From Fusobacterium mortiferum ATCC 9817 (GTDB lineage: Bacteria; Fusobacteriota; Fusobacteriia; Fusobacteriales; Fusobacteriaceae), in contig NZ_GL987988.1 of NCBI RefSeq assembly GCF_000158195.2, forward strand, positions 609,632-673,631: DNA of 64,000 nucleotides, written 5' to 3'. A model generated the notes under the pieces. It made no database searches and had not been told where the DNA came from. It saw nothing but the letters and a program-made list of their open reading frames with translations. The position numbers were made by a program, and so were the translations under genes. Positions 1 through 64,000 of the stretch are shown one piece after another. The first letter of the stretch is position 1. Every line of letters starts with the position of its first letter.

Positions 1-658
1 CTGTTTGACTAGCTGTTCCAGCTTGTTGTAAAGCTGAGGCACTATCAGTAGCTGCTTTATTCCATTTAGTTTTTTCTGCATCTGTTACAAATCTATGACT
101 TGTATCCTCAGTTATCATAGAAGCTGGATGACTAGATGGATGAGTATAATTATTAGCTCCAGCTTGGATACCATCTAATTTTTTCTTGTCTTCCTTACTC
201 ATTAAACCATCTGAACTTTGAGTAGCGTTTCCAGGTAAAAATAAATCTCCTAATGCTTGCCAATCATTAACTTCTTCAGCTTCATAAATTAACATAGTAT
301 TCTTATTTTTATAAGTTGGTTCTTGAGTTACTATTACATAGTATCCTTCTTTTGGAGCTGGAATAGCAGATTTTAAAGCTTCCAAAGTTTCATATACTCC
401 CTTCCAAGCTAGCCCACTAGCAAAGGTATTTATTGCTGCCGTTAATTGTTCTTGTGATACTTTATCACCCCAAGTTTTTTTCTCTTGAGGACTTACAAAC
501 TTTTTGCTATCTGTCTCTGTTACTTGGTCAGCACTATGTGTATGTGAAGATTCTGCTTTTGTTTTTATTAATGCTATAATCTCTTTAGCTAAAAGGTCAT
601 AAGCTACTTCATCTATTATTTTCTTTCCATTTGCTAGCATATTTACTAATTTTTCCAT
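1..658 (-). CDS. Phage tail fibre protein, 3' end outside window
   Basis: The reading frame is open from the ATG at 658 to the window edge, so at least 219 residues are present and the C-terminus is missing. It sits last in the baseplate operon, where receptor-binding fibres lie. The sequence holds the short beta-rich fibre repeats typical of such proteins, for example KKKLDGIQAGANNYTHP near residue 160 and an earlier SHTHSADQVTET. A good ribosome site (AGGAGTGATGAA) precedes the ATG. Its role in binding the host surface is inferred from position and repeat type. Confidence 0.8.
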   Translation of the reverse strand, partial: MEKLVNMLANGKKIIDEVAYDLLAKEIIALIKTKAESSHTHSADQVTETDSKKFVSPQEKKTWGDKVSQEQLTAAINTFASGLAWKGVYETLEALKSAIPAPKEGYYVIVTQEPTYKNKNTMLIYEAEEVNDWQALGDLFLPGNATQSSDGLMSKEDKKKLDGIQAGANNYTHPSSHPASMITEDTSHRFVTDAEKTKWNKAATDSASALQQAGTASQT

Positions 659-670
659 ATTTCATCACTC

Positions 671-1219
671 CTATTTTTTATACTTATTTATTATTGCTTG
701 TGCTTCTTCTAAAGTAATGATATCCTTTTGCATATCATCTTTAAGTTGGTCCGCATACTCTTTTAATTCATTTTTAGAATTTTTTAAAATCTCATATAAC
801 TCATCTACTATATCTTTTACATATTCTTTTTCATCACTAGGTAATAAAGGCTCTAGAAATTCCCAATCTTTTTTTTCAACAACATGGAAATATACTTCTT
901 GAATACTACCTACTATCTTTCCTCTATCAGAATTTCTTAATACTAATCTACAAAATACTTTTCCAAATCCCTGTAATATTTCATTAGGAATAGCAATATC
1001 TATATTAGTAGTTATTGTACTATCTATTTCCTTCTCAACTACATAAGGCTCAGTAGGATTATTAGAACTGCAAAATACAGCTCTAATATTACCTTGAAAA
1101 TCTTTTAAATTTTTTAAAACTATTTTTATATTTCCTATTCCGTAGTCGCCTTGGAGGAAAAATATGGGAGAAAAATTTGCAATTCTAAGTATATCCCAAT
1201 ATACAATCATTTCTTTCAA
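671..1219 (-). CDS. Phage baseplate/tail protein, possibly BppU N-terminal-like
   Basis: This 182-residue protein has a beta-rich N-terminal part (about 1-115) containing QGDYGIGNIKIVLKNL, which loosely resembles the N-terminal domain of baseplate upper proteins, and an acidic helical C-terminal part rich in Lys and Glu. It lies between two tail fibre genes. The preferred start is a TTG at 1219 because a strong AAGGAGGAG lies seven bases upstream; the ATG three codons later is too far from it. The family assignment is weak; a structural tail role is supported by position. Confidence 0.5.
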   Translation of the reverse strand: MKEMIVYWDILRIANFSPIFFLQGDYGIGNIKIVLKNLKDFQGNIRAVFCSSNNPTEPYVVEKEIDSTITTNIDIAIPNEILQGFGKVFCRLVLRNSDRGKIVGSIQEVYFHVVEKKDWEFLEPLLPSDEKEYVKDIVDELYEILKNSKNELKEYADQLKDDMQKDIITLEEAQAIINKYKK

Positions 1220-1223
1220 GATA

Positions 1224-1484
1224 TCACTCCTCCTTAACCTTATACTTTTCCACTAAAGCTGTCATTTCTTGAGGAGTAGTTATTTTAGGATTTATATTAA
1301 TTACACCATTTTCATCAATAGAAATAGTTTCTCCTATTTTTATTCTTCCTAATTCTGTCTTAGTTGCTTTTTTTATCAACTCTTCATCAAGAATATCCAT
1401 GTTATCATTAAATACTCTTATATCTGCTACCTCAGTATCCCAATTTGGTTTTTTTAAATTAAGATTAGGTGTTAATTCTGGCAT
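1224..1484 (-). CDS. Small phage tail fibre-associated protein
   Basis: The 86-residue product begins MPELTPNLNLKKPNWDTEVA and continues to a FNDNMDILDEEL segment. This pattern (L-x-L-x-x-P then a conserved N-x-N-x-D-I-L-D-E) is common at the N-terminus of fibre proteins that dock on the baseplate. Here the fibre shaft is absent, so it may be a short adaptor. The gene is tightly coupled: its ATG overlaps the end of the DUF2313-like gene upstream, with an AAAGGAGG ribosome site. Confidence 0.6.
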   Translation of the reverse strand: MPELTPNLNLKKPNWDTEVADIRVFNDNMDILDEELIKKATKTELGRIKIGETISIDENGVININPKITTPQEMTALVEKYKVKEE

Positions 1485-2026
1485 TAAATTCCCTCCTTTT
1501 TCATAACTTCTTCCCAGGTAAATTGGCTATAATATTCCCAAGTTTTAGGGGGTAAATCTCCCCATAATCTATATCTATATTGAAAATTTATTCCTAAATG
1601 AGCTGGCTTAGCTTCTCCTAGTGATGCTTTTAAAACTTCAATATCATCTGGAATACCAATTAAAGAAATAAAAACTATTTCAATAGTTCCATCGATAAAT
1701 TTAACATCAATTTCTCCATTTCTCCAGCTATTAGCAATAGTTTGGAGTAACTCTAAATCACATTTACCTGTTGTTTTCCATCTTGCTTCTATTTCAATTC
1801 TTTTTCCTTCAATAGTGGTAGATTTAGTTTTATAATTTAATTCTTTTTCAAGTTCTTGAATCCTCTCTAATGACATAGTAGAGAATAAGAACTCTTTTCC
1901 AAGTAAAGTCATCTTATCTTTTACTTCATCTAAATGTAATCCAGCTGGATTTAAAATAGCATTAATAAACTCATCTTTTCTAATTATTTTATGTAAATTA
2001 TTAATTAAAATATCTTTAGTTTTCAT
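1484..2026 (-). CDS. Baseplate protein, YmfQ/DUF2313 (XkdU) family
   Basis: The 180-residue protein has the hallmarks of the YmfQ/DUF2313 family found directly after the baseplate J protein in Mu-like and PBSX-like phages: a helical N-terminus, the segment RIEIEARWKTTGKCDLELLQ and a C-terminal region rich in aromatic residues. Members act at the tail tip, linking the baseplate wedge to the fibres. It overlaps the end of the J-like gene by 11 bases, as in other xkd operons. Confidence 0.75.
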   Translation of the reverse strand: MKTKDILINNLHKIIRKDEFINAILNPAGLHLDEVKDKMTLLGKEFLFSTMSLERIQELEKELNYKTKSTTIEGKRIEIEARWKTTGKCDLELLQTIANSWRNGEIDVKFIDGTIEIVFISLIGIPDDIEVLKASLGEAKPAHLGINFQYRYRLWGDLPPKTWEYYSQFTWEEVMKKEGI

Positions 2027-3110
2027 GGATAGTTACCTCTCCTAATATAGCTACTTCTTCATCTCCTATTTGAATATTGCTAGTTCCATTATTTAATGTT
2101 AAAGAGCTCCATTCTATTACTCCAGGTGTTTCTAATATAGAATTAGAAATAAGTGAATAAGATACATAATTTTTTTTAAATGCTATTGATTGTAAAAATG
2201 ATGTTAAGCTCTGTTTTATTCTTTCACTTAATACTTCACTATTTACCCCCTCTTCTTTAGTTAAAGTAACCTCAATATTAATAGTTTTAGCACTAGCTGA
2301 TATCACAGTACAGTAAGCTCCTATAGGTGCTTCTCCATACCCACATCCCCAAGTAGATTCATCTTCTCCTTTTGGGTCAATATATTCTTGTACTTTTTTG
2401 ACTAATTCGCTAGATGCTACTTGCTTTAAATCATTTATAATAACTGTTTTTACAGTGTTTTTCCCATTCCATAGTGGAAAGATTTTACTATCTCCAACTC
2501 CAGCTACTTCTCTAGCCCATTGCATATAGTGATATACATTTCCAGAGGTTGCTGGCATCTGAACTTTTATGTCATATCTACTTAATAACGATTCATCAGT
2601 TTCAGCATTAAAACCATCATAGGTAGCTTTCTCATTATTACAACTTTTTATACCTTGAATAGTAACAGGCATTTGAGTAATAGTTTTAGCTCCAACATTA
2701 CTAATATCTCCAGGAATAACAGCTTGAATTTTTATAATCCCAGTATTTACTATACTTTTAGTTTCTAATGATTTAAATTGAACTCCATTGATTGTTTCAA
2801 ATATATCTCCTTTTGTTATAGTTCCTGTTCCATTAACTGTTAATTCTCCTATTGAATATGTAGCTGGTTTTCTAGTTAATCCCTGAAGCTGAAATACCCT
2901 TTTATCCAACTCTTCTCCAGTTAGCCTATGTATATCAAAGAAATCCCAAATATCTGATAATTTTTTTTCTAATTCAGCTCCTTCTAAAGCATATGTTTTA
3001 ATTAAATCATGTGTAAATGTTCCAACTGATTTAATATAGTCATCTGGAATATTATTTAACATTTCTTCTAGTATTTCATCAGCACTTTTGGCTGTATAGT
3101 AACTAGACAT
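2016..3110 (-). CDS. Baseplate J-like protein (XkdT family)
   Basis: This is a 364-residue baseplate J/gp47 family protein that builds the wedge of a contractile tail. Family features visible are the N-terminal D-x-R-x-G-E-E-L-D-K-R region (RLTGEELDKRVFQLQGL, about residues 76-92), the NVGAKTITQMP segment and the central DESLLSRYDIKVQMPATSGNVYHY (written here only as DESLLSR and QMPATSGNVYHY), which matches the conserved E-S-x-x-x-R ... P-x-x-G core. Length is normal. It starts eight bases inside the preceding gene. Confidence 0.9.
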   Translation of the reverse strand: MSSYYTAKSADEILEEMLNNIPDDYIKSVGTFTHDLIKTYALEGAELEKKLSDIWDFFDIHRLTGEELDKRVFQLQGLTRKPATYSIGELTVNGTGTITKGDIFETINGVQFKSLETKSIVNTGIIKIQAVIPGDISNVGAKTITQMPVTIQGIKSCNNEKATYDGFNAETDESLLSRYDIKVQMPATSGNVYHYMQWAREVAGVGDSKIFPLWNGKNTVKTVIINDLKQVASSELVKKVQEYIDPKGEDESTWGCGYGEAPIGAYCTVISASAKTINIEVTLTKEEGVNSEVLSERIKQSLTSFLQSIAFKKNYVSYSLISNSILETPGVIEWSSLTLNNGTSNIQIGDEEVAILGEVTIHEN

Positions 3111-3555
3111 TTAATTCCACCTCGCTTTTAATTAATTCATCATTAACAATTACAACAATATCAAATACTAGAGAATTAAAATTTTTAGTAATATTGATAG
3201 ATTCAACACTTTGAATATTTTTGTTAAGTAATAATTTTTCTTCTAGCTCATCTTTTATTTGAGCAATAGTAAATCCAGAACTATAAAATTCATTCCCTCT
3301 CATTTCATAGAGAAATCTTATTCCAAACTCAGTATCTTGATATACTTTATATTTCTCCATTTCTGTATGAAGTAAAAGAAATATCCATTGCTGTACTTGC
3401 TTTTTTTTATCTGTAAATTCTGTTTTTCCATCTTTTACTATAACTTTTTTAGTAGTGGTATCAAATAATAAATCTTTATATTTATTAATTAAAGTTTTAC
3501 TATTAGTAACTGTAACAGAACTAATAGTATTAAAACTTTTTGGAAAGATGCTCAT
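3103..3555 (-). CDS. Baseplate protein, XkdS/DUF2634 family
   Basis: The 150-residue protein occupies the XkdS position between the XkdR-like and J-like proteins. It contains the typical pattern of DUF2634 and gp25-like wedge proteins: a K-K-Q-V-Q-Q-W-I segment, then EFGIRFLYEMRG, and a C-terminal I-N-I-T-K-N-F-N-S-L beta strand. Such proteins form the inner baseplate ring. The ATG follows a GGGAGATAT ribosome site. Assignment rests on motif pattern plus gene order. Confidence 0.75.
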   Translation of the reverse strand: MSIFPKSFNTISSVTVTNSKTLINKYKDLLFDTTTKKVIVKDGKTEFTDKKKQVQQWIFLLLHTEMEKYKVYQDTEFGIRFLYEMRGNEFYSSGFTIAQIKDELEEKLLLNKNIQSVESINITKNFNSLVFDIVVIVNDELIKSEVELNV

Positions 3556-3566
3556 ATATCTCCCCC

Positions 3567-3989
3567 TTATTTAATCTTTCTTATTTTAAAATCAACTATC
3601 CATTTTTGTCCTTTTTCAGTAGGAGTAACTTTTACTAAATCTCCTATTTTTAATGTATCTGTATTAATAAAAGTTCCATTTGCTTTGTACTCCCCATTTC
3701 CTTCAATAGTTCCATGTGGATTTGTTGCTCCTAATCCACATGGCTTATTTGACGAAGTAGCATTAATAGTTATTTCATCTAATATTCCTTCTAGTTTATA
3801 AGTTCTAGTATAATCAGCAAATAATCTATCATTCATATATAACATATGAGGGTATAAAATAAATCTTCCATCTAAAATAGATATAGTAAGTTCTGGAGGA
3901 GCTTGAATTACTTCTCCTATACAGACTTGAAAATTTTCAGGAGTTTCTAATCCTTTTAAAAATTTAGCTGCTATTTCGCTATTCTTCAA
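3567..3989 (-). CDS. Baseplate hub-associated protein, XkdR/DUF2577 family
   Basis: This 140-residue protein matches the small OB-fold-like DUF2577 family: an early VCIGEVIQAPPELTISILDG strand pair and a C-terminal LKIGDLVKVTPTEKGQKWIV segment. In PBSX-type tails it follows XkdQ. The start is a TTG at 3989 placed six bases after an excellent GGAGGTGG; no ATG or GTG sits better. It overlaps the preceding hub gene by 11 bases, which suggests translational coupling. Confidence 0.75.
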   Translation of the reverse strand: MKNSEIAAKFLKGLETPENFQVCIGEVIQAPPELTISILDGRFILYPHMLYMNDRLFADYTRTYKLEGILDEITINATSSNKPCGLGATNPHGTIEGNGEYKANGTFINTDTLKIGDLVKVTPTEKGQKWIVDFKIRKIK

Positions 3990-4932
3990 ATAATTCCACC
4001 TCCAAGTTCACAATATGTTCTCCCTTTCTCCAGGTATGGACACAAGAATTAATTAAGTATTCCCCGTAAAGTTTTAATTTAGGATTATTAAGGTAGATAA
4101 CTCTTCCAGCTCTGAACTCATCATCTCCAAAACCTTCAAGTGATACAGTTTTAAAAACTTTATTCAACTCTTTTAATTTCATTTTCGCAACATTCCGAAC
4201 TTTAGCTTCATCTTTATCAGGTTCTACATTGATAATTTCTTGTAAGCTCCCATATTTTTCAATATTAGTGTTATCTTCAGCTACTGCTAATATTTCAGTT
4301 GATTCTTGTTCATTTGAAGTTACAAGTATTCTATTTTTCATTTCTAAGATACTTTCACTTATACTTTCATTCCCAGTTTGTCTATATCTAAAAGATACAT
4401 TTACCTTTTTAAAAGGATTAACATTAAATTTACTATCTATAAATTCAAGTTTATATTTAATTCCAAGCTCTTCATTAACTTGTTTGAGAATATCATTAAT
4501 AATTTCAGCAATAGTATTAGAGTAATATAATTTACTGATAGAAGTTGAAATATTACTAATATCTCCAATAGGAGCATCTATTTCCTGTAATAGTTGTTTA
4601 ATAGCTACACTAGCACTAATATCTTCAAATTGTTTAATTACTTTATTTTTATTTAAATAAAAACTATAATCTAAACATTCAATAGTCCTATTAAATTTAG
4701 TAGTTGTTATATTTACTATTACTCCTCTAAATAATTCCTTGGTATTATTTAAAATAATTATATCTCCAGTTTCTATTTCGTCAGAGAAAATAAAACTAGT
4801 ATCATTATAATTTCTAGCTATGTTAAAAGCTAAAGATGCTCCTAAAGTATCCATAGAAGTACTTAAACTAATAGCTCCACTTATATCAGTTATATCAACT
4901 GCTCTTTCTCCTTTTATAACATATAAATTCAT
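3979..4932 (-). CDS. Tail hub protein, XkdQ/YqbQ (gpD-like) family
   Basis: The 317-residue protein is the central tail hub of PBSX-type phages (gp27/gpD-like fold). Features are an N-terminal beta domain with the paired ITDISGAISLSTSMDTLGAS and GDIIILNNTKELFRGVI segments, a middle helical part with LLQEIDAPIGDISN, and the C-terminal FGDDEFRAGRVIYLNNPKLKLYGEY with a final LINSCVHTWRKGEH. The order XkdP-XkdQ-XkdR-XkdS-XkdT is intact around it. Confidence 0.8.
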   Translation of the reverse strand: MNLYVIKGERAVDITDISGAISLSTSMDTLGASLAFNIARNYNDTSFIFSDEIETGDIIILNNTKELFRGVIVNITTTKFNRTIECLDYSFYLNKNKVIKQFEDISASVAIKQLLQEIDAPIGDISNISTSISKLYYSNTIAEIINDILKQVNEELGIKYKLEFIDSKFNVNPFKKVNVSFRYRQTGNESISESILEMKNRILVTSNEQESTEILAVAEDNTNIEKYGSLQEIINVEPDKDEAKVRNVAKMKLKELNKVFKTVSLEGFGDDEFRAGRVIYLNNPKLKLYGEYLINSCVHTWRKGEHIVNLEVELFEE

Positions 4933-4936
4933 AAAA

Positions 4937-5335
4937 TCACCTGTTCACATACTCTTCAATAGTGATGGAATAGTCAATGTCTTGATTAGATTTTTTCTTC
5001 CAGGTAAAATCTTTAATTATACAAGGATATGAGAATGAAGTTTCTGATAAAATTACAGTAACTTTTAAAATAGATTTTCTATATTTAGTAAGAAAAGCTA
5101 AGCACTCTGGAGCTAAAAATGATAAAAATGGCAGCCATCTATATCTTTTATGAGGGAAAAAACTGTTGATAGAAATTGTTTTTAGTTTCTCTTCTCCTAT
5201 AAGTGTCAGTTCTTTGCCTAAGCTATTTTCAAAAGTTTCACTATTTAGAGGATTGTTAAATGATACATTTTTACTTTCGATAAAAGGAAATTTAAAGATA
5301 TTTTTCCTATCAAGTGTAGATAAATATATCTCCAT
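4937..5335 (-). CDS. XkdP-like tail protein without LysM domain
   Basis: This 132-residue protein matches the N-terminal half of XkdP/YqbP: the family's FPFIESKNVSFNNPLNSETF strand, LTLIGEEKLKTISINSFFPH and the FLTKYRKSILKVTV segment. XkdP homologues usually carry a C-terminal LysM peptidoglycan-binding domain, which is absent here; the frame ends soon after residue 130. The chosen ATG at 5335 lies eight bases after GGAGG. It connects the tape measure with the hub. Confidence 0.7.
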   Translation of the reverse strand: MEIYLSTLDRKNIFKFPFIESKNVSFNNPLNSETFENSLGKELTLIGEEKLKTISINSFFPHKRYRWLPFLSFLAPECLAFLTKYRKSILKVTVILSETSFSYPCIIKDFTWKKKSNQDIDYSITIEEYVNR

Positions 5336-5336
5336 T

Positions 5337-5651
5337 TTATTTTCCTCCAAATAATCTTTTAAAAAAGCTTTTCTTTTTAGATTGAACTTGGATATTTTTT
5401 AAGATAGCTAATAAATCAGTATAGTTTTGTTGTAATATTTTGTGTTCTGCAAGTAATGTATAATATTTTCCTTTTATATCATCTGTTGCTGCTTTTTCAT
5501 TAGCTGAAATAACTCTTGCCTTTTCATTAATAATATTAATAATAGCTCCACGACATTCTTCAATACTGTCAAGTTTCCCAGTATTTGTATCAATACCAAG
5601 AAAATTCTTTAAATATTTAATTTCTCCTCTTAATACTTCCCTTCTAGTCAT
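5337..5651 (-). CDS. Small coiled-coil phage tail-module protein
   Basis: No family is recognised. The 104-residue product has a predicted long helix with heptad-like spacing (about residues 25-90) and ends in a strongly basic KKSFFKRLFGGK tail, which could contact a membrane or nucleic acid. It lies between the tape measure and XkdP genes. The ATG has an AGGAGG ribosome site six bases upstream. A structural or assembly role in the tail is inferred only from position. Confidence 0.6.
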   Translation of the reverse strand: MTRREVLRGEIKYLKNFLGIDTNTGKLDSIEECRGAIINIINEKARVISANEKAATDDIKGKYYTLLAEHKILQQNYTDLLAILKNIQVQSKKKSFFKRLFGGK

Positions 5652-5660
5652 AATATCCTC

Positions 5661-7874
5661 CTAAGTTACATTAGCCATATTATTTTTACTTATATCTACA
5701 ATTACACCAGCTACTTTTTCTTTAAACTCATCATACCCATATATATCTCCTTGAATATATATATTATTAGAATTAGTTACTGCTGGTCTTGGATTATTTA
5801 TAGTAGCTCTAGTAATAGCATTAGATTTAACTGAATTTAAACTCTGAGGAGCTTCTACTTTTGCAAAACTTTCTTCAAATACCTTATTTTGACTTGGTAT
5901 TTTATTTTCTACTTGTGGTTTTGCAAGTTCCTGGATGTCTTTTTTTGTTTTTTCAGTTACCTCTATATTTTTTTCAATATCTTCATCACTAAATAAACTT
6001 TTAGCCCATTCCCATACTTTTCCTAATCCTTTTATAATAGTTATAACAGGCATAAAAGCTCCTACAATAATACTAGCCCACCATGGCATATTATCAGCAA
6101 AAGATTTCAAAGAATCCCATAGACTTCCTACAAAAGATTTGACTTTGTCAAATTCAAATATTAACATGTACAGAGCAAAAGCTATAGCTCCAATGGCAGC
6201 TGTTACCCATCCGACTGGAGTAGATGCTAACATTAAATTAAAAGATGCTATTGCTAATTTGAGTTTTGTAAAAATAGTTACTAAAAATCCTATATTTGAC
6301 AAGGCTGTTACAGCTATTTGATAAGCTTCAAAAGCTGCTTTTAGAGCAAAAACTCCTTTTGTGAGTATATAAATTATTCCTAAAAATTTAGTTAAAGCTA
6401 TAATTACTTCATGGTTTTCTTTAATAAAGTTATAGGTACTTATAACTGAATTAGCTATTTCAGTAAAAACTATTGTAAATTCTTTAGCTAAATCATCTAA
6501 TGTTCCATCTTCTTCCCATTTTATTAGTATATCTCTTAATAAAGTCATTTTTTGTTTAATGATATCAAGTATAGAACCTGTTTTGATAAGTCCATTCTCC
6601 ATACCTAATATCTTAGCTAATCCCATATTAACAGAACCTGTAATTGTACTCCATAATCCTCTTACAGTTTGAGATAATTTTTCAGCTCCTCCATCAAACT
6701 TTGATACCATGATTTCTTCTAAAACTATTTGAAGCTTTTCTTGGTCTTTTACTTGCCCTTGCTTATTAAACACTTTATTTTTACCATATTTCTTTTCAGC
6801 TGCTTCAATAATCATCTCCTTAGATACTCCTAAGTTTTCCATACTTTGGAACTCATTTTTTGAAAGTATATCTTTTACAGCTTCTGTTGCTTGTTCCATA
6901 GTTGTGTTAGTAGCTCCAGCAGCATCAGCTATCATAGCTAACCATTTTTCACTATCTATCCCATAACTTTCAAGAGTAGCTGTAGCTTGAATAACCTCTT
7001 CTGGACTGAATGGAGTAGATATAGATAGTAGTTCAGCATTTTCCATGAGTTTATTTGTTTTTTTAAAGTCCTTAGTAGCTGTTTCTAACATAGTTCGATA
7101 AGCCTCTAAGTTAATAGAAGTTTCCATTCCCATTTTGATAGCTCCTCCAGCTCCAAGCCCTCCTGTCAATCCTATGATAGAAGCTCCCCATTTTAGAGCT
7201 GATTTAACAGCTCCATCAATAGATGAGCCTACTGTTTTACCCCATTCTTTAAAAGTTTTCTTTGATTCTTCTACTTCTTTTTCAATCTGTCTAAAACTAT
7301 TTCCGAGTTTCAATATCTCTTTTCGCTGTTCTGATACAGAGTTTTCAGCTTGTTCTAAAGCTTCTTTTAAAGCTTTTTCCTGAGATTTCATATCATTTAC
7401 AGCATCACTATTTTTAATAATGGTTTCTTCCAATCTGTTAAGATTTTCGGTTTGCTCTTTTATAGAAATATTATTATTTCTATGTTGCTGCCTCAAAGCT
7501 TGGAGTTGTTTGGCAGCATTTTTATATTCTTTAGAATTACTTCCATACTCTTGCCCAAGCCTATCAAGTTCCATAGCTTGTTTAGTAATTTCATTTTGCA
7601 ATTCTATATTAGAATTTTTAAGAGAATCAATATTAGCTTTAGCTCTTTGGTATTCTCTATTTTGCTCAACAACACTTTTTTTCAAGTTTTCTAACTCTGT
7701 TACATACTGAGCTATATTAGCTTTAGCTTGTTCTACTGCTTGTTTATACACTTCTAATTGCTCTTTTGCTTGTTCACTTTGCTTTTCAGCCTCTTTTAGA
7801 GAGGCAATAGCTGGTTTTATTTGCTCACTAAGAGCATTTTTCAAGCTAAGTATTACACCTATTGTTTTACTCAT
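5661..7874 (-). CDS. Phage tail tape measure protein
   Basis: The 737-residue protein sits between the tail chaperones and the hub, where the tape measure lies in long-tailed phages. Residues about 1-215 are an almost unbroken coiled coil rich in Gln, Glu, Lys and Ala. A Gly/Ala-rich hydrophobic stretch with LKWGASIIGLTGGLGAGGA follows, then several hydrophobic helices near 480-610 (for example PVGWVTAAIGAIAFALYMLI and MPWWASIIVGAFMPVI). These fit a protein that spans the tube and inserts in the host membrane. Its ATG overlaps the stop of the frameshifted chaperone extension by one base. Confidence 0.9.
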   Translation of the reverse strand: MSKTIGVILSLKNALSEQIKPAIASLKEAEKQSEQAKEQLEVYKQAVEQAKANIAQYVTELENLKKSVVEQNREYQRAKANIDSLKNSNIELQNEITKQAMELDRLGQEYGSNSKEYKNAAKQLQALRQQHRNNNISIKEQTENLNRLEETIIKNSDAVNDMKSQEKALKEALEQAENSVSEQRKEILKLGNSFRQIEKEVEESKKTFKEWGKTVGSSIDGAVKSALKWGASIIGLTGGLGAGGAIKMGMETSINLEAYRTMLETATKDFKKTNKLMENAELLSISTPFSPEEVIQATATLESYGIDSEKWLAMIADAAGATNTTMEQATEAVKDILSKNEFQSMENLGVSKEMIIEAAEKKYGKNKVFNKQGQVKDQEKLQIVLEEIMVSKFDGGAEKLSQTVRGLWSTITGSVNMGLAKILGMENGLIKTGSILDIIKQKMTLLRDILIKWEEDGTLDDLAKEFTIVFTEIANSVISTYNFIKENHEVIIALTKFLGIIYILTKGVFALKAAFEAYQIAVTALSNIGFLVTIFTKLKLAIASFNLMLASTPVGWVTAAIGAIAFALYMLIFEFDKVKSFVGSLWDSLKSFADNMPWWASIIVGAFMPVITIIKGLGKVWEWAKSLFSDEDIEKNIEVTEKTKKDIQELAKPQVENKIPSQNKVFEESFAKVEAPQSLNSVKSNAITRATINNPRPAVTNSNNIYIQGDIYGYDEFKEKVAGVIVDISKNNMANVT

Positions 7875-8496
7875 TATTCCCCTCCAATTCCCATAGAAGC
7901 TTTAATCTTTTTTATGTCATACTCAATTTGTTCCTGTCTATTTACTACCATACTTTCAATAAAGAATAATTTTTCTTCTTCTGTTAAATTAAGTAGATAT
8001 TGTAAACTATGTCCTTTTTGGAGATAATAAGATACCCAATATAATTCTCCTGGATTCTCATTATCTCCTATGAGTTTTTTATTTCTTCCTCGGTTTCTTT
8101 TTTAACTTTTAAACCTTTAAAAATAGCATTTATACTATGAGCTATTCTTAGTACTTCTGTTGTCCCTAATATTATTAAAGGAATTTCTGGAAATTTATAT
8201 TCTTTATACATATCTCTCAGTTCTTTTTCTCTAAAGAAAGAGCAACTATTATATATTAATTCAGAGGCATTTAAAGCCATTCCCTCCATATCCATATTTT
8301 CCATAGAGATATTATCTTTATCTTTGAGAGTTCCCTTATAACATCTCATCATTTCATTATTATATCTTAGTAACTCTGATTCATCAGGTCTTTGAAATTC
8401 TATTTCTCCTATCCCCTCTACTTCTACTTTTGCTATTTTTACTTTTTTAGCCTCTTTTTCTCTTACTTTATTTAAAAAATCTTGGAATGTTACCAT
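7874..8496 (-). CDS. Tail assembly chaperone G-T fusion made by -1 frameshift
   Basis: An open frame with no start codon of its own lies between the XkdN-like gene and the tape measure. Slipping -1 at the heptamer A-AAA-AAC (8074-8080), just before the XkdN stop, joins 141 residues of XkdN to 66 further residues beginning LIGDNENPGELYWVSYYL and ending KKIKASMGIGGE, 207 in total. The extension stops exactly at the tape measure ATG. This is the layout of the lambda G/GT chaperones, in which the minor fusion recruits tail tube subunits to the tape measure. Confidence 0.8.
8068..8496 (-). CDS. Tail assembly chaperone, XkdN-like (unshifted product)
   Basis: This 142-residue protein follows the tail tube gene and precedes the tape measure. 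The N-terminus MVTFQDFLNKVREKEAKKVK and the following VEVEGIGEIEFQRPDESELL agree with the XkdN/gp14-like tail assembly chaperone family. Its 3' end, KKETEEEIKNS, is encoded by the A-rich run that forms the slip site for the longer fusion. By analogy with lambda gpG it coats the tape measure during tail assembly and is not part of the virion. Confidence 0.8.
   Translation of the reverse strand: MVTFQDFLNKVREKEAKKVKIAKVEVEGIGEIEFQRPDESELLRYNNEMMRCYKGTLKDKDNISMENMDMEGMALNASELIYNSCSFFREKELRDMYKEYKFPEIPLIILGTTEVLRIAHSINAIFKGLKVKKETEEEIKNS
8074..8080 (-). promoter_or_regulatory. Programmed -1 ribosomal frameshift slip site
   Basis: On the minus strand the heptamer A AAA AAC lies in the zero frame as ATA AAA AAC TCA TAG. 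It fits the X-XXY-YYZ rule exactly and is followed by the zero-frame stop after one codon. After the slip the ribosome reads AAA AAA CTC ATA and continues for 66 codons to the tape measure start. Confidence 0.75.
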
Positions 8497-8536
8497 TTTT
8501 CCTCCTGTTATTTGAGAGGGAATTACTCCCTCTCTT

Positions 8537-8944
8537 TTATTTTAATTCTGTTACTGTTTCAGCTTGTCCAGTTAGTTGAATCTCCTTTACTTTTCCTTTT
8601 TCAAAAGATGCTCTAGTTCTTTCATCAAAAGTTACTCCATCACATTTAGTTCTTTGTTTCTTAGTACCATTGATATTAGCATCATTCATAATAACTGTGA
8701 TATCTTCATCTAGGTTAAACATATCTATTTCTTCTTCAGTTCCAGTACTTTTATATGTAAATGATATTTCATGAGTTTCTCCGACTAGAACTCTTATTTT
8801 ACCACCAGGAACATCTGGATTATCTACTTCTTCATAATTATACTTAGTTTTTACTTCTCCCTTATTACAAGTACCAATTTTAACTCCAGCTACCCATACT
8901 TCTCCAGCATTACCATTATGATAACCACTTCTTTTATGTGCCAT
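8537..8944 (-). CDS. Tail tube protein, XkdM/DUF2001 family
   Basis: The 135-residue protein directly follows the sheath gene, as XkdM follows XkdK in PBSX. It has the early GNAGEVWVAGVKIGTCNKGE segment and a beta-rich core with VLVGETHEISFTYKSTGT, typical of inner tube subunits of contractile tails. A clear AGGAGG precedes the ATG. A short intergenic gap and tight spacing put it under the same transcript as the sheath. Confidence 0.85.
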   Translation of the reverse strand: MAHKRSGYHNGNAGEVWVAGVKIGTCNKGEVKTKYNYEEVDNPDVPGGKIRVLVGETHEISFTYKSTGTEEEIDMFNLDEDITVIMNDANINGTKKQRTKCDGVTFDERTRASFEKGKVKEIQLTGQAETVTELK

Positions 8945-8954
8945 TTACTTCCTC

Positions 8955-10046
8955 CTACATGTATATATTGAATAAGAAATCTTCCATAATTCCACTAACT
9001 TTTATATTAGCTTTTAAGAATACATTAGTTCCTACTGTCATTTGTCTTACTTTTTCATCATCCCAACTTTCAACTTCTTCTTGCCCATATTTAGCATAGT
9101 TAGCAAGTCTTTGCTGGTCTAAATCAATAAAAGATATATTCTCAAAATTAGGGTCTAAGATATAGTCTATTGCTAAACCTTTAAAATAGCTATTAATTGC
9201 ACTTATTAGTAACATTTGATTATTAGTTATATTAGGATATTTTCCTTTGTATGATTTATCCCAAGCTGTATAAATATCACAATAGATTAAATCCATCTTT
9301 TCAACAGTATTTATATGAGTCATTTCTATTGTTACATCTTGTCCAATAGTACTTAAACTATTTACAGCTCTAGCTACTTTTACTATTCCTTCATCATTGA
9401 ATAATACAAACTCTCCATTCCCAATAGCTGTATCTAACTCTTCAGGTTCAATTACATTTGAGAATTTTCCAAGTTCAAAGGCAATGGCAGACATATTTAA
9501 TGAAATACCAGCTAAGAATCCAAGCAAGTATGGAACAGCTTGATTTCCTGTAACCTCTCCTCTATCATCAGAGAAAGTAACTTTTTCATTAGTGAAGTTT
9601 ACTATTCCCATATCATCTGGAGCTGTTAGTTTATGTCCTACCATCTTATATCTTTTTTTATCATTTTTTCTTTTTGCTTTTACCCAAGTAACTAATTCAG
9701 TAGCATAAGAATTATCTGGAGTTCCTATCCAACAGTTTCTTGGGATAACTCCTCCAATAACTTTCAACTTATCTGTAATTAGCTCCTCTTCTCCTACTTT
9801 AAATACATATAATTTCAAAGGAATCCCTTCTAGTGCATCCTTTACTAATTTAACATTATCTTTAGTAAATTTTGCTTGCTCTTCACTTGTGAAATCTTCA
9901 ATAGTTTTATAATATTTTTTAGGTTCTCCTGGTGTTGTATCATTTAATATTAATACAGCATCTCCTCTTTCAGCTCTTTTTACAGCTGTAACTCCTAGCC
10001 CCTTAAATATAATATCCAATTGTGGCATAGTATTAGTCGTTGACAT
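8955..10046 (-). CDS. Tail sheath protein (XkdK family)
   Basis: This 363-residue protein is a contractile tail sheath subunit. Family features include the N-terminal LDIIFKGLGVTAVKRAERGD strand pair, the central VPYLLGFLAGISLNMSAI segment and the C-terminal domain with TVGTNVFLKANIKVSGIMED, which forms the interlocking strand exchange. It is shorter than PBSX XkdK, as in minimal sheaths. Its presence with the tube and J protein shows the phage has a contractile (myovirus-type) tail. Confidence 0.9.
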   Translation of the reverse strand: MSTTNTMPQLDIIFKGLGVTAVKRAERGDAVLILNDTTPGEPKKYYKTIEDFTSEEQAKFTKDNVKLVKDALEGIPLKLYVFKVGEEELITDKLKVIGGVIPRNCWIGTPDNSYATELVTWVKAKRKNDKKRYKMVGHKLTAPDDMGIVNFTNEKVTFSDDRGEVTGNQAVPYLLGFLAGISLNMSAIAFELGKFSNVIEPEELDTAIGNGEFVLFNDEGIVKVARAVNSLSTIGQDVTIEMTHINTVEKMDLIYCDIYTAWDKSYKGKYPNITNNQMLLISAINSYFKGLAIDYILDPNFENISFIDLDQQRLANYAKYGQEEVESWDDEKVRQMTVGTNVFLKANIKVSGIMEDFLFNIYM

Positions 10047-10482
10047 ACTCTTCTACCCCTCCTATATATAAATTTTCCATCATTTCCGATACTTTTTCTT
10101 CATACTCTTCAAATACATATAAATCAAAATTGAATAGTAAATCTCCATCTGATTCAGTTGAATCAACTTCTAAAACTTCTGTAACTAGTCCATCTAGTAA
10201 CTCTATTACTGGATTATCAGAGAATATTTCAATTAGTTTTTCTTGTATGCCTAAAAGTTCTCCAATATCATCATCCTTTTTAGGATGATAGATTATTCTT
10301 ACATTTAAAGTTGTTTCCCTAAATTTTTTCATATAATCAGATGCTTTTAAATTTTCAAAATATATATGAATAGAGCCTCTCCTATATCCTTCTTTAACAT
10401 CTCTACACTCTATAGGAGTATCTTTCAGTTCCTTTCTTAATTTAGCTACTAATATGGTTAAAATATCTTTTGAACTAATCAT
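10033..10482 (-). CDS. Tail terminator/completion protein (DUF6838-like)
   Basis: The 149-residue protein sits between the HK97 gp10-like protein and the sheath, where the tail terminator is found. It has the alpha-beta pattern of small terminator proteins: a helix with SKDILTILVAKLRKELKD, a strand with GSIHIYFENL, and a C-terminal NFDLYVFEEYEE strand-helix. The ATG at 10482 is preferred because TGAGGT lies five bases upstream, whereas the ATG at 10494 abuts that site. Confidence 0.65.
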   Translation of the reverse strand: MISSKDILTILVAKLRKELKDTPIECRDVKEGYRRGSIHIYFENLKASDYMKKFRETTLNVRIIYHPKKDDDIGELLGIQEKLIEIFSDNPVIELLDGLVTEVLEVDSTESDGDLLFNFDLYVFEEYEEKVSEMMENLYIGGVEEYVND

Positions 10483-10490
10483 TTCATACC

Positions 10491-10895
10491 TCAAAATCCA
10501 TTTTTTTCAAATAAATCCTCTAACATTTTTTGAGAATTTTCTTCAAATTCCTCTGTAAATTCATTAGCTGTATCTCTAAATACAAACTTCCCTTTTACTC
10601 TTCCTAATTCTGTTCCATTTTTACCTCTAACAATTCTATGCCCCTCTTCAATGAGATGAGCATGTGGAGCAGCTGAATACACTCTACAAGCAAAATCTCC
10701 TTTAAATTCATAAGGTTTTCCATCTTTGATGCTTCTATGATAATATCCAGAATCTTTTTTTACTCTTTTCTTAGCTACTTCTAAAGTTTTTTTCTTTAAA
10801 ATTTTAGCTTGTTTTTTTACAAATTTTTTAGTTTCTCCATCAGCACTACTAGCTAATTTACTAAGTTCTTTACATACATCATCAAAGCTCCCCAT
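10491..10895 (-). CDS. HK97 gp10-like head-tail connection protein
   Basis: The 134-residue product is basic in its first half and has the pattern of the HK97 gp10/XkdI family: a Lys-rich helix (KKFVKKQAKILKKKTLEVA), a RVKKDSGYYHRSIKDG segment and the conserved SAAPHAHLIEEGH motif near residue 70, where the small-residue-x-Y/H-A-x-x-x-E-x-G-T/H pattern is a family signature. It acts at the junction of the head neck and the tail. Confidence 0.8.
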   Translation of the reverse strand: MGSFDDVCKELSKLASSADGETKKFVKKQAKILKKKTLEVAKKRVKKDSGYYHRSIKDGKPYEFKGDFACRVYSAAPHAHLIEEGHRIVRGKNGTELGRVKGKFVFRDTANEFTEEFEENSQKMLEDLFEKNGF

Positions 10896-11226
10896 AGAAC
10901 TCCTTTTTTAAAGTACAATGTACTTCAATATAATTATTTTTATTAAAAGCTGGAATAATATGAGATATTTCATATTTAGTTCCTTTATAATAGATAATAT
11001 CAGCTTGAGTAATATCAGTTTTTCTCATAATAATTTTAAATTTTATATCTGTATATTCAAAATCTTCTGAGGTAGTTATAGAATTAGCTGATAGAGGTAT
11101 GATATCAGCCCAAACTTTTTTATATAGCTTATATTCCCTCTTATCTCCTAAGTTCCCTTCTACTATCTGCTCTCTATGAATCTCAACTCTATTATTTAAT
11201 CTACTAGCTAATACCTTCTCACTCAT
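10882..11226 (-). CDS. Phage head closure protein (head-tail joining family)
   Basis: This 114-residue beta-barrel type protein begins with ASRLNNRVEIHREQIVEGNL and has KKVWADIIPLSAN followed by TDIKFKIIMRKTDIT. These strands match the head-tail joining/SPP1 gp16-like closure family (N-R-V-x-I ... W-A-x-I). It lies in the canonical position between the gp6-like connector and the gp10-like protein. It overlaps both neighbours by a few bases, which suggests translational coupling. Confidence 0.8.
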   Translation of the reverse strand: MSEKVLASRLNNRVEIHREQIVEGNLGDKREYKLYKKVWADIIPLSANSITTSEDFEYTDIKFKIIMRKTDITQADIIYYKGTKYEISHIIPAFNKNNYIEVHCTLKKEFYGEL

Positions 11227-11503
11227 CTATTACCCCTGCCTTTAATCTAGTATAGATACTACTTAATATATTATTTACTTTAAACTCTGTATCGGTAGAG
11301 GCTCTATTTTCATATCTATCAGCTATGACTATAAGCATAGCCATATTATATGTTTCAGAATTTCCTTCTTCATTAAATTTTACTCCAGTAGAATCTTCAA
11401 TCTCCTCTTTAGCATATTCTGTAAAGAGATTGATGAGAGTATCATCTTCATCAGAATCAACTCTCAAATATTCTTTTATATTCTCTAAAGTTAATACTCT
11501 CAT
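11219..11503 (-). CDS. Phage gp6-like head-tail connector
   Basis: The 94-residue helical protein begins MRVLTLENIKEYLRVDSDED and continues DTLINLFTEYAKEEIEDSTG, the conserved pattern of gp6-like connector subunits (L-x-x-x-K-x-x-L-R-I-D ... D-x-x-I-x-x-x-I-x-x-A). These form the ring bound under the portal. The gene follows the capsid gene directly and has an AGGAGTAAT ribosome site. Confidence 0.85.
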   Translation of the reverse strand: MRVLTLENIKEYLRVDSDEDDTLINLFTEYAKEEIEDSTGVKFNEEGNSETYNMAMLIVIADRYENRASTDTEFKVNNILSSIYTRLKAGVIDE

Positions 11504-11517
11504 ATTACTCCTTTTAA

Positions 11518-12660
11518 TTATTCAATAGGTGCTGTATCATATTGTAAAAATACAATAGCTTTTTCATCAAATTTTTGAACATCCATTCTTAATAAACCTC
11601 TTACTTTTGTTGAATTAGTTTCAAAAGCTCCAGCTCCTATATTTGTAGAATCAACAGTTAAAAGTTGTCTATCAAATAGAGTAATTGCTCTTTTGAAATC
11701 TCCAATTATTACAGGAGCTTTAGTAGTATCATTTGCTAATACTTTATCTGGATATACTTTTACTGGTCTACCTTTCAATAATTTTTGAGTAGGTTTAGTA
11801 GGGTCTGGTTGTAATAAATAGTTCCCATCTGTATCTTTCATCTTATCTAATTCATTAAATCCTGTTTGGTTAGTAACTACAATAGCATTAGCTGAGATAG
11901 CTGGGTCTAATGTCTTATTAAGAACTGTTTTTATATCATCAATTCCTTTCATTGCTGTTTTACTAAAGGTACTTAATGAATCCCCTATTAATTTATTTTC
12001 AGTAGCTACTTTTTTCTTAGCAAACCATTTACTTACATGATATAGTAAATTTCCTTTATTATCTTTTAATAAATTATTAGGAATAGGTAAAATACCACCA
12101 TAAGTTTTACAAGAGTAAGGAATTGCTTTAAAATCTCCATTTTCAATATCTGAAATTTTTGAACCTTCAGTGACTTCAGCAAAAGGAGTATATTCTCCAT
12201 CAACTTCTATAACTCTTGTTCCAGTAAGAGTAGATACAGGTTCTACATATACTAAATCTCTAAGAGAACTATAATCTCTAGCTAATTCTATTACTTGTGT
12301 TTCTTGGTCTTTTGGAATTAATAGTCCACCATCAGCATCTGCAGTAGATGATAGAGCTGCTTGTATTGTCATTTTTTCATCTAATGAAGCATTCCCTTTT
12401 AAAAAGCTAACAAAGGCATTTTCGTAAGCTTGCGAATCTATCCCATTAGATATATTTTTATTATCTAATACAGTTCCTTTTAAATTAGCTTGAATTTCTC
12501 CTTCTTCTTTTAAAGCTAGGTTTAATTTTGCTTCTAAAGTTTCAATATTTAAAGTTGTTGCATTGATTTCATCTATTGTTGATGTTCCACTAGCTAGTAC
12601 TTTTCTTGCATTTTCTTTAGCTGCTCTTAAATCTTCTTTTATTAAATCTGACCTTTTCAT
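11518..12660 (-). CDS. Major capsid protein, HK97 family
   Basis: This 380-residue protein is an HK97-fold major capsid protein. Its first ~100 residues are a helical, charged scaffold-like delta domain (RAAKENARKVLASG and LEAKLNLALKEEGE), followed by SSTADADGGLLIPKD, a hallmark of the mature N-terminus, and a core including FKAIPYSCKTYGGILPIPNN, where the K-x-x-x-x-x-P-x-S/N-x-E/L loop is expected. The delta domain is probably removed by the ClpP-like protease encoded just upstream. Confidence 0.9.
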   Translation of the reverse strand: MKRSDLIKEDLRAAKENARKVLASGTSTIDEINATTLNIETLEAKLNLALKEEGEIQANLKGTVLDNKNISNGIDSQAYENAFVSFLKGNASLDEKMTIQAALSSTADADGGLLIPKDQETQVIELARDYSSLRDLVYVEPVSTLTGTRVIEVDGEYTPFAEVTEGSKISDIENGDFKAIPYSCKTYGGILPIPNNLLKDNKGNLLYHVSKWFAKKKVATENKLIGDSLSTFSKTAMKGIDDIKTVLNKTLDPAISANAIVVTNQTGFNELDKMKDTDGNYLLQPDPTKPTQKLLKGRPVKVYPDKVLANDTTKAPVIIGDFKRAITLFDRQLLTVDSTNIGAGAFETNSTKVRGLLRMDVQKFDEKAIVFLQYDTAPIE

Positions 12661-12664
12661 TCAA

Positions 12665-13411
12665 TCAATCCTCCATTTTTAATCTTAATTTTAACTTTGC
12701 TTTTTCTAGTTCAATTCTTTTTAATTCTTCTTTATTTTCACTTTGACTTTTTTCAATTTTATTTAACTTTGCTTTAAATATTTCTGGCATCTTATCATTT
12801 GGAGTTAATCCATCAAGACAAGCAGCTGTTCTATTTTCTCCATCTACAACTATATCAAAATAATTTTGAGCCTCTATCCCAGTCAACCAAGTTTCATTAT
12901 CCATTAATTCTAATATTTTTTCATTACTTATATCAGTTAATGCTTTTGTCTTATAAATATCAGCCATATTTATATCCATTTTTTCTAACATAGAAATTGT
13001 TTCTAATAAATCATTTTTATTTCCAGCTGTACATATCCAAGAACGATGAATCATAAGATAAGCATTTTTAGGAATATGGATTTCATCTCCAGCCATTGCT
13101 ATTATTGAAGCAATACTAGCAGCTACTCCATCTACATATACTTTCTTTTTACCTTCATGTCTTTTTAACATATGATAAATAGCTAATCCAGCAAATACAT
13201 TCCCACCAGATGAGTTAATAAAGATATTTAAATCTTTATTTTTTACTGTGTCTAGGAGTTCTTTTATTTCTGTTGGGGTTACTTCATCTCCCCACCATTT
13301 ATCAGAACTAATTTCTCCATAAATAGATAATTCTGCTATATTATCTTGAGCTTTTATTTCAAAGTATCCAGTGTTTTTACCATTATTCTGTAATTGTATT
13401 TTTATTTTCAT
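12665..13411 (-). CDS. Head maturation protease, ClpP-like (S14)
   Basis: The 248-residue protein has the ClpP fold of phage prohead proteases. NIFINSSGGNVFAG forms the oxyanion region, the catalytic Ser lies in VDGVAASIAS (residue 99) and the catalytic His in YLMIHRSW (residue 122); a later Asp completes the triad. The C-terminal ~45 residues are a charged helix that could act as internal scaffold. It lies between portal and capsid genes and overlaps the portal gene by 29 bases. Confidence 0.9.
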   Translation of the reverse strand: MKIKIQLQNNGKNTGYFEIKAQDNIAELSIYGEISSDKWWGDEVTPTEIKELLDTVKNKDLNIFINSSGGNVFAGLAIYHMLKRHEGKKKVYVDGVAASIASIIAMAGDEIHIPKNAYLMIHRSWICTAGNKNDLLETISMLEKMDINMADIYKTKALTDISNEKILELMDNETWLTGIEAQNYFDIVVDGENRTAACLDGLTPNDKMPEIFKAKLNKIEKSQSENKEELKRIELEKAKLKLRLKMED

Positions 13412-14660
13412 CTCCTCCTTTCGTATATTGTTCTCCAGCTTTATCTAGGCTGATAGCATTTCCATTTCCTACAAGTTTATCCCCTCCCTTTACATATGGT
13501 AAATTTAGTGCTTCTCGAACTTCATTAGGTGTCATAATGAAGTTTTGAACATAGTTTGAATATACATTAGCTTTAGTTTGGTTATCCATTTTAAATAGAA
13601 TATCTTCATTTATAACTAACCTTTGCCCTCTTTCTAAATCTCTTGGATGAAGTAGCTTATAACTCAATTCCTGTTCGTAGATTAAAAATAAAGGTTGCAA
13701 TGTATTTACATAAAAATCTAACTGTTGAGTTTCGCTATTACTATATGAACTTTTGGTATAATCATTTATGACATTAGGTTTTATTCCAAAGGCAGCAGCT
13801 ATTTGAAGAGCTGTATTCTTATTATTTTCAAAGAACTGAGAATCAGCTAGTTTCATTTCTAATAACTGAGCTTGATATCCCATAGGTAAAGGAATAAAAG
13901 CTCCACTCTCTTTAGCTTTAGCAAAATTTGCTATCTTATCCACCATATTTTTAGCTTTAGCATCATTTAATTCTCCAGTATAATGAACTACTACTTTAGT
14001 TCCTAATGTAGAACTGGAATATATTCTCTTTAAAAAGTTCAAAGCTGACTTTTGAGTATTTAGTTGAGTTTTTAAAATATCACGAACTGCTGTTCCAGAT
14101 AGTCCATCCCAACTCATATGAGTTTTGAAATGTAATATATCATCTTGTAAAAATGAATATCTTTTTCCACTTCTACTGTCATTCCACACATACCAAATAC
14201 TATCTTTTAGTCCAAAATAGCCTTTGTTATCAATCCAAATTTCAACTTCATTACTGGGTAATTGCCAGAGATTTTTAATTTTTTTCCCATCTCTTTCGAT
14301 ATAGACATAAGAGTTCCCATAATGATTACGATTTAATTCTACTGTTTGCCAAAATGTTATAGCACTCATATATGGATTAGGTCTTATATTTAATAGTAAA
14401 TCTAAATCATTATCAAATATGGTTTCTCTTCCTTTTTTCTTAGTAATCTCTCTTTTCTCCCATTGCATTTTCCCTAAACTTTCAGATAGATGCTTTAAGC
14501 AAATAAAATATATAGTTTCAGATATATCTTGTTGTACCTCTGTATCTTCATTAAGTTGTCCTAAGATGTCAAAAAGAGAGTTTGAATCTGTATTTATAGG
14601 TGTACCACTCTTTGAAGCTCCTGAAAGCTTAGCTAATATTTTTTTTATAATCTCAAACAC
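13383..14660 (-). CDS. Portal protein, HK97 family
   Basis: This 425-residue protein has the typical portal segments: LLNIRPNPYMSAITFWQTVE (N-P near residue 112), NHYGNSYVYIERDGK, a DDILHFKTHMSWDGLSG segment and a C-terminal VREALNLPYVKGGD motif. It forms the DNA entry vertex of the head. It lies directly after the large terminase and before the protease, the standard order. An AGGAGGTG ribosome site precedes the ATG. Confidence 0.92.
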   Translation of the reverse strand: MFEIIKKILAKLSGASKSGTPINTDSNSLFDILGQLNEDTEVQQDISETIYFICLKHLSESLGKMQWEKREITKKKGRETIFDNDLDLLLNIRPNPYMSAITFWQTVELNRNHYGNSYVYIERDGKKIKNLWQLPSNEVEIWIDNKGYFGLKDSIWYVWNDSRSGKRYSFLQDDILHFKTHMSWDGLSGTAVRDILKTQLNTQKSALNFLKRIYSSSTLGTKVVVHYTGELNDAKAKNMVDKIANFAKAKESGAFIPLPMGYQAQLLEMKLADSQFFENNKNTALQIAAAFGIKPNVINDYTKSSYSNSETQQLDFYVNTLQPLFLIYEQELSYKLLHPRDLERGQRLVINEDILFKMDNQTKANVYSNYVQNFIMTPNEVREALNLPYVKGGDKLVGNGNAISLDKAGEQYTKGGDENKNTITE

Positions 14661-14663
14661 CTC

Positions 14664-16361
14664 CTATTCATAGATGCTTTCTATTAAATCTGAATATTTA
14701 TTATAATCAAATACAAATTCATAGTATTGAGCTAGTTTAAATGCTGCTAATAGAGAGTCAACTGGGTCAATTCTCTTTCTAGTGGCATCTTTATCAATTT
14801 TAATTAATCCATTACTTTGTCTTACTACTGCATTTTTCATGGCAAAGTTTAATACAGGATTAGGAAGGTATATGATATTGCCCTCATATACCTGTTCTCT
14901 GAATCCAGCTGTACTCTCATTTAATGATTTATGTGATTGATATACTTCTACACATTTATGTCCTTGATTAGATAAGTCCATCATCATTTTTGAAGAGTTT
15001 GCTGGGTCAAAACAAAGAGTATCTATATTTAATTGATTTTCAGTACAGAACTTTGTTACATACTCCCACACTACACCTTGGTCTACTACTTGAGAATTAG
15101 TTATAGTGATATATCCTTGCTTAGCCCAGCTAAGATATGGCATCTTATCAACTATTTCTCTTTCTCTAAGTTTTTCAATATTAGGTACAAAAGAATGGCT
15201 AAATACAATATACTTTGTAACTCCATTTTCATCTTTAACTGGAATAACAAAGCCTACTGATGTTAAGTCAATCTTAGCTGACATGTCAAAACCTACAAAA
15301 ACATCTTTATTAGATATTTCAAAGGGTAATTTTTTTACTTCACAAGCTTTCCATTTAGCTATGTCCATATATCCATTCTCAGTAGCTTGTACCCAAATAT
15401 TTAAGCACTTAGTCATAAAGGCTATCATCTTTTCTGGAATCATCTTAGCTACTTCATAATCAGATGCTAATTTATTTATCCCCTCTTGATAATAAGCTCT
15501 TATTGGATTAGCTTTTTTCCAAGTTTCTAAACTTCCTTTATCATCTCCCTCATCAGCTTCACATATATCTACAAAATACTCATCATTATCTAAATCTACA
15601 TCTGGATTAAGTAAATCAGAGCAATAAGCATATTCCTGAGTAAAACATGGAGCATTTAAATCCATTCCAGCTGTGGTAATAATAAATAATAAAGGTTCTT
15701 TAGATGCTGCCCCCAATCCTAAGTCATAAAACTCTGTAGTAGGGTGTTGATGATATTCATCTAATATGAGAACAGCTGGGTTAGTTCCATCCCCATTTTT
15801 CCCATCTTGTTTACTGAGAGGATTTAGAAAGGAATTAGATTTGATATGAATAATTTTATCTCTTATTATTTTGAATTTTGGAGCTAAAACACTTCCCCTT
15901 AACATATTTTGAGCCTCTACAAATAGTAGTTTTGACTGGTCTTTTTTAGTTGCTGCACAATAGGTTTCTAAAGTTTCTTGATTTTTAGTAGACATAACTG
16001 AAATCTCATAGAGAACTGAACCAGCTTGCATTTGAGTTTTAGCATTTTTTCTAGCAACTTCAACAAAAGCTTTTCTAAATCTCCTTTTCCCTTCTTTAGT
16101 TTTCCATCCATATACTTGACATAGTATGAATTTTTGCCAAGAAGTTAAAATAATAGGTTGTCCAGCTAACTCTCCTTTTGAGTGCCTCAAATAAGTAAAC
16201 CATTTCACTATTTTTTCAGCTTCTAACTCATTCCAAATATATTTAGCATTTTCAATGTCCTTTAAAAATCTCATACAAGCCCATTTATGCTTTTTACCAC
16301 TTACTATTTCTCCAGAGATACATTTATTAGAATAATCTATAAGTTCTTCTAATATAGTCAT
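14664..16361 (-). CDS. Terminase large subunit
   Basis: The 565-residue protein is the packaging motor. The ATPase domain has a Walker A-like VARKNAKT at about residues 102-109 and Walker B LILDEYH with the Asp-Glu pair at 201-202, followed by the FIITTAGMD coupling motif. The C-terminal RNase H-like nuclease begins near DVFVGFDMSAKIDLTSVG and has a second acidic region with CFDPAN. Length and motif order match the HK97-type TerL family, which usually cuts at cos sites. Confidence 0.95.
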   Translation of the reverse strand: MTILEELIDYSNKCISGEIVSGKKHKWACMRFLKDIENAKYIWNELEAEKIVKWFTYLRHSKGELAGQPIILTSWQKFILCQVYGWKTKEGKRRFRKAFVEVARKNAKTQMQAGSVLYEISVMSTKNQETLETYCAATKKDQSKLLFVEAQNMLRGSVLAPKFKIIRDKIIHIKSNSFLNPLSKQDGKNGDGTNPAVLILDEYHQHPTTEFYDLGLGAASKEPLLFIITTAGMDLNAPCFTQEYAYCSDLLNPDVDLDNDEYFVDICEADEGDDKGSLETWKKANPIRAYYQEGINKLASDYEVAKMIPEKMIAFMTKCLNIWVQATENGYMDIAKWKACEVKKLPFEISNKDVFVGFDMSAKIDLTSVGFVIPVKDENGVTKYIVFSHSFVPNIEKLREREIVDKMPYLSWAKQGYITITNSQVVDQGVVWEYVTKFCTENQLNIDTLCFDPANSSKMMMDLSNQGHKCVEVYQSHKSLNESTAGFREQVYEGNIIYLPNPVLNFAMKNAVVRQSNGLIKIDKDATRKRIDPVDSLLAAFKLAQYYEFVFDYNKYSDLIESIYE

Positions 16362-16816
16362 ATATCTCCAAACTCTTCATTAGTCTGATTTGATTCAATC
16401 TTAATATCTCCAGTTATTAGTTTAAGCTTCCCATCTAGTGTTAAGCCTAATAGACTTGCATATTTTTTAATCTCATCTGAATATCTCAATTCAAGCTGTA
16501 CCAAGTTATTTAGCTCTTTTCCTATTCTGAATTTAGTTCCTACTTGTTTAACTATCTCACTATATCTAGCTACAGCATTACAGTAAGCTCCTAAGTTGTT
16601 ATAATCTAAATTATTAAAAATAGGAGTTGATTCTAGTTCTTTTACTAGTCTTTTCCATTCAGCTATTGCAACATCATCTACTAACCAATCTGGAGGATGC
16701 TTTAGCTGTTCTCTTCCTACAAAGGTTTTTGCTCTCTCTTCCTCAAGCTCTTTTACTTGTCTTTCTACAACGGTAAGATGCTTGGTTGTATCTCTTAATG
16801 ATTTTCTAGCTCCCAT
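16358..16816 (-). CDS. Terminase small subunit, P27 family
   Basis: The 152-residue product has the P27-type small terminase layout: a basic N-terminus (MGARKSLRD), the conserved HPPDWLVDDVAIAEWKRLV segment, and NNLDYNNLGAYCNAVARYSE. It recognises phage DNA for packaging. The start at 16816 is chosen because AGGTG lies five bases upstream; a longer frame begins at 16834 without a ribosome site. Its stop overlaps the large subunit start by four bases. Confidence 0.85.
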   Translation of the reverse strand: MGARKSLRDTTKHLTVVERQVKELEEERAKTFVGREQLKHPPDWLVDDVAIAEWKRLVKELESTPIFNNLDYNNLGAYCNAVARYSEIVKQVGTKFRIGKELNNLVQLELRYSDEIKKYASLLGLTLDGKLKLITGDIKIESNQTNEEFGDI

Positions 16817-16927
16817 ATTTACACCTACTTTCATAATTTTTTATAAAAATTTTCTATTGGGAATTTCGTGAAAAGAAAGGGGAAGATGCGGTCTTTAAGC
16901 TCTCTCCTAAAACTTTTTTATACCCCC
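16817..16927. other. Terminase-HNH gap, candidate cos region
   Basis: This roughly 110-base gap between the small terminase and HNH genes has GC-rich stretches unusual for the window (GGGAATTTCGTG, AAGATGCGGTC, and a run of C at 16924-16929). In HK97-type phages cos lies next to the HNH and terminase genes. No nick site can be defined by eye. Confidence 0.35.
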
Positions 16928-17350
16928 CTACCCTTCTAGGAATTGAGTAGTATATAGTTTTAAATATTCTCTTAACTCTGCCTGTACTAGTTTGATATCT
17001 TCATCTCTATATCTTTTATGTATTTCTCGATGAGCTATATCACTTACAGGAATTAGATTAGCTAATTCGTAAGCTTGCGATTCATCTTCTTCAAGTTCTA
17101 TGATATGATGTACTAGTTTAGCTGGAATAGCTTTAGTATATTTAAATAAAGTATATACACAAATATTATCGAATTTATTCATACATTCTTTTCTTACTTT
17201 ATCCCAGTGGGATGAGTTATAGAATGTTTTGTTTTTTCTGAAATATTTATCATATAACTTATTCTCTTCTTTTCTTGAATCACAACCATTTGGACATTTT
17301 TGTCCTACTGGATGCAATCTCCTACATTTAGGACAAAACTTCATTATCAT
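16928..17350 (-). CDS. HNH endonuclease
   Basis: The 140-residue protein begins with a zinc-binding segment (CPKCRRLHPVGQKCPNGC) and has an HNH core: LVHHIIELEEDESQAYELAN followed by NLIPVSDIAHREIH, giving the H-H, N and H residues in order. HNH proteins encoded next to the terminase are known in HK97-like phages to help TerL cut at cos. It overlaps the upstream HTH gene by four bases. Confidence 0.85.
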   Translation of the reverse strand: MIMKFCPKCRRLHPVGQKCPNGCDSRKEENKLYDKYFRKNKTFYNSSHWDKVRKECMNKFDNICVYTLFKYTKAIPAKLVHHIIELEEDESQAYELANLIPVSDIAHREIHKRYRDEDIKLVQAELREYLKLYTTQFLEG

Positions 17351-17880
17351 TTCAAATACTCCTCAGCTTCTTTCTTTTTCAATTCAAGCTCTATTTTTTT
17401 AAATTCCAAATCTACTTTTTTCAATTCTGTGTCTACTTTAATCTTTTCTATCTCAGCTTTTTCTTTATCTGGATATATTTTTTCTATCTCTTTTCTAATA
17501 GTCATCATCTTTTGGATTCTATTTAATCTTGTATCAGCTGCTATTTCAAAGTCAGCATCTATAATTTCTTCTCCATCAGCATATCTATCATCAGTTAAAT
17601 CTTGAATTTGATTTATCTCTTTTCTAGCTATCTCATTTATTTTTTCTTCAATTTCTTTTTTTGCTTTTTCAGATTCTTCAGTAAATCTCTCATATCCTAC
17701 TTTAGTTCTACTACCTTTTATCCAAGCATCTCCTTTTATCTCACTTCTTTTTTTTATTTTTTTCAAAGTGTTATATGATACTTTATAAATAAATGCTAGT
17801 GTTTTTAAATCTTCTCCTAACTCATATCTCATTCTTATTTCAAATTCTTTTCTCTTAGTTATTGCTGCTATTTGTACCAC
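17347..17880 (-). CDS. HTH protein with charged coiled-coil tail, packaging region
   Basis: The 177-residue protein has a helix-turn-helix at about residues 8-48 (LGEDLKTLAFIYKVSYNTLK) and then a long, highly charged helix of Glu and Lys. The layout resembles small terminase or DNA-binding packaging proteins of the Nu1/DUF1804 kind, but a P27 small terminase is already present. The start is uncertain: GTG at 17880 lies inside the AAGAGGTGG ribosome site, while an in-frame ATA at 17871 has ideal spacing. Confidence 0.6.
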   Translation of the reverse strand: MVQIAAITKRKEFEIRMRYELGEDLKTLAFIYKVSYNTLKKIKKRSEIKGDAWIKGSRTKVGYERFTEESEKAKKEIEEKINEIARKEINQIQDLTDDRYADGEEIIDADFEIAADTRLNRIQKMMTIRKEIEKIYPDKEKAEIEKIKVDTELKKVDLEFKKIELELKKKEAEEYLK

Positions 17881-18038
17881 CTCTTAAAAAGATATAAAAA
17901 AGATAAGAATAATAAAGAGTGAAAACTAGGTAATTAACTGTATTAGAAATATTCTTTGATTTAAACTAATATAAAATTATTTTTAAGTATTAATAATTTT
18001 ATGCTTTAGAGCTTTTTAAAATAGCCGACTATATCAGA

Positions 18039-19139
18039 TTAATCAGTAAAAAAAATAGAATTTAAAAAATTCTCATAAATTTGTTTATTTTTAATTGATA
18101 AGTATTTCTTTTTTATTTGATTTTCATAGTCTTTCCGATGTTTAGATATAACATTATTCTTTACTATGTCTAGTAGGAAGGAATAATCAAATACCCAACT
18201 CTCTCTTTTTAAGTATTCAAACACTCCTCTTTCCTCTTTTAAATACTCTGGAATATTTTTGGAGAGTTTTTTCAGCTTCATTCTTTCAATTCTCTTATTT
18301 TTTTCATTTCTTCTAAAATTATTGAAATCTTTAGTTAAATTAGCTTTAATTATTTCAAGTTGCTTGATAGGTTTTACTTTTAATTCTTGCTCCAATGCTT
18401 CATAGAATATTTTTTTTAATATATCAACTTCTAAAAAAGTTTTAAGAGAGTTATCACAATTTATTTTTTCCATGATGTTTCTATAATAATCTCTTCCAAA
18501 GAGAACTTCTACTCTAGTTAGTTCTCTATCTAAAAAAAGATTATTCCTATATAACATCTCAAAAGTTTTATCATATATTTTGATAACTTTTCCTGTAATA
18601 TCTTTTTTAGTATCTAATTTAGAATTAATATATATGCTTCTATCTCTTTTTATCTTATCTGGAATATTGGAATCAGTTGCACTATATAAACCTAAAGCTT
18701 TTTTATAATTAGCTCTTAATAGTAATAGGATTACTTCATTCAATTCTGAATAAGATTTATCAAGAGTAATATTAATTTCTAATTCTCTTATTTTTGCTTC
18801 TGATATATCTATATCTACTCCAGCATCTTTCAATACTTTTAATATTTGATTCAAACAATTATAAACTTCAGCTTGGCTGGAATTATAAATATTGTGTTCA
18901 TTTACAATTTTATTAGCATTAAATTCAAGAGTGGCATAACTATATATTTCTCCACTATCTTTTAAATTTTTTGAAAATACTAGATGAAATGCTTTCTCTT
19001 TGATTTCAAATCTTTCAATGTACTCAAATTTATTTGTTATCTCTTTTCTTTCCAGTTGCTCGAAGTTTTTGATATTGAAATTACTTAAAACTATCCTATC
19101 TATTCCAATAACTCCTAGCTTACTAGAATCAATATTCAT
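18039..19139 (-). CDS. Replication initiator-like protein (rolling-circle type?)
   Basis: The 366-residue basic protein is not firmly recognised. The segments VIKIYDKTFEML (about 203-214) and ELTRVEVLFGRDYY resemble the Y-D-K ... E and T-R-x-E-V motifs of replication initiators from filamentous phages and small plasmids. The initial GVIGIDRIVLSNF strand is also Rep-like. No HUH motif is evident, so nicking activity is not shown. ATG 19139 has AAGGAGA six bases upstream; an in-frame ATG at 19211 lacks a site and its extra codons run through a G-rich block. Confidence 0.5.
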   Translation of the reverse strand: MNIDSSKLGVIGIDRIVLSNFNIKNFEQLERKEITNKFEYIERFEIKEKAFHLVFSKNLKDSGEIYSYATLEFNANKIVNEHNIYNSSQAEVYNCLNQILKVLKDAGVDIDISEAKIRELEINITLDKSYSELNEVILLLLRANYKKALGLYSATDSNIPDKIKRDRSIYINSKLDTKKDITGKVIKIYDKTFEMLYRNNLFLDRELTRVEVLFGRDYYRNIMEKINCDNSLKTFLEVDILKKIFYEALEQELKVKPIKQLEIIKANLTKDFNNFRRNEKNKRIERMKLKKLSKNIPEYLKEERGVFEYLKRESWVFDYSFLLDIVKNNVISKHRKDYENQIKKKYLSIKNKQIYENFLNSIFFTD

Positions 19140-19170
19140 AACCATCTCCTTTATTTGAGCTAATCTGCCA

Positions 19171-19200
19171 TCCCCTTTCCCGAACCTACCCGTGTTCACA
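19171..19200 (-). other. G-rich tract upstream of Rep-like gene
   Basis: The minus strand reads three runs of three or four G (GGG at 19189-19191, GGG at 19179-19181, GGGG at 19172-19175) with GG pairs between, in a genome of about 28% GC. It could be a replication nick or binding site, or a G-quadruplex. The function is inference. Confidence 0.4.
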
Positions 19201-19232
19201 TATAAGTTCAACCAAATGACTAGCTACAAATT

Positions 19233-19328
19233 TTATTTATTATTTTTGAATTTAAAATAGGCTGTAACAATAATAGTAGCTGCTACTCCTACTACAAATC
19301 CAACTGCTCCATGAAGTAAAGCTTGCAT
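19233..19328 (-). CDS. Small membrane protein, 31 aa
   Basis: This short gene has a strong GGAGGTGG site seven bases before the ATG. The product MQALLHGAVGFVVGVAATII continues VTAYFKFKNNK: a single Gly/Ala/Val-rich membrane helix with a basic cytoplasmic tail. It lies between a terminator and the Rep-like gene. Size and layout recall small phage membrane or coat peptides, but nothing more can be said. It is too short for most gene callers. Confidence 0.6.
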   Translation of the reverse strand: MQALLHGAVGFVVGVAATIIVTAYFKFKNNK

Positions 19329-19349
19329 TAAACCACCTCCTGAAATTTT

Positions 19350-19397
19350 TACAAAAAATAAAAGAGCTGAGATTTACATTTCTGTAAACCGCAGCTC
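19350..19397 (-). terminator. Rho-independent terminator
   Basis: On the minus strand GAGCTGCGGTTTACA pairs with TGTAAATCTCAGCTC around a GAAA loop, followed by TTTTATTTTTT. It lies just after the zinc-ribbon gene ending at 19423 and separates it from the 31-residue membrane protein and Rep-like gene. Confidence 0.8.
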
Positions 19398-19422
19398 CTC
19401 AAGCTCTAATTCAAATTCAATT

Positions 19423-19611
19423 TTATTTTAAATCAATCTGGATTTCCTCTCCACAACGGGAACAGTTAAAATAACATTTTTCTCCATCTAGTTTTAAGTT
19501 TTTTACACGACTTGGAAAACTGAGAACTCCATTCTTGGTAGAGAGTAAAAATTGATTACACTTCTCGCAAAAATATTCTTTGTCATTTTTGGAATCAATC
19601 TTAAATCTCAT
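19423..19611 (-). CDS. Zinc-ribbon protein, Com-like
   Basis: The 62-residue protein has two knuckles, FCEKCNQFL (Cys-x2-Cys) and FNCSRCGEEI (Cys-x2-Cys), separated by about 28 residues, giving a four-Cys zinc ribbon. The spacing and the strand between resemble Com, the small zinc protein that controls mom translation in Mu, though the similarity is general. It has a short transcription unit of its own, with a terminator directly after it. Confidence 0.6.
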   Translation of the reverse strand: MRFKIDSKNDKEYFCEKCNQFLLSTKNGVLSFPSRVKNLKLDGEKCYFNCSRCGEEIQIDLK

Positions 19612-19728
19612 ATCAAAATATTAGCATACATCAGAATAAAAAGCAACCACTTTTTTATATGCTATCCTCCCTTTTGCCTTGATATATATAGTTTAGCATA
19701 AAAAAATATTTTTTCAAGGGGTTGTGAT

Positions 19729-19761
19729 AAAAAAGTGTACTTCTAAAAGTACACTTTTTTT
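19729..19761. terminator. Bidirectional terminator
   Basis: A perfect 11-base stem (AAAGTGTACTT with AAGTACACTTT, loop CTAA) is flanked by A and T runs, so it can stop transcription in both directions. For the minus-strand early genes it ends the transcript coming from 19812. Confidence 0.85.
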
Positions 19762-19811
19762 GCTGGATTATATTTAGTTCATCTATCTTTTATTCTTAAA
19801 TAAATTTTTTA

Positions 19812-20090
19812 TTAGTTGAATTTTATTTCAAATTCTACGCTTTCAAAATCATTAAATTTAGCAACTCCTATGATAGTTTTAGGACTTACAAATGTTATTT
19901 CAGCATTATTTTCTTTAGTTATTTTACTAATAGTTTTAAAAGATAGTTTTTCTATTTCTCTATGTTGTTGATGTAATTCATATAAATTGTTAGGAGTTTT
20001 TTTTGTAATTTTTTCGAGTTCAAACATATGATATGCCATTATTTTTTTTATACTATTTTCAATTTTTTGTTTAAATTCTTCTTTAGTCAT
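19812..20090 (-). CDS. Hypothetical phage protein, 92 aa
   Basis: No family is recognised. The protein starts with a helical segment (MTKEEFKQKIENSIKKIMAY) and ends in beta strands (AEITFVSPKTIIGVAKFNDF and SVEFEIKFN). It is translated with overlap from the preceding gene and is the last gene before the terminator at 19729, so it belongs to the small-gene early operon. Confidence 0.6.
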   Translation of the reverse strand: MTKEEFKQKIENSIKKIMAYHMFELEKITKKTPNNLYELHQQHREIEKLSFKTISKITKENNAEITFVSPKTIIGVAKFNDFESVEFEIKFN

Positions 20091-20407
20091 CTGTTTTCCT
20101 CTCTCTTTCTAAATTTTACTCTCCATTCAGCTTCTTCTATCTCTTCATCATTGAACTCATGATTTCCACAAAAATAATTAAATTTATTGTGTATGCTTCC
20201 ATCAGAACAATAACATTCCCAAGGGTCATAAGTCAATTTAAACCTATTCATAAATTTACAATTATTACACTTTTTCCCAACTTGTTCTAACTCTTTATTT
20301 AATTCTTCTTCACATCTCTTTTTATCTGGAATGATTACTTTAAAATAATATACTACTGCTACACTAAAGGCTGCTATTCCTAAAGTTATTAATAATTTGT
20401 TCTCCAT
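20087..20407 (-). CDS. Membrane-anchored Cys-rich phage protein
   Basis: The 106-residue product has one N-terminal membrane helix (LLITLGIAAFSVAVVYYF) followed by a charged linker and a Cys cluster (KKCNNCKFMNRF, then WECYCSDG and NYFCGNHEF), then an acidic-basic tail. Five to six Cys in this pattern suggest a metal site or disulphides. The same C-x-x-C-x-F pattern recurs in the 57-residue protein at 23,728. Function unknown. Confidence 0.6.
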   Translation of the reverse strand: MENKLLITLGIAAFSVAVVYYFKVIIPDKKRCEEELNKELEQVGKKCNNCKFMNRFKLTYDPWECYCSDGSIHNKFNYFCGNHEFNDEEIEEAEWRVKFRKREENR

Positions 20408-20410
20408 TTT

Positions 20411-20545
20411 CTACCTCTTTCTTTTTTCTATAAAAATTTTTATTTTTATAATTATAACTACCAAAATTATAAAAATAAATACTAAAATTGGAAATATTAA
20501 AAATTTTAATGGAATTTCATAATTAATAGGTACTATAATAAGCAT
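20411..20545 (-). CDS. Small membrane protein, 44 aa
   Basis: The frame runs from an ATG that overlaps the stop of the zinc-ribbon gene (TAATG) and has GGGAGG upstream. The product MLIIVPINYEIPLKFLIFPI continues into one long Ile/Val/Phe membrane helix and ends in the basic EKRKR. Its stop overlaps no gene but ends beside the next start. Translational coupling on both sides supports a real gene. Confidence 0.55.
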   Translation of the reverse strand: MLIIVPINYEIPLKFLIFPILVFIFIILVVIIIKIKIFIEKRKR

Positions 20546-20769
20546 TATTCCTCCCACTCTGCTATATCCTCAAGTTCAAATTCTTCACTTTCGTACCATG
20601 CCCCACACTTTGAGCAATACAAATTGTCAGCTATAGTTTCTCCTTCTAATTTTCTTAAACACTTTCCAATAGGATTACCTTTTTTATCTATATTGTAATC
20701 GCTGCTCATAACTCTAGTTAATGATATTCTTATTTTTCCACCACATTTTTTACACTCCCAAGCTCCCAT
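20545..20769 (-). CDS. Zinc-ribbon protein, tandem paralogue 2
   Basis: The 74-residue protein begins MGAWECKKCGGKIRISLT and has a second knuckle LYCSKCGAWYES, making a Cys4 zinc ribbon, then an acidic tail (EEFELEDIAEWEE). The start W-x-C-K-x-C-G-G-K is shared with the gene directly upstream, so the two are tandem paralogues. It may be a small regulator or protein-binding ribbon; function unknown. Confidence 0.6.
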   Translation of the reverse strand: MGAWECKKCGGKIRISLTRVMSSDYNIDKKGNPIGKCLRKLEGETIADNLYCSKCGAWYESEEFELEDIAEWEE

Positions 20770-20770
20770 T

Positions 20771-20947
20771 TTATCCTCTCCAATCTGCTATAAGTTGTAT
20801 TAAATAGTTTTCTTCTCCACAATCTTGACATCTATAAATTTCTTCGGCTTCTCTTTCCTCTTCTATGATAAATCCATTTTCATCTAAGCTATCTTTATAA
20901 TGCCTTTCAAACTTAACTTTTCCACCACATTCTTTACAGGCCCACAT
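20771..20947 (-). CDS. Zinc-ribbon protein, tandem paralogue 1
   Basis: The 58-residue protein starts MWACKECGGKVKFERHY and carries a second knuckle YRCQDCGEENY, followed by an acidic-aromatic end (LIADWRG). The ribosome site AGGAGG lies ten bases upstream of the ATG and the stop is two bases before the next start. The shared W-x-C-K-x-C-G-G-K opening with the neighbour shows a local duplication. Confidence 0.6.
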   Translation of the reverse strand: MWACKECGGKVKFERHYKDSLDENGFIIEEEREAEEIYRCQDCGEENYLIQLIADWRG

Positions 20948-20961
20948 ATTTTATCTGCCTC

Positions 20962-21090
20962 CTATATAAACCACTTAAATAATTTTACTTTAATGATAAA
21001 GTTTAATAAGTCAATACCATATGATATTGCAAATATAAAAGTAAGTAATATTATTAATAAAATTATTGGATCTTTTTGATTATTTTTCAC
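20962..21090 (-). CDS. Small membrane protein, 42 aa, GTG start
   Basis: Starting at a GTG that overlaps the stop of the preceding gene (TAGTG), with AGGTGG five bases upstream, the product is KNNQKDPIILLIILLTFIF then AISYGIDLLNFIIKVK and ends LFKWFI. It has one membrane helix and an amphipathic tail. Its stop lies at the ribosome site of the next gene. Confidence 0.5.
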   Translation of the reverse strand: MKNNQKDPIILLIILLTFIFAISYGIDLLNFIIKVKLFKWFI

Positions 21091-21461
21091 TATTCCACCT
21101 CTATTATTGTATTTTCATCACAGCAATATCTTAGATTAGTAGAGCCCAAGCTTTTTATAAATTCCCTCACTGCATCTTTAACCTTTTTAAATTCCTCTCC
21201 ATCATAGTCTATAAAATCATTCATATCCTCATATCCTTCATCCTCAGCTTGAGTTTCAAAAGTACTTTGTATATCTCTTTCTATAAAGGTTTCATCAAAT
21301 ACCTCTTCTGGAATAGTCCCATAAATTGTATATCCCATTTCTTTGTATTCTTTTATATCTTCAACCATATCAGATGGTATATATTTAACATCTTTAAATC
21401 TACTTACAGCACAAACAAAATAACTTATATTTTCATAATCTTTTAATTTAATTTTTCTCAT
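21090..21461 (-). CDS. Hypothetical acidic phage protein, 123 aa
   Basis: The protein is acidic, with FVCAVSRFKDVKYIPSDMVE, a YTIYGTIPEEVFDETFIERD segment and a C-terminal CCDENTIIEVE. No domain is recognised. The start at 21461 is chosen because GAGGTGG is correctly spaced; a longer frame begins at 21473. Acidic small proteins in phage early regions often bind host proteins, but that is not shown here. Confidence 0.6.
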   Translation of the reverse strand: MRKIKLKDYENISYFVCAVSRFKDVKYIPSDMVEDIKEYKEMGYTIYGTIPEEVFDETFIERDIQSTFETQAEDEGYEDMNDFIDYDGEEFKKVKDAVREFIKSLGSTNLRYCCDENTIIEVE

Positions 21462-21732
21462 TTTCCACCTCAAACTTTAAAAATTTTCTTTTAGGTTGTT
21501 TACCTCTATTATATTTGTTAAGAAATATATTTATATACCATGTAGCTAGTGTTTCCAGGTCTTTATTTTTTTTACTAAATCTTTTTTCTTTTTCTCCAAC
21601 TATTCTAAAATTACCTAGAATATAGGTATATTTATCTACTATTTCATCAACATCTATGATGTCATCTTTTATTATCTTGCTATCTACTTCTTGGGATATT
21701 ATCTTTAGTTTTATAAAAATCCCTCCTTCCAA
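21448..21732 (-). CDS. Hypothetical phage protein with non-standard start
   Basis: This frame of about 90 residues contains no Met at all. A TTG at 21732 is the only conventional start but has no ribosome site, whereas GGAGGG sits seven bases before an in-frame ATA at 21714. The product has KIIKDDIIDVDEIVDKYTYI, then ATWYINIFLNKYNRGK and a basic-aromatic KRKFLKFEVE end. It lies just after the integrase gene. Family unknown. Confidence 0.5.
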   Translation of the reverse strand: MEGGIFIKLKIISQEVDSKIIKDDIIDVDEIVDKYTYILGNFRIVGEKEKRFSKKNKDLETLATWYINIFLNKYNRGKQPKRKFLKFEVENEKN

Positions 21733-21737
21733 AATTT

Positions 21738-22799
21738 TTATTTTTTATTCAATATCTTTAATAATTTCTCATCAGCTGAAGTATATGTATGAGCATATAT
21801 TCCTAAAGTTGTTTCTATATTCTCATGTCCTAATCTTTTAGCAATAGTTAGAATATCTACTCCATTATTAAATAGATAAGAAGCATGACTATGTCTTAAA
21901 TCATGGATTCTTATTTTTTTTAATCCAGCTTTTTCACTATATATTCTTAAATCATTTTCAAATAGATGCTTAGTATATGGGAATAATCTCATAGTTTTGC
22001 TTGGTTTATATAACATTTTCAAATATCTTTCTAATAGTTCTACTACACTATCTGGAATAGTTACTACTCTTTTTGATTTTGTAGTTTTAGGAGCTGTTAT
22101 TACATCTTCTCCCTCTAATCTTTGATAACTTTTAGATATAGAGATAGTTTTATTTCTTAAATCTATATCTTTAAGAGTTAAAGCTAGTAGTTCTCCTATT
22201 CTAATACCAGTCCAGAATAAAATATTAAAACCAACATAGTTAGGCATCTTATTTTTTATAAATTGACTAAATTTTTCAAACTCTTCAGGTGTCCATATTA
22301 TCATTTCTTCGGCTTTTTTCTTTCCCATGCTCCCTGCTTTATGACATGGATTTTCTTTCATATTGTGATATTTTACAGCATAATTAAATATAGCTGTTAG
22401 TTGGTTATTTATTGTTTTTAAATATGTAGGAGAGTATGGGGTATTTTTAATAGATACCCCACTTATTAAAGTATTTTGCCATTGCCTTACTTTTACTGGT
22501 GTAATGCTATCTAGCTTTAGTTTAGAAAAGAATGGTAAAATTTTATCTTCAATAATTTTTTTCTTAGTCATCATAGTATGTTTTCTTAATCTATGTGTCA
22601 TATCTTCCATATATAATTCATACAAGCTCTGGAAAGTCATTCTATTATTGAAAGTAGCTTTCATTATAAATTCTCTCTCATAATCTAAAGCTTCTCTTTT
22701 AGTTGCAAATCCTCTTTTGGTAGTTTGAATATTAGTTCCAGTATAATCTCTATAATAAAATACAGCTCTCCAAGTTTTACCATCTTTAAATGCTGGCAT
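21738..22799 (-). CDS. int: Tyrosine-type integrase
   Basis: The 353-residue site-specific recombinase has an N-terminal arm-binding domain (GKTWRAVFYYRDYTGTNIQT), a SAM-like core-binding domain (about 55-160) and a complete catalytic domain: Arg200 in WTGIRIGELLAL, His299-x-x-Arg302 in IHDLRHSHASYLF, His325 in RLGHENIETT and the nucleophile Tyr335 in LGIYAHTYT. Length is normal. It lies in the middle of the phage genome, ten kilobases from the visible phage edge, which is unusual. A decayed relative lies at 45,519. Confidence 0.95.
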   Translation of the reverse strand: MPAFKDGKTWRAVFYYRDYTGTNIQTTKRGFATKREALDYEREFIMKATFNNRMTFQSLYELYMEDMTHRLRKHTMMTKKKIIEDKILPFFSKLKLDSITPVKVRQWQNTLISGVSIKNTPYSPTYLKTINNQLTAIFNYAVKYHNMKENPCHKAGSMGKKKAEEMIIWTPEEFEKFSQFIKNKMPNYVGFNILFWTGIRIGELLALTLKDIDLRNKTISISKSYQRLEGEDVITAPKTTKSKRVVTIPDSVVELLERYLKMLYKPSKTMRLFPYTKHLFENDLRIYSEKAGLKKIRIHDLRHSHASYLFNNGVDILTIAKRLGHENIETTLGIYAHTYTSADEKLLKILNKK

Positions 22800-22810
22800 A
22801 ATTATCCCCC

Positions 22811-22987
22811 TTATGCTAGATTATACTTTTCAAAGAAGTATTTTTTATTAACTCTTCCTCTTAATGTTTCAAATCCTTTTTCTTTTAATTGTTTATTCAA
22901 TTTTCTTATAACAGCATAAGCTGTATTTTCTTTTACTTGAAGTATTTCTTGAACATCCTCTACTCTTAAAAAATCTTTATCTTTCAT
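22811..22987 (-). CDS. Excisionase-like small HTH protein
   Basis: The 58-residue protein, directly upstream of int, contains FLRVEDVQEILQVKENTAYA followed by VIRKLNKQLKEKG and a GRVNKKYFFEKY end, the winged helix-turn-helix layout of small excisionases and MerR-like proteins. ATG 22987 follows TGGAGG with good spacing; a longer frame from 23026 has none. It probably guides int toward excision. Confidence 0.7.
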   Translation of the reverse strand: MKDKDFLRVEDVQEILQVKENTAYAVIRKLNKQLKEKGFETLRGRVNKKYFFEKYNLA

Positions 22988-23735
22988 TGTTAAACCTCCA
23001 ATATATTTCTTCAAATTTTTTCTCATCTACTTTTCCAGGAATAATATTTTTTCCATTTTCTCTTAATTCTTCATTAGCTATTTTCATATATCTGTATGCT
23101 AAAGTCATATTGATTTTATATTTAGTTATTACTTGATGAATCCCAAGTAATTTATTATTGTTAGTAGTACTTTCTTTAGAGAAAAAAATTTCTTTATTTA
23201 CTATAAAATCATTAAAGTTATACCCCAAATTTTCTTTTTTTAGATATGTACAAAAGAATTTCTTATATTCATCAAGAGTTACATTTAAATTTTTTAAAAT
23301 ATTTTTTAAATTTTCTGGATAAATATTAAGCTGTCCATTTTCATATTTTCTTAAAGTTGTAGATTTTTTATTGATTCTTTTACTTAATTCTATTTGTGGT
23401 ATTTTTAATTTTTGTCTTAATTTTCTTAATACTTGCCCAATTATAATATTTTTGTTATCTTCAGTCTTGGGAAAGAACTTTTCTAACTCTTGGATGAAAG
23501 AAGTTTGACTAGATTTATTAACTAAGACTTCCATACTTTTATTAAATAAGATATATTGTGGTCTACCACTTCTTTTTATTCCAAGGAGATAATCATGGTT
23601 TTCTATTTGATAAAAACTCATCTTTATTATAGAACTACTTGATGAATTGTCCTTTTTTATTCCAAGTTTCTCCATTTTTTCTTTAAATGATAGTTTTATA
23701 TTTAATTGGTTAAAATAGTATATTATTTTATCCAT
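22977..23735 (-). CDS. XRE-family HTH regulator, 252 aa
   Basis: A helix-turn-helix of the Cro/CI type lies near residues 100-155 (VLRKLRQKLKIPQIELSKRI then KKSTTLRKYENGQ). N-terminal residues 1-90 include a YLLGIKRSGRPQYILFNKSM strand, and a second helical region near the C-terminus (KYKINMTLAYRYMKIANEEL) looks like another DNA-binding unit. It overlaps the excisionase-like gene by 11 bases, so the two are coupled and it may control int-xis. The ATG at 23735 fits the AGGGG site better than 23744. Confidence 0.65.
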   Translation of the reverse strand: MDKIIYYFNQLNIKLSFKEKMEKLGIKKDNSSSSSIIKMSFYQIENHDYLLGIKRSGRPQYILFNKSMEVLVNKSSQTSFIQELEKFFPKTEDNKNIIIGQVLRKLRQKLKIPQIELSKRINKKSTTLRKYENGQLNIYPENLKNILKNLNVTLDEYKKFFCTYLKKENLGYNFNDFIVNKEIFFSKESTTNNNKLLGIHQVITKYKINMTLAYRYMKIANEELRENGKNIIPGKVDEKKFEEIYWRFNNER

Positions 23736-23901
23736 TAGTATCATCCCCTAAAAATTGTTTTTTATAAAATTCGCAAGTTCCGAATTTTGAAATTTCTTTA
23801 TTATACATCTCACTTTTTTTATTACAGCAAATTAGAACTTCATCATTCCCAATGCTATTACAAAATTTACAAGTGTAACAACTATCTATCTCTTTATACA
23901 T
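23728..23901 (-). CDS. Small Cys-rich phage protein, 57 aa
   Basis: The product MYKEIDSCYTCKFCNSIG continues with LICCNKKSEMYNKEISKFG and TCEFYKKQF. Seven Cys, including C-x2-C-x2-C and a C-C pair, suggest a zinc site. GAGGTGG precedes the ATG and the stop overlaps the next gene's start region. The C-x-x-C-x-F and final CEFY pattern is like that in the 106-residue protein at 20,087. Confidence 0.6.
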   Translation of the reverse strand: MYKEIDSCYTCKFCNSIGNDEVLICCNKKSEMYNKEISKFGTCEFYKKQFLGDDTNG

Positions 23902-23986
23902 CTTCCACCTCTATTAGCTCAAACATAGTATCTATTGCTTTTGTAAAAATACCTTTATGAATAGTTATTTCTATAAATACTTTCAT
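23894..23986 (-). CDS. Small phage protein, 30 aa
   Basis: The ATG overlaps the stop of the preceding gene (TAATG) and has GGTGG upstream. The product MKVFIEITIHKGIFTKAIDT ends MFELIEVEDV. It is beta-strand then helix, without a recognisable motif. Coupling on both sides and a good ribosome site support translation. Confidence 0.45.
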   Translation of the reverse strand: MKVFIEITIHKGIFTKAIDTMFELIEVEDV

Positions 23987-24246
23987 TAAACCACCTTCAC
24001 TTTATAAGCTTTTTTAACTCCTACAGGTCTATAATCAGCTTTTGCCTGTTCTAATGTAATTTCAACCCAATGTTTATCTATTCTTTTTAAGATAATAGGA
24101 GAAAGATTTTTTTGTAAATGTTCATTATAAATAATAACAGCATCTTGAGGATAGGTTAAACTAGCTTTTTCTGCTTTTTCAAATATCTCCCCTCTGGAAT
24201 TTATTTCAATTCCAGAGGTACTTTTAACAATATAATTAAAACCCAT
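23986..24246 (-). CDS. Hypothetical phage protein, 86 aa
   Basis: No family is recognised. The sequence MGFNYIVKSTSGIEINSRGE then FEKAEKASLTYPQDAVIIYN and KHWVEITLEQAKADYRPVGV shows a mixed alpha-beta protein. It overlaps the DUF3102-like gene by 11 bases, so it may belong to the same partition or replication unit. Confidence 0.6.
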   Translation of the reverse strand: MGFNYIVKSTSGIEINSRGEIFEKAEKASLTYPQDAVIIYNEHLQKNLSPIILKRIDKHWVEITLEQAKADYRPVGVKKAYKVKVV

Positions 24247-25204
24247 TTGTTTTCTCCTTTATATCAACTGGGGTATAATTTAATACATTCGCCAATTTTA
24301 TTAATAGTTGATGTGCTTCATCATATGTTTTTTGAATAGGAATAAGAGTTGTTATCTCTCCAGCTGAGGTATTCCAATAAGATTTTAAATTAGGATATCT
24401 AACTATACAAAAACCTTCTTCATAATCACATGAATCTATAAGATAGATACTCCCATCCTCATCTTTATAAAAATGAGATATAGGTTTCTCCTCTATAATC
24501 TCAGCATCTGTAGGTAATTGTAAATTATTTTCATTCTCTCTTGCTTTCTCTTCCTGTTCTATTTCTTTTTGTAATTCCTTTAACTCTTTTATTAAGACTG
24601 AAATATTCTCTTTTTCTTTTACTAGTTCTTTTAAGGAAGTAGCTTTTTCTATTCTTTTTTTAAAAAAATTACAAGTCTTTTTTATATGAGGTTGTAGTTC
24701 TTTTGGTTTTTCAACTATTTCAGGAGTTCCAATTATCTCAACCATATCTTCTACTTTTTTTAACTCTAATTCTAATATTTTTTCTCTAACTTCTACATCA
24801 ACTGCTTTTTTAGTTAATAATTTAACTGCTGGAATAGATAAAGATGATATATGGACTTTTTTATCTGGAGCTAACATATACAGTTCAAATCTTTTAGTCA
24901 ATTCAGATACTTTATCTTTATTAAGTCCATTGAACTTATACCAATCAGTAAATGTCATTTCTCCATAATCTCCATATTTTTTTAACTTTTGTCTTACATC
25001 ATACAAAGCTTTACATATTTCATATAAATTTTCTGAATAAGCTTTAAATCCTTTAAATAAGATTTTTTCTCTTTCAATGATATAATTTTTTTCTTCTTCA
25101 GTGATGACATAAGCTCCAAACTTAAAATCACTATGGTATTCTTCTTCATTTTGGTTTTCAGTTAATTGATTTTTTAATTGCTTAAATATTTCTATATCTG
25201 CCAT
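24236..25204 (-). CDS. DUF3102-like protein, likely partner of ParA
   Basis: The 322-residue protein has a DUF3102-like segment near residues 55-110 (ENLYEICKALYDVRQKLKKY and FTDWYKFNGLNKDKVSELTK) with a helix-turn-helix look, then a long charged coiled coil (about 160-225) and a C-terminal beta domain. Such proteins are often encoded next to ParA in plasmids and phages and act as the DNA-binding half of a partition pair. Here its ATG overlaps the parA stop. The ParB-like role is inferred from this. Confidence 0.6.
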   Translation of the reverse strand: MADIEIFKQLKNQLTENQNEEEYHSDFKFGAYVITEEEKNYIIEREKILFKGFKAYSENLYEICKALYDVRQKLKKYGDYGEMTFTDWYKFNGLNKDKVSELTKRFELYMLAPDKKVHISSLSIPAVKLLTKKAVDVEVREKILELELKKVEDMVEIIGTPEIVEKPKELQPHIKKTCNFFKKRIEKATSLKELVKEKENISVLIKELKELQKEIEQEEKARENENNLQLPTDAEIIEEKPISHFYKDEDGSIYLIDSCDYEEGFCIVRYPNLKSYWNTSAGEITTLIPIQKTYDEAHQLLIKLANVLNYTPVDIKEKTNGF

Positions 25205-25902
25205 TATAGTAATACCTCCAAAGCTCTCTCTATAATAGCTCTAAATTTTGAACTATTATACTTTGTTTTATCAAATAGTGTATTTCCTTCTTCTATCAAT
25301 CGAGATATAATAGCTGATTGAGATATAGGACATGATACAAAGATACTTGTATCTACTAAAGTTTCAACTAATTTTTTGTAATATTCCTTTTCCACTTTGC
25401 ATCTAGTGGCTCTATTTGGTATGATAGCTTTTATCTTACTATATTCAGCTTTTCTCAACATATTTGTTATACTTGAAGTAGTTACTGAATCTAGGAATGT
25501 AGGTATTACTATCTGGTCTGCTACTTCTAAGAAAATATCATCTAGGCTTAAAACTGGTGTAGCATCTATGTAGATGTAGTCAAATAACTTTTTGATAACT
25601 TTTATAAAATCTCTAAAATTATCTATATCTTTATCTGGAATATTCATAGTAGTTAATGGTATGTAGTATAGATTATCTCTTAATTCTAAATATGTTCCAT
25701 TTTTCTTTGTTATCCAGTACTCTAAACCATTTTCAAAATTATTTTCTTTTATTCCAGCAAAACGAGGTATATTATTTTGAGAATCTGAAGTGATGATTAA
25801 TACCTGTTTATCTTTTAAAGCTGTTGCATGAGCTAATTGGAGAGTGAGCCAGCTTTTGCCTACTCCCCCTTTATTTGCTTTTACTAATATAACTTTACTC
25901 AT
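25204..25902 (-). CDS. ParA-family partition ATPase
   Basis: The 232-residue protein has the deviant Walker A of ParA/MinD ATPases, KANKGGVGKSWLTLQLA, at about residues 8-24, a Walker A-prime-like YIYIDATPVLSLDD and a Walker B-like QIVIPTFLDSVTT. It would move or position the phage DNA in the cell with its DUF3102-like partner. ParA in a phage genome suggests an extrachromosomal, plasmid-like stage. Confidence 0.85.
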   Translation of the reverse strand: MSKVILVKANKGGVGKSWLTLQLAHATALKDKQVLIITSDSQNNIPRFAGIKENNFENGLEYWITKKNGTYLELRDNLYYIPLTTMNIPDKDIDNFRDFIKVIKKLFDYIYIDATPVLSLDDIFLEVADQIVIPTFLDSVTTSSITNMLRKAEYSKIKAIIPNRATRCKVEKEYYKKLVETLVDTSIFVSCPISQSAIISRLIEEGNTLFDKTKYNSSKFRAIIERALEVLL

Positions 25903-25910
25903 AAGTTCTC

Positions 25911-25985
25911 CTATCTATCTAACATCCAAAATACAAATCCTAATACAATTAGGCAAAATAATAAATCAAATATTTCTCTTTCCAT
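25911..25985 (-). CDS. Membrane peptide, 24 aa
   Basis: A short frame with TAGGAG six bases before its ATG encodes MEREIFDLLFCLIVLGFVFW then MLDR, a single membrane helix. It fills the gap between parA and the DnaC-like gene. It was found by reading the gap and is below normal size limits. Confidence 0.45.
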   Translation of the reverse strand: MEREIFDLLFCLIVLGFVFWMLDR

Positions 25986-25992
25986 TATTCTC

Positions 25993-26796
25993 CTATGCTC
26001 TCTTCAAAATCTCTTTAAAATTATCTATATCAAAGTTTCTCTTACTTTCTCCAATGACAGCATGTTGGTAACACATTTCATTAATCCTATCAGCTATTCT
26101 TGAACTAAATCTACTTTCAATAGAGAGTTTAGCTTCTATCTGTTCTTTAGGTAATCCTTTATTAAATAAAACTAAGTTAGTAGTAATAATTAAAGGTTTT
26201 TCAGCTCTGTATCTAGTATCAATTAATGAGAATACCTTATCTTGTGTCCATTCTTTTACATTTTCTACTCCCATATCATCTATGATGAGTAAATCACAAT
26301 TTTTCACATATTCTAATACATCTTTTTCTGCCTCTGCCCATTCTCTTTGGAGCTTATTTATATATAGTCCTAAATTCATTACTAATACTGTCTTTCCATT
26401 TTCCATAAGTCTATTAGCAATACAGGCACTTGCAAAAGTTTTTCCTGTTCCGACATTACCAAATAAAAATAATCCAGTCTTAATATTTTCCTTTAGAAAT
26501 GATTTACTGTATTTATTAGCTAAAGACATGATACTAGAGTTCATATCAGCTATCTCAAATTTACTCTTTAAGAATTTATTGTCTATTACTGAAATATCTC
26601 TATATTTTTTAACTTTATTCAAAATACATTGATGTTGTCTTTCTTTTTCAGCTTGTTCCATTTCAATGATTTTTTGCTTTTCTAAACAATCGCAAGCTGG
26701 AATAAATTTAATTTGCTCTTTCATTGAGAGAGGCATCCAATCTGGTAATGTAACTGGATTTTTAATATACTCTTTTCCACAATATTTACATTTCAT
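25993..26796 (-). CDS. DnaC/IstB-like helicase loader
   Basis: The 267-residue AAA+ protein has an N-terminal zinc knuckle (MKCKYCGKEY and ACDC), Walker A GNVGTGKTFASACIAN near residue 117 and Walker B LLIIDDMGVEN near 176, followed by a sensor region TTNLVLFNKG and an arginine-finger SRFSSRIADRI. Phage proteins of this type load the replicative helicase. It pairs with the DnaD-like protein upstream. Confidence 0.9.
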   Translation of the reverse strand: MKCKYCGKEYIKNPVTLPDWMPLSMKEQIKFIPACDCLEKQKIIEMEQAEKERQHQCILNKVKKYRDISVIDNKFLKSKFEIADMNSSIMSLANKYSKSFLKENIKTGLFLFGNVGTGKTFASACIANRLMENGKTVLVMNLGLYINKLQREWAEAEKDVLEYVKNCDLLIIDDMGVENVKEWTQDKVFSLIDTRYRAEKPLIITTNLVLFNKGLPKEQIEAKLSIESRFSSRIADRINEMCYQHAVIGESKRNFDIDNFKEILKRA

Positions 26797-26810
26797 TTCA
26801 TCACTCTCCT

Positions 26811-27644
26811 TTATAGGATGTCATCTAAACTATTATTAGTTTTATATTGAAGTGTTTCTATTCCTATTTTATCTTTAGCTTTATTATGAGTTTTATAAAA
26901 TCCAGCCATTATTTTATTAATTTGAGATTCCGTTGTATAAGTAGATAAAGGTGGGATTTTATCTGTTTCTCCTTGTAGATAATCAGAGTTATAAATATTA
27001 AGAAGTAAGTCATCTATTATATTTTGATATCTACTAGGCTGAAAAACTAAATTTACTTGATGTTCATTACTATTTGTAGCTTTCATTATGATTTTTTTAA
27101 GTTCAGTAAGTTTTTCTTTATAAGAGAGAGATAGGAGATGATTTTTCTTTTCTCTCTCTATATCTATCTCTTTATCTATCTCTATATCTTTCTCTATCTC
27201 TGTGTGACTATTTGTGACAAGCTGTGACTTAGTTGTGACATTGTCACACTTTTTATTTTCAAGTAAAAGTTTTTCTCTTTCTCTTGCTCTTTGTTGCCTT
27301 TTTCTTTCAGCTGCTGCTGTTTCACTACCAATACTTCCTACTACTTCTGGTAGGATATATTCATCTGGTAACTCTCCAAACTCTATGAGATTATTTTTTT
27401 GAAGATATAGTACTGTCATTTGGATATCTTCAACATTCTCATCTAGTTCTAAAGCTAGCTCTTCTACAAAATTATCTTCTACCCCTTCATAATATAGCTT
27501 TCCTTCATTAGTAAGAGATAAAAGTTGCATTTTAAGATAGATGATGGTAAATGTATCTCCTCCAGCCATTTTCCTAAGTTTTTTTATACTCTTTTGTTTA
27601 AAAAAATTATCTTTTAACTTTAACCAAAAGTATTTTTTAGCCAT
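26811..27644 (-). CDS. DnaD-like replisome organizer
   Basis: The 277-residue protein has the N-terminal domain of phage replisome organizers (KYFWLKLKDNFFKQKSIKKL then GGDTFTIIYLKMQLLSLTNE), a basic middle, and a low-complexity charged linker (IEKDIEIDKEIDIEREKK). It binds the origin and recruits the helicase loader encoded next. The DNA of its linker carries repeated TGTGAC boxes that look like the origin. Confidence 0.85.
   Translation of the reverse strand: MAKKYFWLKLKDNFFKQKSIKKLRKMAGGDTFTIIYLKMQLLSLTNEGKLYYEGVEDNFVEELALELDENVEDIQMTVLYLQKNNLIEFGELPDEYILPEVVGSIGSETAAAERKRQQRAREREKLLLENKKCDNVTTKSQLVTNSHTEIEKDIEIDKEIDIEREKKNHLLSLSYKEKLTELKKIIMKATNSNEHQVNLVFQPSRYQNIIDDLLLNIYNSDYLQGETDKIPPLSTYTTESQINKIMAGFYKTHNKAKDKIGIETLQYKTNNSLDDIL
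27134..27248. other. Putative phage replication origin with TGTGAC iterons
   Basis: Inside the DnaD-like gene TGTGAC occurs at 27203, 27213, 27223 and 27234, at helical 10-11 base steps, with an inverted copy (GTCACA) at 27243. Next to it lies a run of TATCTC/TATATC pyrimidine repeats at about 27139-27200 that would melt easily. Iterons plus an AT-rich tract inside the initiator gene is a common phage origin layout. Confidence 0.55.
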
Positions 27645-27735
27645 TATTTTTTATCCCTTCTTTCTCCATAACCTCTTGTATCTTAGCTAATTTCCCATAT
27701 TTTTCTATTAATTGTGTAAGTCTTGTATATGGCAT
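27637..27735 (-). CDS. Small phage protein, 32 aa
   Basis: An AGGAGG site precedes the ATG at 27735. The product MPYTRLTQLIEKYGKLAKIQ ends EVMEKEGIKNNG, an amphipathic helix. Its stop overlaps the start of the DnaD-like gene, so translation of the two is probably coupled and this may be a leader for replication control. A candidate small RNA is transcribed opposite its upstream region. Confidence 0.5.
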   Translation of the reverse strand: MPYTRLTQLIEKYGKLAKIQEVMEKEGIKNNG

Positions 27736-27746
27736 AATATTCCTCC

Positions 27747-27775
27747 TTGTATTATCTGGAGAAATATGATAAAAT
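27747..27775 (+). promoter_or_regulatory. Promoter for opposite-strand small RNA
   Basis: TTGTAT and TAAAAT are separated by 17 bases on the plus strand, opposite to all surrounding early genes. A terminator follows about 60 bases downstream. Confidence 0.45.
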
Positions 27776-27781
27776 AAAATT

Positions 27782-27845
27782 GGAATTGGAAAATGGACAT
27801 TTCAAATTCTTTCGAGAGGTTATTCCCAGTAACCTCTTTTTTTAT
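27782..27845 (+). ncRNA. Candidate counter-transcript RNA near replication genes
   Basis: A plus-strand promoter (27747-27775) and a strong terminator (27815-27843) would delimit a transcript of about 64 bases with a small 5' hairpin (GAAAATG paired with CATTTC) and no ribosome site or frame. It is antisense to the leader of the 32-residue protein and DnaD-like gene, an arrangement like plasmid copy-number RNAs. Expression is inferred. Confidence 0.45.
27815..27843 (+). terminator. Rho-independent terminator on plus strand
   Basis: AGAGGTTA pairs with TAACCTCT around TTCCCAG and is followed by seven T on the plus strand. The opposite strand has no T run after the stem, so it works only in the direction against the early operon. 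Confidence 0.75.
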
Positions 27846-27850
27846 TCTTT

Positions 27851-28012
27851 TCATATTTCCTCACTTATTATTTTTTCTACTTCATATTTAAATACTCTTG
27901 TCTTAAATGATGCTCCACAAATATTACATTTATAATATCTAATTCTTTTATTATTTTTAATTTTGCTACAATAAGACTTTAGTTTTTTATTACATTCTGG
28001 ACATCTAATCAT
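27851..28012 (-). CDS. Zinc-ribbon protein, Ogr/Delta-like
   Basis: The 53-residue protein begins MIRCPECNKKLKSYCSKIKN and continues YYKCNICGASFKTRVFKYEV. The Cys-x2-Cys ... Cys-x2-Cys pattern with A-S-F-K-T-x-x after the second knuckle recalls the Ogr/Delta late-gene activators of P2-like phages (C-S-A-x-F-x-T). It could also be a transposase-type ribbon. The ATG lies in the end of the preceding gene. Confidence 0.5.
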   Translation of the reverse strand: MIRCPECNKKLKSYCSKIKNNKRIRYYKCNICGASFKTRVFKYEVEKIISEEI

Positions 28013-28448
28013 TGGTAATCCTTTTAGCTATAATTTCAGCTTCTATCTTACTATTTTCATCTCCTAGTTTTCCTCTACATTCTTTTACATAATTAATTAA
28101 ATAGTTTCTATTTTTATCATCTATTTCTTCTAATTTTTTTTCTTCCTTTTTTAAAGAATGATATTTTTGGAAATATTGATGAAATTTTTTATTAAAATCG
28201 GAAGCTAGTTTAACTAATTTTGCTTGATAATCAGCAGGTAATTCTTTTGCAAATTCATATAATCCCTCTACATGTTTTACTCTTAACTCAAAAAGATAAT
28301 CTTGTATCTCCCATTGTTCATCTCTTCTTTTATCGTCTAACGAATCAATCACTTCACTATTTCTTAGAGCTTCTTCAATAGTCATAACATGACACATTAG
28401 ATTCATACTTCTTTCTAGTTCCATACTAGGAATACTTTGTTTTGCCAT
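28005..28448 (-). CDS. Hypothetical helical phage protein, 147 aa
   Basis: The protein is helical and highly charged, with SMELERSMNLMCHVMTIEEA, DEQWEIQDYLFELRVKHVEG and a Lys/Glu-rich coiled-coil from about 95. No family is recognised. It is the second gene of the early transcript after the Cro-like regulator. An AAAGGAG site precedes its ATG. Confidence 0.6.
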   Translation of the reverse strand: MAKQSIPSMELERSMNLMCHVMTIEEALRNSEVIDSLDDKRRDEQWEIQDYLFELRVKHVEGLYEFAKELPADYQAKLVKLASDFNKKFHQYFQKYHSLKKEEKKLEEIDDKNRNYLINYVKECRGKLGDENSKIEAEIIAKRITND

Positions 28449-28598
28449 AAAATTCTCCTTTCGTTATTTGGTATGCTATCTTTTTTACAGTTCCACAGCT
28501 CAACTATCTCTCGCCTACAAACAGTTTTAGAGTTCTGTCAACTACCTCGCTAGTATTATTATTTGTAAAGATTGATACAAATAGATAAAAGTGTGTTA
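28449..28598 (-). promoter_or_regulatory. Early leader between regulator and 147-aa gene
   Basis: This 150-base gap has a possible minus-strand promoter (TTGTAT, 16 bases, TAATAC) and repeated AGTTGACAGAACT / AGTTGAGCTGTGGAACT motifs that could fold. No frame with a ribosome site is present. It may be a leader or binding site. Confidence 0.3.
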
Positions 28599-28769
28599 TT
28601 ATTTAATAACGGCAGAATCAAAAATATTTTTAATTTTTATTAATGTTTCTTCATCTTGTTTTTGGATTCTATTATATAACCAAACTCTTGAAATATTTAA
28701 CTTTTTAGCTAATTCTGTCATTGTGATATTTCTATTTAAACATTCAATTTTAATTTGTTTCAAATTCAC
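28599..28769 (-). CDS. Cro-like HTH regulator
   Basis: The 56-residue protein has a helix-turn-helix (NITMTELAKKLNISRVWLYN) and a short C-terminal tail. The GTG at 28769 lies five bases after AGGAGGG and is a better start than the ATG at 28796. It is transcribed divergently from the repressor across a shared operator, the position of Cro in a lysis-lysogeny switch. Confidence 0.75.
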   Translation of the reverse strand: MNLKQIKIECLNRNITMTELAKKLNISRVWLYNRIQKQDEETLIKIKNIFDSAVIK

Positions 28770-28789
28770 AATATCCCTCCTAAAAACTA

Positions 28790-28809
28790 TTATCATTTGT
28801 TAATGATAA
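28790..28809. promoter_or_regulatory. Operator palindrome of the lysogeny switch
   Basis: A 20-base perfect dyad with 8-base arms (TTATCATT, loop TGTT, AATGATAA) overlaps the -10 edge of the minus-strand early promoter. A partial copy, TTATCATCTGTCAATA, covers its -35 at 28823-28838. These are likely repressor and Cro sites. Confidence 0.7.
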
Positions 28810-28836
28810 TATATCACAAATGTTATCATCTGTCAA
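28808..28836 (-). promoter_or_regulatory. Early lytic promoter (minus strand)
   Basis: On the minus strand a perfect TTGACA (28831-28836) is followed after 17 bases by TATATT (28808-28813). It drives the Cro-like regulator and the early operon and is covered by the operator sites. Confidence 0.75.
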
Positions 28837-28854
28837 TAGAAAAAAATAAAACTA

Positions 28855-28883
28855 TTTACAGTTGTTAATATTGATATTATAAT
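28855..28883 (+). promoter_or_regulatory. Repressor/lysogeny promoter (plus strand)
   Basis: TTTACA (28855-28860), a 17-base spacer and a perfect TATAAT (28878-28883) lie 20 bases before the repressor ATG. The transcript should extend through the repressor and the two membrane proteins that follow. Confidence 0.75.
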
Positions 28884-28902
28884 TATAATAAGAGGTGGAA
28901 AA

Positions 28903-29586
28903 ATGGAAGATAAAATAAATGACTATGTTGTTCCAGTTGAAATAAGAGAAAAACTAGGAGCATACATAAAAGCTAGAAGAGATGAGTTAGCAATAGGATT
29001 AAACCAAATATCTGTTAAAACAGGTGTTGCTAGTTCGTTGTGGTCACGTTTAGAAAATGGAAAAGTTCTAAAAATAAATCCATTTTTATTAAAAAAAATA
29101 GGCGAAGGTTTGAAAATTGACTATAAGGAGTTGTACAAAATAGTGGGATACTTGGATGAAGATAAAAATGAGATAATTGGAAATATTGATTTAAACTTAG
29201 AATATAAAAAAGTTCCATTATATAGTTCTATCAGTGCTGGATATGGAGCTTGTGAATCAGATGTAATTGACTATATTGCATTACCGATGGTTAATGCTTT
29301 TTCTGGAGATGTATTTGCCGTAAGAGTAAATGGAGATAGTATGGAACATACAATAGAAAATCATTCTATTGTTTTTATTAAAAGAGATTCGGAAGTTGCG
29401 AATAAAAAAATTGGAGCTTTCTTATTGAATAATGAGGCTCTTTTAAAAAGATATTATATAACTGATAATGGTGTATTCCTAAGAAGTGATAATAGAGAGT
29501 ACCCAGATATTAGAGTAAGAGAACATGATGATTTTATAATTGTAGGTAGATATATTGGTAGTGTTATCAATGAAGATGATATGTAA
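28903..29586 (+). CDS. LexA/CI-like phage repressor (S24 peptidase domain)
   Basis: The 227-residue protein has an N-terminal XRE helix-turn-helix (about 18-75, GLNQISVKTGVASSLWSRLE) and a C-terminal S24 autoprotease domain with the cleavage pair Ala112-Gly113 in SISAGYGA, the nucleophile Ser146 in VNGDSMEHT and the base Lys182 in EALLKRYY. It keeps the prophage silent and would be self-cleaved after RecA activation, so induction by DNA damage is expected. AGAGGTGG precedes its ATG. Confidence 0.93.
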   Translation: MEDKINDYVVPVEIREKLGAYIKARRDELAIGLNQISVKTGVASSLWSRLENGKVLKINPFLLKKIGEGLKIDYKELYKIVGYLDEDKNEIIGNIDLNLEYKKVPLYSSISAGYGACESDVIDYIALPMVNAFSGDVFAVRVNGDSMEHTIENHSIVFIKRDSEVANKKIGAFLLNNEALLKRYYITDNGVFLRSDNREYPDIRVREHDDFIIVGRYIGSVINEDDM

Positions 29587-29608
29587 TTAATATAAAAGGG
29601 GATTGGTA

Positions 29609-31033
29609 ATGGATAAACTAGAAAATTATATAATTGTTAGTTTAGAAACAACAGGTTTAAATCATTTAGTAGATGAAATTTTAAAAATAGAAGCTATAAG
29701 AATAGAAAATGGTAATATAGTAGATACTTTTAAAGAATTTATAAAACCAAAGTTTGAAATTCCAAAAGAGGCGAGTAGAATAAATGGAATAACTTTTGAA
29801 GATGTTAAAAATTCCCCATCAATAGAAGATGTTTTAGATAAATTTAAAAATTTTAGAAAAAAAGGAGATATTTTAGTAGCCTATAATGCTGAATTTGTAA
29901 GTAAATTTATAGGTTTTAATTTTAAACGATATAAAAACTCTATTTTTTCACATGAGTTTATAGATTTATTATCACTAGTAAGATATATTTATAAGAATAT
30001 ACCTTCTTATAATCTTAAATATGTTGCAACATATTTAAAAATAGATTCAACTAATAAAGATAAAACTATTATATGTTATGAAATTTTAAAAAATTTAAAA
30101 AATAAAATAGGAGATAATCAAGAAAAAATATTTAATGGAAGTGAATGTATAATTAAATATTTGGATGAAAAGAAATTAAAAAAACTTAATAAAGATTCTG
30201 GATACAAAAAAGAAGTAAAGAAAAAATGGTTGCTAATAATTTTAACTTTTTTAGTAGTATTTTTAGGTTGTATCTTTATAAATAGAAATAGTAATGAAAA
30301 AATTCTTGAAATGAAATATGGCACTAGTTTTGATGGAAAAATAGCTCCACAAATATCAGATGGAAAGATAAAGTTAGAGATAACAGCTAATGTTCCAGAT
30401 GGAGCAATATTAGAAACAACACTAGTAGGTTACAAGGGAAAAGAGCCAACTTTTAATGTCCAAAACATTGTTATAAAAGATGGTAAAGGAGAATTTATAG
30501 CAGATATTAGTGATTGGAATCATGGTTACCTTTCAGCAATGGCAATGTTTAGATTTAATTCTGATGAGATAATCCAGCCTAAAAATATAAAAGCTCTATA
30601 TGGAGAACATGGAGAAAAAATGGAAGGAGTTTTTATTCAAGAAAATCATTTAAAAGGATATAATGGTATTTTAAAATACAAACAAATACCATATCCAAGC
30701 TATGAAGTTTTAAGAGCTGAAAATAAAGATAATTTTAATTATATAATAATTAATACTTTTAAAGATGTTCCAAAAAGTATTGTAAATGATATACAGATAC
30801 TAGAATTGACAAACTATTCAATAAGAATTAATATAGTTGTAGGAGATGGATGGTATAATTTATCTTTATCTCAAAAAGAGAAATTAGTAACTCAACTATC
30901 GTTAGCTTTTAAAGAATTAGCTGTAAAAAATTATCAAGCAGCTAATAATGAAAATGTAGTTGTATTTTTTATGAGTAAAAGTGGAAATGAAGTAGCAGCT
31001 CCCAAAGTTTTTGGAGGATATGAGATAAAGTAA
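29609..31033 (+). CDS. Membrane protein with degenerate DnaQ-like exonuclease domain
   Basis: The 474-residue protein is co-directional with the repressor, 22 bases after it. Residues about 5-165 look like a DEDD exonuclease of the DnaQ/PolC epsilon kind (IIVSLETTGL, ILVAYNAEFVSKF, NLKYVATYLKID), but the first catalytic Asp is Ser11, the HN-x-x-F-D Asp is Val97 and the last His/Asp pair is missing, so catalysis is unlikely. A basic stretch precedes one membrane helix (about 206-226), and a beta-rich domain of about 245 residues follows, probably outside. It may bind nucleic acid or nucleotide and signal across the membrane. ATG 29609 follows AAGGGG. Confidence 0.65.
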   Translation: MDKLENYIIVSLETTGLNHLVDEILKIEAIRIENGNIVDTFKEFIKPKFEIPKEASRINGITFEDVKNSPSIEDVLDKFKNFRKKGDILVAYNAEFVSKFIGFNFKRYKNSIFSHEFIDLLSLVRYIYKNIPSYNLKYVATYLKIDSTNKDKTIICYEILKNLKNKIGDNQEKIFNGSECIIKYLDEKKLKKLNKDSGYKKEVKKKWLLIILTFLVVFLGCIFINRNSNEKILEMKYGTSFDGKIAPQISDGKIKLEITANVPDGAILETTLVGYKGKEPTFNVQNIVIKDGKGEFIADISDWNHGYLSAMAMFRFNSDEIIQPKNIKALYGEHGEKMEGVFIQENHLKGYNGILKYKQIPYPSYEVLRAENKDNFNYIIINTFKDVPKSIVNDIQILELTNYSIRINIVVGDGWYNLSLSQKEKLVTQLSLAFKELAVKNYQAANNENVVVFFMSKSGNEVAAPKVFGGYEIK

Positions 31034-31057
31034 AATAAATATTTTAAAGAGGAAAAT

Positions 31058-32077
31058 ATGGGATTATATACTAAAATAGATAAATATTTAACAGATTTAA
31101 ATGGGAATATATTTAAAATGGATGAATTTATTAGTTCTCTCTCTGAGGATGTAATAAAAGAATTTAAACTAATTCCAGATAATGATAATAAAAGTTTTAT
31201 AGAAGAGAGATTAAAAAAATTTTTATTTTCTGTATTAAAAAATAAAAAGATGTTAGCTCTTTATAATGGGAATAGTAATGATTATATTTTGTTTGATAGT
31301 GATGAAGCTAAAATAATTTTTCTTTTTAAGAAATTTGGATTCCCAATTTTAGACCAGCCTTTTCAATATTCCTTATTATCAAGAGAGCTAAATGAACTTT
31401 TTAAAATATATGATGGAATTATCAAAGAAGAAAAAATTCAAAAGCTAAAACTAAGAAACTTTTTAAAAGAATATTGCGAAGAGGTTTATCTAATAATTAA
31501 GCCTACTATAATTTGTAATTCATCAAACGATACAGAAGTATTACTTGAAGTTATAGGGAAAAATTTAGAAATGGAATATTTAAAGAAAATTGATAATAAA
31601 CATTCAAAAATTATAACATCTTTGAATAAAAGTGAACAAACTTTAAAAGAGCTGAATGTAGAGCTAAGTAATAGATATGAAGAGTTAGAAAAATTAAAGA
31701 AAGAAAATGAGGGGTTAAAGAAGAAATATAAAGATTCAACTTTATATAGCATATCTACAATGGGTATATTTTTAGCTATTTTTTCTTTAATTAGTATTAA
31801 TGCCACTTCTGTATTTGAGTTAATAAAAGGAGAAAAAATTTTTTCAAAGTTTGGAGGGGTCTTATTAATAAATGGGGTAGTATTAATGGGAGTATCCAGT
31901 TTAATTTTGCTAATAAAATCTTTTTTTAGTTTGAGTGAAGATGAAAAAAAAATAAAAATATTAGAAAAGAAAGTTCTAGTTATTTCAATAATACTTTGTC
32001 TTAGTGGAGTTTTTCTTATATTTATTCAAGAGTTAAAATTAGGAAATAATAACTTTATTTTATTATTAAATATTTAA
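31058..32077 (+). CDS. Coiled-coil membrane protein, three TM helices, lysogenic
   Basis: No family is recognised for this 339-residue protein. Residues 1-180 are a soluble alpha-helical domain, about 183-225 is a coiled coil (SEQTLKELNVELSNRYEELE), and three membrane helices follow at about 232-250, 267-289 and 305-324. It lies 24 bases after the degenerate-exonuclease gene, in the same operon as the repressor and at the phage edge, where exclusion or defence genes often sit. AGAGGAAAAT precedes its ATG. Confidence 0.6.
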   Translation: MGLYTKIDKYLTDLNGNIFKMDEFISSLSEDVIKEFKLIPDNDNKSFIEERLKKFLFSVLKNKKMLALYNGNSNDYILFDSDEAKIIFLFKKFGFPILDQPFQYSLLSRELNELFKIYDGIIKEEKIQKLKLRNFLKEYCEEVYLIIKPTIICNSSNDTEVLLEVIGKNLEMEYLKKIDNKHSKIITSLNKSEQTLKELNVELSNRYEELEKLKKENEGLKKKYKDSTLYSISTMGIFLAIFSLISINATSVFELIKGEKIFSKFGGVLLINGVVLMGVSSLILLIKSFFSLSEDEKKIKILEKKVLVISIILCLSGVFLIFIQELKLGNNNFILLLNI

Positions 32078-32426
32078 AATTATAACATAAAGTTTGACAA
32101 TATTTTGACAATGAAAATCATAAAAAACTTATAAAATTATTAAAAATAAATAAAATAGATAAAATGGAATGTAGAAAAAATGAGAAGTTGTGAACTGATA
32201 TATATTTAAACGTAGCGAATGGGAATAGGAGCTAGAATAGCTGAAACTAGTTAAAATAGCTACTTCCAGATAGTGAAAATAAGAAATTGGCCGCAAAATG
32301 GCCGTATAATAGAAAAGCAGCCCTAAAAAGCTGCTTTTTTTATTTACTATAATTAATGAATTAAAATTATTGTTTTGATTATTTATTTCTTTATCAAAAG
32401 TGTTATAGATAAATATACTTATAGGA
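32078..32426. other. Right prophage boundary region
   Basis: This 350-base gap has no supported gene. It contains a TTTGACAA direct repeat (about 32091-32110), a repeated GGCCG pair (32289, 32300) and a strong terminator at 32313. Phage genes end and host genes start here, so the right attachment site should lie in it or in the 3' end of the nitrilase gene. A 122-residue frame on the minus strand here is judged spurious. Confidence 0.5.
32313..32341 (+). terminator. Terminator ending the lysogeny operon
   Basis: AAAGCAGC pairs with GCTGCTTT around CCTAAAAA and is followed by seven T. It stops plus-strand transcription from the repressor operon before the convergent hydrolase gene. Confidence 0.8.
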
Positions 32427-33242
32427 TTATATTTGCTTTTTAGATATTTCAGTATTTTTTCTTTCTTTTCTACAAAAATACTCTTTTTTTCTCTCAAAAT
32501 TAAAATCTTTACACATTATATTTGAATTTTTTCTAAATTCTTGTATATCAAATTCTAAATATCTTTCCTTTTCTTTTAAAGGAAAAATTAATTGAGTTCC
32601 ATCATAATTATAAATAGTACTATTTCCTAAAAAGGTAGCCGATAAATTATTATTCACTTCTTTCCCAACACGATTACAAAGAATAATTGGAGTTAAATTC
32701 TCAATAGCTCTTATTTTATAAATTTCATATGTTGTTACTCCACCAAAATTACCCGAAATAAAAATTAAATTAGCTCCTAAGTCTATTTGTTCTCTTGATA
32801 TCTCTGGGAACCATACATCAAAACATACTTGAAGACCTATACTTACTCCTTGAACTTCAAAAACTTTATTTTCTTTTCCAGTTTCAAAAAAATTCTTTTC
32901 AAAATCAGTTAAATGAATCTTTCTATATGTTCCAATTAAATATCCTTTATCTATTACAATAGCAGAGTTATATATTTTATCTCCATCTTTTTCAGCTACT
33001 CCAACTATTACAGATTTTTTATTTTCTAATGTTATATTTTTCAACTTATTTATTAAGATATTTTTTTCTAATTCTGTAGCTATAGAAAAAAGTTCTTCTC
33101 TATTGTTATAAAGATATCCCCTATCTGAGAGTTCAGGTAAAATAAATATATCAGCATTATTATTAGAAATTATTTTTGAAATTTTAATAATATTTTCATT
33201 TATATCCTTACAAATATTTATTTGTAAAATTCCTATTTTCAT
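32427..33242 (-). CDS. Carbon-nitrogen hydrolase (nitrilase superfamily)
   Basis: The 271-residue protein has the Glu-Lys-Cys triad of the nitrilase superfamily: Glu37 in FILPELSDRGY, the Lys in TYRKIHL and the nucleophile Cys in LQVCFDVWFPE. Members cleave amides or nitriles in nitrogen scavenging. The substrate cannot be told. It is the first host gene after the prophage and its basic, Lys/Glu-rich C-terminus (CRKERKNTEISKKQI) may have been altered by phage insertion. AAAGGAG precedes the ATG. Confidence 0.85.
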   Translation of the reverse strand: MKIGILQINICKDINENIIKISKIISNNNADIFILPELSDRGYLYNNREELFSIATELEKNILINKLKNITLENKKSVIVGVAEKDGDKIYNSAIVIDKGYLIGTYRKIHLTDFEKNFFETGKENKVFEVQGVSIGLQVCFDVWFPEISREQIDLGANLIFISGNFGGVTTYEIYKIRAIENLTPIILCNRVGKEVNNNLSATFLGNSTIYNYDGTQLIFPLKEKERYLEFDIQEFRKNSNIMCKDFNFERKKEYFCRKERKNTEISKKQI

Positions 33243-33388
33243 AAACTCTCCTTTCTATTTTTTATGATTATATTATACCATATTCAAAAAATATTACTAT
33301 ATTTATAATCAAAACATATACTTATTGATAAATTTTTGAATTATTTTATTAATTTATAATAGAATTTAAAATAATTTGAAAAAATAAA

Positions 33389-34531
33389 TTATAAATCCCA
33401 AGGAATAATTCTTATTTCAGTTCCTTTTGAATGTTCAATAATTTTGTTTATAATCGATCCCTTAAAAAATGTAGTTAATTTATTTCTCTTACTATGTCCT
33501 AAAACTATTTGAGTAATTCTTTTCTCTTCTGAGAATTTTAATATTTCTTTTACTATATTTTTTCCTTGCAATCTTATTGTCTCTGCACCTAAATTTCTAG
33601 CTAGTTCCTCATGCTTTTCAATAATTTTCCAATCTTCTAAAGAATAACCTTTTGATAAAAGACTTTTTTCTTCTACACATATTACATAAAATTCACATCT
33701 ATATCTTTGAGCAATTCTTGCTCCATATCTAATTACTTTACTAGCTTTAGGACTTGATGAGATTGATACTAAAACTCTCTCTGTTGTGTGCCAGTTTGTT
33801 TTGATATTTTTATTATTCATATATTCGTTAAGATTATTATCTACTTCTTGAGCTATTTGACGAAGAGCAATTTCTCTTAAAGCACTTAAATTTCCTTTTC
33901 TAAAGAAGTTTTTTAAAGCTTGTGAAACAGTATTTAGATTATAAATCTCTCCTCTCTCTAATCTTTCTTTTAAACTTTCAAAAGATATATCTATAACTTC
34001 TACTTCATCAGCTTGTGTTAATACTGTATCAGGAATAGTTTCTTTTACTACAATACCTGTAATAGTTTGTACCACATCATTCAAACTTTCAAGATGTTGA
34101 ATATTTACTGTAGTATGTACATTAATTCCTGCATCTAAAATTTCTAAAACATCTTGATATCTTTTTTCATTCTTACTTCCTTTCATATTAGTATGGGCAA
34201 GTTCATCTATTAAAACAATATCTGGATGTCTTTCAATTATTTTTTTTACATTTACCTCTCTATATATTTTTCCTGCATATTCAATGTCTTTTGTAGGAAT
34301 TTGTTCTAAAATACCTATTTGTTCAGTAGTAGCTTTTCTATCATGAGGTTCAATATAACCTATACATATATCTTCTCCTCTTTTTACTCTGATATTAGCT
34401 TCTCTAAGCATAGTATAAGTTTTACCTACTCCTGGAGAATATCCTAGATATATTTTTAATTTCCCTCTTTTTTCTTTGTTATAGATTTTTAATGCCTCTT
34501 CTGGAGTAAGTCTCTTTTTTTCTTCTGACAT
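33389..34531 (-). CDS. KdpD-type sensor half without kinase (KdpD + USP domains)
   Basis: The 380-residue protein has the KdpD N-terminal ATP-binding domain, with Walker A GYSPGVGKT at 30-38 and Walker B-like IVLIDELAHTN, then a universal-stress-protein domain (about 245-380, ISSSPKASKVIRYGARIA). The membrane helices and histidine kinase of full KdpD (about 890 aa) are absent: the frame ends naturally at a stop with EIRIIPWDL. Such stand-alone sensors bind c-di-AMP or K+-related signals in some bacteria. It follows trkH after a terminator. ATG 34531 follows AAAGGAGAAAG. Confidence 0.8.
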   Translation of the reverse strand: MSEEKKRLTPEEALKIYNKEKRGKLKIYLGYSPGVGKTYTMLREANIRVKRGEDICIGYIEPHDRKATTEQIGILEQIPTKDIEYAGKIYREVNVKKIIERHPDIVLIDELAHTNMKGSKNEKRYQDVLEILDAGINVHTTVNIQHLESLNDVVQTITGIVVKETIPDTVLTQADEVEVIDISFESLKERLERGEIYNLNTVSQALKNFFRKGNLSALREIALRQIAQEVDNNLNEYMNNKNIKTNWHTTERVLVSISSSPKASKVIRYGARIAQRYRCEFYVICVEEKSLLSKGYSLEDWKIIEKHEELARNLGAETIRLQGKNIVKEILKFSEEKRITQIVLGHSKRNKLTTFFKGSIINKIIEHSKGTEIRIIPWDL

Positions 34532-34574
34532 ATCTCTTTCTCCTTTTTTATTTTTTAATTTATTAATCAATATA

Positions 34575-34620
34575 TAAAAACTCAAGAATAACAATATAAT
34601 AAAAGCTATTCTTGAGTTAT
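34575..34620 (-). terminator. Internal terminator between trkH and kdpD-like gene
   Basis: On the minus strand AACTCAAGAATA pairs with TATTCTTGAGTT over 12 bases, followed by TTTTTATATATT. It should lower expression of the kdpD-like gene relative to the Trk genes. Confidence 0.75.
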
Positions 34621-34629
34621 AATTTTTTA

Positions 34630-36117
34630 TTAATTTTCTAAATTTTGTGATTTAATAAATTTAAAATCTCTAATTATTCTTAAAATAGAATAAAAAACTA
34701 CTATAAATTCAAGTCTACCTAAAAACATCATTATAGTTTCTATAATAAGAACTAGATTAGGGGCATTTGGAGACGTAATTCCTATTGATAACCCTACTGT
34801 ACTCAAACAAGAAGCTATTTCAAATATACTCTCTCTCATACCATAGCCATGAGCCATAAGAATAATTACAGAGATAATAAACATAATCATATATATAGTA
34901 GTTATAGAACAAACTTCTATAATATGTTTATCAGAAATATAAAACTTTCCATCAGCTCTATTTACTGAATACTCTTTTACAACATTTCTAGGAAACACAT
35001 AACTTTTTATATTCCACCATAAAGATTTAAATAAAATATAGACTCTATATTGCTTAATACCTCCAGCAGTAGAACCAGTTCCTCCTCCTATTATCATCAT
35101 TAAAACTAATATAAATATTCCAAAATCATTCCAATCGGTATAACCGACAGTAGAAAATCCTGTAGTAGATACAGCAGAGATAATTTCAAATACAGCTACT
35201 CTAATACTTTTAGATAAACTTTCAAACATATCTTTAGTAGTAAAAAATAATGTTAATGGAATAGATAAAGAAAACATAAATAACATAGTTTTAAACTCTC
35301 CTATTCTTAAAAACTCTTTAACTTTTCCTTTCCAAAGTATAGCATGAGCAGCAAAGTTAATAGTTCCTAACACCATAAGTATAATTGTAATAAGCTCTAT
35401 TGTTGTACTATTGTAATATCCAATACTTTCATATTTAGTTGAAAATCCTCCTGTAGATACAGCAGCAATAGAATGATTGATAGCATCAAATATAGGCATT
35501 CCAGCTAAAACATATAAAATAATTCCACCTATAATATAGCTTACATAGATTATCATTATCATCTTAGTAGTTTTTCTTATATTTGGTACTAATTTATCTG
35601 AACGAGCCTCTGCATTATAAAGCCCTACCCCATGTGGACCAATGATAGCAGAGAGCATAATTACCACAAGACCAACTCCACCAAGAAACTGCATAACACT
35701 TCTCCAAAGTAAAACCATATGGGTAGTCTCTCTTACATCCACAACTGATAGCCCTGTTGTAGTATATCCACTTACCACTTCAAACATAGCTTGTACAAAA
35801 TTAAGTTGTCCTGATATTACAAAAGGAAGAGATGATAAAATTAAAGTAGTAATCCATGATAATAATACTACTATTCCTCCTTCTTGAATAGACATAGTAA
35901 CATTTGTTTCTTTAGCAACAAATCTTTTTAGATTAAATCCTATTACAGCAGTAAAAAAAGCAGTAGCTATAAAGGCGAAAATCTCTAACTTTTTATATGA
36001 AAAAAAAGGAATAGTAAGTAATGGAGTAAGCATTGCTATGCTTACTCCTAAAAGTATTACCCCTGTATATCCTAATATCAATTTATATCTACTCTTTAAA
36101 ATCTCTACTCCTTTCAT
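34630..36117 (-). CDS. trkH: Potassium uptake protein TrkH/KtrB family
   Basis: The 495-residue protein has about ten to twelve membrane helices and the four pore-loop signatures of the SKT family: VSGYTTTGLSVVD, AAVSTGGFSTKY, ISAVSTTGFSTVGYT and IASCLSTVGLSIG, each with the selectivity Gly. It imports K+ together with the TrkA proteins encoded just upstream. The ATG overlaps the trkA stop. The whole operon lies under a c-di-AMP riboswitch. Confidence 0.93.
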   Translation of the reverse strand: MKGVEILKSRYKLILGYTGVILLGVSIAMLTPLLTIPFFSYKKLEIFAFIATAFFTAVIGFNLKRFVAKETNVTMSIQEGGIVVLLSWITTLILSSLPFVISGQLNFVQAMFEVVSGYTTTGLSVVDVRETTHMVLLWRSVMQFLGGVGLVVIMLSAIIGPHGVGLYNAEARSDKLVPNIRKTTKMIMIIYVSYIIGGIILYVLAGMPIFDAINHSIAAVSTGGFSTKYESIGYYNSTTIELITIILMVLGTINFAAHAILWKGKVKEFLRIGEFKTMLFMFSLSIPLTLFFTTKDMFESLSKSIRVAVFEIISAVSTTGFSTVGYTDWNDFGIFILVLMMIIGGGTGSTAGGIKQYRVYILFKSLWWNIKSYVFPRNVVKEYSVNRADGKFYISDKHIIEVCSITTIYMIMFIISVIILMAHGYGMRESIFEIASCLSTVGLSIGITSPNAPNLVLIIETIMMFLGRLEFIVVFYSILRIIRDFKFIKSQNLEN

Positions 36118-36782
36118 TATTTATCACCTGATAATATACTAAAAAGTTTTCTTTGTTCAGTAGGTAATGAGAGAATAATTAATTTATCATCATAATAAAT
36201 TTTAGTATCTCCTCTAGGAATAACAGCTTCTTCTTTTCTAATTATACAACCTATAATAGCACTATTTGGAATTTTTATTTCACTTAACATTTTTCCAATT
36301 ACAGGAGAAGTTTCTGTAATTTTTATTTCAAATATAGATAATTTACCTTCATCTAATGAAATAAGATTAGTAATCTCTTCAATTGAGATCTTTTGTTCTA
36401 TCATAGAAGAGATTATATTAACTGTACTTATAATTGTATCAAGTCCAAGTTTTTTAAATATTTCTACATTTTTAGGGTCATTTACTATAGCAAAAGTTCT
36501 AGCTACTCCATATAATTCTTTTGCCATTTGACATATTATTAAATTATCAGGGTCATGTTGAGTTAAAGCTATTACTATATTTGCATATATTGCTCCAGCA
36601 TCTTCTAAGATAGTTGGTTTAGTAGCATCTCCGTAAACTACTTCTATCTCTTCGTGTTCTTTAGAAAATTTTCTACAAATTTCTTTATTATTTATAATTA
36701 AAGTAACATGATGTCCTTTAGATATAAAAGATTTTATTAAAAAATGTACTTCCTTTCCTTCTCCAACTATTATTATATTCAT
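36117..36782 (-). CDS. trkA: TrkA-type regulatory subunit (RCK N + C)
   Basis: The 221-residue protein has a Rossmann RCK-N domain starting MNIIIVGEGKEVHFLIKSF and DATKPTILEDAGAIYANIVI, and an RCK-C domain (about 140-215, SPVIGKMLSEIKIPNSAIIG). It binds nucleotide and possibly c-di-AMP on the inner face of TrkH and gates it. The glycine motif G-x-G-x-E-V is a little off consensus. It is the longer of two adjacent TrkA genes. Confidence 0.88.
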   Translation of the reverse strand: MNIIIVGEGKEVHFLIKSFISKGHHVTLIINNKEICRKFSKEHEEIEVVYGDATKPTILEDAGAIYANIVIALTQHDPDNLIICQMAKELYGVARTFAIVNDPKNVEIFKKLGLDTIISTVNIISSMIEQKISIEEITNLISLDEGKLSIFEIKITETSPVIGKMLSEIKIPNSAIIGCIIRKEEAVIPRGDTKIYYDDKLIILSLPTEQRKLFSILSGDK

Positions 36783-36807
36783 ATCAAAACTCCTTATTAT
36801 AAATCTT

Positions 36808-37218
36808 TTATATTAAATTTTTAAATTTTTCTACAGATAAAAGAGTTGGACTTATTGTTTCTATTCCATATTTTTCATAAATCTTATGTTTTGTTGGGTC
36901 AAATACTCTAGCTATAACTGTTGGAACTTTATATATTTTCTTAGCTATCTGAGCTATCATAATATTTGTATTATCATTATTAGTAGCAGCTAATAATATA
37001 GCAGCCTTTTCTATGTTAGCACTTTTTAAGGTATCTTCATCCATTCCATCAGCTTCTATTGTAAAACCGCTAAAGTTTTCAGTGAGAAGATTAAAATTAT
37101 CTTCATTTTTATCTATTATCACTACACTTTTTCTTTTACTTGAAAGATATTCAGCTACATTAGAACCAAAACGACCACACCCTATTATTATTACATAATC
37201 ATTTTCTATTTTACTCAT
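36808..37218 (-). CDS. TrkA N-terminal domain protein
   Basis: The 136-residue protein is a lone RCK-N domain: VIIIGCGRFGSNVAEYLSSK with a perfect G-x-G-x-x-G, the acidic VVIIDKNEDNF end of strand 2 and AAILLAATNNDNTNIMIAQI. It lacks the RCK-C domain and ends near residue 136. It may pair with the larger TrkA to form a mixed gating ring, a layout also seen where E. coli TrkA is a tandem of two RCK units. Confidence 0.85.
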   Translation of the reverse strand: MSKIENDYVIIIGCGRFGSNVAEYLSSKRKSVVIIDKNEDNFNLLTENFSGFTIEADGMDEDTLKSANIEKAAILLAATNNDNTNIMIAQIAKKIYKVPTVIARVFDPTKHKIYEKYGIETISPTLLSVEKFKNLI

Positions 37219-37224
37219 ATTCTT

Positions 37225-37899
37225 CTACCCCAATTTAATATCGTTTATTATTGATTCTAATTCTGTAATTCTATCAAGATTACTATTAGCTGGTTCATAT
37301 GATGGGTCTAAAGCTAAAGCTGCTCTATAATATTTTTGTGCTTCATCAACATTTCCTTTATATTCTTCAATTACTCCTAAAAGGTTATGGGTATCTGGAA
37401 GTCCAGGTTCTTTACTAATTGCTATTCTAAGTGCTTCAATGGCTTTATCAAATTTTTTCTCTATAATATTAAGCTTAGCAAACTCAATGTATTCTTCAAA
37501 AGTATTAAGTTTATCCTCTTGTAAATTTTCTCTTGAAAAAACTTTAGCTACTAAAGCTTTTATTTGGTCTGGAGTAAAAGGTTTACTAATAAAATCAATA
37601 GCATTTAATTTAATAGCAGTAACAGCTTCTTTTATAGTTCCATAAGCTGTCATCATTATTACATTACTTTTATTTTCATTTTCTCTCAATTCTTTTAAAA
37701 CTTCCATTCCTGTTTTTCCAGGCATTTTAATGTCTAAAAGAATTAAATCATATATTTTTTTTTGATTTAAAAGAATATCTAGTCCTTCTTCTCCATTAAT
37801 AGCTGTATCTACCTGATATCCTTCAGATTCAAGACAATAAGTAAGAGTCATTCTTATATTTCTTTCATCATCTATTATTAATATTTTTTTCTTTTCCAT
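37225..37899 (-). CDS. Response regulator with TPR output
   Basis: The 224-residue protein has a receiver domain (about 1-125; acidic pair in ILIIDDERN, phosphorylated Asp in DLILLDIKMPG, Lys in FISKPFTPDQ) followed by TPR repeats (AIEALRIAISKEPGLPDTHN and AQKYYRAALALDPSYEPANS). No DNA-binding domain is present, so it probably acts by protein contact, unlike KdpE. It follows the histidine kinase. ATG 37899 after GAGGTG is chosen over a GTG at 37908. Confidence 0.88.
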   Translation of the reverse strand: MEKKKILIIDDERNIRMTLTYCLESEGYQVDTAINGEEGLDILLNQKKIYDLILLDIKMPGKTGMEVLKELRENENKSNVIMMTAYGTIKEAVTAIKLNAIDFISKPFTPDQIKALVAKVFSRENLQEDKLNTFEEYIEFAKLNIIEKKFDKAIEALRIAISKEPGLPDTHNLLGVIEEYKGNVDEAQKYYRAALALDPSYEPANSNLDRITELESIINDIKLG

Positions 37900-37951
37900 T
37901 TTTTTCACCTCTATAATTTTTTATATTAGTTATATATTAAAATTTAAAAAA

Positions 37952-39793
37952 TTAATTTTTTTTACATTTAAGAGAAAAATAAAAAGTACTTCCTTTTCCT
38001 AATTTACTATCTACCCAAATTTCTCCGTTATGATTTTTTATAATTTCTTTACTTATAGAAAGTCCAAGTCCTGTTCCTTCTATTTTACCGTCGTTAGATA
38101 CTTTAACTTGAATATATTTATTAAATATTTTTTCAAGTTGGTCTTGAGGAATACCTCTTCCTTCATCTTTTACAGCAACTACTAAATTCTCATCTTTTTT
38201 AAATGCTTCTACTAATATATGATTAGGTTCTCCTTCCTTTCCATATTTTATAGCATTCCCTATAAAATTAGTTAAAACTACACTAATCTTATTAAAATCT
38301 GCTATTACTGGTGTAGAATTATCTATATTTCCTAATTCTAAAGTGACATTTTTATTTTCACAAAGATTTCTTAAAGGTTTTATAGCAAAATCTATAATTT
38401 TTTTAATATCACACTCTTGGAAATTCATAGGAGTTTTTCTAGACTCTAGTCTTGATAAATCCAATAAATCTTTTATAAGTAATTTTAATCTATCGTTATC
38501 CAATTTAATTGCAGTAACAAGTTCTTTTTGTATATCATTTAATTCTCCAATACTTTTATCAGATAAAAGCTCTACAGCCATACCTATTGAAGTAAGTGGA
38601 GTTCTAAATTCATGAGAAACAGTAGAAACAAAATTATCTTTCATTTGGTCTAATTCTTTAGCTTTTGTAATATCTTGAAGAAGAATTACTATTCCTAGTC
38701 TTTCTCCATTCTTACTTATTATAGAATTAATAAATACCTTACAATATGTAATTAATTCTCCTTTATTTAGAGATATTTCTAATTGTTTCATTGTAGATTT
38801 TATCTCATCATTATTAAGAATTTCCTGTACACTATCATAAATTTTTTTATTATTTATAGCATGTAAGAAAGGTTGTTTTAAAAGCTCTTTTTCTTCAATA
38901 TTTAAAAGTTCTTCTGCAGCTCTATTTACTAAAATTATATTATTTTCCATATCAGTTACTATAATTCCATCACTTATACTTTCTACAATAGCTTCAGCTT
39001 TTCTTTTTTCAGTCATTAGTCTTTTTATATTGATAGTTTTATATTTTTCCAACTTTTGTGCCATTTGGTTGAATGCTAATCCCATTTTACTAAATTCTTT
39101 ATCTAAATTTTCAGGGATTCTTTGTGAGTAATCTTCACTAGATACTCCTTCTATTTTTTCTACAAAAATATCAAATTGTTTTAATATTTTAGCAATAAGA
39201 TAGCTTATTATAAAAACACCTAGAATTATTATAGAAATTGATGCTATAAATGTAAATATTACTGCTTTTTGAGCTGTAATACTAGCTTTATCTCTTTTAA
39301 TTAACATAGCATTTTGATTAACACTTACTAAATCTTTAGATAATTTTTTTATATTTTCAAATTTTGGAAAAATTTTCTTAAAATAATATTCAGATTGTTT
39401 TTCCTTTAAAAATAAAAAATTATTAAATTCTTCAACATAATCCCCATATTCTTTAGCTATTTGATTTACTATTTTACTTTCTCCTTGTTCAGTTATATTA
39501 TTTTGGGCATCTTTTAAAGCAACTAAAAATTCTTTTTTATTAATTGTAAAATTTTTTATATACCCTCTTTCTTTAGTAAATAAATATGAAAGCTGTAAAC
39601 TATCTTGTCTTTCAATAGATGCAATCATTTTTTGAGCTGCTACAATACTTTTATAATTAGAATCTAATATTCTTTCAATCGAATTATTAAGTCTTCTAAA
39701 ATTGATAACAGACCAAATACTATTGATACTTATAGTAAATAAAAAGACAATAAATATCAAAAAAATCCTAGATTTGACACTTTTAATATACAT
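37952..39793 (-). CDS. Membrane sensor histidine kinase
   Basis: The 613-residue kinase has two membrane helices (about 10-30 and 176-203) bounding a four-helix sensor domain, a HAMP linker (to about 255), a PAS domain (about 265-375, GIIVTDMENNIILVNRAAEE), a HisKA domain with His394 in VSHEFRTPLTS, and an ATPase domain with the N box NFIGNAIKYG, DEGRGIPQDQ and GTGLGLSISKE. It is the first gene of the riboswitch operon and precedes the TPR response regulator. The signal, perhaps ionic or turgor-related, is inferred from the Trk and Kdp context. Confidence 0.92.
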   Translation of the reverse strand: MYIKSVKSRIFLIFIVFLFTISINSIWSVINFRRLNNSIERILDSNYKSIVAAQKMIASIERQDSLQLSYLFTKERGYIKNFTINKKEFLVALKDAQNNITEQGESKIVNQIAKEYGDYVEEFNNFLFLKEKQSEYYFKKIFPKFENIKKLSKDLVSVNQNAMLIKRDKASITAQKAVIFTFIASISIIILGVFIISYLIAKILKQFDIFVEKIEGVSSEDYSQRIPENLDKEFSKMGLAFNQMAQKLEKYKTINIKRLMTEKRKAEAIVESISDGIIVTDMENNIILVNRAAEELLNIEEKELLKQPFLHAINNKKIYDSVQEILNNDEIKSTMKQLEISLNKGELITYCKVFINSIISKNGERLGIVILLQDITKAKELDQMKDNFVSTVSHEFRTPLTSIGMAVELLSDKSIGELNDIQKELVTAIKLDNDRLKLLIKDLLDLSRLESRKTPMNFQECDIKKIIDFAIKPLRNLCENKNVTLELGNIDNSTPVIADFNKISVVLTNFIGNAIKYGKEGEPNHILVEAFKKDENLVVAVKDEGRGIPQDQLEKIFNKYIQVKVSNDGKIEGTGLGLSISKEIIKNHNGEIWVDSKLGKGSTFYFSLKCKKN

Positions 39794-39843
39794 ATTTACT
39801 TCCCTCTAAAACAGTTTTAAGTTATAATATTCCCTCTAGCTTG

Positions 39844-39880
39844 TAAAAAAAATAACACCACAACAAAAAGTCATGGTGTT
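39844..39880 (-). terminator. Attenuator terminator after the c-di-AMP riboswitch
   Basis: On the minus strand AACACCA pairs with TGGTGTT and is followed by ATTTTTTTT. It lies about 15 bases after the aptamer and 50 bases before the kinase ATG, as expected for the expression platform. Confidence 0.85.
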
Positions 39881-39889
39881 AATACACAA

Positions 39890-40025
39890 TGCATGGCTCT
39901 TTTCAACGCTGACGAGGTTAGCTGTCGGGCTCGGATTGAAAAGTATCCTATTCTCAATTGAGAAATACGCCCCAAGAAGGTTGGGTCCCCCGCTCTATTT
40001 TTATCCTAAAAATAGATTAAGCAAA
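39890..40025 (-). promoter_or_regulatory. c-di-AMP riboswitch (ydaO/yuaA class)
   Basis: Read on the minus strand the leader contains the class's most conserved blocks in order: GCTTAATC, GAGCGGGGGACCCAA, TTGGGGCG, AATAGGATAC, CAATCCG, and CGACAGCTAACCTCGT followed by CAGCG. The family binds c-di-AMP and usually turns expression off by termination, in line with the terminator that follows. It controls the kinase, regulator, TrkA, TrkA and TrkH genes, so high c-di-AMP would reduce potassium uptake. Confidence 0.92.
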
Positions 40026-40050
40026 TGGTAATATTCTTTTTACAATTCTG

Positions 40051-40078
40051 ATTATACTACTAACGAATAAAAAGTCAA
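40051..40078 (-). promoter_or_regulatory. Promoter of the riboswitch operon
   Basis: On the minus strand TTGACT (40073-40078) and a perfect TATAAT (40051-40056) are 16 bases apart, starting transcription about 20 bases before the riboswitch. Confidence 0.7.
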
Positions 40079-40136
40079 GATTTTTTTAACGATAAATAAA
40101 TTTTATTTTAAAAATATTTTAAAAAATTATTTTTTC

Positions 40137-40165
40137 TTGACATTCATATAAAAAAGTGATAGGAT
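40137..40165 (+). promoter_or_regulatory. Candidate kdp promoter
   Basis: TTGACA (40137-40142) and TAGGAT (40160-40165) are spaced by 17 bases on the plus strand. It would give a leader of about 260 bases before the first small peptide, long enough to hold regulatory structure. Confidence 0.5.
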
Positions 40166-40306
40166 TCAAAATCATAAAACAAACCTCTAGCTAATTAAGA
40201 TATATTTTATCAAACTAATTAATTATAATTTAAGTTTATTCTGATATTTATTTATCTGAGTTAATTTATGAAGGGGATTTATTCTGAAAATTTATACCTA
40301 AGTAAT

Positions 40307-40360
40307 AAACTGTTTTAGATACTTTATATAAAAGTATTGAAAAGCAGTTTTTATTTTACC
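40307..40360 (+). promoter_or_regulatory. Hairpin in the kdp leader, possible attenuator
   Basis: AAACTG pairs with CAGTTT and, inside it, ATACTTT with AAAGTAT; a T-rich TTTTATTTT run follows. A second AT hairpin (AGTATTTTT with AAAAATACT) lies at about 40377-40402. Between the promoter and this hairpin nothing else is recognisable. Confidence 0.4.
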
Positions 40361-40428
40361 TTTTTTTCTAAAAAATAGTATTTTTATATAAAAAATACTT
40401 AAAAATAAACATTTAGGAGATGAGATTA

Positions 40429-40497
40429 ATGAAAATTTTAATATGTTTTATTTTAGCAATTTTTATTACTGCTCTTAAAATTAATATTTTCTGTTAA
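40429..40497 (+). CDS. Hydrophobic peptide 1 of the kdp leader, 22 aa
   Basis: AGGAGATG lies seven bases before an ATG that encodes MKILICFILAIFITALKINI then FC. It is a single hydrophobic helix with a Cys end. The next frame encodes a similar peptide with the same MKIL start and V/I-F-C end, so the pair is duplicated. They may be leader peptides or small Kdp subunits like KdpF. Confidence 0.5.
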   Translation: MKILICFILAIFITALKINIFC

Positions 40498-40526
40498 TAC
40501 TAGTTAGTTCAAAGGAGGAAATTATC

Positions 40527-40592
40527 ATGAAAATTTTAACTTTTTCTATATTGCTATCAGTTTTAATTATTAAATTTGTTGTTTTCTGTTAG
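40527..40592 (+). CDS. Hydrophobic peptide 2 of the kdp leader, 21 aa
   Basis: A perfect AAAGGAGG precedes the ATG. The product MKILTFSILLSVLIIKFVVF ends in C. It shares the MKIL opening, a Lys at the same place near the end and the F-C terminus with the peptide 98 bases upstream. Good ribosome sites for both argue that they are translated. Confidence 0.5.
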   Translation: MKILTFSILLSVLIIKFVVFC

Positions 40593-40647
40593 TAGCAAAT
40601 TTAAAAATAAATTTATATTGAGACAGATATTTGTTGAGGGAGGAATT

Positions 40648-40725
40648 ATGTATATTTTGGGAACTATTGTATTTTTATTATTTATCTATTTATTTTATGT
40701 ACTTTTTAATCCAGATAAATTTTAA
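40648..40725 (+). CDS. kdpF: KdpF, small subunit of the Kdp pump
   Basis: The 25-residue product MYILGTIVFLLFIYLFYVLF ends NPDKF, matching the single-helix KdpF signature (Y-x-x-x-x-L-x-x-P-E/D-K-F). It stabilises the KdpABC complex. GAGGGAGGA precedes it and its stop leads directly into the kdpA ribosome site. Confidence 0.85.
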   Translation: MYILGTIVFLLFIYLFYVLFNPDKF

Positions 40726-40740
40726 GGAGGAATATTTATT

Positions 40741-42372
40741 ATGACTTTATTTAATTTATTTCTTTATCTATTGGCATTTATCTTATTGATAATACCAGTT
40801 GGTAAACATCTTGCAAAAATAATTATGTATGAGAAAACTATAGGAGAAAAAATTTTCTCGGTAATTGAAGCTCCTATTTTCAAACCAATAAAATGTACTT
40901 GTGAAAATATGAGTTTAAAAAATTATATTCTATCATTCTTAGTAGTTAACTTAGTAATGTACTGTTTAACCTATGGAATTTTAACTATGCAAGGGAATTC
41001 ACCTTCACTTGCTTTCAACACAGCAATAAGTTTTATTACTAATACAAATCTACAACACTACTCTGGTGAGTGGTTAAATGGAATAGCTTCAAGACTTGCT
41101 CTTATAAACTTAATGTTTACTTCAGCAGCAAGTGGTATGGCTATATGTATGGCAATTATTAGAGGAGTTATGGGAATTAGACTTGGTAATTTCTATGAGG
41201 ATATAGTAAAATCTGTAACTAGATTATTACTTCCAGCTTCTATCATAGTGGGTGTAGGACTTGTACTTTGTGGTTTACCTCAAACATTTGATACACAAAT
41301 AATAGTAAAAACTGTTGAAGACAAATATCAAGTTATACCCTTAGGACCAGCAGCAGCTTGGGAAGCAATCAAACACTTAGGAACTAATGGAGGAGGTCTT
41401 TTTTCATCAAACTCTACACACCCCTTTGAAAATATTTCATTATGGTCTAACTATATAGAGATGATGTCTATGATGATTTTCCCTGGAGCTACAACTGTTG
41501 CTTTTGGTATAGTTGCTAAGAATAAAAAACAAGGTTGGTATGTATTCTTATCAATATTTGTATTATTCTTAATCTCTTTCTTTATGATATATTACTTTGA
41601 ACAGCAAGGTGCTCCTATATTTAAAGAGTTTGGAATTACAGGAATGAATATGGAAGGGAAAGAGGTAAGATTTGGACTAATAGCTTCTGCACTTTTCACT
41701 GATATAACTACTTCGTTTACAACAGGAAGTGTAAATAATATGCATGACTCGCTTACTCCAATAGCTGGAATGATGCCATTATGGAATATGATGCTTAACT
41801 GCATCTTTGGAGGTAAGGGAGTAGGATTTATGAATGTAATCATGTATATGATTTTAGGAGTATTCTTATGTGGGTTAATGGTTGGAAGAACTCCAGAGTT
41901 CTTTGGAAAAAAATTAGAAGCAAGAGAGATGCAAATTATTACTTTTTTAATTCTAGTACACCCAATTATTATACTTGTACCAAGTGCTATCTCATTAGTT
42001 ACTGAGTTAGGATATGGAGGACTATCAAATCCTGGATTCCATGGAATATCACAAGTATTATATGAATATACTTCAAGTGCTGCTAACAATGGTTCTGGAT
42101 TTGAAGGATTAGGAGATTCTACTACATTCTGGAATATCACAACAGGTATAGTAATGTTTTTAGGAAGATATATCAGTATGGTATTAATGATTGTAGTTGG
42201 ATATTCATTATACAAGAAAAAATCTGTACCTGTTACAGAAACTACATTTAGAACTGATAACTTAACATTTTCATTTATCTTATTCTTTATAATATTAATA
42301 ATAGGTGCTCTTACATTCCTACCTGCTTTAGCACTAGGACCTATTGCAGAACATTTGAGCATTTGGAGGTAA
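40741..42372 (+). CDS. kdpA: KdpA, potassium-translocating subunit
   Basis: The 543-residue membrane protein is the K+ channel-like subunit of the Kdp ATPase. Selectivity-loop regions are visible in [58 protein letters not shown] and [19 protein letters not shown]. Length is normal for the family and the frame is intact. It precedes kdpB by seven bases. Confidence 0.96.
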
Positions 42373-42379
42373 TTCAATT

Positions 42380-44433
42380 ATGAGTAAACATAAAGTAAAA
42401 GGTATAGATAGTGCCATTTTACATCAAGCATTTATAGATTCTTTTAAAAAATTAAATCCAAAGATACTTATTAAAAATCCAGTTATCTTTGTAGTTGAAA
42501 TAGGATTCTTTTTAACACTTTTATTAACTATTCATCCAGCTATTTTTAGCGAGGCTGAAACGAATTTAAGAGTGTTTAATGCTATTATTTGTTTTATTTT
42601 ATTTGTTACAGTATTATTTGCTAACTTTGCTGAGGCAATAGCTGAAGGAAGAGGAAAGGCTCAAGCTGATAGTTTAAAAAAGACTAGAAAAAATACAGTA
42701 GCTAATCTTTTAAAAGCTGATGGAACTACCACACAAGTAGACGCTGGTTCTCTTAAAAAGGGAGATATAGTTATAGTTAATACTGGAGAATTAATTCCTA
42801 GCGATGGTGTGGTAATTGAGGGGATTGCTTCTGTTGATGAGTCAGCAATCACAGGGGAGTCTGCTCCTGTTGTTAAAGAAGCAGGAGGAGATTTTTCTTC
42901 AGTAACAGGTGGTACTCGTGTAGTAAGTGATAAAATTAAAGTTAAAATTTCTGTATCTGCTGGAGAGTCATTCTTAGATAAGATGATTAACTTAGTAGAA
43001 GGTGCTGAAAGAAAGAAAACTCCTAATGAGATAGCTCTTAATACAGTACTTGTTGGACTTACATTGATATTCTTAGTTGTTATTGTTACTTTATTCCCTA
43101 TGGGACTTTATGTAGGAGTACAACTTCCATTATCAACTCTTATAGCTTTACTTGTATGTTTAATTCCTACTACAATTGGTGGATTACTTTCAGCAATAGG
43201 TATAGCTGGTATGGATAGAGTTAATAAATTTAATGTTATTGCTATGTCAGGTAAAGCTGTTGAAACTTGTGGAGATATAAATACAATTATTTTAGACAAA
43301 ACAGGAACTATTACATTTGGTAATAGACTTGCAAGTGAATTTATTCCTGTTGAGGGAGTAAGCAAAAAAGATATTATTGAATACTCTGTTATCTCTTCAT
43401 TAAAAGATTTAACTCCAGAGGGACGTTCAATTGTAGAGTTAGGAAAAAAATTTGAATGTATTTTAGATGAGAAAGATTATGAAAAAGCTGAATTTTTAGA
43501 GTTTTCTGCTCAAACAAAAACAAGTGGAATTAATTTAACTGATGGTAGAAAAGTTAGAAAGGGTTCTGGTTCATCTATTAAGAAATTTGTAGAGGAACAA
43601 AATGGAACTGTGCCAAAAGACTTAGATGAGATTGTAGATAGAGTATCAAGACTTGGAGGAACTCCATTAGTACTTGCAGTGAACAATAAAGTTCTTGGGG
43701 TAATCTACTTAAAAGATACTGTAAAACCTGGTTTAAAAGAAAGATTTGATAACATTAGAAAAATGGGAATCAAAACTATCATGTGTACTGGAGATAACCC
43801 ACTTACAGCTGAAACTATTGCTAGAGAAGCTGGTATAGATGAGTTTGTAGCAGAATGTACTCCTGAACAAAAATAGAAGTTATCAAAAGAGAGCAAGCTC
43901 AAGGTAAATTAATAGCTATGACAGGGGACGGAACAAATGACGCACCTGCACTAGCTCAAGCTGATGTTGGTATTGCAATGAATAGTGGTACAACAGCAGC
44001 TAAAGAGGCAGCTAATATGGTCGACTTAGATTCTGACCCTACTAAAATATTAGAAGTTGTAGAGATTGGAAAACAGTTATTAATAACTCGTGGAGCTTTA
44101 ACTACATTTAGTATAGCAAACGATGTAGCTAAATACTTTGCTATTATTCCAGCTATGTTTATAGTTGCTATTCCTCAAATGGAAATTTTAAATATTATGA
44201 AACTTTCATCACCTGTAAGTGCTATTGTTTCAGCTCTTATATTTAACGCAATTATAATCCCATTACTTGTACCAATTGCTTTAAGAGGTGTATCTTATAA
44301 ACCAATGAAAATTGAGATTATGTTACTTAAAAACTTAGCTATCTATGGAGTTGGAGGAATTTTAGCTCCATTCGTAGGAATTAAATTAATAGATATGATT
44401 ATTACTCCAATGCTAAGAGCTTTAGGAATGTAA
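42380..44433 (+). pseudogene. kdpB: KdpB, ATPase subunit, split by a one-base frameshift
   Basis: The first frame (42380-43876) gives 498 residues with TGES at 158-161 and the phosphorylated Asp306 in DKTGT, and stops at AECTPEQK. The second frame resumes immediately with [20 protein letters not shown] and runs to 44433. Adding one A to the five-A run at about 43869-43874 would restore a 684-residue protein of normal length. The cut lies in the ATPase hinge before GDGTNDAP, so the truncated protein would be inactive. A sequencing error, a phase-variable run or slippage by the ribosome are all possible. Confidence 0.85.
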
Positions 44434-44451
44434 TAATAGGAGGATATATAA

Positions 44452-45033
44452 ATGGAAAGTAAATCTGAGATTTTGAAAAAAAGTGTATATATAACAATTG
44501 CACTATTTATATTAGCAATAGGTTATACTTGTGCAATAAATGGTTTTGCTCAAATATTTTTCAATCATAGTGCTAATGGAAGTATCATTATAAAAGATGG
44601 ACAAGCAATAGGAAGTAAACATATAGGACAGATTTTTACCGATGCTAAGTACTTCCATGGAAGGCCATCAGCATATAACTACAACACTTATACCACAGAG
44701 GAGGAAGCTCAAGTGCTCCCAGCATCTGGAGGTACTAATTTAGGACTTAGCAATCCTACTTATACAGAGAATATAAAAGCTAATATAGAGAAATTATTAG
44801 TTGAAAATCCTGGATTAAAAGTTGAGGATATTCCTGTTGAAATGCTTACAGCTTCTGGTTCTGGACTTGACCCACATATCACAATACAAGGGGCAATGAT
44901 ACAAGTTGACAGAGTAGCTAAAGAAAATGGAATTGCTAAAGATGAAGTAGTAACTTTAATAAATAAAATAGCTCATAAAGGCATTGTTAATGTGTTAGAA
45001 CTTAACTTAGCTTTAGAAGAATTAGCTAAATAA
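44452..45033 (+). CDS. kdpC: KdpC, accessory subunit of the Kdp ATPase
   Basis: The 193-residue protein has one N-terminal membrane helix (VYITIALFILAIGYTCAING) and the KdpC periplasmic domain: AIGSKHIGQIFTDAKYFHGR, RPSAYNYNT, and ASGSGLDPHITIQGAMIQVD with the conserved S-G-S-G-L-D-P-H-I. It links KdpA and KdpB. GGAGGATATATAA precedes its ATG, and a terminator follows. Confidence 0.95.
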   Translation: MESKSEILKKSVYITIALFILAIGYTCAINGFAQIFFNHSANGSIIIKDGQAIGSKHIGQIFTDAKYFHGRPSAYNYNTYTTEEEAQVLPASGGTNLGLSNPTYTENIKANIEKLLVENPGLKVEDIPVEMLTASGSGLDPHITIQGAMIQVDRVAKENGIAKDEVVTLINKIAHKGIVNVLELNLALEELAK

Positions 45034-45072
45034 GTCACTACATATAAATTTATTTCATAAGTCAAAACTCTG

Positions 45073-45104
45073 AAAAAGCAACTAATATATTGGTTGCTTT
45101 TTCA
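45073..45104 (+). terminator. Terminator of the kdp operon
   Basis: AAAAAGCAAC pairs with GTTGCTTTTT around TAATATATTG, followed by TT-rich sequence, 40 bases after the kdpC stop. Confidence 0.85.
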
Positions 45105-45335
45105 TTTGATTTTTACTTTCAAAGATATTACAAATTCATTTAACTAGCAATTATAAAGATAAGAAAAATACTTAATTTATAAATACTCAGATAATATATC
45201 TTTTAATTTAAAACTAAATATTTCTCTCTTTAAAACTGAAGAGCTAACTATGATTACTGAATTTAAAATAACAGTAAATTGCTTAAAGCATAGCTATAAA
45301 TAATTAATAAAATATTTAAATGATGATAAATATAG
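45105..45335. other. Intergenic region downstream of kdp
   Basis: No gene, promoter or conserved RNA was seen. It is very AT-rich, with short broken frames only, and may hold more of the decayed element found just after it. Confidence 0.4.
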
Positions 45336-45485
45336 TCCCTTAATGAAAGTTATTTGCTAAATACTCCTGATAGTTATCCTGTTCATTTAAGAATTCCTTT
45401 AAAAGAATATTTTAATTTTGATTTATATGTTAGTAAAGAAGAGTTTTTTAAAAACAATACTCCAGTTTTAACTAATAAATGGTAA
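45336..45485 (+). pseudogene. Protein fragment, 49 codons, no start
   Basis: Between a TAG and a TAA is an open stretch encoding SLNESYLLNTPDSYPVHLRI then PLKEYFNFDLYVSKEEFF and KNNTPVLTNKW. It has protein-like composition but no start codon, and no family is recognised. It is probably the C-terminal end of a lost gene. Confidence 0.35.
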
Positions 45486-45518
45486 AAAAGTATTAGGAGA
45501 GTTTATCTCTCCCAGTAA

Positions 45519-45872
45519 TTATTTATTATTTGATACACTATTGAGCAAGTTCATCATACTAATATTAGCATTAGGATAAACATGTAAATAGGTATTTAGA
45601 GCAGTTTCTACTTTTTCATGACCAAGTCTTTACTTATAACAATTGGATTTATTCCTAAATGTATTAGTAAGATTACATGATTATGTTTTAGATTATGTAA
45701 TCTTATCTTTTCAATATTTTCAGCTTTAGTTATTCTCTTCATTTCATGTTCAAATAAATGTTTAGTATATGGAAATAATCTATCTTGTGGTTGAAGTTGA
45801 TAAAGTTTATTAATGTATTCTCTTGATAATCCAAAGACCTGTGAGAGGTAAAAAATTCTTGTAGTAATAGAA
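45519..45872 (-). pseudogene. Decayed tyrosine integrase, C-terminal part
   Basis: Read on the minus strand: IFYLSQVFGLSREYINKLY, then DRLFPYTKHLFEHEMKRI, KIRLHNLKHNHVILLIHLGI and, after a one-base frameshift near 45,625, GHEKVETALNTYLHVYPNAN. This matches residues about 240-350 of the active integrase at 21,738 (RLFPYTKHLFE is identical), including His box and Tyr, but the Arg of H-x-x-R is Lys and the N-terminal half is gone. A hairpin (GGAGAG, CTCTCC) lies beside it at 45496-45512. It marks an old phage or island. Confidence 0.8.
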
Positions 45873-45957
45873 TAGTAATAAAAATTTAAAATCTAAAAAA
45901 GACTATACCCAAAATTTTAATCTATAGAGGATGTATTTTTTATATCTAAATATTTAA

Positions 45958-45992
45958 TAAAAATAAAATAGCCAAATTTATTGGCTATTTTA
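45958..45992 (-). terminator. Terminator after the 63-aa gene
   Basis: On the minus strand AAAATAGCCAA pairs with TTGGCTATTTT, followed by TATTTTT, eight bases past the stop of the gene at 46000. Confidence 0.75.
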
Positions 45993-45999
45993 CTAAGAG

Positions 46000-46191
46000 T
46001 TATTTTTCTATTTTTTTAAATTTTAGATTTTTTTCAATTAAAGCAAATACAGCTTCATGAGTTAAATTTTTTTGTCCTTTTAATGTTTCAAGGTACTCTT
46101 TTACAGCTTCATGCTCTTTTTTATGATATTTATTTATTATATAATGTACATCAGCTTCTTGGTTAAAATTTACATATTTATGTTCTTTCAT
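46000..46191 (-). CDS. Small conserved-looking protein downstream of Hsp20, 63 aa
   Basis: The product MKEHKYVNFNQEADVHYIIN continues KYHKKEHEAVKEYLETLKGQ and KNLTHEAVFALIEKNLKFKK. It is charged and helical with several His, and no family is recognised. It follows the hsp20 gene by about 50 bases on the same strand and has its own terminator after it, so it may be heat-induced along with hsp20. Confidence 0.6.
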   Translation of the reverse strand: MKEHKYVNFNQEADVHYIINKYHKKEHEAVKEYLETLKGQKNLTHEAVFALIEKNLKFKKIEK

Positions 46192-46244
46192 TTAAAGTCA
46201 ACTCCTATTTTTACTAAAACTTTTATTCTATTTTTTAATATTTA

Positions 46245-46673
46245 TTATCCTTCTATTTGAATATATTTTTTTTCTTCTGCTAATTCTTTAGCTTCTTTTT
46301 TAAGAACTTCTAATTTAAGTAGTCCGTTTTCAAATTTTCCTTTAATATCTTCTTGAGTAATATTATCTCCAATATAGAAGCTTCTAGTAAATTGACCAGT
46401 ATATCTTTCTTTTCTTATATATTTACCTTCTTTATCTTTTTCATCTTTATTTTCATTGTGTGCAGCTGTGACAATTAAGTAACCATTATTGATTTCAGCT
46501 TTAATATCTTCTTTATTAAAACCTGGAAGTTCAATTTCAAGAAGATAATTATCTTTAAGTTCTTTTATATCAGTTTTTCCAAAAGAACTTTGTTTTTTTA
46601 AATTATCTCCAAAAAAATCATCTTCAAAAACATCATCAATAAATCCTTTTCTAAAAATACTAGGCATTAACAT
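46245..46673 (-). CDS. Hsp20 small heat-shock protein
   Basis: The 142-residue protein has the alpha-crystallin domain (about 38-130): SFGKTDIKELKDNYLLEIEL, the P-G-F-x-K-E-D-I motif in LPGFNKEDIKAEI, and FENGLLKLEVLKKEAKE with the consensus G-L-L-x-L-x-V. It holds unfolding proteins. The ATG at 46673 lies nine bases after AAGGAG; an ATG at 46682 is too close. It is preceded by a promoter overlapped by a CIRCE-like operator. Confidence 0.93.
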   Translation of the reverse strand: MLMPSIFRKGFIDDVFEDDFFGDNLKKQSSFGKTDIKELKDNYLLEIELPGFNKEDIKAEINNGYLIVTAAHNENKDEKDKEGKYIRKERYTGQFTRSFYIGDNITQEDIKGKFENGLLKLEVLKKEAKELAEEKKYIQIEG

Positions 46674-46758
46674 ATATACCATCTCCTTAATAAATATTAT
46701 TTAAAATTTTTCAATTTTGATTATATGTTTTTAATACCTTCTCTTCATTTACAAATTA

Positions 46759-46787
46759 ATTATACTCTTTTTTATTAGCAAAGTCAA
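46759..46787 (-). promoter_or_regulatory. hsp20 promoter
   Basis: On the minus strand TTGACT (46782-46787) and a perfect TATAAT (46759-46764) are spaced by 17 bases. The -35 lies inside the CIRCE-like dyad. Confidence 0.75.
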
Positions 46788-46801
46788 TAGATGAGTGCTA
46801 A
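46775..46801 (-). promoter_or_regulatory. CIRCE-like HrcA operator, one arm degenerate
   Basis: The minus strand reads TTAGCACTC, nine bases, CTTTGCTAA. The left arm is perfect CIRCE and the spacing is exact; the right arm differs from GAGTGCTAA in its first three bases. It suggests heat control through HrcA. Confidence 0.75.
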
Positions 46802-46821
46802 AAATTTTAAAAATTTATTTA

Positions 46822-46860
46822 AGAATAAAAAACTCCCTTTTTAATTTAAAAGGGAGTTTT
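46822..46860 (-). terminator. Terminator after the ThrE-type operon
   Basis: A 13-base stem (AAAACTCCCTTTT with AAAAGGGAGTTTT) with an A run on the plus strand, giving a T run on the minus strand, follows the stop at 46873. Confidence 0.8.
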
Positions 46861-46872
46861 ATCTCTAAAAGA

Positions 46873-47361
46873 CTAAAATCTATGAAAATTTTTTTTTCGT
46901 ATTTTAATTTTCTTTTTAATATTTTGATAACGTCTAAATTTATAATAAATTTGAGAAAAAGTTGATACCATAACTATTCCTAAAGTAATAGCTATAGTTA
47001 CAAGTAGTGTATCAATTCCTCTTTGAGTAGCTTCAGGAATTTTATTTTCAACAAAATATGACATAGTAAAATATATTCCACTTCCAGGAACAAGGGGAAT
47101 AAGACTAGCTATTAATGTTGAAGTAACAGGAGTTTTTAATACTCTTGCCATTATCTCAGAGTATATAGTTATTCCAATAGAAGATAAGAAAAAAGCTCCA
47201 GGTTCAGAAGTACCATTTGCTTTAAAGAAAATAAATATAACCCAACCAATAACTCCACCAATACTAGCTGCTATTAATTTTTTCCCTTTTAAGTTAAAAA
47301 GTATTCCAAAAGCAAATGTACTTCCAGCAGAGGCTAATATTTCAATAAAAGTTCTATTCAT
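46873..47361 (-). CDS. Threonine/serine exporter, small subunit (ThrE C-terminal, YjjB-like)
   Basis: The 162-residue protein has four to five membrane helices and the DUF3815/YjjB pattern: ILASAGSTFAFGILFNLKGK, IGGVIGWVIFIFF, TPVTSTLIASLIPLVPGSGI (the conserved L-V-P-G-x-x-x-Y) and a basic C-terminus. It pairs with the DUF1212 protein upstream, whose stop overlaps its start, to form a split ThrE-type exporter of amino or organic acids. Confidence 0.85.
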   Translation of the reverse strand: MNRTFIEILASAGSTFAFGILFNLKGKKLIAASIGGVIGWVIFIFFKANGTSEPGAFFLSSIGITIYSEIMARVLKTPVTSTLIASLIPLVPGSGIYFTMSYFVENKIPEATQRGIDTLLVTIAITLGIVMVSTFSQIYYKFRRYQNIKKKIKIRKKNFHRF

Positions 47362-48119
47362 TATACACCTCCGAATTTTAAAATAATAAATAGAGCAATT
47401 CCTGTTCCAGATGCAAGAGCAGCTCCTATTAGAAAAGCTTCAGCAGCTCTAGATAAACCTGATAATAAATCTCCAGCAACTAAATCCCTAACAGCATTGG
47501 TAAGGGCTATTCCAGGAACTAGAAGCATAATAGTACCTATTGTAGAATAGGAAACAGTATTAGTAAAACCTATCTTAAAGCTTATATAAGATGATAATGT
47601 ACAAATAAATCCACCTAATATATTAATAAAAAAGTTATTAGCTTGTAGCTTGTTAGCAAGATTAGATATTACAAAAATGATTCCTCCACCAATAGAAGCA
47701 CTGAGAGCATCATGTAAATTTCCACCACCCAAAAGAGCAAAGAAAAAAGCACCTCCACAGTAAGCAGAGAAATATATAGAATTTTTATAAGGGACTTCAT
47801 GCTCTATACAGTGTAATTTCTCACTAAATTCTTCAAAGGTATATTTTTTTATATCTCTAACAAGTTGATTTATAGAGTGTATTTTATTTAAATTTGTAGT
47901 TCTCGATTGGACTCTTTCAACAGAGCAGAAAATCTTACCTTGGTAATTTCTAACAGAGGTAATGATGCAAGTAATAGATACAAAACATTGAGCATTAAGA
48001 CCGTAATGTTTGCATATTCTAGAGATAATATCCTCAACTCTATAAGTCTCAGCCCCGCTTTGTAAGGCAATTTTACCAGTTAAATTAGCTAATGTTAAAA
48101 TCTTGTTTTCATTTTCCAT
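47361..48119 (-). CDS. Threonine/serine exporter, large subunit (ThrE N-terminal, YjjP-like)
   Basis: The 252-residue protein has the DUF1212 domain: a soluble part with LTGKIALQSGAETYRVEDII and a YGLNAQCFVSITCI segment, then membrane helices (FSAYCGGAFFFALLGGG and the MLLVPGIALTNAVRDLVAGD motif). Together with the next gene it forms a two-part transporter that may export threonine, serine or succinate. Confidence 0.88.
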   Translation of the reverse strand: MENENKILTLANLTGKIALQSGAETYRVEDIISRICKHYGLNAQCFVSITCIITSVRNYQGKIFCSVERVQSRTTNLNKIHSINQLVRDIKKYTFEEFSEKLHCIEHEVPYKNSIYFSAYCGGAFFFALLGGGNLHDALSASIGGGIIFVISNLANKLQANNFFINILGGFICTLSSYISFKIGFTNTVSYSTIGTIMLLVPGIALTNAVRDLVAGDLLSGLSRAAEAFLIGAALASGTGIALFIILKFGGV

Positions 48120-48142
48120 GTTTCCCCCAAAATTAAAATAGT

Positions 48143-48880
48143 TTATTTAAACATTTCTAAAACTACTTTTGAATAATTACCATCATCATCATGAGCAATG
48201 AGAGGAGATAATACTCTAAGTCCAGAGTTTCCATTTTTAACTCCTTCTATTAAGAGGATTTTTCCTTCTTTTTCTAGTTTTGTATAGCAAAATTGAATTC
48301 TTTTAGGTTCAAGAGAGTATTTTTTCATAGTTTCAATAATATCGATAAGCCTATCAACTCTATGAACCATAACAAAATATCCTTTATCCTTTAAAAGATT
48401 AGATGCTGTTTCTATTAAAGAGTTTAAGTTTATAGAGATTTCATGTCTGGCTAATGAAAGTTGATCTAAATCATTTAATTGTTTTTCTTCTCCATGAAAC
48501 CTAAAAAAAGGTGGGTTAGTTACAACTAAATCAAAATATCCCTTTCTAAAATATTTATTCCAATTTTTCATATCGTCATTAATTATTTCTATTTGTTCTT
48601 GTAAATTATTTAATTCAATATTTCTTTTAGCTAAAGCACTAGATATACTCTGTATCTCTATCCCAGTAATTTTAGCTTTAGTTTTTTTAGAGAGAAAGAG
48701 TGGAATAACTCCATTACCAGTTCCTAAATCTATGATATTCTTTGTTGTTCTTGTTATTGTTGCAAACTCTGAAACAAGAAGAGAATCAATAGAAAAAGAA
48801 AAATGATCAGCTCTTTGTATAATTTTCATATCTTTTTGTAAAAGATTTATAATAGTTTCAAATTGTTTTCCATCATTCAT
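48143..48880 (-). CDS. trmN6: tRNA1(Val) A37 N6-methyltransferase family (TrmN6/YfiC)
   Basis: The 245-residue SAM-dependent methyltransferase has motif I in IIDLGTGNGVIPLFLSKK, motif II GIEIQ and the N6-adenine signature NPPF in LVVTNPPFFRF. The N-terminal KIIQRADHFSFSIDSLLVSE is typical of the YfiC/TrmN6 group, which methylates A37 of tRNA1-Val; related YabB-like proteins exist, so the tRNA target is inferred. GGAGGTATTTATTTT precedes its ATG. Confidence 0.82.
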   Translation of the reverse strand: MNDGKQFETIINLLQKDMKIIQRADHFSFSIDSLLVSEFATITRTTKNIIDLGTGNGVIPLFLSKKTKAKITGIEIQSISSALAKRNIELNNLQEQIEIINDDMKNWNKYFRKGYFDLVVTNPPFFRFHGEEKQLNDLDQLSLARHEISINLNSLIETASNLLKDKGYFVMVHRVDRLIDIIETMKKYSLEPKRIQFCYTKLEKEGKILLIEGVKNGNSGLRVLSPLIAHDDDGNYSKVVLEMFK

Positions 48881-48915
48881 AAAATAAATACCTCCTTAAA
48901 ATATTATATCAAATT

Positions 48916-48964
48916 TAAAAAAATAATAAAAGAGGCTACTACAACTAAAAGTTGTAATAGCCTT
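48916..48964 (-). terminator. Terminator after the GntP permease gene
   Basis: A 13-base stem with one mismatch (AGGCTACTACAAC with GTTGTAATAGCCT) is followed on the minus strand by TTTTATTATTTTTTT. Confidence 0.8.
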
Positions 48965-48990
48965 GAATAAGGTTATGTAATAGTTAAAAA

Positions 48991-50304
48991 TTATACAACT
49001 CCAATCATACCAAGAATAATAGTAACAACTAGTGCAATTATAGGGATTACACAAGTAACCATACCAATATCATTATATGAATCTTTATGAGTCATTTTAG
49101 TAACTGCTAGTAATGTTAACACTGCTCCACAATGTGGTAAAGAATCTAATCCTCCAGATGCTATAGTCGCTATTCTATGGAAGACTTCTATATTCATTCC
49201 GCTAGTAGCAGCTATTTGTATATATTGAGGAGCTAGAGCTTCAAGAGCTATTCCCATTCCTCCCGAAGATGAACCAGTTGCTCCAGCAAGTAAAGTTACT
49301 GCTAAAGCTTCTGAAATAAGTGGACTAGCTTTAAGACCTAAAAGTAAATCTGTTAATGTTTGGAACCCAGGGACTATTTTTACTACTCCACCGAATCCAA
49401 CAGCAGCAGCAGTATTTAAAATTGCAATAACAGCTCCATTTGCTCCATCATTAAGAGCTTTTGTAAAAAGATTAGATTTTTTTAAATTTAGAATAACAAC
49501 AGCAATATTACCACAAAGTAAAGATAAAATACTAGCTGGAGTAATAGCCATACCTATTTTACTTAAAATATATAAAGAGATTACTACTACTAAAAGAGGT
49601 AAAATTGAAAGATAAGCATTAGGTAATTCTATATTTTGCTCAACTATTTCTCCTTCAGGTTCCGTAAATGTTTCTCCATTTTTTATTAATTTATTTTGCT
49701 GCCAAATAAGATAGAAATATCCACATCCTAGCATGATTAATCCACCAACTATACCTAATATAGGTGCAGCATATGGAGTTGTGTTAAAATATCTTCCAGC
49801 AATGATATTATTTAATTGTGGACTTCCAGGAAAAGCTGTCATAGTAAAAGTAAATGCACCAAGAGCTATAGCTCCAGGGATTAATCTTCTTGGTAAATTA
49901 GCTTCTCTGAATAAAGAGATTGCAAGAGGATAGATAGCAAATACAACTACGAATAAACTAACTCCACCATAAGTTAAAACAGCACAACTTACTATAACTG
50001 ATAATAAAGCTCTTTTTGCTCCGATAAGTTTTACTAGAAGATGGGCAACAGCTTTAGCCGATCCAGTAACATCCATTAACTTTCCAAAAACTGCTCCTAA
50101 GAAAAACAGAGGAAACCAAGATTGTGTAAATGCAGCTAACGAACCCATATAGTTGATAATATATGAATCTAAAAGTTTATTTCCATCAAATCCAAAACCT
50201 AATAATGCAACAACTAGGGCTGAAACTGGAGCTACCCATATAATAGAGTATCCCCTATATGATAAAAAAACTAAAAGTATTAATCCAATTAGTATACCTA
50301 ACAT
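48991..50304 (-). CDS. GntP-family permease
   Basis: The 437-residue protein has about twelve membrane helices and the GntP features: an opening LGILIGLILLVFLSYRGYSI, the LGAVFGKLMDVTGSAKAVAH segment, VLTYGGVSLFVVVFAIYPLA and a final ATGSSSGGMGIALEA with TIASGGLDSLPHCGAVLTLL. The family takes up gluconate or hydroxy acids with H+. Next to a CoA-transferase and beta-oxidation genes a short-chain hydroxy acid such as 3-hydroxybutyrate is a fair guess. ATG 50304 is chosen by AAGGAGG spacing. Confidence 0.85.
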   Translation of the reverse strand: MLGILIGLILLVFLSYRGYSIIWVAPVSALVVALLGFGFDGNKLLDSYIINYMGSLAAFTQSWFPLFFLGAVFGKLMDVTGSAKAVAHLLVKLIGAKRALLSVIVSCAVLTYGGVSLFVVVFAIYPLAISLFREANLPRRLIPGAIALGAFTFTMTAFPGSPQLNNIIAGRYFNTTPYAAPILGIVGGLIMLGCGYFYLIWQQNKLIKNGETFTEPEGEIVEQNIELPNAYLSILPLLVVVISLYILSKIGMAITPASILSLLCGNIAVVILNLKKSNLFTKALNDGANGAVIAILNTAAAVGFGGVVKIVPGFQTLTDLLLGLKASPLISEALAVTLLAGATGSSSGGMGIALEALAPQYIQIAATSGMNIEVFHRIATIASGGLDSLPHCGAVLTLLAVTKMTHKDSYNDIGMVTCVIPIIALVVTIILGMIGVV

Positions 50305-50431
50305 CAATTAACCTCCTTAAGTATTAAAATTTTAAAAAAGAAAAGAAAAAAGTTCAAAATGCATTGACATCTTACAATAAAATTTTATTTCAAAAAGAGA
50401 TTAATGTAAAATATTAGTATTTCATAAAAAG

Positions 50432-50448
50432 TATGAAAAAAAGTCATA
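50432..50448. promoter_or_regulatory. TATGA-N7-TCATA box before the GntP permease
   Basis: The 17-base dyad TATGA-AAAAAAG-TCATA lies about 130 bases before the permease ATG. The same dyad and spacing is found at 51457. Candidate site for the LysR regulator between them. Confidence 0.5.
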
Positions 50449-50491
50449 TTATAGTTAAAAGTAGCAAGAATACTATCTTATTTAACTCATA

Positions 50492-51370
50492 TTAAAGCTC
50501 AAAATTTTTAGTAAATTCAATAAAAAGTTTAATAGCTTTAGATACATATTTATCTTTTCTAACTATAAAAGCAATATTCCAAGGAAATCCTTCCTTGATA
50601 TGTATAGCCTTTATATTTTTAGAATGAAATTTGCTTAAAATTGGCTTAGGTAAAATAGATATTCCTTGATTCAATGCTACCATTTCAGCAATAAAGTCCC
50701 ACTGTGAGCTTGTACAAATAATATTAGGTTCAAAACCAGCTTCATTACATCTGATTTTTATTCTATCGTAAAGCATATAGGTTTCATTTAATGAGATTAA
50801 TGGTTCATCTTTAATTTCTAGTAAAGATACCTCTTCCCTAGAAGCAAAAGGATGAGATTTATTAGCAACAACGACTACATCAGCAGAGAAAATAGGTGTA
50901 ATATTAAATTCATCAGAAGAAAAAGGAAGAATAACAACACCAATATCAATTTCTCCATTATGTACTTTATCTTTTACAGTATTGGCTCCAGCTTCTATAA
51001 TTTGTAAGTTTATAGAATGAAAATTATCTTTAAAACTTTTTATTATAGAAGTAAAGTAGATAGTACTTATAACTGGAGGAACCCCAACCTTAATTTTTCC
51101 TTTTTCTATACTAACACTATCTAATAGCATCTCAAGTTGTTCATTTATGACTTTAAGAGCAATTACCCCATTTTCATAAAGAAGCTGACCTTCAGGAGTG
51201 AGTTTAAAGTGTTTTGAAGTTCTATCAATTAAAGTTATATCTAACTCATTTTCAAAAGTTTTAATTGCTTTACTTAAGGCAGATTGACAAACAAAAAGAT
51301 TTTTAGAAGCATTAGTAAAACTTTTTTCTTTTGCTACTTCGATAAAATAATTTAGAGATTTAATATTCAT
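50492..51370 (-). CDS. LysR-family transcriptional regulator
   Basis: The 292-residue protein has an N-terminal winged helix-turn-helix (MNIKSLNYFIEVAKEKSFTN then ASKNLFVCQSALSKAIKTFE) and a C-terminal substrate-binding domain with KIKVGVPPVISTIYFTSI. It resembles CynR/CbbR-type regulators of organic acid use. It lies between the GntP permease and the divergent CoA-transferase operon and probably controls both. Confidence 0.92.
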   Translation of the reverse strand: MNIKSLNYFIEVAKEKSFTNASKNLFVCQSALSKAIKTFENELDITLIDRTSKHFKLTPEGQLLYENGVIALKVINEQLEMLLDSVSIEKGKIKVGVPPVISTIYFTSIIKSFKDNFHSINLQIIEAGANTVKDKVHNGEIDIGVVILPFSSDEFNITPIFSADVVVVANKSHPFASREEVSLLEIKDEPLISLNETYMLYDRIKIRCNEAGFEPNIICTSSQWDFIAEMVALNQGISILPKPILSKFHSKNIKAIHIKEGFPWNIAFIVRKDKYVSKAIKLFIEFTKNFEL

Positions 51371-51456
51371 AAAGTCCCTCCCAACTAAAAAGAATTTTTT
51401 ATTATATTATACAACAAAAAAAGATAGTATTTTAGATATTTTTTTCTCATTTTTTA

Positions 51457-51473
51457 TATGAAAAAAAATCATA
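51457..51473. promoter_or_regulatory. TATGA-N7-TCATA box before LysR/CoA-transferase
   Basis: TATGA-AAAAAAA-TCATA, the same 17-base dyad as at 50432. It is about 85 bases upstream of the lysR ATG. A related TATGA-N6-TCACA copy occurs at 51521. Confidence 0.5.
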
Positions 51474-51598
51474 TTAAAAAATAAAAGAACATTACTATAG
51501 AAAAGTAAAAATCTTAATTCTATGAAAAAAATCACAAAATATGTAATAGTTTCAAATCCTAAAAATAAAAAAGATAAAAAAAATGAAAAAAAACTTAC

Positions 51599-51627
51599 TT
51601 GACATTCCTAAAATAAAAAACTAAAAT
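51599..51627 (+). promoter_or_regulatory. CoA-transferase promoter
   Basis: A perfect TTGACA (51599-51604), 17 bases and TAAAAT (51622-51627) lie 70 bases before the ATG. Confidence 0.65.
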
Positions 51628-51697
51628 TGTGGACAAAGAGAAGGATAAAGACAAAATGCCAGACTTAATCTCAAAAAATGATTAAGGAGTGAGAAAT

Positions 51698-53254
51698 ATG
51701 GCTAAATTTATAAAAGCAAATGAAGTACCAAAGTTAATAAAAGATGGGGCAGATGTGTTATTAGATGGATTTGTAACAATTGGTGTTCCAGAAGAAATCT
51801 ATTATGAAATAGAAAAATCTTTTTTGGAAACTGGAAGTCCTAAAGATTTAAGAATTATGTTTGCTGCAGGTTTTGGAAATGCTAAAGCAGGAACAGGATT
51901 AAATAGATTTGCTCATAAAGGAATGATAAGAAGAGTAATAGGAGGACATTGGGGATTAGCTCCAGAATTAGGAAATTTAGCTAATGCAAATGAGCTAACA
52001 GGGTATAATTTTCCACAAGGAGTAATAGCTCAAATGTTTAGAGATATGGCAGCAAATAAACCAGGAACTATATCTCATGTTGGATTGGGAACATTTGTAG
52101 ACCCAGAATTACAAGGGGGAAAAATAAACAGCATAACAACAGAGAATTTAGTTGAAAAATTGCATTTAAATGGAAGAGATGTATTATTTTTCAAAGGGCA
52201 AAAAGGAGATATAGCACTCTTAAAAGGAACAACTGCAGATTGTGAAGGAAATATCTCTCTAGAAGAGGAGCCATTATCACTTGAGATGCTATCAATAGCT
52301 ACTGCTGTAAGAAATAATGGTGGTATTGTAATTGTTCAAGTAAAAAATAAGCTTGAAGATGGTTATGTTCAACCAAAAGATGTAAAAATCCCAGGGGTAA
52401 TGGTTGACTATGTTGTTGTTGCAGAAAATAAAGAGTTTCATAAACAAACTTTAGTAGAGGAGTTTAATGAAAAGTTTGTGACTAGAAAAAAAGTAGAAAG
52501 TCATGAGGGAAAAAGTGTAGCACTAGATGAGAGAAAAATTGTTGCAAGAAGATGTGCAATGCTTTTAACTAGAGATAAGAAAATTTTAAATTATGGAATA
52601 GGGATGCCAGAAGTAATTGCAGATGTTTTAAATGAAGAAGGGCAAGAAGAATACTTTGTTCCAACAGTAGAACCAGGAGCAATAGGAGGAACACCTGCAG
52701 GTGGGGCTAATTTTGGAGCTTCAGTTTATCCAAGAGCAATAGTAGATCAGCCATATCAATTTGATTTTTATGATGGTGGAGGAATTGATGCTGCATTTTT
52801 AGGATTAGCTCAATGTGATAAATATGGAAATATAAATGTATCAAAATTTGGTCCTAAGATAGCAGGGTGTGGTGGATTTATAAATATTACTCAAAATGCT
52901 AAAGAGGTTGTATTTTGTGGAACATTTACTGCAGGAGGATTGGATATTACAGTAAGTGATAGAAAATTAGTAATAAAAAACGAAGGGAAAATAAAGAAAT
53001 TTATATCAGATGTAGAACAAATAACATTTAGTGGAAATCTAGCAAAAGAAAATGGTAAAAAAGTAACCTATGTAACTGAAAGAGCAGTATTTGAATTGAG
53101 AAAAGAGGGAGTTACATTGGTAGAGATAGCACCTGGAGTAGATTTAGAAAAGGATATATTAGCTCAGATGGATTTTGCTCCAATAGTAGCAGATGATTTG
53201 AAATTAATGGATTCAAGAATATTTAGAGATGAGAAAATGGGATTAAAATTATAA
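51698..53254 (+). CDS. Acyl-CoA:acetate CoA-transferase (YdiF/Pct type)
   Basis: The 518-residue protein is a fused alpha-beta family I CoA-transferase. The N-terminal half has AGFGNAKAGTGLNRFAHKG, and the C-terminal half the catalytic Glu in VPTVEPGAIGGTPAGGANFG plus FDFYDGGGIDAAFLGLAQCD. Length and motifs fit propionate/acetate CoA-transferase and E. coli YdiF. It moves CoA between short-chain acids in fermentation. ATG 51698 follows AAGGAGTGAGAAAT; a GTG lies nine bases earlier. Confidence 0.92.
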   Translation: MAKFIKANEVPKLIKDGADVLLDGFVTIGVPEEIYYEIEKSFLETGSPKDLRIMFAAGFGNAKAGTGLNRFAHKGMIRRVIGGHWGLAPELGNLANANELTGYNFPQGVIAQMFRDMAANKPGTISHVGLGTFVDPELQGGKINSITTENLVEKLHLNGRDVLFFKGQKGDIALLKGTTADCEGNISLEEEPLSLEMLSIATAVRNNGGIVIVQVKNKLEDGYVQPKDVKIPGVMVDYVVVAENKEFHKQTLVEEFNEKFVTRKKVESHEGKSVALDERKIVARRCAMLLTRDKKILNYGIGMPEVIADVLNEEGQEEYFVPTVEPGAIGGTPAGGANFGASVYPRAIVDQPYQFDFYDGGGIDAAFLGLAQCDKYGNINVSKFGPKIAGCGGFINITQNAKEVVFCGTFTAGGLDITVSDRKLVIKNEGKIKKFISDVEQITFSGNLAKENGKKVTYVTERAVFELRKEGVTLVEIAPGVDLEKDILAQMDFAPIVADDLKLMDSRIFRDEKMGLKL

Positions 53255-53581
53255 TAAATAATATTAAAATATCAGATTAAAAAGGAGGGAGTTATCCTAT
53301 TAAAAATAAAATGGTTAGTTTTTTCATTGGACTAGATTAAAAATTGAGAATATTTAAATAAATATTAATATATTCTTGACATTGCAGCTAAATACTGATA
53401 TAACTTATAATATAAGTCCTATGGCTAGACTACTTGTTTGTAAAAAGTTCAATAGATACTAATTTTTCCAAAAAATATTTTGTGATATTTTTCAAGAAAA
53501 TAGGAATGTTTATAGTGAAAATTAGGAAATAATTGAACTAAAATAGTTGATATTTTATTTAATAGTGATAGCGGATTAAAT
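53255..53581. promoter_or_regulatory. Gap between CoA-transferase and MaoC genes
   Basis: The gap holds a good promoter (53376-53404) and, at 53282-53290, an AAAGGAGGG with no frame after it, possibly a trace of a lost gene. The rest is AT-rich with nothing recognisable. Confidence 0.5.
53376..53404 (+). promoter_or_regulatory. Promoter for the MaoC-acyl-CoA dehydrogenase-Etf operon
   Basis: TTGACA (53376-53381), a 17-base spacer and TATAAC (53399-53404) lie about 180 bases before the hydratase ATG, so a leader of some length is transcribed. Confidence 0.6.
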
Positions 53582-53986
53582 ATGAGATTTGAAGAATTAA
53601 AAGTAGGAATGAAAGCAGAGGTCTCAAAAACAATAACAGAAACAGATGTAGTATTATATGCAGGTATTACATTGGATGTTAATCCAGCACATTTAAATGA
53701 AGAACATGCTAAAAAAACTATGTTCAAGCATAGAATAGCACATGGAATGTTAACTGCTGGCTTAGTATCAGCAGTGCTAGGGACAAAACTTCCAGGAGAA
53801 GGAAGTATTTACATGGGGCAAGATTTAACTTTTACAGCTCCTGTATATTTTGGAGATACTATTACAGCAACAGCTGAAATTATAGAATTAATACCAGAAA
53901 AAAACAGAGTAATATTATCAACAATTTGTACAAATCAAGATGGAAAAGTAGTATTAAAAGGTCAAGCAAAAATAATGAAAAAGTAA
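53582..53986 (+). CDS. MaoC/PhaJ-type enoyl-CoA hydratase
   Basis: The 134-residue hot-dog protein has the R-hydratase signature: TLDVNPAHLNEEHAKKTMFK (Asp and His of the active site near residues 37-42) and AHGMLTAGLVSAVLGTKLPG, followed by YMGQDLTFTAPVYFGDTITA. It hydrates or dehydrates R-3-hydroxyacyl-CoA. It sits just before an acyl-CoA dehydrogenase, so crotonyl-CoA from R-3-hydroxybutyryl-CoA is a likely intermediate. The ATG has only a weak ribosome site. Confidence 0.88.
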   Translation: MRFEELKVGMKAEVSKTITETDVVLYAGITLDVNPAHLNEEHAKKTMFKHRIAHGMLTAGLVSAVLGTKLPGEGSIYMGQDLTFTAPVYFGDTITATAEIIELIPEKNRVILSTICTNQDGKVVLKGQAKIMKK

Positions 53987-54010
53987 ATTTTTTGTAGGAG
54001 GATTAAAAGA

Positions 54011-55156
54011 ATGGAATTTAATATGCCTAAGACACATGAACTTTTCAGACAAATGATAAGAGAGTTTGCTGAAAAAGAGGTAAAACCTCTAGCTGCTGAA
54101 GTAGATGAAGAAGAAAGATTTCCAATTGAAACAGTTAAGAAAATGGCTGAAATTGGATTAATGGGTATCCCTATTCCAAAAGAGTATGGAGGAGCTGGTG
54201 GAGATAATGTAATGTATGCAATGGCTGTAGAAGAGCTTTCTAGAGTTTGTGCAACAACAGGAGTTATTGTATCAGCACATACTTCACTAGGAACTTGGCC
54301 AATTTTAAAATTTGGTACTGAAGAGCAAAAACAAAAATATGTTCCAAAATTAGCTAGTGGAGAGTGGCTAGGAGCATTTGGATTAACTGAACCAAATGCA
54401 GGAACAGATGCTGCTGGACAACAAACTACTGCTGTTTTAGATGAAGCAACAAATGAATGGGTAATCAATGGTTCAAAAATATTCATAACAAATGCTGGAT
54501 ATGCAGATGTATATGTAATATTTGCTATGACAGATAAATCACTAGGATTAAAAGGAATATCTGCATTTATAATTGAAGCTGGAACACCTGGATTTACAGT
54601 AGGTAAAAAAGAGAAAAAACTTGGAATTAAAGGTTCTTCAACTTGTGAATTAATATTTGAAGATGCAAGAATTCCTAAAGAAAATTTACTTGGACAAATA
54701 GGAAAAGGATTTAAAATTGCTATGATGACTCTTGATGGAGGAAGAATAGGAATTGCTTCTCAAGCATTAGGAATAGCACAAGGTGCTTTAGATGAAACTG
54801 TAAACTATGTAAAAGAAAGAAAACAATTCAAGAGAGCAATAGCTCAATTCCAAAATACTCAATTCCAATTAGCAGACTTAGAAGTAAAAGTAGAAGCTGC
54901 AAGACTTCTTGTTTATAAAGCTGCATGGAGAGAAAGCAACAACCTACCATATACAGTAGATGCTGCTAGAGCAAAACTATTTGCTGCTGAAACTGCAATG
55001 GAAGTAACTACAAAAGCAGTTCAACTACACGGAGGATATGGATACACTAGAGAATATCCAGTAGAAAGAATGATGAGAGATGCTAAGATTACTGAAATCT
55101 ATGAAGGAACATCAGAAGTTCAAAGAATGGTAATCTCTGGAAATCTTTTAAAATAG
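54011..55156 (+). CDS. bcd: Acyl-CoA dehydrogenase (butyryl-CoA dehydrogenase-like)
   Basis: The 381-residue flavoprotein has the family segments LGAFGLTEPNAGTDAAGQQT, GSKIFITNAGYADVY, LGIKGSSTCELIFEDARIP, TLDGGRIGIASQALGIAQGA and the C-terminal catalytic Glu in ITEIYEGTSEVQRMVIS, plus VQLHGGYGYTREYPVER. It closely matches short-chain clostridial enzymes that reduce crotonyl-CoA with Etf. It is followed by etfB and etfA. Confidence 0.95.
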   Translation: MEFNMPKTHELFRQMIREFAEKEVKPLAAEVDEEERFPIETVKKMAEIGLMGIPIPKEYGGAGGDNVMYAMAVEELSRVCATTGVIVSAHTSLGTWPILKFGTEEQKQKYVPKLASGEWLGAFGLTEPNAGTDAAGQQTTAVLDEATNEWVINGSKIFITNAGYADVYVIFAMTDKSLGLKGISAFIIEAGTPGFTVGKKEKKLGIKGSSTCELIFEDARIPKENLLGQIGKGFKIAMMTLDGGRIGIASQALGIAQGALDETVNYVKERKQFKRAIAQFQNTQFQLADLEVKVEAARLLVYKAAWRESNNLPYTVDAARAKLFAAETAMEVTTKAVQLHGGYGYTREYPVERMMRDAKITEIYEGTSEVQRMVISGNLLK

Positions 55157-55215
55157 TTAACTTTAAATAATTTGAGAAATTGAAAGTTCAGGAATTAATA
55201 TATGGAGGATGCAAG

Positions 55216-56001
55216 ATGAAAATAGTAGTTTGTATAAAGCAAGTTCCAGATACAACTGAGATAAAATTAGATCCAGTAACAGGAACATTAATAAGAGATG
55301 GAGTTCCTAGTATCATGAACCCAGATGATAAAGCTGGATTAGAAGAAGCACTTAGATTAAAAGATAAATATAATGCTCATGTAACAGTAATTACAATGGG
55401 ACCACCTCAAGCAGAGGCTATTTTAAGAGAAGCTTATGCTATGGGTGCAGATAGAGCAATATTATTAACAGATAGAAGATTTGGAGGAGCTGATACTTTA
55501 GCAACTTCTAATACAATAGCTGCAGCATTAAGAAAATTAGATGCAGACTTAATAATAGCAGGAAGACAAGCAATAGATGGAGATACTGCACAAGTAGGAC
55601 CTCAAATTGCTGAACACCTTGGATTACCACAAGTATCTTATGTAAAAGAAATGCAATATGATGAAAAAGATAACAGTTTAACAATAAAAAGAGTTGTAGA
55701 AGATGGATATTATCTAGTAAATGTTCAACTACCAGCTTTAGTAACAGTATTAACTGAAGCTAATGCTCCAAGATATATGAGAGTTAAAGGAATAGTTGAA
55801 GCATTTGATAGAGAAATTGAAACTTGGACATTTGATAATATAGAAATTAATCCAGAAATAATCGGATTAAAAGGTTCACCTACAAAAGTTAAGAAATCAT
55901 TTACAAAAGGAGCTAAACAAGCTGGAAAAGTATTTGAATTAGATACTAAAGAAGCTGTTGAGTTAATTGTTGAGAAATTAAAAGAAAAATTTGTTATCTA
56001 A
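55216..56001 (+). CDS. etfB: Electron transfer flavoprotein beta subunit
   Basis: The 261-residue protein has the EtfB motifs: MKIVVCIKQVPDTTEIKLDP, NPDDKAGLEEALRLKDKYN, and ADLIIAGRQAIDGDTAQVGP and the ALVTVLTEANAPRYMRVKGI loop that recognises dehydrogenases. It is part of the bifurcating Bcd/Etf complex that couples NADH oxidation to ferredoxin and crotonyl-CoA reduction. ATG 55216 follows GGAGGATGCAAG; a longer frame from 55180 has no site. Confidence 0.95.
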   Translation: MKIVVCIKQVPDTTEIKLDPVTGTLIRDGVPSIMNPDDKAGLEEALRLKDKYNAHVTVITMGPPQAEAILREAYAMGADRAILLTDRRFGGADTLATSNTIAAALRKLDADLIIAGRQAIDGDTAQVGPQIAEHLGLPQVSYVKEMQYDEKDNSLTIKRVVEDGYYLVNVQLPALVTVLTEANAPRYMRVKGIVEAFDREIETWTFDNIEINPEIIGLKGSPTKVKKSFTKGAKQAGKVFELDTKEAVELIVEKLKEKFVI

Positions 56002-56047
56002 ATTTAAATGATAACCTTGATAACCTTAGGATAAAGGAGATAAGAGA

Positions 56048-57058
56048 ATGAATTTAAATGATTATAAAGGAATATTAGTATTTGCAGAACAAAGAGATGG
56101 GGTACTTCAAAACGTTGGACTTGAATTAGTAGGAAAAGCTAAAGAATTAGCAAAAAGCTTAGATGTACCAGTAACAGCAGCTTTAATAGGATATAATGTA
56201 GGGAAATTAGCTGATACTTTAGGAGAATATGGTGCAGATAAAGTAATAGTTGTAGACCAACCAAAATTAGAATTATATGATACAGAAGCTTATGCACAAG
56301 TATTTAAAGCGATAATAGATGCTAAAAAACCTGAAATAGTATTATTTGGAGCTACTACTTTAGGAAGAGATTTAGCACCAAGAGTATCTTCAAGAATGAA
56401 TACAGGATTAACAGCTGACTGTACAAAACTTGAGATAAACGAGGAAACAAAAGGACTTGAAATGACAAGACCTGCATTTGGTGGAAACTTAATGGCAACA
56501 ATCATTTGTCCTGACCACAGACCACAAATGTCAACAGTAAGACCAGGAGTTATGCAAAAAGCTCCTAAAGAAGAAGGAAGAAGAGCAGAAGTAGAAAACT
56601 TCTCTGTTACTTTAGATACTTCAAAAATGAAAGTAAAAATCTTACAAGTAGTTAAAGAAACTAAGAATAAAGTTGATATTTCAGAAGCTAAAATACTTGT
56701 TTCTGGAGGAAGAGGAATTGGTTCAGCTGAAAATTTTGCAGCTTTAGAATCAGTTGCTAAAGAATTAGGAGCTACTGTATCTGCATCAAGAGCAGCAGTA
56801 GATGCTGGATTCATTTCTCACGATAGACAAGTAGGACAAACTGGTAAAACAGTTAGACCTGATATTTACTTTGCATGTGGAATTTCTGGAGCAATCCAAC
56901 ACGTTGCAGGTATGGAAGAATCAGAGTATATTGTAGCTATCAACAAAGATAAGGAAGCTCCTATATTCAGCATAGCTGATTTAGGAATAGTTGGAGATGC
57001 TAACAAAATAGCTGTTCAATTATTAGAAGCTTTAAAGAAAGCAAAAGAGTCTAGATAG
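56048..57058 (+). CDS. etfA: Electron transfer flavoprotein alpha subunit
   Basis: The 336-residue protein has the EtfA C-terminal FAD domain: LVSGGRGIGSAENFAALESV, GATVSASRAAVDAGFISHDR, QVGQTGKTVRPDIYFACGIS and GAIQHVAGMEESEYIVAIN. The N-terminal half is alpha-beta as usual. It works with EtfB and the acyl-CoA dehydrogenase just upstream. A strong terminator follows. Confidence 0.95.
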   Translation: MNLNDYKGILVFAEQRDGVLQNVGLELVGKAKELAKSLDVPVTAALIGYNVGKLADTLGEYGADKVIVVDQPKLELYDTEAYAQVFKAIIDAKKPEIVLFGATTLGRDLAPRVSSRMNTGLTADCTKLEINEETKGLEMTRPAFGGNLMATIICPDHRPQMSTVRPGVMQKAPKEEGRRAEVENFSVTLDTSKMKVKILQVVKETKNKVDISEAKILVSGGRGIGSAENFAALESVAKELGATVSASRAAVDAGFISHDRQVGQTGKTVRPDIYFACGISGAIQHVAGMEESEYIVAINKDKEAPIFSIADLGIVGDANKIAVQLLEALKKAKESR

Positions 57059-57070
57059 TAAAAATATTGA

Positions 57071-57107
57071 AGGCTGGTCAAAATAATACTTGACCAGCTT
57101 TTTTTTA
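57071..57107 (+). terminator. Terminator of the Bcd-Etf operon
   Basis: GCTGGTCAA pairs with TTGACCAGC, followed by eight T, 15 bases after etfA. Confidence 0.9.
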
Positions 57108-57144
57108 TCAGTTATAATAGAGAGCGAGACAGGAGATTAGATTT

Positions 57145-57325
57145 AAGAGCGCCAGAGCTTTCTTAGAGAAGAGATTTATTTATAGAGATAAAGATCTTTC
57201 TAAATAAAGTTGACGAGGACTGGAGTTTATCGAAAATTCGGCGGATACTCCAGAGGTGGTTACAGCCATTACCAATACAAAACTTTAGGATAACCTAAAG
57301 GACAAAGGGGTAATAAGTAGCAATC
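57145..57325 (+). promoter_or_regulatory. glmS ribozyme/riboswitch
   Basis: The leader of glmS has the class core: AGCGCCAGAGCT at 57148 (cleavage before the G at 57149), GTTGACGAGGACTGGAG at 57209, a GTTTATCGAAAATTCGGCG segment and the ATACTCCAG pairing, then AGGTGG...ACAGCC. In this family glucosamine-6-phosphate is the cofactor for self-cleavage and the message is then degraded. The region 57108-57368 contains no gene. Confidence 0.9.
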
Positions 57326-57368
57326 TCCTATGAACATTAAAAATTAAATATTATATAGGAGGATTCAT

Positions 57369-59195
57369 ATGTGCGGAATAATTGGTTATGTAGGAGATGA
57401 GCAAAAAGCTATGGAGGTAATCCTAGATGGACTTAGTAAGCTTGAGTATAGAGGATATGACTCAGCAGGATTAGCTATCATTGAAGATGGAAAGATTTTC
57501 ATTGAGAAAAAAAGTGGTAAATTAGAAAATCTTAAACAAGCTTTGGAGAAAAAAGAAGAGAAAGCTTATATAGGGATAGGACATACTAGATGGGCGACAC
57601 ATGGAAACCCAACTGATAAAAATTCACATCCTCATTTTAGTAATGATAGAAAAGTAGCAGTAGTACATAATGGAATTATAGAAAACTATTTAGAGCTAAA
57701 AGAAGAATTGATAAAAGAGGGATATAATTTTAATTCGCAGACAGATAGTGAAGTAGTTGCACACTTATTTTCTAAATATTATAGTGGTGATATGCTAGAG
57801 ACAATGATGAAAGTAAGAGAAAAAATTAGAGGAAGTTATGCTCTTGGAATAATAGATAGTGAAAATCCAGATAAATTAGTATGTACAAGAAAAGAGAGTC
57901 CTTTAATTATAGGATTAGGTGATGGAAAGAACTTTATTGCTTCTGATGTACCAGCTATTTTAAAATATACTAGAGAAGTTATATTTTTAGAGAATAATGA
58001 GATGGCAATTATTGAGAAAGATAGAGTGAGTGTCTATAATTCTCAAGGGAAGAAGTTAGAAAAATCTATAACTAAAATAGAATGGGATATGGAACAAGCG
58101 AGTAAAGGTGGTTATCCACATTTTATGTTAAAAGAGATAGAAGAACAACCAAATGTAATAGAAAAAACTTTAGAAGTATATACAAATTATGATGGAAAAG
58201 TTGATTTTAGTAGTTCTTTGAAAGAGTTGGATTTATCAAAAATTGAAGAGATTTATATTGTTGCTTGTGGTACTGCATATCATGCAGGATTACAAGGAGC
58301 ATATTTTTTTAAAAAAATTTCTGGAATAAAAACAGATGTGGATATAGCTTCAGAATTTAGATATAGCGATCCTTTCATTGATGAAAAAAGTTTAGTAATC
58401 TTTATTAGTCAATCAGGAGAAACTTTAGATACAATTATGGCTATGAAAATGGCTAAGAGCAAGGGAGCTAAAACTTTAGCTATAACTAATGTATTGGGGT
58501 CTACTATTTCAAGAGAGGTAGATATGGTAATATATACTTTAGCTGGCCCAGAGATATCTGTTGCTTCAACAAAGGCTTATACTGCTCAAGTTACTTTATT
58601 TTATCTATTAGCTCTTTATTTTGGCGAGAGAAAAAGAAGTATTACATCTAATTTCTATAATAGTTATCTTGATATACTTCATAAATTATCAAACGAAGTG
58701 GAAAAGGTTATAGAAAATAAGGAGAATGTAAGAGAGGTAGCTAAAAAAATAAAAAATAAAATGAATGGATTTTTTATAGGAAGAGGAATAGATGATAAAT
58801 GTGCAAGAGAAGGTTCTTTAAAGATGAAGGAGATTACTTATATTCATACTGAAGCTTTTTCTGCAGGGGAGTTAAAACATGGAACAATAGCTCTAATAGA
58901 AGAAGGAACAATGGTAGTTGCTATAGCTACTCAAGAGGATATGTTAGAAAAGATGATATCTAATATAAAAGAAGTTAAGGCAAGAGGAGCATATGTTATA
59001 ACTTTAACAAAGGAAAAATATAAAAATGTAGCAGAGATTTCAGATGAGATTATAACTATTGAAAATATAGAAGATATACTAGCACCAACTGTAGCTAATA
59101 TAGTTTTGCAGTTGTTAGCTTACTATACAGCAGTAGAGAAAGGATTGGATGTAGATAAACCAAGAAATCTGGCAAAATCTGTTACAGTAGAATAA
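57369..59195 (+). CDS. glmS: Glucosamine-6-phosphate synthase
   Basis: The 608-residue enzyme makes glucosamine-6-phosphate from fructose-6-phosphate and glutamine. The N-terminal Cys2 nucleophile follows the start (MCGIIGYVG), with GHTRWATHGNPTDKNSHPH and DSEVVAHL in the glutaminase domain. Two SIS domains follow (CGTAYHAGLQGAYFFK, FISQSGETLDTIMAMKMA and GRGIDDKCAREGSLKMKEI), and it ends DKPRNLAKSVTVE as in all GlmS. Confidence 0.97.
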   Translation: MCGIIGYVGDEQKAMEVILDGLSKLEYRGYDSAGLAIIEDGKIFIEKKSGKLENLKQALEKKEEKAYIGIGHTRWATHGNPTDKNSHPHFSNDRKVAVVHNGIIENYLELKEELIKEGYNFNSQTDSEVVAHLFSKYYSGDMLETMMKVREKIRGSYALGIIDSENPDKLVCTRKESPLIIGLGDGKNFIASDVPAILKYTREVIFLENNEMAIIEKDRVSVYNSQGKKLEKSITKIEWDMEQASKGGYPHFMLKEIEEQPNVIEKTLEVYTNYDGKVDFSSSLKELDLSKIEEIYIVACGTAYHAGLQGAYFFKKISGIKTDVDIASEFRYSDPFIDEKSLVIFISQSGETLDTIMAMKMAKSKGAKTLAITNVLGSTISREVDMVIYTLAGPEISVASTKAYTAQVTLFYLLALYFGERKRSITSNFYNSYLDILHKLSNEVEKVIENKENVREVAKKIKNKMNGFFIGRGIDDKCAREGSLKMKEITYIHTEAFSAGELKHGTIALIEEGTMVVAIATQEDMLEKMISNIKEVKARGAYVITLTKEKYKNVAEISDEIITIENIEDILAPTVANIVLQLLAYYTAVEKGLDVDKPRNLAKSVTVE

Positions 59196-59209
59196 AAAGA
59201 GGTGATACT

Positions 59210-60988
59210 GTGGAAGTTGCAGAGAAAATTGTAAAATTAAAAAAATTAATGAAAGAAAGGGGAATAGATTATTACATTATTCCATCTTCAGATTATCATC
59301 AAAGTGAGTATGTGGGAGAGTATTTTAAGGGAAGAGAATGGATATCAGGATTTACAGGTTCTGCAGGAACTGTTGTAGTATCAGAAAAAGAGGTTGGACT
59401 TTGGACTGATGGAAGATATTTTATTCAAGCAGAAAAACAGTTAGTAGGAAGTGGAATTAAACTTTTTAAAATGGGAGAAGAAGGAGTTCCTACTTTTATA
59501 GAGTATATTGTGAAAAATATTGGAAAAGAAGAAACACTAGGATTTGACGGTAAAGTTATAGCTACAAGGACTATTTTAGATTTAGAAAAGCAGTGCAAAG
59601 AAAAAAATATTAAAATAGTAGGAGAATTCGATTTAGTAGGAGAACTATGGGAGAATAGACCTACTTTACCAGAGAGCCAAGCATTTATTTTAGGAGAGAA
59701 ATATTCAGGAGAAGGTACTGAAAGTAAATTAAATAGAATAAGAGAATCTCTTGAGAAAGAGAATTGTGATATAAACATTATAACTTCTTTAGATGATATT
59801 GCTTGGATATTTAATATAAGAGGGAATGATGTAAAAAATAATCCAGTGAATTTAGCTTATGCAGCAATAACATTAGATAAGGTAGTATTGTATATAAATG
59901 AAAAAAAATTAAATAGCGAAGTAGAAAGATATCTTTATAAAAATAAAGTAGAAGTAAGAGATTATTTTGAAATTTATGAAGATATGCAAAGAATTTCTAA
60001 TTCTAATGTAATTATGATGGATTTAAATAAAGTAAATTATAGTATTTATAGAAATTTAAATTCAGAAATAAAAGTATTAGACAAAGCTAATCCTAGTACA
60101 TTAATGAAGGCTTGTAAAAATAAAATAGAACTTGAGAATTTAAGAGAGTGCCATATAAGAGATGGAGTAGCTGTTACTAAGTTCATGTATTGGTTAAAAA
60201 ATTCTTTAGGAAGAGAGGAGATTACAGAGATATCAGCTAGTGAAAAACTGGAAAGTTTTAGAAAAGCACAAGATTTATATATAGAGCCAAGTTTTGATAC
60301 GATAGCAGCTTATGAAGCAAATGCAGCTATGATGCACTATAAAGCAACTAATATTTCTGATAAAAAATTAGAGGCTAAAAATATGTTTTTAGTTGATTCA
60401 GGAGGACAGTATTTTGATGGAACTACTGATATCACTAGAACATTTGTTTTAGGAGAGTGTTCGGAAGAGTTAAAAAGACATTTTACTTTAGTGTTAAAAG
60501 GAATGATAAATCTATCAAAAGTAAAATTTTTATATGGAGTGACAGGAACGAATTTAGATGTTTTAGCAAGACAAGCTCTTTGGAATATAGGGTTAGATTA
60601 TAAATGTGGAACTGGTCATGGAGTAGGTTTTTTATTGAATGTACATGAAGGGCCACAAGGTATAAGAGTTCAATATAATCCACAAGTTCTTGAAGAGGGA
60701 ATGAATGTAACAAATGAGCCTGGAGTGTATATAGAAGGTTCTCATGGAATAAGATTAGAGAATGAATTGATTGTACAAAAAGATGAAAAAACTCAATTTG
60801 GACAGTTTATGAAATTTGAAACAATGACTTATGTTCCTTTAGATTTAGATGGAGTTAAAAAGGAATTACTTTCTTTTGAAGAAATAGAGTTTTTAAATAA
60901 TTACCATAAAATTGTATATGATAAGATATCACCATATTTAACTTTAGAAGAAAAAGAATGGTTGAAGAAATATACGAGAAATATTTAA
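59210..60988 (+). CDS. Xaa-Pro aminopeptidase (M24 family)
   Basis: The 592-residue protein is a long-form aminopeptidase P with two N-terminal creatinase-like domains and a C-terminal pita-bread domain. Metal ligands are visible: Asp in MFLVDSGGQYFDGTTDITRT (two Asp), His in GTGHGVGFLLNVHEGP, Glu in NVTNEPGVYIEG and Glu in GIRLENELIV. It removes the N-terminal residue before Pro. The GTG start at 59210 follows AGAGGTGATACT and sits 14 bases after glmS, so it is in the same operon and will share control by the ribozyme. Confidence 0.93.
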   Translation: MEVAEKIVKLKKLMKERGIDYYIIPSSDYHQSEYVGEYFKGREWISGFTGSAGTVVVSEKEVGLWTDGRYFIQAEKQLVGSGIKLFKMGEEGVPTFIEYIVKNIGKEETLGFDGKVIATRTILDLEKQCKEKNIKIVGEFDLVGELWENRPTLPESQAFILGEKYSGEGTESKLNRIRESLEKENCDINIITSLDDIAWIFNIRGNDVKNNPVNLAYAAITLDKVVLYINEKKLNSEVERYLYKNKVEVRDYFEIYEDMQRISNSNVIMMDLNKVNYSIYRNLNSEIKVLDKANPSTLMKACKNKIELENLRECHIRDGVAVTKFMYWLKNSLGREEITEISASEKLESFRKAQDLYIEPSFDTIAAYEANAAMMHYKATNISDKKLEAKNMFLVDSGGQYFDGTTDITRTFVLGECSEELKRHFTLVLKGMINLSKVKFLYGVTGTNLDVLARQALWNIGLDYKCGTGHGVGFLLNVHEGPQGIRVQYNPQVLEEGMNVTNEPGVYIEGSHGIRLENELIVQKDEKTQFGQFMKFETMTYVPLDLDGVKKELLSFEEIEFLNNYHKIVYDKISPYLTLEEKEWLKKYTRNI

Positions 60989-61001
60989 TAAATTAAAATA
61001 T

Positions 61002-61068
61002 AAGGAGAAAAACTTAATTATAATAGTAATATTTAAAATATTATAATTAAAAGATTTTCTCCTTTTTG
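61002..61068 (+). terminator. Long terminator after the aminopeptidase
   Basis: AAGGAGAAAA pairs with TTTTCTCCTT and, inside, TTAATTATAATA pairs with TATTATAATTAA; TTTTTG follows. Confidence 0.8.
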
Positions 61069-61432
61069 TTTACAAAAATAAAAAAATTATTATTTATTTT
61101 AATAATAACTATATAAAAAAAGAAAGAAAGAAATTTAAAAAAGTATAAAAACAAAATTTTTTATAGAAAAATCTTTAAACTAAAAACAGCAATATTAGAG
61201 ACTAAAGACAAAAAAATTACTAAAAAAGTAAGGAAATAACAATAATATTTATAAAATAAATAAAATTTCAACAAAATATTTATTTATATGATTTTTTTGA
61301 TATAAAAAACATTTAAAAAAACTTTTTTAATGTTTTAAATTTGACTAAATTATAATATAGTAGTATAATTATATCGAAATAAGAAGCTGATAACAACTTT
61401 TTAAATGATGTATTCTCTAAGGAGGGAAAATT
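61069..61432. promoter_or_regulatory. AT-rich gap with the threonine dehydratase promoter
   Basis: The first 270 bases are nearly all A and T, without genes. A good promoter lies at 61341-61369, and an AAGGAGGG ribosome site is just before the next ATG. No riboswitch was recognised. Confidence 0.6.
61341..61369 (+). promoter_or_regulatory. Promoter of the threonine dehydratase operon
   Basis: TTGACT (61341-61346), 17 bases and a perfect TATAAT (61364-61369) lie about 65 bases before the ATG. Confidence 0.75.
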
Positions 61433-62635
61433 ATGACAGTAACATTAGAAACTATTAAAGAGGCTAAAAAAACAATTGAGAACTCAGTTAAAAGAACACC
61501 ATTAATTGAGTGCCCAACATTGGAGAAAGAATTAGGGGGAAAGGTATATTTTAAATTGGAAAACCTTCAAAAAACAGGTTCTTTCAAAGTAAGAGGTGCT
61601 TTAAATAGAATAGCAAATCTTACTGAAGAAGAAAAAAAGAAAGGTGTAATTGCTTCATCAGCTGGTAACCACGCACAAGGGATAGCATTAGGGGCTACAG
61701 CTCAAGGAATAAAATCTACAATAGTAATGCCAGAAACAGCACCAATAGCAAAGGTTTCTGCTACTAAAGGATATGGAGCTGAAGTAGTATTACATGGTGC
61801 AGTATATGATGATGCTTTTGCAAAAGCTTGTGAAATTCAAAAAGCAACAGGAGCAGTATTTTTACATCCATTTGATGATGAGTATGTAATAGCAGGACAA
61901 GGAACTATTGGGATAGAAATATTAGAAGATATGGCAGATATAGATACAGTATTAGTACCAATTGGAGGAGGAGGAATCCTTGCTGGAATAGCTACTGCTA
62001 TAAAAGGAATGAATCCAAAGGTAAAAGTAATAGGTGTAGAAGCAGAAAATGCTGCTTCAATGACAGCTGCTTTAGCAAAAGGAGAATGTTGTGAAGTTTG
62101 TGCAACTCCTACAATAGCAGATGGTATAGCTGTTAAAAAAGTAGGATGTAAAACTTTAGAGTTAGTAAAAAAATATGTTGATGAAGTAGTTACTGTTTCA
62201 GAAGCAGAAATAGCTGATGCAATTTTATTCTTGATGGAAAGAAGTAAAGTAGTAGCAGAAGGAGCAGGAGCAACTCCAGTAGCAGCTATCTTATCTGGAA
62301 AAGTTGATTGTAAAGGTAAGAAAACATGTGCAGTAGTTTCTGGAGGAAATATTGATATTAACTTAGTTGAAAGAGTTTTAAATAGAGCATTAATCAATAA
62401 AGGAAGAAGACATCAATTCAAAGTAAAAATTCAAGATAAGTTTGGAGAAGTTGAAAAATTATTAGGATTATTAACAGCCAATAGAGCAAATATCCTTCAT
62501 ATAACACAAAGTATGTATAATGGAGATTTAGGAATTACTATGCAAGAAGTAACTTTGGTAATAGAATGTAGTGATATGGCTCATAGAGATGAGGTTATAA
62601 ATAAAATTAAAGAAGCTAGATACGAAATAAAATAG
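61433..62635 (+). CDS. ilvA: Threonine ammonia-lyase (threonine dehydratase)
   Basis: The 400-residue PLP enzyme turns L-threonine into 2-oxobutyrate and ammonia. The PLP Lys lies in LENLQKTGSFKVRGALNR, the phosphate loop in VPIGGGGILAGIAT and the SSAGNHAQG motif near residue 75. A C-terminal ACT-like domain (about 325-400) may bind amino acids. The length matches the catabolic/short biosynthetic type (TdcB-like core plus ACT). No other isoleucine genes are adjacent, so catabolism fits better. AAGGAGGG precedes the ATG. Confidence 0.94.
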   Translation: MTVTLETIKEAKKTIENSVKRTPLIECPTLEKELGGKVYFKLENLQKTGSFKVRGALNRIANLTEEEKKKGVIASSAGNHAQGIALGATAQGIKSTIVMPETAPIAKVSATKGYGAEVVLHGAVYDDAFAKACEIQKATGAVFLHPFDDEYVIAGQGTIGIEILEDMADIDTVLVPIGGGGILAGIATAIKGMNPKVKVIGVEAENAASMTAALAKGECCEVCATPTIADGIAVKKVGCKTLELVKKYVDEVVTVSEAEIADAILFLMERSKVVAEGAGATPVAAILSGKVDCKGKKTCAVVSGGNIDINLVERVLNRALINKGRRHQFKVKIQDKFGEVEKLLGLLTANRANILHITQSMYNGDLGITMQEVTLVIECSDMAHRDEVINKIKEARYEIK

Positions 62636-62687
62636 GGGTTTAATTTAAGGATTAATAAAATAAAAATAAAAAAGGGAAGTGGACATT

Positions 62688-63863
62688 ATGAAAAAATTAG
62701 GATTACTACCAAGACTTATACTAGGTCTAATTGCAGGAATTATTTTAGGAAAGATAGGTTTTGTTCCATTGCTTAGAATAATGATAACTTTTAATGGAAT
62801 CTTCGGAAACTTTTTACAATTCGTAATACCATTAATAATCATTGGATTCGTAGCACCAGGTATTGGAGATTTAGGTAAAAAAGCTGGAAAACTTTTAGCA
62901 ATAACAACAGTTTTAGCTTATGGTTCAACAATTGTATCTGGAAGTGTGGCATATTTTACAAACTCAATAATGCTTAAAAAAATACTTCCAACAGCAGCTC
63001 ATACAATAGCTGAAAATAGTCCGGAAGCTGGATTATTAACTGGATATTTAACAGTTGAAATGCCTCCAATTATGGGAGTTATGACAGCTCTTTTAATGGC
63101 ATTTATTATAGGTATTGGAATTGCAATAGTTGAAGGAAATACTCTTAAAAACTTTATGAATGAGATACAAACAATTGTTGAGAAAATTATTACAAATATA
63201 GTTATCCCATTCTTACCTCTATATGTAGCAGGAATATTTGCAAATATGACTTATGCAGGAGAAATAGTAAAAATAATGTCAGTATTTGCTAAAGTATTTG
63301 GAATAATTATTGTATTACACTATGTAATTTTATTAGTTCAATATACAGTTGCAGGAACAATGGGTGGAGCAAATCCAATAGCACTAATTAGAAAAATGTT
63401 ACCAGCATATTTTACAGCTATAGGAACTCAATCATCAGCAGCTACTATTCCAGTAACTTTAAGACAAACTAAAGAAAATGGAGTAAATGATGGTATAGCA
63501 GACTTTACAATTCCATTATGTGCAACTATTCACTTATCAGGAAGTACAATTGCATTAGTAAGCTGTTCAATGGCAGTAATGATGTTAAATGGAATGCCTA
63601 TTACATTCTCAGGAATGTTTGGATTTATCTTAATGTTAGGAGTAACAATGGTAGCAGCACCTGGAGTACCTGGTGGAGCAGTTATGGCAGCACTTGGATT
63701 ATTAGAGAGTATGTTAGGATTTGGTCCTGAATTACAATCATTAATGATAGCTTTATATTTAACTCAAGATAGTTTTGGAACTGCATGTAATGTAACAGGA
63801 GACGGTGCAATAGCTATAATGGTAAATAAAATAGCAGGATTTAAGCTAGAAAAAAAAGCTTAA
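62688..63863 (+). CDS. Dicarboxylate/amino acid:cation symporter (DAACS/SDF family)
   Basis: The 391-residue protein has about eight membrane helices and family motifs: a QFVIPLIIIGFVAPGIGDLG loop, SSAATIPVTLRQTKENGVND in the first hairpin, FTIPLCATIHLSGSTIALV and GAVMAALGLLESMLGFGPEL with TQDSFGTACNVTGDGA at the substrate-binding site. It imports Ser/Thr or a dicarboxylate with Na+. The position after threonine dehydratase favours threonine or serine. ATG 62688 is preferred over the GTG at 62679. Confidence 0.88.
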   Translation: MKKLGLLPRLILGLIAGIILGKIGFVPLLRIMITFNGIFGNFLQFVIPLIIIGFVAPGIGDLGKKAGKLLAITTVLAYGSTIVSGSVAYFTNSIMLKKILPTAAHTIAENSPEAGLLTGYLTVEMPPIMGVMTALLMAFIIGIGIAIVEGNTLKNFMNEIQTIVEKIITNIVIPFLPLYVAGIFANMTYAGEIVKIMSVFAKVFGIIIVLHYVILLVQYTVAGTMGGANPIALIRKMLPAYFTAIGTQSSAATIPVTLRQTKENGVNDGIADFTIPLCATIHLSGSTIALVSCSMAVMMLNGMPITFSGMFGFILMLGVTMVAAPGVPGGAVMAALGLLESMLGFGPELQSLMIALYLTQDSFGTACNVTGDGAIAIMVNKIAGFKLEKKA

Positions 63864-63895
63864 TCATATAAATGTCAGTAAAGTAAAATATAATG

Positions 63896-63931
63896 AATAA
63901 CTGCTGAAATATTAATTTCAGCAGTTATTTG
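63896..63931 (+). terminator. Hairpin between symporter and oxidoreductase genes
   Basis: AATAACTGCTGAAAT pairs perfectly with ATTTCAGCAGTTATT over 15 bases. The T run that follows is weak, so it may be a partial terminator allowing some read-through. Confidence 0.65.
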
Positions 63932-63952
63932 ATAAAGAAAGGAAGGTAGATT

Positions 63953-64000
63953 ATGAGAGAAATATTTGAAATCAGATGGCATGGAAGAGGAGGACAAGGA
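63953..64000 (+). CDS. 2-oxoacid:ferredoxin oxidoreductase gamma subunit, N-terminal part
   Basis: The frame runs to the window edge (16 codons): MREIFEIRWHGRGGQG. This is the hallmark opening of gamma subunits of pyruvate/2-oxoisovalerate oxidoreductases (I-R-W-H-G-R-G-G-Q-G). An AAAGGAAGG precedes the ATG. After threonine dehydratase, such an enzyme would turn 2-oxobutyrate into propionyl-CoA and reduced ferredoxin. Confidence 0.8.
   Translation, partial: MREIFEIRWHGRGGQG

Follow-up and report, generated by a model that had tools for sequence, protein, structure and literature searches.

A membrane-anchored protein with a dead PolC-like exonuclease domain from a variable slot beside the CI gene of a Fusobacterium mortiferum prophage

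The CI operon of a prophage in Fusobacterium mortiferum ATCC 9817 runs on beyond the repressor gene into two further genes, ORF A and ORF B, which raise the question of what a nuclease-like protein lacking its active site and a helical membrane protein do at a phage edge. The original prediction, made for the window (the whole 64,000-nucleotide stretch that was analysed), described them as a two-gene membrane cassette made only in the lysogen, in which a pseudo-nuclease would sense nucleic acid or nucleotide and signal to a membrane effector, and considered exclusion or anti-phage action to be typical of such a position.

ORF A (474 aa, 29609-31033) and ORF B (339 aa, 31058-32077), both confirmed as open frames on the plus strand, follow the gene for a CI/LexA-type repressor with HTH and S24 peptidase parts (28903-29586, plus strand; PF00717, 3.1e-24; PHROG 4, 2.3e-36). 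The intergenic gaps are 22 nt between CI and ORF A and 24 nt between ORF A and ORF B, and no terminator lies within the three genes. The first terminator-like hairpin, which is the sole one in 28450-32500, appears past ORF B (32311-32340, plus strand) and, because it sits beyond attR, may serve host genes. A promoter-like site for the operon (TTTACA-17-TATAAT, 28855-28883, plus strand) matches the consensus at 11 of 12 positions, a match of limited weight because such sites are not commoner across the CI-operon region than in shuffled sequences. From the operon layout we infer that ORF A and ORF B are expressed in the lysogen, and in the lysogen only.

The 11-mer GAATGGGAATA closes guaA at the left prophage limit (L028:14809), and a second, exact copy lies on the plus strand at 32217-32227, 140 bp past the ORF B stop codon. 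Although an 11-mer alone would be modest evidence in AT-rich DNA, its placement at the guaA stop makes the attR call convincing, and homology of the window to a sister species genome (G001) resumes at 32336. The prophage thus probably spans from the guaA 3′ end to position 32227, and the location of the two genes at the phage edge was borne out. Another exact copy of the 11-mer, on the minus strand at 49249-49259 and outside the prophage, is probably there by chance. The attachment site seems to be located at the B-holin junction. The tyrosine integrase gene (21738-22799) is separated from the probable attR by about 9.4 kb, unlike the related prophage of genome G011, in which the integrase is near the end of the sequence examined. 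A ParA-like gene and its adjacent partner gene (24236-25902; PHROG 164, 7.1e-27) occur in both prophages, and phages of this group may partition like plasmids.

To describe the genes that follow CI in related prophages, we used as an anchor the gene on the other side of CI (28008-28448), which is present in 17 of 98 Fusobacteriota genomes and in eight viral contigs. The content of the slot differs from prophage to prophage. A PADLOC search at 1e-6 returned 336 families for 97 slot proteins, among them methyltransferases, specificity subunits, LmuB and MADS components; 336 is not a system count because one protein can match many families, and the distinct kinds of defence genes number at least eight. 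As a control, the 31 non-slot proteins of the window prophage gave a weak match of one protein to one PADLOC family. Matches in Pfam include DarT with a NADAR antitoxin, a KAP NTPase, Abi_2, Vsr and a SMODS 4TM effector. Individual slots hold a CBASS pair (L121; cyclase, 2.3e-124, and 4TM effector), a TIR protein (L117), GmrSD/NsnA (L110; 3.4e-51) and, elsewhere, type I, II and III methyltransferases of restriction-modification and Lamassu LmuB (2.6e-81). CI-linked prophage defence hotspots of this kind, beside CI, with varying content and rich in known defence genes, were already known from Vibrio and Bacillus (PMC9122126). The hotspots between cI and integrase described by Rousset et al. (2022, PMC9122126) are the same sort of variable CI-side slot with known defence systems, but the slot studied here belongs to another phage group and borders attR rather than the integrase. 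With it, a defence slot linked to CI is described for Fusobacteriota prophages, and it offers many candidate systems.

Because related Fusobacteriota prophages fill this slot with defence genes, the positional support for a defence or exclusion role is strong, and the original prediction was right about the defence-like position; the conserved A-B pair that went with it is not supported, as described below. A slot position shows the company that a gene keeps, not its function. With that in mind we lean, if only slightly, towards regarding ORF A and ORF B as CI-linked anti-phage cargo in a variable slot of a Fusobacteriaceae prophage, made in the lysogen, with ORF A acting at the membrane and ORF B as the effector. 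Two further kinds of slot content were seen. Two CI slots (L116:897-4500 and L118:1701-5309) have in common a trio of methyltransferase, GHKL-type ATPase and small response-regulator-like protein, and PADLOC gave no match at 1e-10 for the L116 ATPase. Another CI slot (L120:177-2222) encodes a three-helix membrane protein and then a DUF4041 and T5orf172 protein.

ORF A begins with an RNase_T/DnaQ-like domain (residues 12-148; Pfam PF00929, E 3.7e-26), which together with its linker occupies 29609-30220 of the plus strand, and its best solved relative is the PolC-type exonuclease 2p1j (E 3.8e-22). To compare the active site, we aligned ORF A with a set of exonucleases that included PolC domains. 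The catalytic set of DEDDh 3′-5′ exonucleases (D-x-E, D, H-x4-D) is incomplete in this alignment: the motif I Asp is replaced by Ser11, with the Glu retained as Glu13; the motif II Asp is replaced by Val97; and the His and Asp of motif III are missing (STNKDK, as compared with HHRAVDD in PolC). Four of the five catalytic residues are lost, Glu13 being the sole survivor, and the earlier assignment of Ser11, Val97 and an absent His/Asp was correct in its numbering. ORF A resembles PolC-type DEDDh exonucleases (2p1j; PF00929) in fold and in its sequence core (residues 5-150) but lacks most of the catalytic residues, is tethered to the membrane and has no polymerase. It also matches the PADLOC candidate PDC-S48 (1.9e-13), through 106 residues of the exonuclease part only. 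ORF A is a clear test case for the reuse of a nuclease fold at the membrane without catalysis.

A single membrane helix is predicted in ORF A at residues 207-225. Its N-terminal flank (+5) is of the cytosolic type, so the exonuclease part should be cytosolic, and the last ~249 residues are predicted to lie outside the membrane, so that the expected topology of one helix and a large outside domain was recovered by prediction. The outer domain (about residues 230-474; 30302-31030, plus strand) was modelled, with a mean pLDDT of 80, as an Ig-type beta sandwich and an alpha/beta part. Over model residues of about 3-133 it compares with common Ig-like domains at VIA-align Z scores of up to 8.2, which show only a common arrangement; a fold search of the PDB returned nothing at E 0.001 or better, and Pfam gave no defence match. 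Alignments showed that the domain is common to CI-linked proteins of four other prophages (L005, identical to L109; L110; L007, identical to L014; and L008), in which it stands without the exonuclease directly behind S24 repressors, and in L110 it carries a lipobox, a lipoprotein signal. A match in G052 contig 92 was a partial frame and was left out of the count. As judged from these alignments, the outer domain travels separately from the exonuclease domain. Neither the outer domain nor ORF B has sequence relatives in the phage and plasmid collections, and both are lacking in eleven further genomes from the same genus.

In a fold comparison with predicted viral proteins, the outer domain is closest to O03948 (304 aa, E 7.1e-7), which may be Lorf304 of the Lactobacillus phage phig1e, a protein of the same length. 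Lorf304 is a membrane-anchored Ig-domain protein encoded in a lysogeny module, between CI, a downstream gene and xis-int, and is in these respects like the outer part of ORF A; an hhalign probability of 0.1 gave the likeness no sequence-level support. The Ltp-type superinfection-exclusion lipoproteins of Streptococcus thermophilus TP-J34 (PMC3952083) are similar to ORF A as products of a lysogeny-module gene with predicted outer anchoring, and the lipobox of the L110 relative extends this likeness, which is known here from sequence, but ORF A has an extra cytosolic domain; Pfam detected no Ltp domain or other named lipoprotein family in ORF A or its relatives. We propose that ORF A would be an inner-membrane protein whose cytosolic PolC-like domain no longer cuts and may have been retained to bind DNA ends or a replication protein, and that its outer Ig-plus-alpha/beta domain would be the part common to stand-alone exclusion-type membrane proteins or lipoproteins found in the same position elsewhere. 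Such a protein would most likely act at the membrane, by blocking or sensing an incoming phage.

Across the 98 Fusobacteriota genomes, the dead domain has its nearest counterpart in a 263-aa protein of G011 with 43-45% identity, which consists of two membrane helices followed by the dead domain and hence has a different anchor. Its motif I Glu is replaced by Thr, its motif II Asp by Cys, and motif III is lost; the sets of lost residues in the two proteins overlap but differ, and both keep the core motifs of the exonuclease domain. Since the G011 gene follows a CI-like gene, a dead PolC-like domain is kept in the CI operons of two prophages on two anchors, and the two prophages have the same backbone of ParA, partner, DnaC-like, DnaD-like and integrase genes. 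We conclude, from sequence comparison, that the dead exonuclease domain is a lineage and not an accident. A single-sequence search with the G011 protein yielded no viral relatives, and the other viral exonucleases found keep their catalytic residues wherever the alignment covers them. At L063:12427-14947, the G011 prophage also has a reverse-transcriptase-like ORF beside a phage-structural-like ORF, an arrangement that, judged by eye, resembles a diversity-generating retroelement.

ORF B had been described as a coiled-coil protein with three membrane helices. The helices are indeed predicted (residues 229-247, 268-286 and 306-324), and the probable coiled coil of the helical region ahead of them amounts to a suggestive heptad pattern. 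An AlphaFold model of ORF B alone was poor (mean pLDDT 52). ORF B has no named family in the libraries searched, which included Pfam and PADLOC, and neither of these two detected an S_4TM or SLATT domain, as found in CBASS/SMODS-associated TM effectors. Three relatives were found in the 98 genomes (in G037, in G075 and, as a weak interrupted match, in G048) and none in viral contigs, whether the query was a single sequence or an alignment. The one clear relative, that of G037 (phmmer 7.8e-11), is 31% identical over residues 169-325, a similarity that falls mostly in the coiled-coil and membrane segments. Its gene immediately follows that of a Panacea antitoxin, and the gene of the G075 relative adjoins a DUF2262 gene. 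Several of 30 Panacea loci have a three-membrane-helix protein directly downstream, but ORF B is matched clearly by the G037 protein only and weakly by one other (profile 5.8e-6).

PanT toxins of the membrane type depolarise cells, and in a Helicobacter sp. member a coiled-coil-like part precedes C-terminal helices (PMC8832971), an architecture resembling that of ORF B. Unlike in PanAT, the neighbour of ORF B is ORF A, and the genome of the window has no Panacea gene (PF13274), hence none adjacent to ORF B. The Panacea-linked relative and the depolarising PanT toxins together make a membrane effector role for ORF B no more than plausible. ORF B would then be an effector of the membrane-depolarising type, possibly restrained by its neighbour ORF A.

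Outside the window, no A-like gene was found in company with a B-like gene. The dead exonuclease domain recurs once more, in G011, without ORF B; the outer domain of the four other prophages is accompanied by neither the exonuclease nor ORF B; and the ORF B relatives keep other partners. The conserved two-gene cassette, which the original prediction had itself made dependent on pairing across genomes, is therefore unsupported, and the A and B modules look, from their distribution, like shuffled cargo. One possible hypothesis, which we take seriously without preferring it, is that A and B are unrelated cargo, A excluding superinfection through its outer domain, with its dead exonuclease as a passenger or small regulator, and B being a separate membrane protein of a toxin-like or abortive-infection type. 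The separate distribution of the genes, the outer domain lacking an exonuclease in four prophages and once present as a lipoprotein, and the other partners of the ORF B relatives all favour this hypothesis, but A and B are 24 nt apart in one apparent operon, and two prophages keep the dead domain as related, still recognisable folds. What would point to a functional link between A and B is only the operon that they share. A more specific mechanism, a defence system founded on a dead proofreading domain, in which the membrane-tethered pseudo-exonuclease would bind a replication protein or nucleic acid of an infecting phage and thereby activate ORF B as a membrane-depolarising partner, we consider unlikely; if the dead domain were such a sensor, it would be an unusual means for a prophage to detect a competitor.

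Alternatively, ORF A might serve its own prophage, in repressor control, induction or membrane-linked replication, rather than act against other phages. It is co-encoded with CI, and the ParA-like genes of this phage group make membrane or replication roles conceivable; yet the slot content varies and ORF A is missing from most relatives that share the anchor gene, unlike a core lysogeny gene, and we judge this explanation rather improbable. We are equally doubtful that the dead exonuclease mimics the host PolC domain and holds replication proteins of the invader or the host at the membrane. The domain is 37% identical to the host's own PolC exonuclease domain, and lost catalysis would suit a decoy, but the tree does not group it beside host PolC: ORF A and the G011 copy form one clade (support 96/95), both on long branches. 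That the exonuclease domain is merely decaying, as the loss of four of five catalytic residues might suggest, is very improbable and was rejected, given the uninterrupted 1425-nt frame and the related G011 copy on a different anchor with its core motifs kept.

In keeping with the reading that we favour, anti-phage cargo of the CI slot, catalytically intact PolC-like exonucleases occur in the CI regions of other temperate phages, namely Campylobacter phage PC10, C. difficile CD2301 and the viral contig L069, and the dead domain of the window may derive from this theme, which is a lead rather than a demonstrated descent. In L069 (3098-6723) the order is a CI-like gene, a metalloprotease-like (ImmA-like) gene, the exonuclease gene, a gene for a 331-aa protein and the integrase gene. 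The exonuclease protein combines a membrane helix, a HIRAN-like stretch and an intact exonuclease, and is a possible active cousin of ORF A. In phage PC10 (L067:3839-7292), the genes after CI encode an exonuclease-BRCT protein with its exonuclease intact, then a small protein and a KAP-type NTPase, and the set is a candidate defence operon.
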